This document shows positions 1 through 38,908 of a stretch of 38,908 bases of DNA, one piece after another. The stretch is taken from NCBI GenBank assembly GCA_005881335.1, contig VBFV01000036.1:1-38908 (forward strand), written 5' to 3'. The translations under genes and the position numbers were made by a program. Origin of the DNA: Chloroflexota bacterium (GTDB lineage: Bacteria; Chloroflexota; Dormibacteria; Dormibacterales; Dormibacteraceae). Under the pieces are notes generated by a model. That model searched no databases and was not told the origin of the DNA. It was given only the letters and a program-made list of their open reading frames with translations. Positions within the stretch are counted from its first letter, which is position 1, and every line of letters starts with the position of its first letter.

Positions 1-389
1 GCGCCTCCGTACGCATCGAGCAGCTCGGTTTGGGTATCGCTGTCGAGCAGAGCGTGGTGTTCGTGCTGCCCGTGCAGCGCAACCAGCCTGTCGCCCAGCT
101 CACGCAGCTGGCCCGGGGTGGCCGAGCGACCATCGATCCGAGCCGCCCCGCGTTTGCCGATCTCGCGCAGCAAGCTCACCGAATCGAAGACTGCTTCAAT
201 CGTGGCTCGCTCCGCGCCGTGGCGAACCTGGTCGGTGGAGGCCCGCGCGCCGAGCGCGAGACCAAGCCCATCGATGAGCAACGACTTCCCGCTGCCCGTT
301 TCGCCGGTAAGGAGGTTGAGCCCGGGCCCGAAACGCAGGGTCGATTCCGCGACCAGGGCCAGGTCGCGCACTTTCAACTCCTTGATCAA
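1..389 (-). CDS. recN: DNA repair protein RecN, N-terminal part (cut by window edge)
   Basis: SMC-like ATPase of double-strand break repair; known RecN proteins load on broken ends and help RecA-dependent recombination. Only the first ~129 codons lie in the window; the 3' end runs off the left edge. It begins in the RecN style (MIKELKVRDLALV) and has the Walker A motif GETGSGKS at residues 29-36, followed by the dimer-like ABC N-terminal strand pattern. It is missing from the ORF track because it starts with TTG and is open at the edge. The TTG at 389 lies 1 base past the nadK stop, so translation is probably coupled; GTG at 371 is a possible alternative start. The tlyA-nadK-recN order is a common conserved neighbourhood. 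Confidence 0.93.
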   Translation of the reverse strand, partial: MIKELKVRDLALVAESTLRFGPGLNLLTGETGSGKSLLIDGLGLALGARASTDQVRHGAERATIEAVFDSVSLLREIGKRGAARIDGRSATPGQLRELGDRLVALHGQHEHHALLDSDTQTELLDAYGG

Positions 390-390
390 G

Positions 391-1233
391 TTACTTTTTG
401 GGAACCAAGGGCCTGCCCCATCCCAGCTTGTCGGCCAGCCTCTGGTAGAAGCTCTCCGGCGGGCTGAACCGGATCACCTTCAGGCGCTTGGCGTGCGATC
501 TGCAGCTGACCACGTCGCCGATGGCCACCACCTGCCCCCGCCCCTGGCCGTCGACACGCATCTCGCCCGGTCCCCGCACAACAGTCACGCTGATCTCCTG
601 GCCCGGCGCGAACACGATCGGTCGCACCGTGAGCGCAAATGGGCTCATGGGCACGAGCACGAGGTCCTCCAGGGTCGGCTCGAGGATCGGTCCGCCGCTG
701 GCCAGCGCGTACGCGGTCGACCCGCTGGCCGTCGCAACGATGGCACCGTCCGCGTCGATCACGCCCACGCGCTGCCCGCCGACGTCGATCTCGAGGCGAA
801 GGATGTTCGTCTCGCCCGAATGGTCGACCACGACCTCGTTCAGGCCGATCTCCTGGATCAAGGTTCGGCCTTTTCGCGACTGCGTCACCTCGAGCATCGT
901 CCGTTCCTCGATCCGGTACGAACCGTCGAAGAAACGGCCCAAGCCCACGTCCATCTCCTCCGCTTCGATCTCGGTCAGAAACCCAAGATGGCCGTGGTTG
1001 ACGCCCAGGACCGCGATGTCCCGGGGAGCCGCCACCCGCGCGCCTGCCAGGAAAGTCCCGTCGCCGCCCAGCGTGAGAATCAGGTCGGTCTCCTTCAGGA
1101 GTTCGGCCACCATCTCCGCTTTGGCGTCGCGCTTCAGCTCCACGGCGTCGGCCTGCCGTGCCCTCATCGCGCGAAACACGCTGTCGACCTCGTGCTGCTC
1201 CACGCCAGACCCTCGGATGAGGCAGACCTTCAC
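391..1233 (-). CDS. nadK: NAD kinase
   Basis: Cytosolic kinase that phosphorylates NAD to NADP using ATP or polyphosphate. The 280-aa product has the family's GGDGT motif at residues 56-60, the NHGHLGF motif at about 79-85, the substrate-binding region around the GSTAYALASGGP stretch, and a C-terminal beta domain. Length is normal for bacterial NadK. The start is GTG, and GTGA overlaps the tlyA stop by 4 bases, so the two genes are probably translationally coupled. It sits between tlyA and recN in the long minus-strand gene train. Confidence 0.95.
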   Translation of the reverse strand: MKVCLIRGSGVEQHEVDSVFRAMRARQADAVELKRDAKAEMVAELLKETDLILTLGGDGTFLAGARVAAPRDIAVLGVNHGHLGFLTEIEAEEMDVGLGRFFDGSYRIEERTMLEVTQSRKGRTLIQEIGLNEVVVDHSGETNILRLEIDVGGQRVGVIDADGAIVATASGSTAYALASGGPILEPTLEDLVLVPMSPFALTVRPIVFAPGQEISVTVVRGPGEMRVDGQGRGQVVAIGDVVSCRSHAKRLKVIRFSPPESFYQRLADKLGWGRPLVPKK

Positions 1234-1952
1234 AACTTCTCCGGCCGCAGCTGGACGAAGATCTCGCGGTTGCCCTCCGCGCCGGTGACCTCGGACGGCG
1301 CTTCCGCCTTGACCGCGTATCCGATGGCCCGACAGGACTCTCGGAAGCGGGAGAGGGCGGCGGCGATCGCCTCGGGGCTGCGCACGATGCCTCCCTTCCC
1401 CACCTCCGCCCTCCCGACCTCGAACTGGGGCTTGAAGAGGGCGACCACCTCGGCGTCGGGCGCCGCGCGGCGCACGGCGGGAAGCACCTTATCCAGGCTG
1501 ATGAACGAAACGTCGATCACCACCAGGGTCACCGGTTCGGGAAGCGATTCGAGGTCGCGGGCGTTGACGCGCTCGATCACGACGACACGCGGGTCCTGCC
1601 GCAGCCGCCAGTGCAGCAGGCCGCGACCCACATCGACCGCGTAAACCTTCGCGGCTCCTCGGCGCAGCAGTACGTCAGTGAAGCCTCCGGTCGACGCCCC
1701 GATATCGGCGCAGATCCGTTCTCGTGGGTCGACACCGAAGCGATCGAGCGCAGGCGCGAGCTTGAGAGCGCCGCGGCTGGCGTAACCCGGTTCGGAGTCG
1801 ACGGCGATCGCCGCGTCCTCGCTCACAGTGCGGTCGGGGCTGCGCACCGTCTCGCCCGCGACGCGAACCTTGCCCGCCAGGATGAGCGCCTGCGCTCGCT
1901 GCCGTGACTCAGCGAGCCCGCTCTTCGTCACCAGCACGTCGAGTCGAGGCAT
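1230..1952 (-). CDS. tlyA: TlyA family S4-domain rRNA methyltransferase
   Basis: Predicted 2'-O-methyltransferase of the TlyA/hemolysin A family; characterised members methylate 16S and/or 23S rRNA. An N-terminal S4 RNA-binding domain (about residues 3-60) is followed by an FtsJ-type Rossmann domain with the SAM-binding motif DIGASTGGFTD at about 83-93 and the strand VVIDVSFISL. The ORF track extends 10 codons upstream to 1982, but the ATG at 1952 (MPRLDVLVTKSGLA) matches the family start and has a GAGAG sequence just upstream. The start follows the broken DUF212 gene by a few bases; the stop overlaps nadK. Confidence 0.93.
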   Translation of the reverse strand: MPRLDVLVTKSGLAESRQRAQALILAGKVRVAGETVRSPDRTVSEDAAIAVDSEPGYASRGALKLAPALDRFGVDPRERICADIGASTGGFTDVLLRRGAAKVYAVDVGRGLLHWRLRQDPRVVVIERVNARDLESLPEPVTLVVIDVSFISLDKVLPAVRRAAPDAEVVALFKPQFEVGRAEVGKGGIVRSPEAIAAALSRFRESCRAIGYAVKAEAPSEVTGAEGNREIFVQLRPEKL

Positions 1953-1959
1953 CACGCTC

Positions 1960-2215
1960 TCAGAGGATGAGCCCGACGACAAGGCCGATTACAGCGCCGA
2001 CCAGCACTTCGAACGGCGTGTGTCCCAGAAGCTCACGCAGGTGCGCCTCCTGCACGCCCCGCATGTGCACCAGGTCTCGCGCTGTGGCTGCTGGGCATGC
2101 CGCCCGTCTCGGCGAGGACCCTGAGGTTCAGCCGCCGCTCACGAAAGGAGGTGAGCAGGAGCTTGGCAGCCTGGGCGATCGTCCAGGCCACCAGGGGCGC
2201 GAGGAGGAACTTCAC
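1960..2215 (-). pseudogene. DUF212 (divergent PAP2 / YuiD family) membrane protein, internally deleted and frameshifted
   Basis: The 5' part, from GTG at 2215, encodes a normal DUF212 N-terminus (membrane segment, then TGGMPSSHSA). The reading frame then runs into unrelated codons. In another frame the family's C-terminus appears at once (VQEAHLRELLGHTPFEVLVGA and a final membrane segment), ending with TGA at 1960-1962. Compared with YuiD of about 158 aa, roughly 60-70 residues between SSHSA and the C-terminal block are missing and the frame changes at the junction near 2085-2095. The ORF track entry 2033-2215 covers only the first part. Its GTG overlaps the xseB stop. Either the gene is decayed or the assembly has lost about 200 bases. 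DUF212 function is not established. Confidence 0.8.
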
Positions 2216-2409
2216 TCGGCCAGCAATCTAGCGGTTTGCTCAGCGCGCGCTTTCAAATTGGCCAGGCGCGACTGGGCGTCGGCCAGCAGCCGGACCGCTC
2301 GTTGGTGTGCCGCAACCAGCTCATCCAGGGGCGACGTCCCCTCCGCAAGCTTGCCCATGGTGGCTTCGAGCTCGGCGAGAAGATCGTCGAGCTCCCGGAC
2401 CTGACTCAA
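2212..2409 (-). CDS. xseB: Exodeoxyribonuclease VII small subunit
   Basis: Small helical subunit of exonuclease VII, which in known systems pairs with XseA to degrade single-stranded DNA. The 65-aa helical product matches the family in size and pattern (DDLLAELEATMGKLAEGTSPLDELVAAHQ, quoted here only in part as LEATMGKLAEGTSPLDELV). It starts with TTG overlapping the nusB stop as TTGA, so it is coupled to nusB. The large subunit xseA, which normally precedes it, is absent from this position and from the rest of the window. The short length makes the call depend partly on context. Confidence 0.88.
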   Translation of the reverse strand: MSQVRELDDLLAELEATMGKLAEGTSPLDELVAAHQRAVRLLADAQSRLANLKARAEQTARLLAE

Positions 2410-2810
2410 GTCGCCGTTGCAGCCACCCGGCCCAGGATCCCGTTGACGAACCTGCCGGAGTCGTCGCCCGAGAATGTCTTGGCCAGCTCGATGGATTCGT
2501 TGATGGCCGCCTTGGTCGGCACCTTACGGTCGATGGCGATCTCATAGACCGCGATTCGCAGGATGATGCGGTCGACCTTCGCCATCTGGTCGAGCTTCCA
2601 GTGCTCCGACGCCTCGCTCATGATCGCGTCGAGCCGGTCGCGATTGGCGATGACCCCGTCCACGAGCTGGCGCGCAAAATTCGTGACGTCTTCGCCCGCG
2701 CCATTCTCGGACGCGTGGTAGAGCACCACCTCCTCCGGATCGTCGTCGGTGCCTTCGAGCTGGAAGAGAACCTTGAGCGCCAGCTCCCTGGCCTGGTGGC
2801 GCTTGCCCAA
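2406..2810 (-). CDS. nusB: Transcription antitermination factor NusB
   Basis: RNA-binding antitermination factor that with NusE/S10 binds boxA in rRNA operons. The 134-aa all-helical protein begins MGKRHQARELALKVLFQLE, typical of NusB, and ends with the conserved PTKAAINESIELAKTF and FVNGILGR blocks. Start is TTG at 2810, 9 bases after the asp23 stop; no better start is available in frame. It lies directly after asp23 as in Bacillus-type genomes (yqhY-nusB), but folD and xseA that usually follow are missing here. Confidence 0.95.
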   Translation of the reverse strand: MGKRHQARELALKVLFQLEGTDDDPEEVVLYHASENGAGEDVTNFARQLVDGVIANRDRLDAIMSEASEHWKLDQMAKVDRIILRIAVYEIAIDRKVPTKAAINESIELAKTFSGDDSGRFVNGILGRVAATAT

Positions 2811-2819
2811 CGCCGCCCG

Positions 2820-3170
2820 CTAGCTGGCGAAGGCGACGCTCGACACGAAGACGTTCACCTCACCGACCTCCAGGCCAAGCATTCGCTCCGTCGCTTCGAC
2901 GACGTTGGCCTGCACCGCCGCGGCCACGTCCGCGAGCTTGGCCTCCGAGTCGACGGTGATGAACACCTCGAGATGGATCGAACGATCGCCCTCGATGTGC
3001 ACACGGACGCCGCGATGCGCCGCCTGGCGTCGGACAAAATCGCCGAAATGACGTGCCGCGGCCTCGTCCATACCCTCCACACCTTCGACTTCGCATGCGG
3101 CCAATGCTGCGATGCTCGCGATCACCTCGTTGGCCACACGGACCGCTCCCAGGGAACCGTTCTCACTCAT
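2820..3170 (-). CDS. Asp23/Gls24 family envelope stress protein (YqhY-like)
   Basis: Small Asp23-family protein of 116 aa. The N-terminal GAVRVANEVIASIAALAACEVEGV stretch (shown here as VANEVIASIAALAACEVEGV) and the C-terminal VEATERMLGLEVGEVNVFV are characteristic. Members are cell-envelope or acetyl-CoA-carboxylase-linked proteins; the nusB-linked one is YqhY, whose loss disturbs lipid synthesis in Bacillus. That role is inferred from position. It appears to head its own transcription unit: no Shine-Dalgarno is visible, but a TAGGAT hexamer lies 9 bases before the ATG. The 62-base gap to efp is the largest break in this stretch of the gene train. Confidence 0.9.
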   Translation of the reverse strand: MSENGSLGAVRVANEVIASIAALAACEVEGVEGMDEAAARHFGDFVRRQAAHRGVRVHIEGDRSIHLEVFITVDSEAKLADVAAAVQANVVEATERMLGLEVGEVNVFVSSVAFAS

Positions 3171-3179
3171 AACCGACTG

Positions 3180-3208
3180 ATCCTACGCCTCAGAGTTGCG
3201 CGTGGCAG
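3180..3208 (-). promoter_or_regulatory. Putative promoter of asp23-nusB-xseB-tlyA-nadK-recN
   Basis: On the minus strand, CTGCCA (3208-3203) and TAGGAT (3185-3180) are separated by 17 bases, resembling a sigma-70-type promoter. The -10-like element is only 9 bases from the asp23 ATG, so the mRNA would be leaderless or nearly so. This is inferred from sequence only. Confidence 0.4.
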
Positions 3209-3232
3209 GGCCTGAACCGGTTTAGGGCGCCG

Positions 3233-3790
3233 CTACGCTCGCTCGACGTAGGAATGGTCGCGGGTATCGACCCGGATCACGTCGCCCGACTGGATGAACA
3301 ACGGAACCTGGATGGTCGTCCCCGTCTCGAGCTTCGCGGGCTTGGTCGCGCCCGAAACGGTGTCGCCCTTGAATCCGGGATCCGTCGAGACGACCTTCAG
3401 GTCGACGTTGATCGGCAGCTCGACCCCGATCAGGCGGTCCTGGTATCGCTGCAGGAAGACCGTGCTCCCTTCCTTCAAGAGGGGAAGCACGGACTCCAGC
3501 ATGTCCTCGTCGACGGCTACCTGGTCGTACGTCTTGGTATCCATGAAGTAGTGATGGGCTCCGTCGGAGTAGCTGTAGGTCGCCTCCTGGCTGTCGATGC
3601 GGACCGGTCGGTATTTGTCTCCGCTTCGGAAGCTCTGCTCGAAGTTCGAGCCGGTCAGCACGTTGCGCAGCTTGGCTTTGATCACCGCTCCCGCGCGCGC
3701 GAGCTTGATGTGCTCGACGGTGACCACGGACAGCAGCTGCCCATCCATCTCGAACATCGTCCCGGGGCGAAAATCATTCGTTGAAATCAT
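3233..3790 (-). CDS. efp: Elongation factor P with arginine at the modification tip
   Basis: Translation factor that rescues ribosomes stalled on polyproline. The 185-aa product has the three beta-barrel domains of EF-P (N-terminal KOW-like, OB, C-terminal), ending GDVIRVDTRDHSYVERA. The loop that enters the peptidyl-transferase centre reads HIKLARAGAVIKAKLRN; Arg32 occupies the place of E. coli Lys34, and the usual PGKG is replaced by LARA. Arg at this position is known from EarP-type (rhamnosylated) EF-P of some proteobacteria and from EfpL. ATG overlaps the aroQ stop (ATGA), so it is coupled to the shikimate genes. Confidence 0.93.
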   Translation of the reverse strand: MISTNDFRPGTMFEMDGQLLSVVTVEHIKLARAGAVIKAKLRNVLTGSNFEQSFRSGDKYRPVRIDSQEATYSYSDGAHHYFMDTKTYDQVAVDEDMLESVLPLLKEGSTVFLQRYQDRLIGVELPINVDLKVVSTDPGFKGDTVSGATKPAKLETGTTIQVPLFIQSGDVIRVDTRDHSYVERA

Positions 3791-4218
3791 TCTTGTTTCG
3801 CGAGAAACTCCAGTGCCAGTTCATATCCCGCAAATCCCAGTCCCGTAATCACGCCCCGCGCGGCGCGAGCGGTCACGCTTTTGGATCGGAACTCCTCGCG
3901 CGCGTGGATGTTGGAGAGGTGGACTTCCACGACGGGCAGCGCGAGCGCCTGCAGACAATCGTAGAGGGCGAGCGAGTAGTGGGATAGCGCGCCCGGGTTG
4001 ATCACGATGCCGGCGGAGCCGGGCGCCTCCTTTTGCAGGAAGTCGATGATCTCGCCCTCGTGGTTGCTCTGGAAGACATTGACCTCCAGGCCGAGGTTGC
4101 CCGCCTTGTCGCGCACGGTCTGGTTCAGGTCGTCCAGCGAGCGGGTGCCGTAGATGTGCGGCTCTCGTTTGCCCAGAAGGTTGAGATTGGGTCCATGGAC
4201 CACCACCACGCGTTTCAT
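3787..4218 (-). CDS. aroQ: 3-dehydroquinate dehydratase, type II
   Basis: Converts 3-dehydroquinate to 3-dehydroshikimate, the third step of the shikimate pathway; known type II enzymes are dodecamers. The 143-aa protein has GPNLNLLGKREP at about residues 9-20 with the nearby catalytic Tyr in HIYG, the NPGALSHYSLAL segment, and EVHLSNIHAREEFR. The ORF track starts at 4308, but the ATG at 4218 (MKRVVVVHGPNLN) is the family start and overlaps the aroB stop as ATGA. It is followed by efp, an arrangement also seen in Bacillus-type genomes. Confidence 0.96.
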   Translation of the reverse strand: MKRVVVVHGPNLNLLGKREPHIYGTRSLDDLNQTVRDKAGNLGLEVNVFQSNHEGEIIDFLQKEAPGSAGIVINPGALSHYSLALYDCLQALALPVVEVHLSNIHAREEFRSKSVTARAARGVITGLGFAGYELALEFLAKQE

Positions 4219-5291
4219 GCCAGCGACCTCGTGACGACGCGGCGAACCACCGGCGCGGGCACGGAGTGCCCAATTTCGGCGTGTCCGATGCGTCGCGGCA
4301 TGACCCATGCGACCTTGCCACGCCGTGCCTTCTTGTCCAGTGCCATGGCGGCCAGCACCCGTTTGGGGTCGGCATGTGGCGGCTTGTCAGGCAGGCCGAA
4401 GGCGTCGAGCAGCTCATCCTGGGAATCGACGGTCCGCTTGCTGCACAGGTCCAGGGCCAGGGCGATGCGCGCGGCGACCCGCATCCCGAAAGCGACAGCG
4501 CGGCCGTGGGTGACGCGGAACCCGGTCGCCGCCTCCAGCGCGTGGCCCGCGGTATGGCCGTAGTTGAGAATCGCGCGCGGTCCGCGGTCGCGCTCGTCCT
4601 TGGCCACGATCAGCGCCTTGGCGGCGACGCACCGGAAGACCACGCGCTCGAGCATGGCGGTGTCTCGCTCGACCAGGCGGGGACCATTTCGCTGCAGCAG
4701 GTCGAAGAGTCCTTTGTCCATGGCGACGGCGTACTTTACAACCTCGGCGAAGGCGTCCCGATAGCTCGGGACGGGTAGCGTCTCGATCGTGGAGAGGTCG
4801 GAGATCACGGCCGATGGCTGCCAGAACGCGCCGATCGCGTTTTTCGAGCGCCGGCCGTTGACGCCGGTCTTGCCGCCGATGCTCGAGTCCACCATGGCCA
4901 GGAGCGTGGTCGGCACCGCGACCAGCCGGACGCCCCGCTGCCAGATCGCGGCCGCCAGGCCTGCAAGGTCGCCGACCGTGCCCCCGCCCACGGCGATCAC
5001 GCAGCCCCCGCGATCGATCTGCTGCCGCTCGAGAAACGACAGGACGTCCTGCAGCTGGGTCATGGACTTGGAGCGCTCGCTCGCGGGGATGGCGTGGATG
5101 GAAGTCTTGAGGCCGACCCTTTTGATCGCCTTCGCCACCTTCACCGCGTACGGCCTGACATTGCCGTCGGTGACGATCGCCGCGCCAGTCGGGTCGAGGC
5201 GCGTGACAACGTTGCGCAGCTCGCGATGCAGGTTGGTTCCGATCAGGACCGGATAGCCCCCAGTCGTCGAGTCGAGGATCAGGCGGACCAA
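4215..5291 (-). CDS. aroB: 3-dehydroquinate synthase
   Basis: NAD- and metal-dependent enzyme that makes 3-dehydroquinate from DAHP. The 358-aa protein is of usual length and carries the NAD-binding AVGGGTVGDLAGL motif (about residues 100-112), VPTTLLAMVDSSIGGKTG with substrate-binding residues, AEVVKYA, and the metal ligand block NYGHTAGHALE near residue 245. Start is TTG at 5291, overlapping the aroK end by 13 bases. It forms a tight aroK-aroB-aroQ group; aroE lies a little upstream in the same train. Confidence 0.96.
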   Translation of the reverse strand: MVRLILDSTTGGYPVLIGTNLHRELRNVVTRLDPTGAAIVTDGNVRPYAVKVAKAIKRVGLKTSIHAIPASERSKSMTQLQDVLSFLERQQIDRGGCVIAVGGGTVGDLAGLAAAIWQRGVRLVAVPTTLLAMVDSSIGGKTGVNGRRSKNAIGAFWQPSAVISDLSTIETLPVPSYRDAFAEVVKYAVAMDKGLFDLLQRNGPRLVERDTAMLERVVFRCVAAKALIVAKDERDRGPRAILNYGHTAGHALEAATGFRVTHGRAVAFGMRVAARIALALDLCSKRTVDSQDELLDAFGLPDKPPHADPKRVLAAMALDKKARRGKVAWVMPRRIGHAEIGHSVPAPVVRRVVTRSLA

Positions 5292-5758
5292 AGCGCCAAC
5301 ACCTCGTCCGCAACCAAGCCCGCCTCGCGCGTGCCGTCCACGCGGTGATCGGCCTGCTCGTAGCGCGCGCGGCGCCGGTCAAACAACGCCTCGACCTCCG
5401 ACACGGTGCGGTTGGCGATCAGAGGCCGGCCGGGCAGGCGGTGGATTCGTTGCCAGATCGTCTCGAAGGGTACTTCGAGATATACGGTGGTCGCGCTCTC
5501 CGAGATCAGCCGCCAGTTGTCGTCGTCCATCACCACGCCGCCGCCGAGCGCCACCACGGCCCCTGGTCGCAGCAAGCCGGGCAGCGTCTCCTTCTCGAAA
5601 GCGCGAAACGCCTCCTCGCTGTGGGTGGCGAAGATCTCCGCCACGGACATCCCCGCTTTGTCCTCGACCAGGTGGTCGAGGTCGAAAAAGGTCGAGTGGC
5701 CCCGTTGAGCCACCAGCGCGCCCACCAGCGTCTTGCCCGACCCCATGAAGCCGAGCAA
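5279..5758 (-). CDS. aroK: Shikimate kinase
   Basis: Phosphorylates shikimate with ATP. The protein has Walker A GFMGSGKT at its very N-terminus, the DLDHLVEDKAGMSVAEIF shikimate-site region with FR of EEAFRAFE, GGG at VVALGGGVV, and the lid region LPGRPLI. The TTG at 5758 leaves just two residues before GFMG; family members normally have about five. An in-frame CTG at 5764 (giving MALLGFMG) would fit better, but CTG starts are rare; no ATG or GTG occurs in frame upstream. The gene begins about 20 bases after the PH-domain gene. Confidence 0.94.
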   Translation of the reverse strand: MLGFMGSGKTLVGALVAQRGHSTFFDLDHLVEDKAGMSVAEIFATHSEEAFRAFEKETLPGLLRPGAVVALGGGVVMDDDNWRLISESATTVYLEVPFETIWQRIHRLPGRPLIANRTVSEVEALFDRRRARYEQADHRVDGTREAGLVADEVLALWSA

Positions 5759-5780
5759 CGCCAGGGGCTTGCGCGGGTTG

Positions 5781-6326
5781 TTAGATTCCGCTGGGATTGG
5801 AGGGCACGGGAGCCGCCGACGGCGCCGAGGGAGCCATCCCGCCCCGCCGCTTCTCCGACTGGACGAAGACCTGGTCCCGGAACTCTCCGGGCTTGGGCAG
5901 GTGGTCGAGCACTTCGGCTCCCTGCGCGCCGGCCGCGTCGACCTCCACGCGGCCGTAGCCGAGGATGCGACCGATGAGCGACTGCCTGGTCGTGCAGTCC
6001 TGGACCCGGTCGATGGGGATGATCTTTTCCTGGCGGCCGAAGACGCCGGACTCGAGCTTGATCCGCTGGTCGGTCAGTACGTAGGTGATCGACTGCCAGC
6101 GTATCCACACGACGATGAACCACAGCAGGGCGATCGCGATCACCAGCGCGCTGAGGACCTTGCGCAGGTTTGGCGTGTAGAAGCCGTAGTCGGGGCCGAG
6201 GATCGTGAAGTCGGCGACCGCGACGACGACCAGGAGGACCACCGGCACAACGGCGCTCTTGACGACTGTGATCCAGTGCGGGTGATCTTGCAGGACGAGG
6301 TTCTCGCCGGGAAGGAGCTTGCTCAT
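5781..6326 (-). CDS. bPH2 (DUF304) domain membrane protein
   Basis: The 181-aa protein has two hydrophobic segments (about residues 23-45 and 58-78). They are followed by a bacterial PH-like domain with the typical ITYVLTDQRIKLESGVFGR and IPIDRVQDCTTRQSL signature, then a Ser/Pro-rich tail. This family (YdbS/YdbT-like) is of unknown biochemical function; in Bacillus some members are linked to envelope stress and antimicrobial resistance. ATG start is preceded by GGAG about 12 bases upstream. It sits between the prepilin peptidase (21-base gap) and aroK. Confidence 0.88.
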   Translation of the reverse strand: MSKLLPGENLVLQDHPHWITVVKSAVVPVVLLVVVAVADFTILGPDYGFYTPNLRKVLSALVIAIALLWFIVVWIRWQSITYVLTDQRIKLESGVFGRQEKIIPIDRVQDCTTRQSLIGRILGYGRVEVDAAGAQGAEVLDHLPKPGEFRDQVFVQSEKRRGGMAPSAPSAAPVPSNPSGI

Positions 6327-6347
6327 GGCCGCGTATTCTCCATGTTT

Positions 6348-7007
6348 TTACGGAAGCTGGAGGAGGGTCAGCAGCGCTCCGGCCGCCAGGTATGGACCGT
6401 AGGCGATCGTGCCTTTCACTGAGCGGTGCATGACGATGAAGGCGATGGCTCCGACCGCCGCGAGCAGGACGCCGTAGAAGAGCGCGGTCAACGTGTACGG
6501 CCAGCCGAGCAGCAGGCCCATGAACAGGGCGAGCTTCACGTCCCCGAACCCGAGCGCCTCAGCCTTGAAGATCGCGGACCCGGCGAACGAGAGAAGCAGG
6601 AACAGCAGGCCCGCGGCCACCCCCATCCCGATGCCCGCAAACCACGCCTGGTGCCAGAGTCCCAGGTTGCCGGTCACCAACGGCGTGAGCGTGACCAGGA
6701 GCGCGAAGACCATCGCCGGAAACATCACCCGGTCGAGGATGAGGTGGTGCTCGAAGTCGAAGAAGATGACCTGGACCAGGACGAGCACGAACACGCTGCG
6801 AACGATGAGCAGCGGTAACGACGTGATCTCAAAGCCGTAGATCGCAAACAGCGCGGCGCACAGCACCGGCGGGCCGTATTCCTGCCACCACCTGCGCCCG
6901 GGCTCCAGCCCTTCGAGCACCGCCAGTTTGACCGACCCCCACCTGACGAGCCAGCCGCCGGCGGCGCCGACGACCGCCCACAGCAGGGCGATCAGGTACG
7001 GGTTCAC
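6348..7007 (-). CDS. Prepilin peptidase (A24 family), short form
   Basis: Membrane aspartyl protease that removes leader peptides from type IV or Tad-type prepilins. About eight hydrophobic segments can be seen. The first catalytic Asp lies in FFDFEHHLILDR and the second in the GxGD motif GFGDVKLALFMG. The ORF track extends to 7100, but the GTG at 7007 (MNPYLIALLWAVVG) overlaps the aroE stop as GTGA and begins at a membrane segment, so it is preferred (219 aa). The N-terminal region is short and lacks the CxxC pairs and PxxSF loop of bifunctional PilD-type enzymes, so it probably has no N-methyltransferase. It is the likely processing enzyme for the Tad pilins encoded about 20 kb away. Confidence 0.9.
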   Translation of the reverse strand: MNPYLIALLWAVVGAAGGWLVRWGSVKLAVLEGLEPGRRWWQEYGPPVLCAALFAIYGFEITSLPLLIVRSVFVLVLVQVIFFDFEHHLILDRVMFPAMVFALLVTLTPLVTGNLGLWHQAWFAGIGMGVAAGLLFLLLSFAGSAIFKAEALGFGDVKLALFMGLLLGWPYTLTALFYGVLLAAVGAIAFIVMHRSVKGTIAYGPYLAAGALLTLLQLP

Positions 7008-7765
7008 GGTTGGAGAGTCTCCCGCATCGCCTCGAGCGGCGCGCTCTGGCCCGTCCAGAGGAGGAACGAGATCGCGCCCTGCGAGAGCAGGACCTCCCAA
7101 CCGTCGACCGTCCTCAGCCCAAGCGAGCGTGCCTTGCGCACGAGCGGGGTTCCGCCGCTCACGTAGACGAGGTCGATCACCGCGCCCTCGCGCGGCAGCG
7201 CCGCCGGGCGCAGGGGCATCTCCTCGCGCCTGCCGAGCGGGGTTGCATTGACGAGCACGTCGGCCGAGCGGGTCAGCGCCGCGACCGACGGGTCATCCCA
7301 TCGCACCTTCCGTCCCGGTACGTCGGCCTCCTCGGGATGCCGCGTCACAAACGTCAGATGCGCTCCTTCCATCGCCGCGGCGGCCGCGCGGGCGGCGCCG
7401 CCGGCGCCGAGGATGACCGCGTTCACGCTCTCCGGGTCGACACCGACCTGTTCAATCGCCGCCCGGATCGCGGGGATGTCGGTGTTGTAGCCGCCGAGAC
7501 GGCCGCGGTCGTTCACGATCGTGTTCACTGCGCGCGCGCGCACCGCATCGGGGGCGATCGTGTCGAGTTGATCCATCACGGCCTGCTTGTACGGGATGGT
7601 GACGTTGGCCCCGCCGACATCCTGTGCCCGGAGCTCCGCCACTGCTCCGCGAAGCTGCGCCGGCGAAACGTCGAGCAGGTCATATGTCCAGTCCATCCCC
7701 AGCGCCTGAAAGGCGGCGTTGTGCATGGCGGGGCTGTGGGAGTAGGAGATCCCGTCGCCCAGCAA
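7004..7765 (-). CDS. aroE: Shikimate dehydrogenase
   Basis: NADPH-dependent reduction of 3-dehydroshikimate to shikimate. The sequence has the shikimate-binding SYSHSPAMHNAAF near the N-terminus, NVTIPYK with the catalytic Lys, NTD in GGYNTDIPAI, the nucleotide-binding GAGGAARAAAAA, VNATPLG and a C-terminal QGAISFLLWTG. The TTG at 7765 gives MLGDGISYSHSP. A CTG at 7777 overlapping the mltG stop would give MKIYLLGDGISYSHSP, which fits the family N-terminus better; which is used cannot be decided by eye. It lies between mltG and the prepilin peptidase. Confidence 0.94.
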   Translation of the reverse strand: MLGDGISYSHSPAMHNAAFQALGMDWTYDLLDVSPAQLRGAVAELRAQDVGGANVTIPYKQAVMDQLDTIAPDAVRARAVNTIVNDRGRLGGYNTDIPAIRAAIEQVGVDPESVNAVILGAGGAARAAAAAMEGAHLTFVTRHPEEADVPGRKVRWDDPSVAALTRSADVLVNATPLGRREEMPLRPAALPREGAVIDLVYVSGGTPLVRKARSLGLRTVDGWEVLLSQGAISFLLWTGQSAPLEAMRETLQP

Positions 7766-7773
7766 ATAGATCT

Positions 7774-8838
7774 TCAGCTTCCGCTCACGCCGTACTGCTG
7801 CTTGTCGCGCTCAAAGTCCTGCTCGTTGGTCTCGAAATGCGTCGTGCCCTGCCTGTCTGTGAAGTAAAAGAGGAAGTTCGTCTTGGGAGGATTGATGCAC
7901 GCGGCCAGCGCGGCTTTGCCAGGGTTGCTGATGGGGCCGGGCGGCAGTCCGGCGTGGATGCGCGTGTTGTATGGCGAGTCGAGCTGCAGCTCCGCAAAAG
8001 TCGGCTCGGGGGTCAGGCGCCCGAGCGCGTAGAGCAAGGTCGCATCGACGCCCAACGTCATGTTGATCTTCAGCCGGTTGTAGTAGACGCTGCAGACGTT
8101 TCCGCGGTCGGTTGCCGTCTTGTTGTTCGCCTCACGGTCGACCATCGAGGCCAGGATGACGATGGTCCGGATGTCCTCAGCTGGACGCCCTGACGTCGGT
8201 TGCGTGATCTGCGACCGCCAGTCGGCCGAGAAGACGGTACCGAACTGCTCCAGCTGCGCCTGGACGAGGCCCTTGGCCCCGATGACCGGGTCGACCAGGT
8301 ACGTGTCCGGGAACAGGTAGCCCTCAAACGGGAAGTCAGCGTTGGTCGGTCGCGCGGGCAGGAACTTGTACGTGGCAGCCCACGCGGGATCCTTCGCGAC
8401 CCGGAGGTAGTCGGCGCCTGTGATGTAGCTGGGCGCGGTGCCGAGCTTCTTCTGGTCGACCAGCGCGGCCTGGTAGCGGAGCGGGAATCCTTCCGGAAAC
8501 GTGATCGTCTTCTCGTCGGGACGCCCGTGCTGCAGGGCGCTGACGATCTGGCTGAGCGACATGTTGGAGTTGAGCACAAACGAGCCCGCCTGGAACTTCG
8601 GCCCGGCGTTGGTCGCGCGCGTGTAGACGTCCCACGCGATCGTGCTCCGGATGAGGTGCAGGTCATAGAGGTCGGTGCCAATCTGAGTTGGCGTCTCGCC
8701 CGGGTCGATGTGAAAGCTCACGTTCTGGCCCGACGACGAGATCGGCGTGTTGACGTTGAAGTTCCACCAATCGATTCCGCGCGAGACAAGGAAACCCAAC
8801 AGGGCAAGGACCACGACCACGGCGATCAGGCGTCTCAC
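7774..8838 (-). CDS. mltG: Endolytic murein transglycosylase MltG (YceG family)
   Basis: Inner-membrane enzyme that cleaves nascent peptidoglycan strands. The 354-aa protein starts with a membrane anchor (about residues 4-24). A LysM-like region follows (FHIDPGETPTQIGTDLYDL), then the YceG catalytic domain with FPFEGYLFPDTY, ASMVDREA, YYNRLKINMTLGVDATLLYALG and the conserved end SPYNTRIHAGLPPGPISNPG. In the motif usually written VEKE, the first acidic residue is Asp rather than Glu here. Start is GTG, overlapping the DUF1292 stop as GTGA. The alaS-ruvX-DUF1292-mltG order is conserved in Bacillus-type genomes. Confidence 0.95.
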   Translation of the reverse strand: MRRLIAVVVVLALLGFLVSRGIDWWNFNVNTPISSSGQNVSFHIDPGETPTQIGTDLYDLHLIRSTIAWDVYTRATNAGPKFQAGSFVLNSNMSLSQIVSALQHGRPDEKTITFPEGFPLRYQAALVDQKKLGTAPSYITGADYLRVAKDPAWAATYKFLPARPTNADFPFEGYLFPDTYLVDPVIGAKGLVQAQLEQFGTVFSADWRSQITQPTSGRPAEDIRTIVILASMVDREANNKTATDRGNVCSVYYNRLKINMTLGVDATLLYALGRLTPEPTFAELQLDSPYNTRIHAGLPPGPISNPGKAALAACINPPKTNFLFYFTDRQGTTHFETNEQDFERDKQQYGVSGS

Positions 8839-9056
8839 TCGACTCGGTCCTCTTCGAGCGCTTCCATCACGCGCTTGAACTCGTCCGCGTCGACCGTCTC
8901 GAGCCCACCCTCGGTCTCGCGCAGGAGCAGCACCCGGTCGGGGTCGCTCGTGTCCTCGACCAGGTAGAACGTCACACCATCGAGGTCGAAAGCATCGTGC
9001 AGCGTGAACCGGCGCTCGACCCCGGCGTCATCGATCAGCGTGACCTCTTCGCTCAA
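8835..9056 (-). CDS. DUF1292 family protein (YrzB-like)
   Basis: Small acidic 73-aa protein with the DUF1292 pattern: VTLIDDAGVERRFTLHDAF, then FYLVEDTSDPDRVLLLRET and a C-terminal EFKRVMEALEED. Function of the family is unknown; it is nearly always found next to ruvX and mltG, as here. Start is TTG, overlapping the ruvX stop as TTGA, and its own stop overlaps mltG. Confidence 0.88.
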   Translation of the reverse strand: MSEEVTLIDDAGVERRFTLHDAFDLDGVTFYLVEDTSDPDRVLLLRETEGGLETVDADEFKRVMEALEEDRVE

Positions 9057-9463
9057 CGACGTCGGTCGAGATGTGACTGCAGCAGCATTACCGCGGCCAC
9101 CCGGTCGACGGTGACGCGTCGCTTCGCGCGGCGGACACCGCCCGCGATCAATGAGCGCTCCGCCGCGACGGTGGTGAGGCGCTCGTCCACGAGCTCGACC
9201 GGCAGGCCGGATGCTTTGCGAAGCGAGTCCGCAAGCTCGCGTGCCGACTTCGCTTCGGGTCCGTACGAGCCGTCCATGCGGCGTGGCAACCCGACGATGA
9301 TGCGAGTCGCCTCTTTGTCGCGCGCGATCTCACCCAGGCGAGACGCAAGCGTTTCCGGCGGCGCGGCCTCGACGGTGGCAAGCGCCTGGGCGATCGTCCC
9401 TGTCGGGTCGCTGATGGCAAGTCCCACCCTCTTCGACCCGGGATCGACCGCCAGCACCCGCAC
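9053..9463 (-). CDS. ruvX: RuvX/YqgF family Holliday junction resolvase-like nuclease
   Basis: RNase H-fold protein; family members act in 16S rRNA 5' end maturation and have been proposed as Holliday junction resolvases. The 136-aa product has the first catalytic Asp in VLAVDPGSKRVGLA, the strand IIVGLPRRMDGSYGP, VDERLTT, and the last acidic residue in VDRVAAVMLLQSHLD. The ORF track extends this frame to 10273 through the upstream gene; the real start is GTG at 9463, sharing one base with the upstream stop (TAGTG). It lies between the baseplate-J-like gene and DUF1292. Confidence 0.94.
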   Translation of the reverse strand: MRVLAVDPGSKRVGLAISDPTGTIAQALATVEAAPPETLASRLGEIARDKEATRIIVGLPRRMDGSYGPEAKSARELADSLRKASGLPVELVDERLTTVAAERSLIAGGVRRAKRRVTVDRVAAVMLLQSHLDRRR

Positions 9464-11058
9464 TACGGCGATCGTTTGGGCGACGCCGACGGGCTGGGCG
9501 AAGCTTGCGCCGCCGCCGCGGCCGACGGCGCGTTCGACTCGACGACGTAGTGCAGCGTGATCCGGCGGTCGAGCAGCGGCATCAACGGGAGTGCCAGGGG
9601 CTGCTCCTTGATCGCGACCGACTTGATCGGCAGCTTCTCGAGGAAGAAGCGTGCCTGCGCCACCGGCCGGCCCACGATCGAGGCTCGGATTTTCTCCTCG
9701 TCCAGCTTCGGCGCAACGTAGGCCGAAGCGCTGCCGACGAAGACGAGGAAGCCGCCCTTGGCCGAGCTCAGAAGCCGGTACTGGACCTGGATCGGGCTCT
9801 CGGTCAGCAGCTGCTGATCGTTGGGCACGAGCCGCGTCAGGTGCGTCTTGTAGGCCTGGATGACGTCGGCGTCGTTGTAGAAGTCGCCTTCGCCACTGAC
9901 GGTCATCGTGCCCGTGAAGCTCGGCACCTTCTCCTGCGGCTGGTGGTCGGTCGTGAACTGCGGCGGGCCGAAGATGATCGTCTCGGCCAGCCTCTCGCCG
10001 GGCTGTCCGCCGGAGGAGAGCTCCTGCGCGATCGTCTGGTGGATCGACTGCTCGAGCTGCGCCCGCGCCGCGTCGAAGTCGGACACCGTCATCTGCGGGG
10101 TAGAGGAAGGATCGGTACCGTTGCCGGTGGCCTGCGGGTTGGTGACGTGGACTTTTGAAGCATCGAACGGCCCGCAGCATTCTTCGATCTGAGTGATTGT
10201 GTGGTCGCCGACGTTTCCGGCCGAGCCAGGCTTCACGGCGATTACGTTCACGGTCTTCTGGCCCCCGTTCCACGGCACAACGGTGTCACCAGACGTCTGG
10301 GCAAATTCGAGGCCGTTGGTGTTCATCAGCCGCTGGCCGTATCTGAACAGGAGTCCTGGCGAGCTTGTGAAACCTGACTTGAGATCGTTCGTATACACGA
10401 CCTGGCCCGTCGACGGCGCGAGCGGCACGTCGATCGAGCCGGTGACCTTGAAGCCCTGCGAGTTCGACTTCGCGATCACGACCGGCCTCACCTTGATCGG
10501 CGGCTTGCCCGGCTGCGCCGGGATCTCGACGTCCTTTTCGGTGAAGGGCGCAGCCTGTGCGATGAGCGTTACGGACGCCGACGGGACGAACACCGTGGCG
10601 GCGAAGAGGCCGACGAGGATCAGGGAGATCGCGGTCACGTAGAGCAGGAACCTTCCGGGCTTCAGCTCGGTCGCGGTCTTGGTGAGCAGCCTGGTCGGGG
10701 CGCCAATGCCGACATGCGTCGTCGGTGCGATGCGCTCGCGCTGCCACCACCTCCGGATCGGCTGCGCCGTCTCGGCTTCGGACGGGATGCCTTCGCCATC
10801 GGGGCTGACCGCGCCGAAAACAGGGAAGCCGCTCTCGGAGGCCATCTTCTGCACGGCCGGGTCGTCGCACACCACGGTCACGCGCTTGCCCAAACGGGCC
10901 GAGTAATTGCGAAGCAGCTGGAAGTTGAACCGGCTCTGGCCGATGCGCGATCGCATCGGCAGGACGAGCATCGTGTCCTCGCCGTGGTAGCGGCGAAGAC
11001 GCTCGACGAGCTCGGGAATCTCCTCTTCTGTTTCGACGTAAATCGGGTTCGTTGCCAT
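9463..11058 (-). CDS. Bitopic membrane protein with N-terminal Rossmann-like domain and baseplate-J-like extracellular region
   Basis: 531 aa. Residues 1-85 form an alpha/beta cytosolic domain (MLVLPMRSRIGQSRFNFQLL, then KRVTVVCDDPAVQKMASESG). Residues ~86-135 are a linker, and ~137-157 a single membrane segment. From 160 to ~505 the region is beta-rich and resembles baseplate J/gp47-like domains, with repeated VxV strands and NVGDHTITQIE. It ends in an Ala/Ser/Pro tail. No enzyme motif is seen. Similar bitopic proteins occur in other Terrabacteria and candidate phyla, but I know of no assigned function. It follows the FtsA-like gene by 28 bases, has an AGGAGA site 13 bases before its ATG, and the pair may work together at the membrane. 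The baseplate-J assignment is by pattern only. Confidence 0.7.
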   Translation of the reverse strand: MATNPIYVETEEEIPELVERLRRYHGEDTMLVLPMRSRIGQSRFNFQLLRNYSARLGKRVTVVCDDPAVQKMASESGFPVFGAVSPDGEGIPSEAETAQPIRRWWQRERIAPTTHVGIGAPTRLLTKTATELKPGRFLLYVTAISLILVGLFAATVFVPSASVTLIAQAAPFTEKDVEIPAQPGKPPIKVRPVVIAKSNSQGFKVTGSIDVPLAPSTGQVVYTNDLKSGFTSSPGLLFRYGQRLMNTNGLEFAQTSGDTVVPWNGGQKTVNVIAVKPGSAGNVGDHTITQIEECCGPFDASKVHVTNPQATGNGTDPSSTPQMTVSDFDAARAQLEQSIHQTIAQELSSGGQPGERLAETIIFGPPQFTTDHQPQEKVPSFTGTMTVSGEGDFYNDADVIQAYKTHLTRLVPNDQQLLTESPIQVQYRLLSSAKGGFLVFVGSASAYVAPKLDEEKIRASIVGRPVAQARFFLEKLPIKSVAIKEQPLALPLMPLLDRRITLHYVVESNAPSAAAAAQASPSPSASPKRSP

Positions 11059-11086
11059 GGCGTTTAGTGGTCTCCTGGAGATCTGT

Positions 11087-12346
11087 TCAGACTTTTATAG
11101 CGCTTAGGACCCGTCTCATGACGGTATTCACCGTATCGCGCTCCTCGGCTTCAGTTCGCAAAGCATGGTTGGCCAGGCCCATCGGGGCGATGTCCTGGGG
11201 GCTCGACAGCTGTCCCGTGGAGTCGGTCAGGTTGCGCACGTCGGGCGGCACGAGGTGCCTCACGCGCGGCTCCCTGGGGAACGGAAGGCCCGCCGCCCAG
11301 TTGTTCTTGACCATCTCGAGGGTCAGCTCGGGGAGGAGGCTGCCGCCTCCGCACAGGTAGATGCTGGAAGGCAGGCGCTCGCCTCGCGAGAGCTCCTTGA
11401 TGCTGAGGGCAAGCCCCTGCAAAAGCACTTCGGCGTCGGCGCCCAGCAGCTCCGACACCTGGCGGTGCTGGTCCGAGGACAAAAGGCCTTCCGAGTGGCG
11501 GAGCTTGCGGGCCTCGGCTTCCTCGTAGCTCAACCCGAAGGCCAGAGCGAGCCGGCGGGTGAACGCACGCCCGCCGAGGTTGAACATGCGCGTGCCCTCG
11601 ACTCCGCCGTCGCGGATGAGCGCCACGTCGGTGGTGCCGCCACCGACGTCGACGAAGATCCCTCCCTCGGCCCAGATCTCCTCATTGGCGCACGCCCGAG
11701 CGAGTGCGTAAGGCTGGGCGACCGCGGCGGCAAGCTCCAGGTCGAGCTCCCGGACCACCGTCTCGATGGCATCGATGTGCGTCATTGGGGCGAAGGTGTT
11801 GAAGACGGTGACCTCCAGGTTCTTGCCCGTGAAGCCGACGGGGTTAGTGACCGGGTAGCCGTCGACCCGAACGTTGGTGATCGCCGAGTGCACGAGCCGG
11901 GCCTCGAGCTGGCCGTAGCTGCGCTCCAACTCGAGCAGGTGCTGGGCCTCGCGCAGCGCGCGGCGCTGCACCATCTGCAGCATCGTCGACATCTCGCCTG
12001 AGCGGACGCGGGACTTGGGGTTCTCACGTGGGTACGCGATGGTCGAGGAGAATCCTTTGATCAGCTCGCCCGCGATGCCGACGACGACCTGGCCGGGCAC
12101 CGTCTTCGCCATGTCCTCAGCGGCCTCGAGCGCCCGGTTGCACGACTGGATGACCGATTCGAGGTCGGCGATCGCGCCCCCCGACATGGCGGCCGGGCCC
12201 TGCGGCTCCCTCCCCACGCCGAGCACCTCGCCGTCGGGACCGTCCCGCCGCACGACCAGGACCTTGATCAGGTCGGTGCCGATGTCCAGCACGGTGAAAT
12301 GGCGGTAGTAGTCGCTCCGCTTGCGCAGGAACTTGAACTTGCTCAC
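11087..12346 (-). CDS. FtsA-like actin-fold ATPase
   Basis: 419 aa with the actin/Hsp70 fold as in FtsA. Phosphate-1 motif VLDIGTDLIKV lies at about 19-29 and the SHS2/1C-type insert around VVVGIAGELIKGFSS. Phosphate-2 motif FVDVGGGTTDVAL is at about 231-243, NLGGRAFTRRLA at 256-267, and adenosine motif YLCGGGSLLPEL at 330-341. The last ~16 residues (TVNTVMRRVLSAIKV) could form an amphipathic membrane-binding helix like that of FtsA. PilM is an alternative, but the 1C-type insert favours FtsA. There is no ftsZ or other division gene nearby; it sits between alaS and the baseplate-J-like gene. GTG start overlaps the alaS stop as GTGA. Whether it is the cell's division FtsA or a paralogue cannot be told here. 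Confidence 0.82.
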   Translation of the reverse strand: MSKFKFLRKRSDYYRHFTVLDIGTDLIKVLVVRRDGPDGEVLGVGREPQGPAAMSGGAIADLESVIQSCNRALEAAEDMAKTVPGQVVVGIAGELIKGFSSTIAYPRENPKSRVRSGEMSTMLQMVQRRALREAQHLLELERSYGQLEARLVHSAITNVRVDGYPVTNPVGFTGKNLEVTVFNTFAPMTHIDAIETVVRELDLELAAAVAQPYALARACANEEIWAEGGIFVDVGGGTTDVALIRDGGVEGTRMFNLGGRAFTRRLALAFGLSYEEAEARKLRHSEGLLSSDQHRQVSELLGADAEVLLQGLALSIKELSRGERLPSSIYLCGGGSLLPELTLEMVKNNWAAGLPFPREPRVRHLVPPDVRNLTDSTGQLSSPQDIAPMGLANHALRTEAEERDTVNTVMRRVLSAIKV

Positions 12347-14910
12347 TTCAGCTCTTCCGCCAGGCGCTTGAACGCCTCGTCCGCGGGGACCGTCAGCTTG
12401 CCGCTGACCAGGTGGGGCCGGCCGCCGCCCGTGCCGAAGAAATCCTTGAGGCGCGTGGCATCGAACTGCGGCACGAGGTCATTGGACACCTTGATGACAA
12501 ACTTGTCTCCGGCGACAAGGGTTACGACGCCCGAGCGGACCCGTTCGAGGTAGCGGTCGGCGTAGGCCCTCAGCTCTTCGACGCTGGCAGCGTCGACCGT
12601 CTCCGCCACGTAGTCCACTCGGCCATGCTTGACCGCCAGGCCGTCTGCGCCTCCCACACGCGCAGAGCGCAGCTGGTCACGGAGCTTGGCGCGATCGCGT
12701 TCGGCCTCCTTGAGTTGACCGCGAAGCGCCTCGATGCGCTGTGGCAGCTGCTCCGGACTCACGTTGAAGGACTGGGCGAGCTCGGTCAGCAGGTCGCGTT
12801 CACGACGCACCAGCTCGTCCGCCGCCTCGCCGACGACCATGTCGATTCGGCGCAGCCCCGAGCCGATGCTGGACTCGGACACGATGACGGCGGTCCCGAT
12901 GTCGGCGGTGTTCTTCACGTGTGTGCCACCGCACAGCTCGCAGGTCCAGTCGCCGAAGCACACCACGCGGACGACGTCGCCGTATTTCTCTTCGAACAGG
13001 TGCATCGCGCCTTGCGCGACCGCTTCTTTGTACGGCTTGATGCTCTCGTGAAAAGGAAGCGCTTCTCGAATCTTTTCCATGACTCTGCGGTTGATCCGGT
13101 CGAGCTCATCCTTCGAGATCGCGCGGTTCAATGGGATGTCGAACGTGGTGTGATCGGGGCCGACCCAGGATCCTTTCTGCACGACCTGCTCGCCAAGAGT
13201 TTCGCGCAACGCCTTGTGGAGCAGGTGCGTGGCCGAGTGGTGGCGCATGATCTGACGCCGCCGCTTCATGTCCACCGCTGCGTCGGCCTTCTCCCCCACC
13301 CGTACCTCACCGGTGACCACGGTGCCGAGGTGCGCGATGGTGCCCTCCAGAGGTTTTTGTGTGTCTTCGACTCGAACGCGTCCGCTGGGAGTGTCGATCG
13401 TCCCGATATCGCCGATCTGTCCGCCCGACTCCGCGTAAAAGGGAGTCCGCTCGAGAAAGATCTCTATCTCGTCACCCTCCGCGGCGGCCTGAGCGAGGTC
13501 GCCGGCTTTGCGGATCGCGAGCACTTTGGTTGCAGTCGTCAGCTCTGTGTAGCCGGTGAACTCTGAGCGGGGGATGTCCTTGGTCACCGCCCAGCGGTGA
13601 GGAGTCGCCCGCCTGGATCGGTCGCGCTGCGCCGCCATCTCGGCGCGAAATCCGTCCTCGTCCACCTCGAGCCCGCGTGCCGCGGCCAGCTCACGCGTGA
13701 GCTCGAGCGGAAAACCGAAGGTGTCGTGAAGCCGGAAGGCATCGGCTCCCGAGACCGCGCTCGCGCCCCGTGAAGCCACCTTTTCGAATTGCTCCATGCC
13801 CTGCTCCAGGGTGCGCGCGAACCGCTCCGTCTCGGTGTCGATCGTCTGGGTTATGAATCGTTCTCGGTCCTTCAGCTCCGGGTAGTGCTCTCTGAACATC
13901 GCCACGGTCCGCTGCGCGCCGGCGGACAGCCTTGCGCTCAGAGCGATGTTGCGGCCGTGCAGCGCGGCGCGGCGGATGAGGCGACGCAGCACGTAGCCGC
14001 GACCTTCATTCGTCGGCACCACGCCATCGGCGATGCAGAACGTGATGGCTCGCACATGGTCGGCGATGATGCGCTCGGACAGAGTCGTCGGCTTCTTGCT
14101 GTGCTCTCGCACGAATTCGACCAGTGGCGCCAGCACGTCCGACTCGAAGACGTTGCTCTTGCCCTGGAGGATGAAGCTGATGCGCTCAAGTCCCATTCCG
14201 GTGTCGATGGCGGGCTTGGCGAGCGGCACCAGCGCGCCATCAGCGATGCCGCGGTTGATCGACTCGGCCGTCGTCGGCGGTCCTGAAAGATCCCCGCGCT
14301 GGTCGTACTGCGGCAACACGAGATTCCAGAACTCTGTGAAGCGCGCACAGTGATCGGGATAGCAGTCCGGCTGGCCGCATCCGGCCTCGCGGCCGCGGTC
14401 CCACCAGATCTCGGAATCCGGGCCGCACGGCCCTCGTCCAAGTCCCCACCAGTTGGTGCCGTCCCGCGTCACGTGTTCCGCGCGAATCGCCGTTTTGGTC
14501 GTCCAGATCTCGAAGGCAGCGTCGTCCGAAGGATGGACGGTCGCGCGTAGACGATCGGGTGGCATGCCGAAGCCTTTGGTCACCAACTCCCATGCGAGGG
14601 GGATCGCCGTCTCTTTGAAGTAGTCGCCCGTGGGTGCGAAGTTGCCGAGCATCTCGAAAAACGTGAGGTGACGTTCGGTTTTCCCGACCTCTTCAATGTC
14701 GCCGGTGCGCAGGCATTTCTGGGCGCTCGCCAGCCTGGGCGCGGGCGGCCGGCTAAAGCCCAGGTAGTAGGGCTGAAGCGGCTGCATTCCGGCCGAGATG
14801 AAGAGCGTGCTCGGGTCGCCGTGCGGCACCAGTGGCGCGCTGGGCAGGACCAGATGCTCCCGACTCGCGAAATGCTCTAGAAAGCGCGTGCGGATCTCGT
14901 TCCCGGTCAC
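12343..14910 (-). CDS. alaS: Alanyl-tRNA synthetase
   Basis: 855-aa class II synthetase, near the usual ~870. The N-terminal catalytic domain starts MTGNEIRTRFLEHFASREH, with motif 2 region FFEMLGNFAPTGDYFK and motif 3 region GMGLERI. The editing domain has HHSATHLLHKAL (about 557-568) and the zinc/editing CELCGGTHV block near residue 655. A coiled region and a DHHA1-type C-terminal domain with FFGTGGGRPHLVSG follow. A small Cys/His-rich insert (CGQPDCYPDHC) near 178-188 also occurs in some AlaRS. Start is GTG with no Shine-Dalgarno; TAAACT lies 11 bases upstream, suggesting a short or absent leader. It heads the 15-kb minus-strand train. Confidence 0.97.
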   Translation of the reverse strand: MTGNEIRTRFLEHFASREHLVLPSAPLVPHGDPSTLFISAGMQPLQPYYLGFSRPPAPRLASAQKCLRTGDIEEVGKTERHLTFFEMLGNFAPTGDYFKETAIPLAWELVTKGFGMPPDRLRATVHPSDDAAFEIWTTKTAIRAEHVTRDGTNWWGLGRGPCGPDSEIWWDRGREAGCGQPDCYPDHCARFTEFWNLVLPQYDQRGDLSGPPTTAESINRGIADGALVPLAKPAIDTGMGLERISFILQGKSNVFESDVLAPLVEFVREHSKKPTTLSERIIADHVRAITFCIADGVVPTNEGRGYVLRRLIRRAALHGRNIALSARLSAGAQRTVAMFREHYPELKDRERFITQTIDTETERFARTLEQGMEQFEKVASRGASAVSGADAFRLHDTFGFPLELTRELAAARGLEVDEDGFRAEMAAQRDRSRRATPHRWAVTKDIPRSEFTGYTELTTATKVLAIRKAGDLAQAAAEGDEIEIFLERTPFYAESGGQIGDIGTIDTPSGRVRVEDTQKPLEGTIAHLGTVVTGEVRVGEKADAAVDMKRRRQIMRHHSATHLLHKALRETLGEQVVQKGSWVGPDHTTFDIPLNRAISKDELDRINRRVMEKIREALPFHESIKPYKEAVAQGAMHLFEEKYGDVVRVVCFGDWTCELCGGTHVKNTADIGTAVIVSESSIGSGLRRIDMVVGEAADELVRRERDLLTELAQSFNVSPEQLPQRIEALRGQLKEAERDRAKLRDQLRSARVGGADGLAVKHGRVDYVAETVDAASVEELRAYADRYLERVRSGVVTLVAGDKFVIKVSNDLVPQFDATRLKDFFGTGGGRPHLVSGKLTVPADEAFKRLAEELK

Positions 14911-14921
14911 GGGGTCGATCT

Positions 14922-14927
14922 AGTTTA
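14922..14927 (-). promoter_or_regulatory. Putative -10 element of the alaS transcription unit
   Basis: TAAACT on the minus strand, 11 bases before the alaS GTG. The same hexamer stands before relA and the gene at 21083. No clear -35 element at 16-18 bases. The rest of the 74-base gap to pdxH shows no convincing terminator. Confidence 0.4.
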
Positions 14928-14984
14928 GGGCGACTGCCCGACCCAGCCATTCGTGCCCGAGTGGCGCAATCACCGCCGATGGCC

Positions 14985-15581
14985 TCATGGGGCGAGGCGT
15001 TCGATGCGCCAGGCGTCGCCGGAGCGGCGAACGTAGCGCAGCCGGTCGTGCAGGCGGTCCTCCCGGTTCTCCCAGAACTCGATCCAGGTTGGCTGCAGCG
15101 CGTAGCCGCCCCAGCCCTTGGGCAGCGGCACCTCATCCGGATACTTCTCCGCCAGCTCGAGCACGCGGCGCTCGAGGACTTCGCGCGAGCGAATCACCTT
15201 GCTTTGCGGCGATGCCAGTGCCGAAAGCTGTGCGCCACGCGGCCGGCCGGCGAAATACGCGAGGGATGCCGCGTGTCCGACCTTTCGCACCGGACCGTAG
15301 ACACGGACCTGGTGCCGCGTGACCGCCCAGTAGAAGACGAGCGCCGCACGCCGGTCATGCGACAGGTCGCGGCCTTTACGGCTGGCGTAGTTGGAATAAA
15401 AGAGGAAGGTGCCATCGAGGATGCCCTTGAAGAGAACCATCCGCGCCGACGGGCCTTCTTCGCCGGTCGTGGCGAGTGTCATCGCTTCGGGCTGCAAGGC
15501 GCCGGCCTGGGTGGCTTCGCGAAACCAGCGGTCGAAAAGCAGTATTGGATCGCGCGGTGCCTCCGCTTCGAGCAGCGGCAT
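14985..15581 (-). CDS. pdxH: Pyridoxamine 5'-phosphate oxidase
   Basis: FMN-dependent oxidation of pyridoxine/pyridoxamine phosphate to PLP. The 198-aa protein has the usual order: PILLFDRWFREATQAG at the N-terminus, MTLATTGEEGPSARMVLFKG, FYSNYASRKGRDL (FMN/phosphate site), ALVFYWAVTRHQVRVYG and SPQSKVIRSREVLE. It ends with the PdxH C-terminal block WIEFWENREDRLHDRLRY. The ATG overlaps the sigma factor stop by one base (TGATG), so it is cotranslated with a stress sigma factor, an unexpected partner. Confidence 0.95.
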   Translation of the reverse strand: MPLLEAEAPRDPILLFDRWFREATQAGALQPEAMTLATTGEEGPSARMVLFKGILDGTFLFYSNYASRKGRDLSHDRRAALVFYWAVTRHQVRVYGPVRKVGHAASLAYFAGRPRGAQLSALASPQSKVIRSREVLERRVLELAEKYPDEVPLPKGWGGYALQPTWIEFWENREDRLHDRLRYVRRSGDAWRIERLAP

Positions 15582-16363
15582 CAGTCAGCGCTTTCTTGCG
15601 GCACGTATTTGCGCAGCTGCTCGAGCGCAGCGCGCTGCAGCCGCGACACGTGCATCTGGCTGATGCCGAGCCGGCGCGCGATCTCCGACTGCGACATCTG
15701 CTCGTAAAACCTCATCGCCATGATCGCTCGCTCACGCGGGGTCAGGTGCTCCATGGCGCGATCGAGCACGTCGCGCATCTCCACCCGCTCCAGCTCCGGG
15801 TCCGCGCCGCCGATCTGCTCGGCCACCGATCGATTGTCCTGGCCGTCGCCGGACGAGATCGGCTGGTCGAGCGAGACGGGCACGTAGGCGGGGCCCATCT
15901 CCATCGCTTCCGTGACGTCATCGGGCGTGACGCCGAGGCGCTCGGCGAGCTCGCTCACGGTCGGCTCGCGACCCAGCTCGTTCTTCATCTGCTCGTTGAC
16001 GCGGACCACCGACTGGTGCAGCTCTTGCAGCCGGCGCGGGAAGCGGATCGCGGTTCCCTTGTCGCGAAAGTAGCGCTTGATCTCTCCCGCCACTGTGAGC
16101 GTCGCGAAGGTTGTGAACTCGTAACCGAGGTCGGGGTCGAATCGCTCGATCGCTTTGATCAGGCCGAGATAGCCGACCTGGACGATGTCATCGAGCGGCT
16201 CGCCGCGGTTCTGAAACTTGCGAGCCAGGAAGTAGACGAAATCGTGATATGCGTCGACCAGCCGCGCGCGGATGCGGTCGCGCTCGGCCGGGTCATTGCT
16301 TTCCTTGTAGCGGCGATGGAGCGCCCGCAGCTCCTCGCGGGGAATCCGCGTCGATGAGGCCAA
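15581..16363 (-). CDS. SigB/SigF-family RNA polymerase sigma factor
   Basis: 260-aa sigma-70 group 3 factor. Region 2 spans about residues 36-105 (FVYFLARKFQNRGEPLDDIVQ, shown in part as FQNRGEPLDDIVQVG; then FATLTVAGEIKRYFRDKG). Region 3 is about 115-180 (REPTVSELAERLGV) and region 4 about 205-255 (MSQSEIARRLGISQMHVSRLQ). The RYFRDKG and QMHVSRLQR motifs are typical of SigB/SigF general-stress or sporulation-type factors. Start is TTG at 16363; an in-frame TAA lies three codons upstream, so no earlier start exists. The preceding gene is an RsbW-like protein, as in rsbW-sigB loci, but no RsbV anti-anti-sigma gene is present. Confidence 0.93.
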   Translation of the reverse strand: MASSTRIPREELRALHRRYKESNDPAERDRIRARLVDAYHDFVYFLARKFQNRGEPLDDIVQVGYLGLIKAIERFDPDLGYEFTTFATLTVAGEIKRYFRDKGTAIRFPRRLQELHQSVVRVNEQMKNELGREPTVSELAERLGVTPDDVTEAMEMGPAYVPVSLDQPISSGDGQDNRSVAEQIGGADPELERVEMRDVLDRAMEHLTPRERAIMAMRFYEQMSQSEIARRLGISQMHVSRLQRAALEQLRKYVPQESAD

Positions 16364-16391
16364 TACCGATTAAGTGTCCGCCGGTCGGGGA

Positions 16392-16811
16392 TCAGCCTGC
16401 CAGGTGCTTGACCATGCGGAAGCTCACGTGACCCGTCAGCGGCTCGATCGACGGCCGGAAGTCGTCGACGAAGCAGCGGATCATCTCGTAGGCGAGCCGC
16501 TGCAGCTCAGGGTCAATGTGCGTCTCGTGCCTGGGCAGCGGCAGCGCGGCACCCGTCGGCATGAGGTCGACGTCGACGACGAGCGCCCTGTTGGTGGCGA
16601 AGTAGGTCAGCTTCAGGTCGGCCGGAGTGCCGAGGTCGTCGGCCGCGGCGATTGCGCTGTCACATGCCTGCGTGAGCGCAATCGCCAGCTCGTCCAGGTC
16701 CATCAGGCTCAGGCCGAGCTGGCCGCCCAACGTGGTGGCCACGCGTTTGGCCACCGGGATGAAGGCGGAAGCCGCGGGAATCTTGAGCTCCGCCAGGTTG
16801 CGCTTGGCCAT
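16392..16811 (-). CDS. RsbW-like HATPase_c_2 family protein, degenerate
   Basis: 139 aa. The first half resembles RsbW/SpoIIAB-type anti-sigma kinases: an N-terminal strand, then the ELAIALTQACDSAIAAAD helix, which corresponds to the N-box helix of RsbW (family style EACxNAxxHA). Here the catalytic Glu is Gln, the Asn is Ser and the His is absent. The glycine-rich G1/G2 ATP-lid motifs are not recognisable in the second half. Position directly upstream of the sigma gene supports a role in controlling it, probably by binding without kinase activity. ATG is preceded by AGGAG about 14 bases upstream. The family call is moderate. Confidence 0.65.
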   Translation of the reverse strand: MAKRNLAELKIPAASAFIPVAKRVATTLGGQLGLSLMDLDELAIALTQACDSAIAAADDLGTPADLKLTYFATNRALVVDVDLMPTGAALPLPRHETHIDPELQRLAYEMIRCFVDDFRPSIEPLTGHVSFRMVKHLAG

Positions 16812-16822
16812 GAGGGGTCGGG

Positions 16823-17149
16823 CTACTCCTCCAGGTTCGTCGCGCGCTGCATCTTCCGGGCTGCAGTCGCCTCGAGCTCTTCACGCTTGCGCTTGGCGGC
16901 CGCGACCCCGTCCTGGATCGCCTTGCCGACCGGGTGCTCGGGATCCGTGACCATGGTCCGCGCTCGCTGCGCCGCCTCGCGCGCACGCTGGACCGTCTCG
17001 CTGCCGCTCAGCTCGATCGTCTTGCTGCGCAGGCCTTCGATCTGCTCCTTGCCGGGCCCGGTCGCGATGTACGCGCCGACCGCCAGGCCGACGAGGCCGC
17101 CGAGGATGAACCAGCCGAAACCGCCGCCGCCGTTCTCGTTGTCAGCCAT
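16823..17149 (-). CDS. YtxH-domain protein
   Basis: 108 aa with a Gly-rich N-terminus, one membrane segment (GWFILGGLVGLAVGAYIA, about residues 12-29), then a long charged helix rich in Lys, Glu and Ala. This is the layout of YtxH general-stress proteins. Members have no known catalytic role. The gene lies 3 bases from the DUF948 gene and 11 bases from the RsbW-like gene, within the sigma-factor cluster, consistent with a stress regulon. Confidence 0.82.
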   Translation of the reverse strand: MADNENGGGGFGWFILGGLVGLAVGAYIATGPGKEQIEGLRSKTIELSGSETVQRAREAAQRARTMVTDPEHPVGKAIQDGVAAAKRKREELEATAARKMQRATNLEE

Positions 17150-17151
17150 GG

Positions 17152-17475
17152 CTAACCTCCTCTAACCGAGCGAACAAGGCTCTCTCCCGCCACCCTCACG
17201 CCGTGTGCGGCTGCGCCGATGCCGCGGCCCACGGCCGCCAGTCCGCGACCGCCTGTCCTGAGGCCGACATTCACGCCTGAGGTGATGTCGTTCACGTTCT
17301 CGATCGTCTGTCGCACCTCGGGCAGCGTCTCCTTCAGCTCTTCGTTAGTCGTGTCGAGCAGCTCCTCCACGGCACCAAGTGTTCCGCGAAGCCTGATGAG
17401 CAACGCGGCCAGGGCGAGCGCCACGACCAGGGCGGCCACCCCAAACGCGAGCCACATGAAGCTCTGACTGCTCAA
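17152..17475 (-). CDS. DUF948 family membrane protein
   Basis: 107 aa: N-terminal membrane segment (WLAFGVAALVVALALAALL) followed by an amphipathic region (AVEELLDTTNEELKETLPEV) with the DUF948 pattern, then a Gly-rich tail. Bacillus relatives (YtxG) are SigB-dependent stress proteins; the function is unknown. Start is TTG at 17475. The 60-base gap to the upstream gene has no strong feature. Confidence 0.82.
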   Translation of the reverse strand: MSSQSFMWLAFGVAALVVALALAALLIRLRGTLGAVEELLDTTNEELKETLPEVRQTIENVNDITSGVNVGLRTGGRGLAAVGRGIGAAAHGVRVAGESLVRSVRGG

Positions 17476-17535
17476 GGACTGAATACCCGCAGCACGCCGA
17501 CCGCAAACACACCCGCAATAGTAAGTGCGGGTTCT

Positions 17536-17826
17536 CTAGTTGCTGGGCTTTGGTTCGGTCGGTTCGCGGTTGGGTCGCGGCACGAATCGGGCGAGCGGCT
17601 GCAGGAGCAGCGCGAAGGGCAGGGCCGGCAGCACGTTGGCCTGGCCGAGGCGAATCGACGGCAGCCCGAGGAAGTCCCAAAGCTGGCCCAGGCCGAAGCC
17701 GAGCACCGTCATCAGGAGGATGGGGATGTACGCGCGCCGGCGGTAAGGAAGGAAGGCGTAGCAGAGCTGGGAGACGATCAGCACGAGCAGCACGGCCACG
17801 ATCAGGCCGGGTGGGATGAGCTTCAC
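17536..17826 (-). CDS. Small hypothetical membrane protein
   Basis: 96 aa with two to three hydrophobic segments (about residues 6-26, 33-54 and 65-80) and a Pro/Arg-rich C-terminal tail (PRPNREPTEPKPSN). I do not recognise a family. Start is GTG at 17826; a GGGAG sequence lies ~17 bases upstream, rather far. It is the first gene of the stress sigma-factor cluster, 60 bases from DUF948, and could be a minor envelope protein of that regulon. Confidence 0.6.
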   Translation of the reverse strand: MKLIPPGLIVAVLLVLIVSQLCYAFLPYRRRAYIPILLMTVLGFGLGQLWDFLGLPSIRLGQANVLPALPFALLLQPLARFVPRPNREPTEPKPSN

Positions 17827-18018
17827 AGCCGGCCGAAAGGTGCTCCCGCCGGGTTACGAGGGTGGGTTGTCCTGAGCATGCTCAGGTGGGTCCCCTGCCT
17901 CGGCTCTCCAAGTCCCGTCCAAGCGGGCGTTTGGTCGACCTTGCGGACTCCGGGGTCCCGATGATGAACTGTTGGGCAACGCGCACGTCACCCGCAGCCC
18001 ATTGGGAGCGCCTCAATA
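17827..18018. other. 192-base intergenic region with a perfect 16-bp palindrome
   Basis: No ORF with coding character and no tRNA-like fold was seen between aspS and the small membrane protein. CCTGAGCATGCTCAGG at 17871-17886 is a perfect palindrome. On the minus strand GGGGACCCACC stands just before it, which resembles the first conserved block of ydaO/c-di-AMP riboswitches, but the following conserved blocks (GGGGUGAA and the later CCGUCAGCUAAC-type block) were not found. It may be an aspS terminator-like hairpin, an operator or a decayed RNA element. Confidence 0.5.
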
Positions 18019-19776
18019 CTACGAAACAGGTTTCTTGGGCGGGACGACTTGAATGTGAAGCTCTTCGAGCTGCCTGGGGTCCACCTGGCTCGGCGCGCCC
18101 AGCATCAGGTCCTGGTGGCTCTGGGTCTTCGGAAATGCGACCACGTCCCGGATGTTCTCGGTGTCGGTGACCGCCATCATCAGCCGGTCGATGCCGGCCG
18201 CGATTCCACCGTGCGGCGGCACGCCGTACTCGAACGCGTCGAGCAGGTGTCCGAACTGGGATTGAATCCTCTCCCGGCTCATGCCGAGGATCTCGAAGAC
18301 TCGTTCCTGCAGCCCGCGGTCGTGGATGCGGATGCTCCCACCCGACACCTCGAACCCGTTGGCCACGCAGTCGTACGCACGGGCCCTCACTTCATACGGG
18401 CGCTCGCCCAACAGGTCCATGTCCTCGGGCCACGGCGACGTGAACGGATGATGACCGTAGGTCAGGTTGCCCTGGTCATCCTCTTCGAACAGGTACATGG
18501 GATAGATCCACGCGAACTTCCATTCCCCGTGGCGGACGAGCTTTCGGCGCCGCGCGATCTCCCGCCGCAACAGGCCCATCACGGTCTCCGCTTTTCGGCG
18601 ACGGTCGGCGACCAGGAGCACGATGTCGTCGGCTCCCGCGCGGACGGCTGCGCGGATGGCGGACATCTCACCTTCGCTGATGTGGCGGTCCAGCGGGCCC
18701 GGAATCCAGGCCAGCCCCTTCGCGCCTGCCCCTTTGGCCAGCAGGGCGAGCTCGTCGAGCTCGCGGCGGCTCATGTCCTTTCCGCCAGGGACGGCCAGAC
18801 ATCGCACGACGCCGCCCGCGTCGAGCGCGGAGCGAAAAACGGTCGCGCCTGACCCTCGCAGCGCGTCGCTGACGTCCGCGATCTCGAGCTCGTACCGCAG
18901 GTCTGGCTTGTCGGTCCCGTACCTCAGGAGCGATTCCTGCATGTCGATGCGTTGGAACGGCGTCGGGATCTCGATCCCCAACACGTCTTTCCAGACGGTC
19001 GCCCACAAACCTTCGATCAGCGCGAACACGTCCTCTTCGGTGCAGAAGGACATCTCGACGTCAAGCTGCGTTATCTCCACCACGCGGTCCGCCCGAAGGT
19101 CTTCATCGCGCAGGCAGCGCGCGATCTGGTAGTAGCGCCCGATCCCGGCGACCATCAACAACTGCTTCAGCTGCTGCGGCGACTGTGGCAGGGCAAAGAA
19201 TTCGCCGGGGTGAAGGCGCGAGGGAACGATGAAGTCACGCGAACCCTCGGGCGTGCCCTTGAGCAGCATCGGCGTCTCGACTTCCATGAACTCGTGCGCA
19301 TCCATGTAGCGGTGAATCGCCTGCACCACGCGATGTCGGAGCTCGAGGTTTTGAGTCATCTTCGGCCGCCGGATGTCGAGGTAGCGGTACTTCAGCCGGA
19401 GTGCCTCGTCGGCCTCGACGTCGTCCTCGATCGCGAACGGCGGCGTCTTGGCGACCGAGATCACCTCGAGGTCCGATGCGGCGACCTCCACCTCGCCTGT
19501 GGGCATGCGTGGGTTTTCTGCGCCGGGCCGGCGCCGCGCAACCTTGCCCTCGACCCGGACCACGAACTCCGAGCGCAGGTCCGACGCCGTCGTGTGCGCC
19601 TGCGGCGCGTGGGCGGGGTTGAACACCACCTGGACCGTGCCCCAGCGGTCGCGGAGGTCGATGAAGATCAGACCGCCATGGTCGCGACGCCGCGCCACCC
19701 ATCCGTACAGCTCGAGCTCGCGACCTTCGTCGGAGGCGCGCAGCGAGCCGCAGTGCGGGGCGGAAAAGCCGCTCAT
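18019..19776 (-). CDS. aspS: Aspartyl-tRNA synthetase
   Basis: 585 aa, bacterial-type length. The N-terminal OB anticodon domain contains ELYGWVARRRDHGGLIFIDL and DLRDRWGTVQVVF. Class II motif 1/2 regions follow (FMEVETPMLLKGTPEG, RYYQIARCLRDEDLRADR), then the bacterial GAD insert (residues ~290-420). Motif 3 is GGIAAGIDRLMM. The ORF track starts at 19803, but the ATG at 19776 (MSGFSAPHCGSLRA) overlaps the hisS stop as ATGA and matches the family N-terminus; the longer form cannot be excluded. Whether it is discriminating or also charges tRNA-Asn is not determined. hisS-aspS is a conserved pair. Confidence 0.96.
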   Translation of the reverse strand: MSGFSAPHCGSLRASDEGRELELYGWVARRRDHGGLIFIDLRDRWGTVQVVFNPAHAPQAHTTASDLRSEFVVRVEGKVARRRPGAENPRMPTGEVEVAASDLEVISVAKTPPFAIEDDVEADEALRLKYRYLDIRRPKMTQNLELRHRVVQAIHRYMDAHEFMEVETPMLLKGTPEGSRDFIVPSRLHPGEFFALPQSPQQLKQLLMVAGIGRYYQIARCLRDEDLRADRVVEITQLDVEMSFCTEEDVFALIEGLWATVWKDVLGIEIPTPFQRIDMQESLLRYGTDKPDLRYELEIADVSDALRGSGATVFRSALDAGGVVRCLAVPGGKDMSRRELDELALLAKGAGAKGLAWIPGPLDRHISEGEMSAIRAAVRAGADDIVLLVADRRRKAETVMGLLRREIARRRKLVRHGEWKFAWIYPMYLFEEDDQGNLTYGHHPFTSPWPEDMDLLGERPYEVRARAYDCVANGFEVSGGSIRIHDRGLQERVFEILGMSRERIQSQFGHLLDAFEYGVPPHGGIAAGIDRLMMAVTDTENIRDVVAFPKTQSHQDLMLGAPSQVDPRQLEELHIQVVPPKKPVS

Positions 19777-21029
19777 GCGAGACGGGTCGGCAACTCTACC
19801 CATGCCAGGTCAGTCTGCTCGCCGCTCGACATGTCGCGCAGCCTGGCGGTCCTCCGCGCCGCGTCTTCCGGCGTGAGCAGCACGACCAACTTCGCGCCGA
19901 GCTTGTTCGCCGAGCGCATCTTCGCCGTCAGGCTCTTCGGCTCGTAGTCGACCGCCGTCGAACGCACCGAGCGGCAGATGCGCGCGACCTCGGCGGCTTC
20001 GACCGCGAGGTCTCCGTCAGGCAGCACCAGCACGTCGGCCGCGGGGCTGATCGCAACTTCCTCGCCCTTCGCCGCCATCAGCTCGGTGACGCGATCCAGG
20101 CCGCCCGCGAACCCGACGCCTGGCGTCGGGGGCCAGCCCTCCGCCTCCGCCAGGCCGTCGTAGCGGCCGCCAGAAGCCAGCGCGTCCTGCTGCCCGGTCG
20201 CGCCACCCGGATAGAACTCGAACACCGTCCGCGTGTAGTAGTCGAGGCCGCGCACCAGGTAAGGGTTGTGCTGATATCCGATGCCGGCGGCCTCGAGGAG
20301 CCGCCGCACCGCCGCCCAGTGTGCGGCGCACTCGTCACACAGGTGGTCGGTGATTCGAGGCGCGTCGGCCTTGAACGGCTGGCACTGCGGCACCTTGCAG
20401 TCGAGCAGGCGCAGAGGATTCCGCTCGAGGCGGAGCTGGCAATCGCCGTGGAGCTGGGATTTCAAAGGACGGTAGTAAGCCTTCAGGCGCTCGAGGTAGG
20501 CCGGCCGGCACTTGCCGTCGCCGATGCTGTTGAGCTCCAGGCGCAGGTCCTGGAGACCGACCTGGTGCAGCCACTCGCTTGCCAGCTCGATCACCTCTGC
20601 GTCCAGCCCCGCCGCCGCGCTGCCGATCGCTTCCACGTTGAACTGGAAGAACTGCCGGTACCGGCCCTTTTGTGGCCGGTCATACCGAAACATCGGACCG
20701 AACAAATAAAGACGCGAGGGCTGCGGACCCTGGTTGAGGCCGCCTTCGAAGTAAGCGCGTACCACTCCCGCGGTCGCCTCCGGTCGCAAGGCCAGGTTTC
20801 GCCCTCCGCGGTCGTCGAAACGATAAAGCTCTTTGGCCACCGCATCGGTGTCCTCTCCCACGCGCTCGATCAGCTCGGCGTGCTCGAGGATCGGAGTGAT
20901 GATCTCCTCGTAGCCGAACCGGCGCCCGACCTCCGCCGCCCCTTGTTGCGCCGCCCTCCACAGCGGCATCTCGGCCGGAAGGATGTCGCGCACGCCGCGG
21001 ACGGCTTTGATCGGTTCGGTACGGGCCAT
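19773..21029 (-). CDS. hisS: Histidyl-tRNA synthetase
   Basis: 418-aa class II synthetase. It begins MARTEPIKAVRGVRDILP. Motif 1 region is GYEEIITPILEHAELIERVG, motif 2 FRYDRPQKGRYRQFFQFNVE, the histidine-specific box LVRGLDYYTRTVFEF, motif 3 GVGFAGGLDRV, and a C-terminal anticodon domain. The ORF track starts at 21095; the ATG at 21029 fits the family and has TACAAT 11 bases upstream with no Shine-Dalgarno. It is followed by aspS with a 4-base overlap. Confidence 0.96.
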   Translation of the reverse strand: MARTEPIKAVRGVRDILPAEMPLWRAAQQGAAEVGRRFGYEEIITPILEHAELIERVGEDTDAVAKELYRFDDRGGRNLALRPEATAGVVRAYFEGGLNQGPQPSRLYLFGPMFRYDRPQKGRYRQFFQFNVEAIGSAAAGLDAEVIELASEWLHQVGLQDLRLELNSIGDGKCRPAYLERLKAYYRPLKSQLHGDCQLRLERNPLRLLDCKVPQCQPFKADAPRITDHLCDECAAHWAAVRRLLEAAGIGYQHNPYLVRGLDYYTRTVFEFYPGGATGQQDALASGGRYDGLAEAEGWPPTPGVGFAGGLDRVTELMAAKGEEVAISPAADVLVLPDGDLAVEAAEVARICRSVRSTAVDYEPKSLTAKMRSANKLGAKLVVLLTPEDAARRTARLRDMSSGEQTDLAWVELPTRLA

Positions 21030-21040
21030 CGGAGTGTTCG

Positions 21041-21070
21041 ATTGTAAGAAGCGGTGGTGCGGCGGGTTAA
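21041..21070 (-). promoter_or_regulatory. Putative hisS promoter
   Basis: Minus-strand TTAACC (21070-21065) and TACAAT (21046-21041) are 18 bases apart; TACAAT matches the -10 consensus at five of six positions and is 11 bases from the hisS ATG. It overlaps the plus-strand TAAACT of the divergent gene. Confidence 0.45.
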
Positions 21071-21073
21071 ACT
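21068..21073 (+). promoter_or_regulatory. Putative -10 element of the gene at 21083
   Basis: TAAACT lies 9 bases before the GTG start, which would place the transcription start at or next to the start codon. A TTGTAA sequence 20 bases upstream is a weak -35 candidate. Confidence 0.35.
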
Positions 21074-21082
21074 CTCGCGCCG

Positions 21083-21418
21083 GTGACAACGGCATATGTG
21101 CAGCTGGTCTCGGTGATCCTCGCGTCGCTGGCGCTGATCATGGGCGCCTACCTGCTCATCATCGGCAAGCGGCCGTGGCGTGGCGGCGAGAAGTCAGACG
21201 TGGCGCCGCGCGTGAGGCTGCTCGGCCTGAGCTACATCCTCGTTTTCGGTGCCGCCATGATCCAGATCATCGCCCAGCCGTCCGGCGTCGAAGCCGAAGC
21301 CCTCGGTGGGTTCATGGTGTTGGGCGGGATGATCGTGATCATCGTCGTCTACCTCGAAGCGCGGGCCTCACGGCGGGCATCGCACGAAGACCGTCTGGAC
21401 ACGCGGCTCAGAAGCTAG
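21083..21418 (+). CDS. Small hypothetical membrane protein
   Basis: 111 aa with three hydrophobic segments (about residues 6-27, 48-65 and 73-92) and a charged C-terminus (RRASHEDRLDTRLRS). No family recognised. Start is GTG at 21083 without Shine-Dalgarno. It is divergent from hisS and convergent with the hybrid sensor gene, whose stop overlaps its own by 4 bases. Codon use looks like its neighbours, so it is probably a real gene, but no function can be given. Confidence 0.65.
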   Translation: MTTAYVQLVSVILASLALIMGAYLLIIGKRPWRGGEKSDVAPRVRLLGLSYILVFGAAMIQIIAQPSGVEAEALGGFMVLGGMIVIIVVYLEARASRRASHEDRLDTRLRS

Positions 21419-23028
21419 AGCCCGGCCTTCTCTCGGTTCGTGCGGTAGCCCACCGCGGCTTTCAACGCCTCGCTCAGCTCTTCGAGGCGCACGGGCTTGC
21501 TCATGTAGTCGTCGAAGCCCGCGCGCATGCAGCGCTCCTGGTCACCCGGCCCGGCCATGGCCGTGAGCGCGATCAGGCGCGGCCGGTTGCCCCGTGGCCA
21601 GCGGCGGCAGATGGCCTCCGCCGCGACAAGGCCGTCCATCTCCGGCATCAGCACGTCCATCAGCACGGCGTCATATGGCTCCTGCGCCACCGAGGCGACC
21701 GCCTCGCGACCGTTGGAGACGACGTCGGCGGTGTGGCCCAGCTTGCTGACCAGCCGCTTCAAGAGGTTCTGGTTCAACGCGTTGTCGTCCGCGACCAGGA
21801 CGCGAAGCGCACCCGGTTCCACCTGACGCGCCGGCTGCGGTTGGGCACCGCGCCCGCCGACCTGGATCATCACGTCGTGCAGCGTCCGCGGCGGCACCGG
21901 CTTGGTGAGCGTCGCCTGGATCAACCCGCTGTCGGCCGCGGCGGCTTCGACGGGACCTAGAGCCGCCGACGCGATCAGCACGATGGGCATCTGCTCGGGA
22001 CCTCGTGAGGCTCGAAGCGCGGTGGAGATCTCCAGCCCGTCGATGGCCGGCGGGCGATGCTCGATCAGCGCGATGTCGAACGAACGCCCGACCTGGATCG
22101 CGCCGAGCGCCTCTTCGGTGGTCGCCGATGTGGCCGTGGCTCCCCACTGCTCGACCTGGAGCGCGAGGACGCGCTTCTCGGTCGGGTCGGGGGCGATGAT
22201 CAGGACGTGCATCGCCTCGAGGGTCAGCAACGTGGTGGCCATCGCTCCAGGCAGGCTTTCGCCGAGGACGGTGAAGCCGAAGGTGGTGCCCGCGTCCGGC
22301 CCCGCCTCCACCCCTCCCTGCTCCACGCGAAGCTCACCGTCCATCATCTCGACCAGCTGCTTGGTCGTGCGCAGGCTCAGCACGGCCAGCCGGTCGCCTG
22401 GTTCGAGCTTGTCGTAGGGACCGGTCACGCCGTCGAGACCGCCACGAAGGATCCTCGCCGGCACGCCCCGACCGGTGTCGCGGATGTTGAACTGCAGCGC
22501 TACGAGGCCGCCGCGGTCTTCCGACGACAGCTCGATGCCGACCCCACCGCGATACGTGCGATCGACCGCGCCGTGCAGCAGCGTCATTAGGATCTGCTCG
22601 AGGCGCCGCGAGTCGCCAATCAGGACGTTCGGTACTTCCGGCGCAGCACTAAAGGAGATGTCGAGGCCCTTCGCGCCCGCCGCCTCAGAGACGAGGGCGA
22701 GGCAGCTCTCGACGGTCGAGCGGACGTCAAACGGGTGCAGCGCGAGCTCGAACTCGCCACTCTCGATGGTGACCGCGTCGAGCACCTCGTCCACGATGCG
22801 CGCGACCTGCTCGGCGCCCGTCTCGACGATCGCCGCCAGGTCGCGCTCCTCCCTCGTCTCCGCGCCGGTGGAAAGCAGGCCGGCCGCGCCGATCACCGCG
22901 TTGAGCTGGTTCCGCAGTTGGTGGCCGACGTCGGCCAGCAGCTCCGAATCGACCTGGATCAGGCGGTGCGGATGCCCGTCGGCGTGTTGCTCGGGTGGCT
23001 CCGCTCCGACGTCGCGAAACTCTCCCAT
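21415..23028 (-). CDS. Hybrid sensor-kinase-like protein with two receiver domains, partly degenerate
   Basis: 537 aa without membrane segments. A HisKA-like domain (residues ~25-90) has His36 in ADVGHQLRNQLNAV. An HATPase_c domain (~100-255) keeps the DTGRGVP box, but the conserved N-box Asn is Gly153 (TLLHGAVDRT). Receiver 1 (~273-390) has Glu323 (ALIEHRPPAIDG) in place of the phospho-accepting Asp. Receiver 2 (~408-530) is canonical, with ADDN, Asp458 in VLMDVLMPEMDG, and KPV. So kinase activity is doubtful and receiver 1 may mimic the phosphorylated state. It starts at the cpaF stop (TGATG), so it belongs to the pilus motor operon and may control pilus output; that role is inferred. Confidence 0.88.
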   Translation of the reverse strand: MGEFRDVGAEPPEQHADGHPHRLIQVDSELLADVGHQLRNQLNAVIGAAGLLSTGAETREERDLAAIVETGAEQVARIVDEVLDAVTIESGEFELALHPFDVRSTVESCLALVSEAAGAKGLDISFSAAPEVPNVLIGDSRRLEQILMTLLHGAVDRTYRGGVGIELSSEDRGGLVALQFNIRDTGRGVPARILRGGLDGVTGPYDKLEPGDRLAVLSLRTTKQLVEMMDGELRVEQGGVEAGPDAGTTFGFTVLGESLPGAMATTLLTLEAMHVLIIAPDPTEKRVLALQVEQWGATATSATTEEALGAIQVGRSFDIALIEHRPPAIDGLEISTALRASRGPEQMPIVLIASAALGPVEAAAADSGLIQATLTKPVPPRTLHDVMIQVGGRGAQPQPARQVEPGALRVLVADDNALNQNLLKRLVSKLGHTADVVSNGREAVASVAQEPYDAVLMDVLMPEMDGLVAAEAICRRWPRGNRPRLIALTAMAGPGDQERCMRAGFDDYMSKPVRLEELSEALKAAVGYRTNREKAGL

Positions 23029-24554
23029 CAGTAAAGCTGCTCCGTCGGTGGTTGATTCACCTGCGTGAACATCGAAATCGGAAACTCCACTCCGTTGGTC
23101 TGGAAATGCGCGAAGAAGTTGGAGCGGGTCCCGGTCGGGGTGTGATAGCCGACCGCGCGACCGTCGGGTGTGACCCCGACCTGCCGGAACGAGAACAGCT
23201 CCTGCAGGGCGATCTCACCGTCGACCATGCCGAGCACCTCCGCCACGCTCACGATCTTCCTCGCGCCGCCACGCAACCTCTCGGTCTGCACAACGATGTT
23301 GATCGCCGACGCAATCTGTCCGCGGATGGCGCGTGACGGAAGTTCCGTCCCTGCGAGGAGGACCAGCGTTTCGAGACGTGTGATCGCGTCGCGCGGGTTG
23401 TTGGCGTGCAGCGTGCTCATCGAACCGTCATGGCCGGTGTTCATCGCCTGGAGCATGTCCAGCGCCTCGCCACCCCGGACCTCGCCGACGATGATCCGGT
23501 CGGGACGCATGCGCAGCGAGTTGCGCACCAGGTCGCGAATCATGATCTCGCCGTGTCCTTCGACGTTGGCTGGTTTGGACTCGAGGCTGATCACGTGGAC
23601 TTGGCGCAGTCGCAACTCGGCCGCGTCTTCGCACGTGACGATTCGCTCGTTGGCGGGGATGAACCCGGACAGGACGTTGAGCAGAGTCGTCTTGCCGGAG
23701 CCGGTGCCACCAGAGACGATGATGTTCAGCCGGGTCTTCACCGCGGCGTCGAGATATTCGAGGATCCCTTCGCTCGAGCCGCCGGTGGCCACGATCTTCT
23801 CAGGGGTCAACACCTCGCGGCCGAACTTGCGGATCGTCAGGCACGGGCCGTAGATCGCGACCGGTGGGATGACGACGTTCACGCGCGAGCCGTCCTTCAA
23901 TCGCGCATCGCACATCGGCTCCGACTCATCCACGCGCCGTCCGATCGTCGAGACGATCCTGTCGATGACGCGCCGCAGGCTGGCCTCGTCCTCGAAGGCG
24001 AGGTTGGTCAGCTCGATCCGGCCGCGTCGCTCGACGAAGATCTGCTCCGGCCGGTTGACCATGATCTCGGTGATGTCCGGGTCGCGCAGCGGCGCCTCCA
24101 GCGGACCGAGCCCGATGACCTCGTCGAAGAGGATCTCGACCAGGCGCTCCCGGTCGGCCGCGGTGACCAGCGCGGCCGGGGGCTTGAGCCGGAAGTGCTC
24201 GTCGGTCAGCTGCATGAGGAGCCGCCTGATGCCCGCGCGGTTGGTGATGTCGATCGCCGCGGCGTGCCGTCGCAAGAGGTCGGAATGGATCTCCGCCTTG
24301 GCGGCGGCCAGCGCGGGGCTGAGCACGGCCGGGCCCTCGACGCGCGGCGTCTCCACCACGGCGATCGTCCCCTCTCGCGCCACCGCCCGCCGCTCCACCG
24401 GGGCGATGCTGGGCACCCCGTCGATCGGCGTCTGCGGTCCGGTGACGGGGGTCTGCGGTCCGGTGACGGGGGTTTGCGGCCCGGTGACCGGGGTTTGCGG
24501 CGCGGTTGCCGGCGTCTGCTGGTAGCGGCGGTCGAACCTCTCGGAAAGCTTCAT
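23028..24554 (-). CDS. cpaF: CpaF/TadA-type pilus assembly ATPase
   Basis: 508-aa hexameric secretion ATPase powering Tad/Flp pilus assembly. The N-terminus carries a Pro/Thr-rich repeat tract (residues ~13-46). The N-terminal domain follows, with LFDEVIGLGPLEAPLRDPDI. The ATPase core has Walker A GGTGSGKT at 282-289, an Asp box around CEDAAELRL, Walker B RIIVGEVRG at about 353-361 and the His box MNTGHDGSMSTLHAN at about 371-385. ATG overlaps the HEAT-repeat gene stop (ATGA) and its stop overlaps the hybrid sensor. It is transcribed away from the rest of the tad genes. Confidence 0.95.
   Translation of the reverse strand: MKLSERFDRRYQQTPATAPQTPVTGPQTPVTGPQTPVTGPQTPIDGVPSIAPVERRAVAREGTIAVVETPRVEGPAVLSPALAAAKAEIHSDLLRRHAAAIDITNRAGIRRLLMQLTDEHFRLKPPAALVTAADRERLVEILFDEVIGLGPLEAPLRDPDITEIMVNRPEQIFVERRGRIELTNLAFEDEASLRRVIDRIVSTIGRRVDESEPMCDARLKDGSRVNVVIPPVAIYGPCLTIRKFGREVLTPEKIVATGGSSEGILEYLDAAVKTRLNIIVSGGTGSGKTTLLNVLSGFIPANERIVTCEDAAELRLRQVHVISLESKPANVEGHGEIMIRDLVRNSLRMRPDRIIVGEVRGGEALDMLQAMNTGHDGSMSTLHANNPRDAITRLETLVLLAGTELPSRAIRGQIASAINIVVQTERLRGGARKIVSVAEVLGMVDGEIALQELFSFRQVGVTPDGRAVGYHTPTGTRSNFFAHFQTNGVEFPISMFTQVNQPPTEQLY
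24427..24522 (-). repeat. 21-bp tandem repeat inside cpaF
   Basis: Four full 21-base units (24427-24447, 24448-24468, 24469-24489, 24490-24510) and a 12-base partial unit encode the heptapeptide QTPVTGP and variants. The third and fourth units carry several substitutions, mainly at synonymous positions. The tract lies in the N-terminal linker, so copy-number changes would stay in frame. Confidence 0.9.
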
Positions 24555-25393
24555 CGCGGCCTGCTCACCGCACGCCGCAGGAGGCGACGGTAAGCTCGAT
24601 CGGCAGTCTTCTTGACCGTCTGGTCTGGATCAGCCTCCGCAAGACGATGGAGGCCGTCGGCGGCGGAAGGGTCGCCGATCATGGCCAGCGCCTTGCAGGC
24701 CGCCAGCCGAACCGGCAGCGGCCATCTGCGGTCATGCGCGATCCCGAGCAGCGGCGACACGCGGAGCACGTCCCGGCGGAGGCCGCAGGCGAGGACCGTG
24801 GCGACTGCCGCGCGCTCACTCGCCGGCTGACGCATCAGCGCCTCGATGTCCACGTCGGAGGCGGCGCGCGACAGCGCGATGGCAAGGCGGTACAGGGGGA
24901 TCCCGTCGGCGGAGGCCATGATCTGCTCGACCGCCCGCCGGCCCCCCAGCCGGGACAGCGAACGCACTGCGGCGTCCTGCACCGGAGGGCTGGCATCCTG
25001 CAGCAGGTCCGCGATCCAGACGATCGACTCGGACAACCGGGCCGCGCCGCAGATCCTGGCCGCCGCGGCCCGCGTGGCGGGGTGGGGGCTGGCGAGCGCG
25101 TTCAGGAGGTCGTCGTGCAGCCCGGAGCGACGCAGCAGCTCGTGCGCCATGAAGTGCCCGAGGACGCCTACCCCAGGGCGGTCGAGGGCGGATTCGAACA
25201 CGGCCGCCACGGCCACGGGGTCGGCCAGCAGCTCAGCGCTCGTGGCGTTAAGAACCGCCGCACGCTCGCCCGCGAGGGCAGAGTTAAGCACCCGCTCAAC
25301 ACGTCCGGCCAGCCGGGAACGTACGGCCGTGCGGACTGAGGGCTGCGTCGGCAGCCGTGTATTTGAGCCATTGCTGCGAAGCGAAGGGTCCAT
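24551..25393 (-). CDS. HEAT-repeat protein of the pilus locus
   Basis: 280 aa, predicted all-helical and soluble. About five to six HEAT/PBS-lyase-like repeats run from residue ~60 to 275, visible in LLNALASPHPATRAAAARI, LLQDASPPVQDAAVRSLSRL and LPVRLAACKALAMIGDPSAA. The N-terminus (1-40) is basic and low in structure. HEAT repeats are protein-binding scaffolds; no catalytic motif is seen. It is the first gene of the minus-strand cpaF operon, overlapping cpaF by 4 bases, and could be an adaptor for the motor or for the neighbouring regulators. A TACTGT hexamer lies 16 bases before its ATG. Confidence 0.82.
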   Translation of the reverse strand: MDPSLRSNGSNTRLPTQPSVRTAVRSRLAGRVERVLNSALAGERAAVLNATSAELLADPVAVAAVFESALDRPGVGVLGHFMAHELLRRSGLHDDLLNALASPHPATRAAAARICGAARLSESIVWIADLLQDASPPVQDAAVRSLSRLGGRRAVEQIMASADGIPLYRLAIALSRAASDVDIEALMRQPASERAAVATVLACGLRRDVLRVSPLLGIAHDRRWPLPVRLAACKALAMIGDPSAADGLHRLAEADPDQTVKKTADRAYRRLLRRAVSRPR

Positions 25394-25408
25394 TTGGGGG
25401 GCGGTTGG

Positions 25409-25474
25409 TACAGTATCGGCGTTTTGAACGCCCGTGAGGTTCCTGAAACCTTACAGCGGGCGCGGGAGGAAAGG
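25409..25474 (+). promoter_or_regulatory. Divergent leader region of the tad genes with two hairpins and a strong ribosome-binding site
   Basis: Between the HEAT-repeat and CpaE-like genes, TACAGT (25409-25414) could be a plus-strand -10 element. It is followed by the perfect inverted repeat GGCGTT-TTG-AACGCC (25418-25432), a second 7-bp hairpin around AGGTT-CCTGA-AACCT (25435-25453), and then GGGAGGAAAGG (25464-25474), the strongest Shine-Dalgarno site noted in the window. The hairpins could be an operator or a 5'UTR regulatory structure. Confidence 0.45.
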
Positions 25475-25483
25475 CCACGTCAG

Positions 25484-26725
25484 ATGGGCGCTAGCGGCAG
25501 CGCACCATCCGGAGACCAGACGCCGTCCGCACTGCAGATGCGGATGCGGATCCTGGAAATATCGCCTGTTTTCTCAGACCTTAACGACGGCCTCCTCCGA
25601 GCGGTCGCGCGGAGGATGCGCGCGGTGGCCCTCGCCGCCAGGGATACCCTGCGGCTCGGAGGCGCGGGGGGCGACATAGTCGTCTTCCTCGCCTCGGGCC
25701 AGGTCGAGGAGTCGGTCACGGACGCCACCGGCAAGGTCCTTCTCACGCGGCGGCCCGCGCCCGGCGACCTGGTCATCCTCCCCGCCCCCCGGACGGGCGA
25801 CCGGTACGTGACCAATATCTACGGCCTCACCGACGCGGTCCTCCTGACCCTGGACCGCGACGGCATGCTCGAGGGGCTGGGGTCGGAGGTCGAGAAGGTC
25901 GCGCTGATGCTCGACAGGCTGTGGGAGCAGGAGCTGTCGGCAGCCGCCGCCGCCGAGGCACAGACCGCCTCGCGGACCGCCGCGCCGATCGTCGCCGTCT
26001 TCTCCGCCAAGGGCGGGGCGGGCACGACGACGCTGGCCATCAACACCACGGCGGCCCTGGCTCGTAAGTACCCGCGGCAGGTGCTGCTCATCGACCTGGC
26101 GGCGCCCTTCGGGCACGCGGCCCTTTTTGCCGACCTCATCGCGACGGGCTCCGTGGCGAGCGCGACCAAGGCCTCCGAGGCGGATTTCGAGCCCGTGCTC
26201 CGGGGCAACATCGTCAATCACAAGACCGGGATGGGCGTCCTGCCGGGAACCCTCCGGCCAGAGGAGGTCGACACCCTGACCGGGGAACGTGTCGGCCGCG
26301 TTCTTGACGTGGTGGTGGCATGGCAGAAGCTCATCGTGGTCGACCTGGGGACCTCCCTGGCCGAGGCGGCGCTCGCCGTGATCGAACGCGCGGAGTGCCT
26401 GGTCATCGTCGTGCCGCCCGAGATCGCGGCCATGACCGACGCCCGCCGCTCGATCGCGATCTTCCGGGACATCATGAACGTGCCCGATCACCGGATGGAG
26501 CTGGTGTTGAACCAGCGATCCCCCCACCCACCGCTGGACCGCGCCGCTGTGGAATCGATCCTCGGCCGCAAGATGTCGGTGGTCGTCGGTTTCGACGACT
26601 CGCGTCCTGAAGACTCGACGCTCGCCGGTGGACTCGTCTTGCAGCACGACCCGAACTCGATGGTGTCGCGAGGGGCGAGCGACATCGCGCGGGTGATCCT
26701 GACCAGCCTCAAGCTCGATGGGTAG
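25484..26725 (+). CDS. CpaE-type ATPase fused to a cNMP-binding-like domain
   Basis: 413 aa. Residues ~22-128 look like a cyclic-nucleotide-binding (CRP-type) beta-roll: LEISPVFSDLNDGLLRAVARR, FLASGQVEESVTDATG and RRPAPGDLVILP. The phosphate-binding cassette is degenerate. Residues ~168-410 are a MinD/ParA-type ATPase with deviant Walker A SAKGGAGTTTLA (~174-185) and LVIVVPPE. In Tad systems CpaE/TadZ places the pilus machine in the cell; the usual N-terminal domain is receiver-like, so this arrangement is unusual. The ORF track starts at 25394; the ATG at 25484 with GGGAGGAAAGG upstream is clearly better. Its stop overlaps the first TadE gene by 8 bases. Confidence 0.85.
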   Translation: MGASGSAPSGDQTPSALQMRMRILEISPVFSDLNDGLLRAVARRMRAVALAARDTLRLGGAGGDIVVFLASGQVEESVTDATGKVLLTRRPAPGDLVILPAPRTGDRYVTNIYGLTDAVLLTLDRDGMLEGLGSEVEKVALMLDRLWEQELSAAAAAEAQTASRTAAPIVAVFSAKGGAGTTTLAINTTAALARKYPRQVLLIDLAAPFGHAALFADLIATGSVASATKASEADFEPVLRGNIVNHKTGMGVLPGTLRPEEVDTLTGERVGRVLDVVVAWQKLIVVDLGTSLAEAALAVIERAECLVIVVPPEIAAMTDARRSIAIFRDIMNVPDHRMELVLNQRSPHPPLDRAAVESILGRKMSVVVGFDDSRPEDSTLAGGLVLQHDPNSMVSRGASDIARVILTSLKLDG

Positions 26726-27212
26726 CCGCCGGCGTAGTCGCACAGGGCAGGCGCTCGTTGAGTTCGCCATCGCCCTGCCGGTGCTGGCCCTCCTCATTGC
26801 GGGCGTGCTCGAGATGGGACGCGGCTACTCGTTCGCCGTCGCGACCTCCGACGCCGCTCGCGACGCCGCACGGTACGTAGCCGGCAAGACCTCGAGCACC
26901 AACGGCCCCGGGCTGGCCGCCATGTGCACCCTGGTCACCTCCGACCTCGCCGCGATGACCTCCAATGTCACCTGTCCCACGCAGGTCAATCACGCACCTC
27001 CTTTCGTAGTCGGCACCGACTACACCAAGCCGGTCGCCGGGCAGGCGGTGGTTGCCGTGTACTGCGGCTCCAGCGCCAACTGCGCGGGCTCCATCACCAC
27101 GCTCTACCAATCCGAGGTCGACGTCTATGTGTATTACGGGTTCAGCGACCTCAACATCCTCGGCGGCGGGATCACGATCCAGGGGTCGAGCCGCGCCACG
27201 ACGGCCTGGTGA
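26718..27212 (+). CDS. TadE-like pseudopilin
   Basis: 164 aa with a short basic leader, then the TadE signature GQALVEFAIALPVLALLIAG (residues ~10-29), which serves as processing site and membrane helix. The extracellular remainder contains four Cys in pairs (CTLVTS, TCPT, YCGSSANC). Prepilin peptidase is expected to cut after the Gly. It is the first of two consecutive TadE-domain genes; ATG overlaps the CpaE-like stop. TadE proteins are minor pilins needed for Flp pilus assembly. Confidence 0.9.
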   Translation: MGSRRRSRTGQALVEFAIALPVLALLIAGVLEMGRGYSFAVATSDAARDAARYVAGKTSSTNGPGLAAMCTLVTSDLAAMTSNVTCPTQVNHAPPFVVGTDYTKPVAGQAVVAVYCGSSANCAGSITTLYQSEVDVYVYYGFSDLNILGGGITIQGSSRATTAW

Positions 27213-27826
27213 GACTTTCCAAATCCGGCCAAGCCCTCCTGGAGTTCGCGCTCATCGCGCCCGTGGTGCTGCTGATGATCGGCGCGACCGTCGACCTCGG
27301 TCGCGGCCTGTTGATCTACACCATGCTTCAGGGCGCGTCGCGCGATATGGCGCGACAGGCGGTCCTTGAGTACTACAGCGGCTCCAACACCCTGCCACCG
27401 ACGTGCACGGCTCTTGCCACGCCCTGCTCGCTGGGTCCGCTGACCAACGGCGCGCACCAACTGGACGCCCTCGGCATGTCCGTCGTCTACCAGGACTCGA
27501 CCGCAATCAGCAGCCCGCCTTCATACGGGACGTACGCGGCCAACGCCAACCCGCTTCTCCCGGGGACGATCACGTTGACCGGAGCCATCAACGCAAGCAC
27601 CGTCTACGTCTTCGTCTACGAGCTGGACGCGACCGGTGGCAACCCGAACCCGCGGTGGAGCTGTCCTTCTTGCGCCGGCGCCGCCGGCGCCGCTGTGCGC
27701 ACGTCGGGTCATCAGCTCGTCGTCGTCGACCTGAAGCTGCAGTGGAAGCCGGTGGTGAACACGCTGCTCGGCATCCCGAGCGTGATCACGTTCGACTCGC
27801 AGTCGGTCGAGAGGTTGGAGTTCTGA
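27209..27826 (+). CDS. TadE/TadF-like pseudopilin
   Basis: 205 aa starting with GTG at 27209 (MRLSKSGQALLEFALIAPVV); GTGA overlaps the first TadE stop. The ORF track joins this frame to an upstream shadow from 26924. The TadE helix is at residues ~7-30, followed by an extracellular region with Cys pairs (CTALATPC, CPSC). It is probably processed by the prepilin peptidase and acts as a second minor pilin or TadF equivalent. Confidence 0.9.
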   Translation: MRLSKSGQALLEFALIAPVVLLMIGATVDLGRGLLIYTMLQGASRDMARQAVLEYYSGSNTLPPTCTALATPCSLGPLTNGAHQLDALGMSVVYQDSTAISSPPSYGTYAANANPLLPGTITLTGAINASTVYVFVYELDATGGNPNPRWSCPSCAGAAGAAVRTSGHQLVVVDLKLQWKPVVNTLLGIPSVITFDSQSVERLEF

Positions 27827-29853
27827 TGCACCGGCACGACCGGCAGTCGGGTCAGGTGATGATCATCGTCGCGGTCTGGCTGGTGGCGCTGATCGGGTCG
27901 GCAGCTTTGATCCTGCTGGCAGGCTCGGTGGAGTGGCAGCGCAACCAGCTGCAGCAGCTCGCCGACCAGGCGGCGCTCGACGCTGCGCTCAAGATCGGCG
28001 TCTCCTGCGACAACGCCAAGGCGAGCACTGTCATCACCGAGGCCGACAACTTCCTCGCCACGCAGCGCACTCGCACCGGCGCGTTGAACATCGGAGCCGG
28101 CACGTGCGCCGGCGGTTACACCGGCACCGATACGTTTTCGGGCGCGTTGAGCGAAACCATCCACTATCCGTACCGGGCGCACCAGCAGCAGGTCGAAGTC
28201 ATCTTGACCGTGTCCCTGCCGATCTCCTTCGGCAGTTACATGGGCGCATCGAACACCAACGTCACGCGACGTGCGGTCGCGCAGCAGCTGAGTGGATCGA
28301 CCGCGGCTGTCTCCGCGACCACCCTGTCGTGCACCGGTGGACAGTTCAACGTCGCGGGCACCATCGCCGCTTCGAACGCGATCACGTTGAGCGGCGCCTG
28401 CGCGATGTACGCGCACACGCGATTCGACGCGGCCTCGAGCACCTACTCGGACCTCGGCAACGCGTCGGTGTACGCCAATGGACAGGCATGGGTCGCCGGC
28501 GGCGGGCTGTGCGTCGCAGGTTCGAACGCCGGGTCGAGCAACGCCGTGTGCGCCGACGGCTACGAGCTGTCCGGCCACAACGCGACGACATGCGGGACGT
28601 CCGGAACGAGCGCCTACCTGTCGGCCGGCGACGCGGCGGTCAACGCCAACCCGTGCGCCGGCGGAAGCGGTGCCCACCCGGTCCCGCCGCTGTCCACCGC
28701 GCGACCGCCCGAGCCGAACACGGACGCGGCCGCGATCGGCACTTTGCAAGGAACGGGCGGCGCAGCATGCACACCCGGCGGCGTCTATCCCAACATCACC
28801 GCGGGCGGAACTGTCGTCGGCACCGGCCTTGGGCCCTCACCCGCGAGTGCCGACGCGAGCGGCTTCTACCACTTCAAACCGAGCTGCTACGGCTACTTGA
28901 ACCTCAGCACCATGGCAGGCGGCATTTCTGCCAGGCAGATCGGTGCAGAGAGTGCCCGCCAACGCCATTTCATAACGGCGACCATGCCGGCCGCGAGCCA
29001 GGCGGGCACCCTGCTCGTGGCCACCGTCTCCGCAGAGACGACCCCCAACAAGTTCGCCGCCACCGCCGGCTGGGTTTCGGCCGCCGAGGCCAACCAGGCC
29101 GGCGAGGGCCGGAGCGAGATCTGGTACTACGCGAACAACCCCGGCGGAATCAACAGCGTCACCTTCACCCTGAACCCCGCGACCGTCAACGGAAACGCCC
29201 AGCTGAGCGAGTGGACCGGGGTCGCCGTGGCTTCCCCGCTCGACCAGTCAGGATCGCAAACCGTTGCGGTGCCGACTACTACGACCACGGTCTCGACCGG
29301 CGGGGCGGTGACCCAGACCGGCGAGCTCGTGATCACAATCGATGGCTTTCAGAACCTGCCAGGACAGACCTTCTCACGTGCCGCGGGCTGGACTGGCGCC
29401 GTGACTGACATCGCGAACGGCTACAGCTCCGAGTACCGCCTCGACCTGCCGACCGGGGTCGCGTCCGAGACTCTGACTGCGGGTGTTCCCTCACTCTGGG
29501 CAAACGCAATCGCGACCTTCAAGCCCGCGAGTGCCGGCGGGGGCGCCGTGCTCGACCCGGGCTTCTATTACTTCAACGGCTCGGGTTTCGCAGGCGGAGG
29601 AGGGATCTGCCTCAACGGGGGCGAGCTGCTGGCCCGGGACGTGACGCTCGAGTTCGTCAACCAGACCGGCTTCTCGACGGGGACGTGCGCGGCTGGCGGC
29701 GGGGCTGCCTGCGCCGCCACGACCTGCCAGTTCGGTTCCACCCCCTGCTCGATCTCTGCGTGCCCGCCCAACGCTGCGGCGGACTCGGCCGGCGGGGGCT
29801 TGACCTGGTTTGCCGCCCCGTGCTCCCAGGCCCCGACCGGGGACTCGAGCTGA
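27826..29853 (+). CDS. TadG-like pilus protein with inserted beta-sandwich-like domain, 3' frameshift
   Basis: 675 aa. The N-terminal TadG-type membrane segment (GQVMIIVAVWLVALIGSAAL, residues ~9-28) is followed by the QRNQLQQLADQAALDAAL helix. A large Gly/Ala/Cys-rich extracellular region has two similar stretches, GFYHFKPSCYGYL (~346-358) and PGFYYFNGSGFAGGGG (~578-593). Between them (~364-567) lies a separate domain with AGWVSAAEANQAGEG, WYYANNPGGINSVTFTL and LSEWTGVA, similar to adhesin-type modules. The ORF ends at TGDSS*, but the family-like C-terminus continues at once in the next frame. Start ATG overlaps the previous stop (TGATG). The ORF track start at 27403 is a shadow. Confidence 0.85.
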   Translation: MHRHDRQSGQVMIIVAVWLVALIGSAALILLAGSVEWQRNQLQQLADQAALDAALKIGVSCDNAKASTVITEADNFLATQRTRTGALNIGAGTCAGGYTGTDTFSGALSETIHYPYRAHQQQVEVILTVSLPISFGSYMGASNTNVTRRAVAQQLSGSTAAVSATTLSCTGGQFNVAGTIAASNAITLSGACAMYAHTRFDAASSTYSDLGNASVYANGQAWVAGGGLCVAGSNAGSSNAVCADGYELSGHNATTCGTSGTSAYLSAGDAAVNANPCAGGSGAHPVPPLSTARPPEPNTDAAAIGTLQGTGGAACTPGGVYPNITAGGTVVGTGLGPSPASADASGFYHFKPSCYGYLNLSTMAGGISARQIGAESARQRHFITATMPAASQAGTLLVATVSAETTPNKFAATAGWVSAAEANQAGEGRSEIWYYANNPGGINSVTFTLNPATVNGNAQLSEWTGVAVASPLDQSGSQTVAVPTTTTTVSTGGAVTQTGELVITIDGFQNLPGQTFSRAAGWTGAVTDIANGYSSEYRLDLPTGVASETLTAGVPSLWANAIATFKPASAGGGAVLDPGFYYFNGSGFAGGGGICLNGGELLARDVTLEFVNQTGFSTGTCAAGGGAACAATTCQFGSTPCSISACPPNAAADSAGGGLTWFAAPCSQAPTGDSS

Positions 29854-29995
29854 CACGGTCAACGGCAGCAGCACGATCGACGGGACGGTCTCCTGCGGCA
29901 GCCTGTCGGTCTCGGCGGCGGTCGGGGCGGGCACCGCCGTGGGGAGCGACTACGGCATCAGCACGGCCCTCGTGGAGGCCGTTCTTGTCGAATGA
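29854..29995 (+). pseudogene. Out-of-frame C-terminal end of the TadG-like gene
   Basis: Read one base forward relative to the upstream ORF, this stretch encodes TVNGSSTIDGTVSCGSLSVS and ends with VEAVLVE and TGA. A NGSSTIDG...CGSL ending is characteristic of the C-terminus of TadG/PilX-like proteins of this type, so it belongs to the gene before it. A frameshift, possibly with loss of intervening codons, separates them near 29830-29860. The following 43 bases to cpaB contain no gene. Confidence 0.65.
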
Positions 29996-30038
29996 GTTGC
30001 TTTAAGGCGTCCCTTTTGTGAAGCTTGCGCCCAATTAA

Positions 30039-30833
30039 GTGTCGATAGCCACCTCCGTCCTGTCCCGACCTCGCCGCGGGCGCCTGTACATCGTCATCGG
30101 CGCGGTGCTGGCGGTGATCGCCTTCGCGACCGCAGCCGGAATCGCCAGCCTGCCGCTGATCCAGGGCAACACCGCCGGCACCAAGGTCGTCGTGGCCGCC
30201 CACGACATCAAGGCGCGGACGGTGATCCAGGCGTCGGACCTCACACTCACCAACCTCACCCAACCCCCGCCGCAGGCGTTCGCGACGGTCAAGGACGTCG
30301 CCGGCAAAGGCTCGCGCGTGGACATCCCCGCCGGCATGCCGGTGACCGCCAACCTGGTCGCCCCGTCGGGCGATCTTCTGAGCAACAGCGATGTGGCATA
30401 CCTGCCCATCCCCAAAGGCTGGGTGGCCGTGACGGTGCCCACGAGCGAGCAGGTCGGTGTCGGCGGCTATGTGCAGGTCGGGGACAGGATCACCATGCTC
30501 GCCACCATCAACACCTCGTCGTTCGGCCAGAGCCCAGGCAGACCCGTCGTGCTGACGGTCTTCAAAGACGTCGACGTGCTTCGCGTGGGACCATCGACCG
30601 GTTCGACCGCGACCGGGGTGGTGACGAGCAGCCTCACGGTGCTCATGACCGGATGCGACTCCGAGTACCTCTTCTGGCTCCTCAACAACGCGTCGATGAA
30701 GTACGAGCTCGAGTCCTACACCGACTACCAGAGCCTTCCGACCGGACCCGACAGCAAGTGCCAGAACGTTTCCGCCGCGGCCGGCGTCGGCCCCAAAGAC
30801 GTCGACGGCCGCTGGCACTTCACCACGCACTGA
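30039..30833 (+). CDS. cpaB: CpaB/RcpC-type pilus assembly protein
   Basis: 264 aa. An N-terminal membrane anchor (YIVIGAVLAVIAFATAAGIA, residues ~17-36) is followed by an SAF domain (VVVAAHDIKARTVIQASDLT, ~50-69) and a C-terminal RcpC domain with VAVTVPTSEQVGVGGYVQVG. CpaB acts at the outer face of Tad machines; in Gram-negatives it works with the secretin, which is absent here as expected for an organism without a classical outer membrane. Start is GTG without a clear ribosome-binding site. It lies before tadB and tadC. Confidence 0.9.
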   Translation: MSIATSVLSRPRRGRLYIVIGAVLAVIAFATAAGIASLPLIQGNTAGTKVVVAAHDIKARTVIQASDLTLTNLTQPPPQAFATVKDVAGKGSRVDIPAGMPVTANLVAPSGDLLSNSDVAYLPIPKGWVAVTVPTSEQVGVGGYVQVGDRITMLATINTSSFGQSPGRPVVLTVFKDVDVLRVGPSTGSTATGVVTSSLTVLMTGCDSEYLFWLLNNASMKYELESYTDYQSLPTGPDSKCQNVSAAAGVGPKDVDGRWHFTTH

Positions 30834-30851
30834 GTGGCCCTGGACTGACCG

Positions 30852-31793
30852 ATGGGCATCCCGATCATCCTGGTCGCCGTCGCGGCGGCGATCGGCGTCG
30901 GCCTCGTCGTGTACGGCACCGTGAGCTCGCAACGTGCAGCGGCACCCCAGCAGCAAGTCAGCGCTTCATTTCGGACTCTGTCTGATGTTCGGGAGCAGCT
31001 GAGGCGGCGTTTCGACACGACCGGCACCCCGGCCTGGATCGCGTCCGAGCAGCGGCTCAGCAGCCTGCAGCGCGATCTGGTCAGCGCCGACATCGAGCTG
31101 CGCCCGTATGAGTTCAGGATCGTCCAGGCCGCGACTGCGATCTTGCTGGGGATCGTCGGCCTGCTGCGTTTTGGAATCGGCCTCGAGTTCCTCATCTTTG
31201 CGGTGATCGGTTACCTGGCGCCGTGGCTCTACTTGCGCAACCGCCGCGGCCATCGTTTGATGCAATTCGACGCGGGCATGCCGCGCACGATGGAACTGAT
31301 CGCCAACTCGATGAAGGCCGGGCAGTCGGTCGCGCAGTCGCTCTCTGCCGTGACCGACAACGCGGGGCCACCTATATCGGACGAGTTTGCGCTCGCGCGC
31401 CGCGAGATCGAGTTGGGCGCGTCCGTCGAGAGCGCGCTGAACAACATGGTCAAGAGAATCGGCAGCAACGACCTCCGGCTGATGGTGATGGTCATCACGA
31501 TCCAGCGCTCGGTCGGTGGAGATCTGCCTGCGATCCTCGTCACGCTCGCCGACACGATGCGGCAGCGCGAGGAGATGCGCGCGGAGATTCTCGCGGCGAC
31601 CGCTCAATCGCGCGCGACCGCCTTGATCATCACGCTGCTGCCCATCGTCACGGCCGTGCTCCTGTACTTCATCGTCCAGGACTACTTCCGTCCCATGCTC
31701 GTCAACCCGCTCGGTTGGGTGATGCTCGGCTTCGCGGCTTTACTGCTGTTCATCGGCAACCTGATCATCCGGCGCCTGACGGCGATCGTATGA
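30852..31793 (+). CDS. tadB: TadB-like inner-membrane platform protein
   Basis: 313 aa, T2SSF family. An N-terminal membrane segment is followed by a basic cytosolic region, two membrane helices (~residues 92-128), the cytosolic T2SSF domain with DAGMPRTMELIANSMKAGQS and GGDLPAILVTLADTMRQRE, and two C-terminal membrane helices. With TadC it forms the platform on which CpaF acts. Its stop overlaps the tadC start (ATGA). Confidence 0.93.
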   Translation: MGIPIILVAVAAAIGVGLVVYGTVSSQRAAAPQQQVSASFRTLSDVREQLRRRFDTTGTPAWIASEQRLSSLQRDLVSADIELRPYEFRIVQAATAILLGIVGLLRFGIGLEFLIFAVIGYLAPWLYLRNRRGHRLMQFDAGMPRTMELIANSMKAGQSVAQSLSAVTDNAGPPISDEFALARREIELGASVESALNNMVKRIGSNDLRLMVMVITIQRSVGGDLPAILVTLADTMRQREEMRAEILAATAQSRATALIITLLPIVTAVLLYFIVQDYFRPMLVNPLGWVMLGFAALLLFIGNLIIRRLTAIV

Positions 31794-32719
31794 GCGTCCT
31801 CCCCATCCTCCTCGGCGTGGCGGCGGCGGTGGGCGCCTACCTGCTGACCGTGGGGATGATCGCCTCGCGTGCCGCGGACGCCGCAACGCTCGCCCGCGAG
31901 CGCCTCGCCCGCCAGGAGGTCGGCCTCGGCCAGAGCGCCGTCGCGCTGGAGCTGGAGAAGCCGTTCGTCCAACGCCTGACGGCGCCCCTGCGGCGCTGGC
32001 TGCAGCGGCAGATGACGCGCATGACGCCCGAGGCGCAGGCAGCGCATTTCCGCCGCCAGCTGGATTTCGTCGGCAACCCGCTCAACCTGGATCCGGCCGG
32101 CCTGCAGACATTGCGCATCGCCGCCGCCGCCGCCTTCGGCGCCATCGGGACCGCGATCGGCATGTTCATCGGCACGCCGTTCGCGATCGGCCTGGCCCTG
32201 GTGATCGGGGTGGGGCTGGGCTTTTACGTCCCGGTCTTCTGGCTGGAGCAGCTGGTGCGCGAGCGCCGAGCGCAGCTGGAGGCTTCGCTGCCGAACGCGC
32301 TCGACGTCGTCGCCATCAGCATGGAGGCGGGTCTTGGCCTCGACCGCGCACTGGAGCAGCTCGTGCGGCACCAGGACGATTCGCTGACCTTGCTCGTGGC
32401 GCGCGCGCTGCGGGAAATTCAGCTCGGACGGCCGCGGGCCGAGGCACTGGAGGAGATGGCGGTGTCGACGGGCGTCGACGACTTCGCGTCGCTCGTCCGG
32501 GGCATCCTCTATGCGGAGCGGACCGGCGTACCGGTTGCGCGAACCATCGCCGCACACGCCGCGCAGATGCGAGTCAAGCGCCGGCTCAAGATCCGCACCG
32601 AGGCGGCCCGCGCGTCGCTGAAGATCCTCATCCCGACTGTCGGTTGCGTGTTCCCGACGCTGTGGCTGGTGCTGCTGGGGCCCGCCTTGATCGTCGTGCT
32701 GACGCTGAGCTCGAAGTGA
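31790..32719 (+). CDS. tadC: TadC-like inner-membrane platform protein
   Basis: 309 aa, T2SSF family. N-terminal membrane segment, cytosolic stretch, two membrane helices (about residues 103-148), then the T2SSF domain with EASLPNALDVVAISMEAGLG and REIQLGRPRAEALEEMA, and a C-terminal membrane segment. The ORF track joins it to a shadow from 31223; the ATG at 31790 overlaps the tadB stop and fits. It is the last gene of the plus-strand tad operon and converges on the hydrolase gene with a 3-base gap; no terminator is visible. Confidence 0.93.
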   Translation: MSVLPILLGVAAAVGAYLLTVGMIASRAADAATLARERLARQEVGLGQSAVALELEKPFVQRLTAPLRRWLQRQMTRMTPEAQAAHFRRQLDFVGNPLNLDPAGLQTLRIAAAAAFGAIGTAIGMFIGTPFAIGLALVIGVGLGFYVPVFWLEQLVRERRAQLEASLPNALDVVAISMEAGLGLDRALEQLVRHQDDSLTLLVARALREIQLGRPRAEALEEMAVSTGVDDFASLVRGILYAERTGVPVARTIAAHAAQMRVKRRLKIRTEAARASLKILIPTVGCVFPTLWLVLLGPALIVVLTLSSK

Positions 32720-32722
32720 GCG

Positions 32723-33349
32723 CTACGTAAGGAACGGGTTCATCCGGCGTTCCCGCCCGATGGTGGTGGCGGGGCCGTGGCCGCTGTAGACGATCGCGTC
32801 GTCGGCCTGTGAGAGCAGCCGGGCCTTGATGCCCTCGAGCAGCGCGGCCGTATCCGAGTTGGCGAAGTCGGAGCGTCCGATCGACCCGGCGAACAGCGCA
32901 TCACCCGTGAACAGGTGGCCGTCGATCTTGAGCGTGACGCCGCCAGGGCTGTGGCCCGGTGTGTGCAGGACCTCGAACTCGAGCGAGCCGGCGCGATAGG
33001 GCTCACCTTCGACCAGGGTGGTCACGTTGTCGACGCGCGTCGCGATCGGACCGAACTCCCGACGGAGCGGACGGCCCTCCGCGATGACGTCCTTTTCCGC
33101 TGCGTGGACCGCGATCGGGACCGGACCAAACGCTCCCCGCAGCTCGTGAAGGCCGGCGATGTGGTCGATGTCGGTGTGGGTCAGGAGGATGGCTTTGACG
33201 TTGGCGCCGCGTTGTTTGGCGACCTCGATCACCAGCTCCGGTTCGAGGTTGGAGTCGATGACCACCGCGTCGTGGGTCTGGTCATCCTCGACGAGGTAGG
33301 AGTTGGTGCCAAACCGCCGGTCGGCCGTGACCTCGACGCGAACCGTCAC
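32723..33349 (-). CDS. Metallo-beta-lactamase-fold hydrolase (glyoxalase II-like)
   Basis: 208 aa with the MBL fold: NSYLVEDDQTHDAVVIDSN at the N-terminus, metal motif LTHTDIDHIAG (His-x-Asp-x-Asp-His), HTPGHSPGG, the bridging Asp in FTGDALFAGSIGR, and the last His in YSGHGPATTIG. Substrate unknown; such proteins are often called hydroxyacylglutathione hydrolase-like, but no glutathione use can be inferred. The Asp in the HxDxDH motif is common in this subgroup. Start is GTG at 33349, 4 bases after the relA stop, so it is in the relA operon. Confidence 0.9.
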   Translation of the reverse strand: MTVRVEVTADRRFGTNSYLVEDDQTHDAVVIDSNLEPELVIEVAKQRGANVKAILLTHTDIDHIAGLHELRGAFGPVPIAVHAAEKDVIAEGRPLRREFGPIATRVDNVTTLVEGEPYRAGSLEFEVLHTPGHSPGGVTLKIDGHLFTGDALFAGSIGRSDFANSDTAALLEGIKARLLSQADDAIVYSGHGPATTIGRERRMNPFLT

Positions 33350-33353
33350 CCGT

Positions 33354-35483
33354 TCAGCTGGCTTCGCGCGCGACGGTGTGGACGTCCTTCACGCCTTCGA
33401 GCTTCTCCATCAGGCGCGAAAGTTGGGCCAGCGAGTCGATCTCCACGGTCGTTGACACGACGGCCGTTTTGTCGTCGTAGACGTGGACTTCGAGAGACGA
33501 CATGTTGACGCGGTTCTCGGCCACGACCGTGGCGATGTCGCGCATCAGTCCCTGGCGGTCGAAAGCTTCGATCTTGATCGCGACCGGATAGAGGTGGGTC
33601 GCGTCGGATTCCCAGTCCACCGGAACAACCCGCGCCGAGTCCTGTGCGTTGACGGCGTTGATGCAGTCGGCGCGGTGTACCGTCACGCCCTTGCCACGCG
33701 TGGTGTAACCGACGATCGCGTCGCCTGGCACCGGCTGGCAGCACGACGCGACCGTGGTGAGGATTCCCTTCTCGCCGCGGACCAGCACGCGCGGCGACGG
33801 TTGGACCTGCGGGATGAGCGGGATGGTCCGTAGGTCGCCTCCCGGCGTGTCGAGGTTGAGCGCCATCCGCATCACGACCGCGTGCGGAGAAAGATCGCCG
33901 TACCCGATCGCGGCCAGGAAATCGTCGATGGTCGCGTACCTGTGCAGGCCGGCGATCTCGAGCAGCTTGGGCTCGGGCAGGTCGGCCAGGCCGATGCGAT
34001 GCATGCGGTGGAGCTCCTTGTCGAGCAGGTCGTGCCCCTTGGCGACGTTCTCCTCGCGGCGCTGGCTTTTGAACCACTTGCGGATCCGCTCCTTGGCGGA
34101 CGCGCTTTTGACGAAGTTCAGCCAGTCACGGCTGGGCCCGTGCGGTCCTTTGGACGTGAGGATCTCGACGATCTCCCCGTTCTGCAGCGCGTACTCGAGG
34201 GGAACCATGCGCCCGTTGACTTTGGCTCCGATGCAGCGGTGGCCGACCTCGGTGTGGATGCGATACGCGAAATCGACTGGCGTCGAATCGGCCGGCAGGT
34301 TGATCACGTCGCCACGTGGAGTGAAGACGTAGACCTCGTCCTGGAAGAGGTCGACCTTGACGGTGTTGAGGAACGACTCGGCGTCCCCCACCTCGTTCTG
34401 CCACTCGAGCAAGCTGCGCAGCCACGAAAGCTTCTGGTCGAAGCTCGCGTCCTTGCCGCCTTCCTTGTAGGTCCAGTGGGCCGCGACGCCGAACTCGGCG
34501 ACGCGATGCATCTCGTGGGTGCGGATCTGGATCTCGATCGGCTCTCCCGTATGCGTGATCACAGTCGTGTGCAGCGACTGGTAGCCGTTGGACTTCGGCA
34601 TCGCGATGTAGTCCTTGAACCGTCCGGGCATCGGCTTCCACAGCGAGTGCACCACGCCCAGGACCCCATAGCAGTCGCGCACCGACTCGACCTGCACCCG
34701 GATCGCGGAAAGGTCGTAGATCTCGGAGAAGTCCTTGTCCTCGCGGGTCATCTTTTGCCACACGGAATAGATGTGCTTTGGCCGGCCGGTGATCTCGGCC
34801 TGGATCCCCACCTTCTCGAGCTCGCGGGCGAGGATCTCGCGCAGGTCGGAGACGAGCGACTCGCGCTCGTGACGCTTACGCGCGATGCGCTTGACGACGT
34901 CGTCGTAAGCCTCGGGCTCGAGGTTGCGGAGTGAGAGGTCCTCCAGCTCCCACTTGATCTGGCCGATGCCGAGCCGGTGCGCGAGCGGCGCGTAGATGTC
35001 GAGCGTCTCGCGCGAGATCTTGCGGCGCTTGGCTTCGGTGAGCGGCTCCAGGGTCCGCATGTTGTGGAGCCGGTCTGCCAGCTTGATGAGGACGACCCGT
35101 AGGTCTTCCGCCATCGCCACCATCATCTTGCGGATGTTTTCGGCCTGCTGCTGCTGGTCGGTGCGCAGGGAGATCCGGCCGAGTTTGGTGACCCCCTCGA
35201 CCAGGCGCGCCACCTCCGGGCCGAACTCGCGCTTGACCTCCTCGGCGGTCACGTTGGTGTCCTCCACGGTGTCGTGAAGGAGCGCGGCGGCGATCGTGGC
35301 GGCGTCAAGCTCCAGGTCAGCCAGGATCGCGGCCACCTCGAGGGGGTGGTTCACGTAGTCCTCGCCCGAGAGGCGGTGCTGGCCGTTGTGGGCGCTCGCG
35401 GCCCACTCGAAGGCCCTCCGGACCATGGCCTGGTCCTTCGGGTCGAGGTGGTCGGCGATCCTGAGCAGCTCGGAAACGGTCAC
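33354..35483 (-). CDS. rel: Bifunctional (p)ppGpp synthetase/hydrolase, RelA/SpoT family
   Basis: 709 aa long-form Rel. HD hydrolase domain (~residues 25-180) has YVNHPLEVAAIL and the intact HDxxED in LLHDTVEDT. The synthetase domain (~230-345) has RFKDYIAMPKSNGYQSLH, the RxKD form of bifunctional enzymes, and EIQIRTHEMH. A TGS domain follows (~380-445, VYVFTPRGDVINLPADSTPV), then a helical and zinc-finger-like region with CCQPVPGD, and a C-terminal ACT domain (~635-705). Both activities look intact, so it probably is the main stringent-response enzyme. Start is GTG; no Shine-Dalgarno, but TAAACT lies 16 bases upstream. Confidence 0.96.
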   Translation of the reverse strand: MTVSELLRIADHLDPKDQAMVRRAFEWAASAHNGQHRLSGEDYVNHPLEVAAILADLELDAATIAAALLHDTVEDTNVTAEEVKREFGPEVARLVEGVTKLGRISLRTDQQQQAENIRKMMVAMAEDLRVVLIKLADRLHNMRTLEPLTEAKRRKISRETLDIYAPLAHRLGIGQIKWELEDLSLRNLEPEAYDDVVKRIARKRHERESLVSDLREILARELEKVGIQAEITGRPKHIYSVWQKMTREDKDFSEIYDLSAIRVQVESVRDCYGVLGVVHSLWKPMPGRFKDYIAMPKSNGYQSLHTTVITHTGEPIEIQIRTHEMHRVAEFGVAAHWTYKEGGKDASFDQKLSWLRSLLEWQNEVGDAESFLNTVKVDLFQDEVYVFTPRGDVINLPADSTPVDFAYRIHTEVGHRCIGAKVNGRMVPLEYALQNGEIVEILTSKGPHGPSRDWLNFVKSASAKERIRKWFKSQRREENVAKGHDLLDKELHRMHRIGLADLPEPKLLEIAGLHRYATIDDFLAAIGYGDLSPHAVVMRMALNLDTPGGDLRTIPLIPQVQPSPRVLVRGEKGILTTVASCCQPVPGDAIVGYTTRGKGVTVHRADCINAVNAQDSARVVPVDWESDATHLYPVAIKIEAFDRQGLMRDIATVVAENRVNMSSLEVHVYDDKTAVVSTTVEIDSLAQLSRLMEKLEGVKDVHTVAREAS

Positions 35484-35499
35484 TTTGTGCCTGGCATGA

Positions 35500-35547
35500 A
35501 GTTTAAGTTCGGTATCTAGCTTCCCCTTCCGAACACAAACCTAGACT
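35500..35547. promoter_or_regulatory. Divergent promoter region between rel and the HD-GYP gene
   Basis: The 77-base gap holds a minus-strand TAAACT (35505-35500) 16 bases before the rel GTG and a plus-strand TAGACT (35542-35547) 13 bases before the ATG at 35561. TTCGG and CCGAA (35507-35532 region) form a spaced inverted repeat between them. -35 elements are not clear. Shared control of (p)ppGpp and c-di-GMP genes is possible. Confidence 0.4.
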
Positions 35548-35560
35548 TACTCGCCGCCAG

Positions 35561-38485
35561 ATGAATTCACTAAGGGCGGTCTGGGGGCTCCGGATTGGCC
35601 TTTCCGCGGCCACGGCGGCGCTGATCCTCGTGGGCGCGTCGCTGAACGCCAGCGGACGCGTCGGCTGGGCGGCGGCGCTCGCCGGCCTGGCCGGCCTGAT
35701 CGCGCTCGCCGCCGGAGTCGTGTACCGCACGTGGCGGGTTTCCGTTCCCGCCGGGGCGGGGGCCCTGGTGATGACCCTTCTCATCGCCCAGTTCAACCCG
35801 CGGCAAGGCGACCTCCTGCTGCAGCTTGCGGGCCTGATGGTGCTTGGCGCGGGTGGCGCCGCCGCCCGGATCGCCTACCGACGGTTCACCGACACCATCG
35901 AACGCCAGTCGCGCGAGCTCGAGCGGAAGAGCCGCGCGTTCCTGGCGGCGACCTCTGAGGTCGACGCCGCGCCCCCGGAGGATTTGGCCGCGCTTACATC
36001 CAACATCGCACGTCAGGTCGGCGCCGACTTCGCGTGCTGCTACCTGGCCACTGCGGACCAGCACGAGTTCGTGCCGCAGACCCCGGGTGTCGGCGTGGAG
36101 GGTCTGCACCCGCTCTCGGTCACGCGCCGGGCGAACGGCGCAGGGCCGCTGCTCGCGGCCGTCGAATCGGGCACCACGTTTTCCGCCGTGGGCAACGGCG
36201 CTCTGAAGGAGCTCTTCAACCACCTGCCCGAGGACGTTCGAATCGTGGACGTGGTCGCGGTGCCCATGCCGATCGGCGACCGGGTCGGCGGCTTCGTCCT
36301 TCTGGGCAGCCACCGGGCCAGGTTCAGCGAGGACGACCGGCGCCTCGCGACCACCTTGACGATCCGGGCCGGCTCACAGCTCGCCAGCGCGCATGCGGTG
36401 GCTCTATCCCAAAAGGAGTCGGCGCGCTACGCCGTGATGAACGAGCTGGTGAAAGAGGCATCGGGCAAGACGATGCAGGAGGCGCTCGAGGTGGTGCTCG
36501 AGCGGGGCAAGGAAGTCATCCGGTACGACGCCGGACAGGCCGTTCTCTTCCAGCCGGACGAGCCGGTCGACGAGCCTCTGCTCAGAGTCCGTAACGGCGA
36601 GACGGTCCTGCGTAACGCGGTGACCGAGGACCAGCGCACATTCAGCGGGCTGCGGCTCGAGACGCACGCAGTGACGGTCAACGAGGCGCTGACGCCGATC
36701 CGGGGCAAGACGGGCGTCATCGGCGCGCTTTGCCTGGGCCGGCGCGGGACGTCGAGCTTCACGCAGAACGACATCGCCGCGCTTGACGAGCTGGGCTCGA
36801 TGGCGGGCGTGGCAGTGGAGAACTCGCGCATCCTCCAGGTGGTGACCGGGCAGGCCTCGCGCCTCGACACCGCGCTTGACGCGCTGGGCGAGGTCTCGCA
36901 AGCCCTCACCACTGTGACGCAGGGACCTCGCGTGCTGGAGCAGAAGACGCTCGAGACGGCGGTGCGGGTGACCGTGGGGTCGGCCGGCTTGCTCACACGC
37001 AGCACCCCCGACGGCCGGCAGGCGGTGATCATGTCGGTCGGTCTGCCGGACGAGGTCGACGGCATGGAGTTCCAGAACGGACAGGGCATCGTCGGAGCGG
37101 TGATGCTGAGCCTTCGCGCCACCGCCGTGGCTGATTTCCATGCCGGGAGCGAGCTCCAATCACCTCCCGACTTGCAGACCTTCGGCATCCAGGCCGCGAT
37201 CTGCACGCCGATGCTCGAGGACGGCCGTCTCTGGGGAACGCTCTCCGTCTTCGACACCAAGCCGCGCGAGTGGACCGCGGACGACCAGCGCGTGCTGGCC
37301 ACGCTGGGCAACCAGGGCGTGGTTGCGGTGCGCAACGCGGAGCTGTACGAGAAGAACGAGCGAAGCATCTGGGAGCTGCGCAACCTCCAGGAGGCTCTGC
37401 AGGCGGCCACTTCGACGCTCGATCTGAATCAGGTGCTGCAGCAGGTGCTCGCGGGCGCGGCCAAAGCGTCGTCGGCCCAGATCGGATGTCTCGCCCTCGA
37501 CGACGGGGCCGGGTTGATCCTGAAAGGTGGATTCGGCACCGACCATCAGACGGCCGAGAAGCTCGCGCTTGGACTTGGCGGTGAGATCTGCCGGCGCGTG
37601 ATGGAGACGGGCGACTCGCTGATGGAGGCGATGGAGCACGAGTCGAAGGCGGACAGCCCACTGAACCCGCGCGCCGTGCTGTGCGTGCCTATCACGCTGC
37701 GCGGCAAGCCGCTGGGCGTCGTCTTCCTCGCCAACTACCAGGTCGGCCATGCCTTCACGGACGACCACCGCAACCTGGTCACCGAGCTCGCCGCGCAGGC
37801 GGCCGTCGCGATCGACAATGCGCGATTGTTCAAGGATCGCGAGGAGGTCATCCTGGCCTCGCTCGAGGCGCTGGCGAACGCGGTCGACGCACGCGACCCG
37901 TACACGGCCGGTCACTCCGAGCGCGTCACCAAATACGCGTTGATGATCGCGCGGCAGATGCACTACTCGCCGGACGACCAGGGCGCTTGGGTGCGGTTGG
38001 AACGGGGTGGGCGCCTGCACGACATCGGCAAGATCGGCGTGCCGGATGTCGTGTTGCAGAAGACCGGCAAGCTGACCGAGGCGGAGTTCGAGAAGATGAA
38101 GAGTCACACGGTCGTCGGGTTCAACATCCTGAGCGGGCTGCGCATGTTGACCGACGAGCTGGTCATCGTGCGGTCGCATCACGAGCGGTTCGACGGCAAG
38201 GGGTACCCGGACCGCAAGAAGGGCGACGAGCTGCCGATGTTTGCGTGGATCGTGAGCGCGGCAGACGCGATCGACGCGATGACGTCGGACCGGCCCTACC
38301 GGCGGGGGATGCCGCTGGAGGTGGCGGTGGAGCAGGTTCGAGCTGGGGCGGGGACGCACTTCCACCCGGACGTCGCGGAGGCGGTGCTGGACGCAGTCGG
38401 GGGCGGGACGCTGAACCTCGTCCCGCAGAAGTCCATGCATCCCGACGCGCCGAAGATCGGAGCGTTCGAAAACCCGACCGCCTAG
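35561..38485 (+). CDS. Membrane multi-GAF HD-GYP domain protein
   Basis: 974 aa. Four N-terminal membrane helices (~residues 8-105) are followed by a short coil and about four GAF-like sensor domains (~130-290, 300-440, 445-610, 620-765). A C-terminal HD-GYP domain (~775-960) has DPYTAGHSERVTKYAL, RLHDIGKIGVPD, SHHERFDGKGYP and SAADAIDAMTSDRPYR. The HD and GYP residues are complete, so it should hydrolyse c-di-GMP. GAF domains are strongly diverged from one another; ligands cannot be read from sequence. It is divergent from rel. The ATG has no evident Shine-Dalgarno. Confidence 0.93.
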   Translation: MNSLRAVWGLRIGLSAATAALILVGASLNASGRVGWAAALAGLAGLIALAAGVVYRTWRVSVPAGAGALVMTLLIAQFNPRQGDLLLQLAGLMVLGAGGAAARIAYRRFTDTIERQSRELERKSRAFLAATSEVDAAPPEDLAALTSNIARQVGADFACCYLATADQHEFVPQTPGVGVEGLHPLSVTRRANGAGPLLAAVESGTTFSAVGNGALKELFNHLPEDVRIVDVVAVPMPIGDRVGGFVLLGSHRARFSEDDRRLATTLTIRAGSQLASAHAVALSQKESARYAVMNELVKEASGKTMQEALEVVLERGKEVIRYDAGQAVLFQPDEPVDEPLLRVRNGETVLRNAVTEDQRTFSGLRLETHAVTVNEALTPIRGKTGVIGALCLGRRGTSSFTQNDIAALDELGSMAGVAVENSRILQVVTGQASRLDTALDALGEVSQALTTVTQGPRVLEQKTLETAVRVTVGSAGLLTRSTPDGRQAVIMSVGLPDEVDGMEFQNGQGIVGAVMLSLRATAVADFHAGSELQSPPDLQTFGIQAAICTPMLEDGRLWGTLSVFDTKPREWTADDQRVLATLGNQGVVAVRNAELYEKNERSIWELRNLQEALQAATSTLDLNQVLQQVLAGAAKASSAQIGCLALDDGAGLILKGGFGTDHQTAEKLALGLGGEICRRVMETGDSLMEAMEHESKADSPLNPRAVLCVPITLRGKPLGVVFLANYQVGHAFTDDHRNLVTELAAQAAVAIDNARLFKDREEVILASLEALANAVDARDPYTAGHSERVTKYALMIARQMHYSPDDQGAWVRLERGGRLHDIGKIGVPDVVLQKTGKLTEAEFEKMKSHTVVGFNILSGLRMLTDELVIVRSHHERFDGKGYPDRKKGDELPMFAWIVSAADAIDAMTSDRPYRRGMPLEVAVEQVRAGAGTHFHPDVAEAVLDAVGGGTLNLVPQKSMHPDAPKIGAFENPTA

Positions 38486-38492
38486 TTTTCCC

Positions 38493-38553
38493 GGATAGTC
38501 CGGACTATCCGTGGTTTGCGGCTGCGCCCCGGCGGCTTTGTCCGGACTATCCG
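38493..38553. promoter_or_regulatory. Perfect 18-bp palindrome with repeated half 42 bp downstream
   Basis: GGATAGTCCGGACTATCC (38493-38510) is a perfect dyad without spacer. The 14-base GTCCGGACTATCCG of its right side (38498-38511) is repeated exactly at 38540-38553, an offset of 42 bases or about four helical turns on the same face. No T-tract follows and a zero-spacer dyad folds poorly, so a protein operator is more likely than a terminator. It lies between the HD-GYP gene and the AbiEi-like gene. Confidence 0.6.
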
Positions 38554-38605
38554 ATGGTGGGCCGGGGCTTAACAGGCTCGATTGTCGCCGACCGTCGAGC
38601 GCGCG

Positions 38606-38908
38606 ATGCTCGAAGGCATGGCCGTCAAGTCCTCACCTCAGCCGGCGTTGCGAGGTGGTCCATTCACCGTCGCCGACGCCAGGCGAGTCGGATTGCGGTG
38701 GGACGATTTGCAGACAAGGAGCTGGGCGCGTTTGAGTCGCGGCCAATACGCCTGGATGGGCCTCCCGCAAGATGCGCTGTTGAAGCTCGAGGCTGTTGCC
38801 CAGCGCGTGCCGGCGAGTTACGCGTTCTCGGGTTCCACAGCGGCCTGGTTTTTGGGCCTCGATGTGGCTTGGTGCGATCCCATCGAGGTGACCATTGGAC
38901 GTGAGGTG
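38606..38908 (+). CDS. AbiEi/DUF559-like protein, N-terminal part (cut by window edge)
   Basis: Open frame of 101 codons from ATG at 38606 to the end of the window, not listed in the ORF track. ATG at 38618 is an alternative start. The product has a winged-helix-like N-terminus (FTVADARRVGLRWDDLQT, then RLSRGQYAWMG) and YAFSGSTAAWFLGLD, followed by DPIEVTIGRE. This is the layout of the N-terminal domain of AbiEi-type antitoxins and of actinobacterial proteins in which it is joined to a DUF559 endonuclease-like domain. The C-terminus is not visible, so toxin-antitoxin function is not established. The palindrome upstream could be its operator. Confidence 0.6.
   Translation, partial: MLEGMAVKSSPQPALRGGPFTVADARRVGLRWDDLQTRSWARLSRGQYAWMGLPQDALLKLEAVAQRVPASYAFSGSTAAWFLGLDVAWCDPIEVTIGREV

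Follow-up and report, generated by a model that had tools for sequence, protein, structure and literature searches.

The cytoplasmic actin-like proteins FtsA and PilM and their respective partners, FtsN and PilN, have been compared as analogous pairs, in which members of one superfamily bind bitopic proteins in the cleft between subdomains 1A and 1C, the bitopic FtsN having a part in the cytosol (PMC7613929). In MreB–RodZ, too, a membrane-bound bacterial actin is tied to wall synthesis via a bitopic protein. In the gene order known from Bacillus, ireB/yrzL fills the slot between alaS and ruvX, and in other bacteria an alaS–ruvX–mltG neighbourhood exists without either of the two genes described here. 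In the 38,908-nucleotide contig analysed (GCA_005881335.1, VBFV01000036.1, positions 1 to 38,908 of the forward strand; hereafter the window), which derives from a soil-dwelling Chloroflexota bacterium of the Dormibacteria, we found this slot to be occupied by the genes for an actin of the FtsA/PilM superfamily (hereafter designated FtsAL) and for a bitopic protein with a baseplate-J domain (BpJ). Together, the two proteins appear to make up a cell-envelope machine not described before; the open literature that was searched contained no account of them.

The source genome is an incomplete MAG (2.2 Mb, 80% complete), in which the window is contig C187. Its named relatives by sequence are 'Chloroflexi bacterium CF_' MAGs and Candidatus Dormiibacterota, which places it among Dormibacteria-type Chloroflexota as GTDB defines them. 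The genes lie on the minus strand in the order sigma factor, pdxH, alaS (12343..14910), FtsAL (11087..12346, 419 aa), BpJ (9463..11058, 531 aa), ruvX (9053..9463; PF03652, 2.3e-39), a DUF1292 gene (8835..9056; PF06949, 5e-5), the lytic transglycosylase gene mltG (7774..8838; PF02618, 5.1e-66), aroE, and the genes for a prepilin peptidase and a bPH-domain protein. The original prediction had placed an FtsA-like and a baseplate-J-like gene at these positions, inserted between alaS and ruvX–DUF1292–mltG, and Pfam matches bore out both the two genes (FtsA, PF14450, 1.6e-13; Baseplate_J, PF04865) and the RuvX, DUF1292 and MltG proteins that follow. From alaS to ruvX the genes are densely spaced: the GTG start of FtsAL overlaps the alaS stop by 4 bases, the ATG start of BpJ lies 28 bases past the FtsAL stop and is preceded by an AGGAG-like sequence, and ruvX has a GTG start, read from the sequence at 9463, that shares 1 base with the BpJ stop. 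The gene-order survey identified alaS and ruvX as the constant upstream and downstream neighbours, respectively, and DUF1292 was undetected in several of the relatives compared. In Dormibacteria, the prepilin peptidase gene is found two genes beyond mltG, and the window also carries genes for a T2SSE ATPase and a TadE/G-like protein.

FtsAL shares with FtsA the actin fold, the ATP motifs and a C-terminal amphipathic helix. Its AlphaFold2 model (mean pLDDT 89.3) was nearest among solved folds to E. coli FtsA (7q6d; TM 0.74/0.81), followed by PilM (about 0.6/0.7), and the matches included the FtsN-bound FtsA structure 7q6i. The ATP site is intact, with DIGT (phosphate 1), DVGGGTTD (phosphate 2) and GGGS (adenosine loop), and the lysine following DIGT is two places later than that of FtsA, at the PilM-type position (DIG[ST] motif). 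The model ends in a helix (residues 405–418; VNTVMRRVLSAIKV, 11087..11131, minus strand), which occupies the place of the membrane-targeting helix of FtsA and is a candidate membrane-targeting sequence. Its hydrophobic moment is within the top 2.7% of the protein's windows; the helix is kept in Dormibacteria, Chloroflexota and Patescibacteria, with amphipathicity at a shuffle P<0.1 in 93–100% of members. Thus, the proposed actin-fold ATPase with a plausible C-terminal amphipathic helix was corroborated by the FtsA-like model, the ATP motifs and the conservation of the helix. At the sequence level, FtsAL scored under the cut-offs of all three known families, that is, 111.9 bits (3.5e-32) against 175.85 for the FtsA equivalog TIGR01174, 37.4 against 133 bits for TIGR01175 (PilM), and 24.6 against 27 bits for PF06723 (MreB).

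FtsAL is not the sole FtsA of this organism, because a canonical ftsA directly precedes ftsZ on contig C179 of the same genome, whereas the FtsAL gene is on another contig among alaS, BpJ, ruvX and mltG. Indeed, nearly all of the 61 Dormibacteria genomes carry FtsAL together with a second, weaker match that corresponds to the canonical FtsA. On average, FtsAL is about 22% identical to the canonical FtsA of the class, in comparison with 36.5% between that canonical FtsA and E. coli FtsA. A tree inferred under a mixture model, with SH-aLRT as its only support measure, resolved MreB, PilM, FtsA (20 rows) and FtsAL (27 rows) as four separate clades (SH-aLRT 100, 100, 99 and 94, respectively; FtsAL core, 96). 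The branching order among PilM, FtsA and FtsAL is unsettled in this tree, where long branches meet, so that the separateness of the clades is firmer than their order. Like PilM, FtsAL is not part of the FtsA clade and is therefore a family of its own. These results also bear on whether FtsAL is a second divisome FtsA that binds FtsZ at the septum and for which BpJ would be the FtsN-like septal partner. Such a role would agree with FtsA structures being the closest solved ones, with the presence of canonical ftsA and ftsZ in the same genome, and with the activity of MltG at septa as well in other bacteria; however, the separate contig, the separate clade and the low identity to canonical FtsA make it quite unlikely. 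FtsN has a short tail and a SPOR domain; in BpJ, the cytosolic part is a folded domain (about 95 residues) and the outer region is of the baseplate-J type.

FtsAL can be distinguished from MreB as well, since its PF06723 score is below the cut-off, the MreB clade is distant and distinct, and a separate mreB is encoded on contig C155 of the same genome. A replacement of MreB by FtsAL was also rejected, because most FtsAL genomes also carry MreB; in some, namely families f19 and f26, FtsAL is present and no MreB was seen. Our guess is that f19 represents Ktedonobacteria, which are reported to be without mreBCD (PMC10608941), in which case FtsAL would not need MreB.

The PilM–PilN system shares with FtsAL–BpJ an FtsA-type fold and a bitopic partner, and FtsAL and BpJ might form an inner-membrane platform for a pilus or secretion apparatus, FtsAL being the equivalent of PilM and BpJ standing in for PilN/PilO in the service of a pilus or Tad-like system. 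The binding of a bitopic partner by PilM (PMC7613929) and the prepilin peptidase, T2SSE and TadE/G-like genes of Dormibacteria described above are in keeping with this, as is the FtsAL lysine at the PilM-type position. FtsAL itself, however, is under the TIGR01175 cut-off and outside the PilM clade, and its gene has no pilN, pilO, pilC or pilB beside it, a prepilin peptidase gene being near only in Dormibacteria. At the loci of other groups with identified neighbours, the pair is not flanked by genes for pilus assembly. Furthermore, a true PilM is encoded separately in 74 of the 116 Patescibacteria sampled, in several cases alongside FtsAL, and none of 251 Chloroflexota genomes has a PilM above the cut-off, which together speak against a pilus role; we regard that role as unlikely. 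Among the Patescibacteria proteins at first read as PilM, one proved to be MreB by Pfam and the others are 51–76% identical to it.

The AlphaFold2 model of BpJ (mean pLDDT 87.9) begins with a Rossmann-like α/β domain (β-α-β-α-β-α; residues 1–95, 10774..11058, minus strand), which Foldseek matched weakly to receiver folds and to those of sugar-phosphate enzymes and which is followed by a linker of low confidence. A single hydrophobic stretch, with a Kyte–Doolittle 19-residue mean of up to 2.36, coincides with a model helix and constitutes the transmembrane segment (residues ~134–156, 10591..10659, minus strand); the net charge is +4 before it and −1 after it, which indicates that the N-terminus is inside and the Rossmann-like domain cytosolic. 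Past the membrane, the model comprises a β region, the baseplate-J domain (residues ~229–320, 10099..10374, minus strand), a long helix, and a mixed α/β C-terminal part, in which the helix–strand order of residues 396–486 (α-β-β-α-β) may resemble that of the ring-building motifs of secretion and sporulation proteins. PF04865 matched BpJ at 4.1e-5 (23.5 bits, above the gathering score of 21.1) and matched 22 of 43 relatives, the best at 1.7e-12. Comparable results were obtained with the family profile, which found phage Mu gp47 (2.5e-7) and the wedge protein gp31 of cyanophage A-1(L) (1.4e-5) among solved sequences, and with Foldseek, which gave E values of 3e-8 in the PDB and 9e-9 in viral models at a probability of 1.0. 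The domain is thus homologous to phage baseplate J by both profile and fold, a likeness limited to about 110–140 residues that superpose, since longer alignments gave rmsd values above 20 Å. Unlike the phage proteins, BpJ has a cytosolic domain followed by an anchor in the cell membrane, and, among the proteins of the window that were scanned near the pair, none was a tail, sheath or further baseplate component. Of the layout originally proposed, therefore, the Rossmann-like domain and the single membrane segment stood, and the model of the outer region shows a baseplate-J domain rather than an unrelated fold, although the J assignment is proven for those 110–140 outer residues only.

The conservation of the pair was surveyed by sampling Chloroflexota and Patescibacteria deeply, mostly as MAGs, and by counting FtsAL and BpJ as paired when BpJ lay within 1.5 kb downstream on the same strand. 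The two genes were adjacent at 65 of 65 loci in Dormibacteria, 14 of 14 in other Chloroflexota and 37 of 39 in Patescibacteria (a few Patescibacteria genomes were counted twice), with median gaps of 41–145 bases; in one of the two exceptions, BpJ follows after two inserted genes. Upstream, alaS was present at 56 of 56 Dormibacteria loci and 11 of 12 loci of other Chloroflexota, and the block alaS–FtsAL–BpJ–ruvX–mltG is shared by Chloroflexota, Berkelbacteria, Wirthbacteria and many other Patescibacteria, 114 of 192 sampled genomes of the last having FtsAL. The best 80 loci listed from a scan of 84,980 species all belonged to Chloroflexota, Patescibacteria or unnamed bacteria, and loci in other phyla may exist as well. 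Conservation of the pair and of the gene order across phyla excludes chance.

BpJ was distributed more broadly than FtsAL, being detected in 185 of 192 Patescibacteria and 176 of 251 Chloroflexota genomes, with some paralogues among these matches, so that a dependence of BpJ on FtsAL was ruled out and FtsAL is not needed for the basic role of BpJ. In genomes without FtsAL, BpJ is usually still downstream of alaS, and ruvX and/or mltG then follow in many. When the space between alaS and BpJ was checked in such genomes for a hidden divergent FtsAL, it held a sugar isomerase, another enzyme or no gene; the inserted genes vary (sugar isomerases, NYN domain), showing that the slot tolerates unrelated genes. 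In two Chloroflexota families, a strongly decayed FtsAL was recognised beside BpJ (profile probability 98.6–99.8 to FtsAL) with altered ATP motifs. The N-terminal domain of BpJ was matched by profile in 73 of 79 Patescibacteria with a strong FtsAL and in 6 of 22 with a divergent one, as against 10 of 44 without FtsAL, an association expected if the domain touches FtsAL but confounded by phylogeny, as the lineages are not independent; several Chloroflexota without FtsAL also retain the domain. Thus, the joint unit originally proposed holds in that FtsAL is almost never found without an adjoining BpJ, and needs amending in that the pair is asymmetric: FtsAL leans on BpJ and not the reverse, which makes BpJ the core component; FtsAL is then a regulator or scaffold that was lost on several occasions. 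That both are unrelated housekeeping passengers of the alaS–ruvX–mltG operon, kept by co-transcription and not by a joint function, would account for the conservation of the whole block and for the frequent presence of BpJ without FtsAL. We nevertheless consider this very unlikely, because FtsAL so rarely occurs apart from BpJ, its decay takes place beside BpJ, and at one locus where the block is rearranged both genes are still within a few kilobases of each other.

The enzyme gene that constantly neighbours the pair in Dormibacteria, other Chloroflexota and Patescibacteria is mltG. At three Patescibacteria loci it is followed by mreB, together with mreC and a PBP2-type transpeptidase gene where the sequence reaches, at two others a LysM–CHAP wall hydrolase gene lies downstream of it, and in Peregrinibacteria a gene for an SLH-domain protein is nearby. 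The constancy of mltG and the mreB, hydrolase and SLH genes around it favour a function in wall growth, although the link to mltG may be one of position alone, given that alaS–ruvX–mltG is known elsewhere without either gene. We therefore think it somewhat better than an even bet that FtsAL and BpJ form one envelope machine, in which the membrane-bound actin gathers a bitopic protein organising wall enzymes outside. This reading draws on the adjacency, the shared mltG slot, the envelope genes downstream, the ATP motifs, the conserved helix and the FtsA-like fold, and also on the decayed FtsAL that stays beside BpJ and the uneven distribution of the BpJ N-terminal domain.

In such a machine, FtsAL, which may polymerise, would gather or position BpJ through direct contact with the cytosolic Rossmann-like domain. 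BpJ, spanning the membrane once, would probably self-assemble through its outer baseplate-J-type region, and this region could then organise cell-wall enzymes, the first candidate being MltG. The mode of working would resemble that of FtsA–FtsN, PilM–PilN or MreB–RodZ, in all of which a bitopic protein connects a cytoplasmic actin with an activity outside. A broader proposal, which we put forward only tentatively and hold to be doubtful, is that an ancestral trans-envelope wall machine, distinct from divisome, elongasome and pilus alike, is common to Patescibacteria, Dormibacteria and other Chloroflexota; its ring or lattice of BpJ, based on the baseplate-J domain and near-universal in Patescibacteria, would be steered in many lineages by FtsAL as a dedicated third class of membrane-bound actin of the FtsA/PilM type.

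Judging from the family matches, database labels of "FtsA" and "baseplate J" are to be expected for these genes, and both would mislead; FtsAL also accounts for the two FtsA copies that automatic annotation may report. In BpJ, a baseplate domain of phage type seems to serve as a part of the cellular envelope, and the shared gene arrangement links Patescibacteria with Chloroflexota. With FtsAL, the clades of MreB, FtsA and PilM are joined by a fourth, which has a bitopic partner of its own and is kept in the streamlined Patescibacteria genomes of ~1 Mb. Collectively, these features suggest that envelope growth across a very large group of bacteria has an important component that is as yet unstudied, and FtsAL–BpJ offers a candidate mechanism, open to testing, by which these cells may organise their wall.

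In the window, mltG and aroE are followed by a prepilin peptidase gene (PF01478; 6348-7010), and this placement after mltG/aroE recurred in nearly all of the Dormibacteria loci read. The genes at window 21415-25393 encode a T2SSE ATPase, a hybrid histidine kinase, and a HEAT-repeat protein; beyond this group lies the gene for a large TadE/G-like protein (27403-29853); the ATPase group and the TadE/G-like protein possibly constitute an unusual pilus or secretion cluster.

Some Dormibacteria encode, adjoining the NADH dehydrogenase (nuo) genes, a second protein resembling the bitopic BpJ and lacking its N-terminal Rossmann-like domain (loci L076:6193-7302 and L077:5524-6621). Genomes of Chloroflexota family f19 (G121, G105, G191, and others) contain up to five BpJ-like proteins each, many of 650-960 aa.

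In some Patescibacteria, mreB is located 3' of the FtsAL-BpJ-ruvX-mltG block (L267:10706-14915, L172:14460-17249, and L302:13054-14118), accompanied, as far as the sequence extends, by mreC and a PBP2-type gene. At L267:8710-9282, mltG and mreB are separated by a short ORF resembling reverse transcriptases (PF00078, 3.3e-8), and, in one Patescibacterium, an NYN-domain gene is interposed between FtsAL and BpJ (L300:6004-6618).

Decayed copies of the actin-like FtsAL adjoin BpJ in two Chloroflexota families (L335:6344-7651 and L337:7315-8391, respectively). Because both copies strongly match the FtsAL profile despite their changed ATP motifs, these pseudo-actins may, judging from sequence, retain a binding role.
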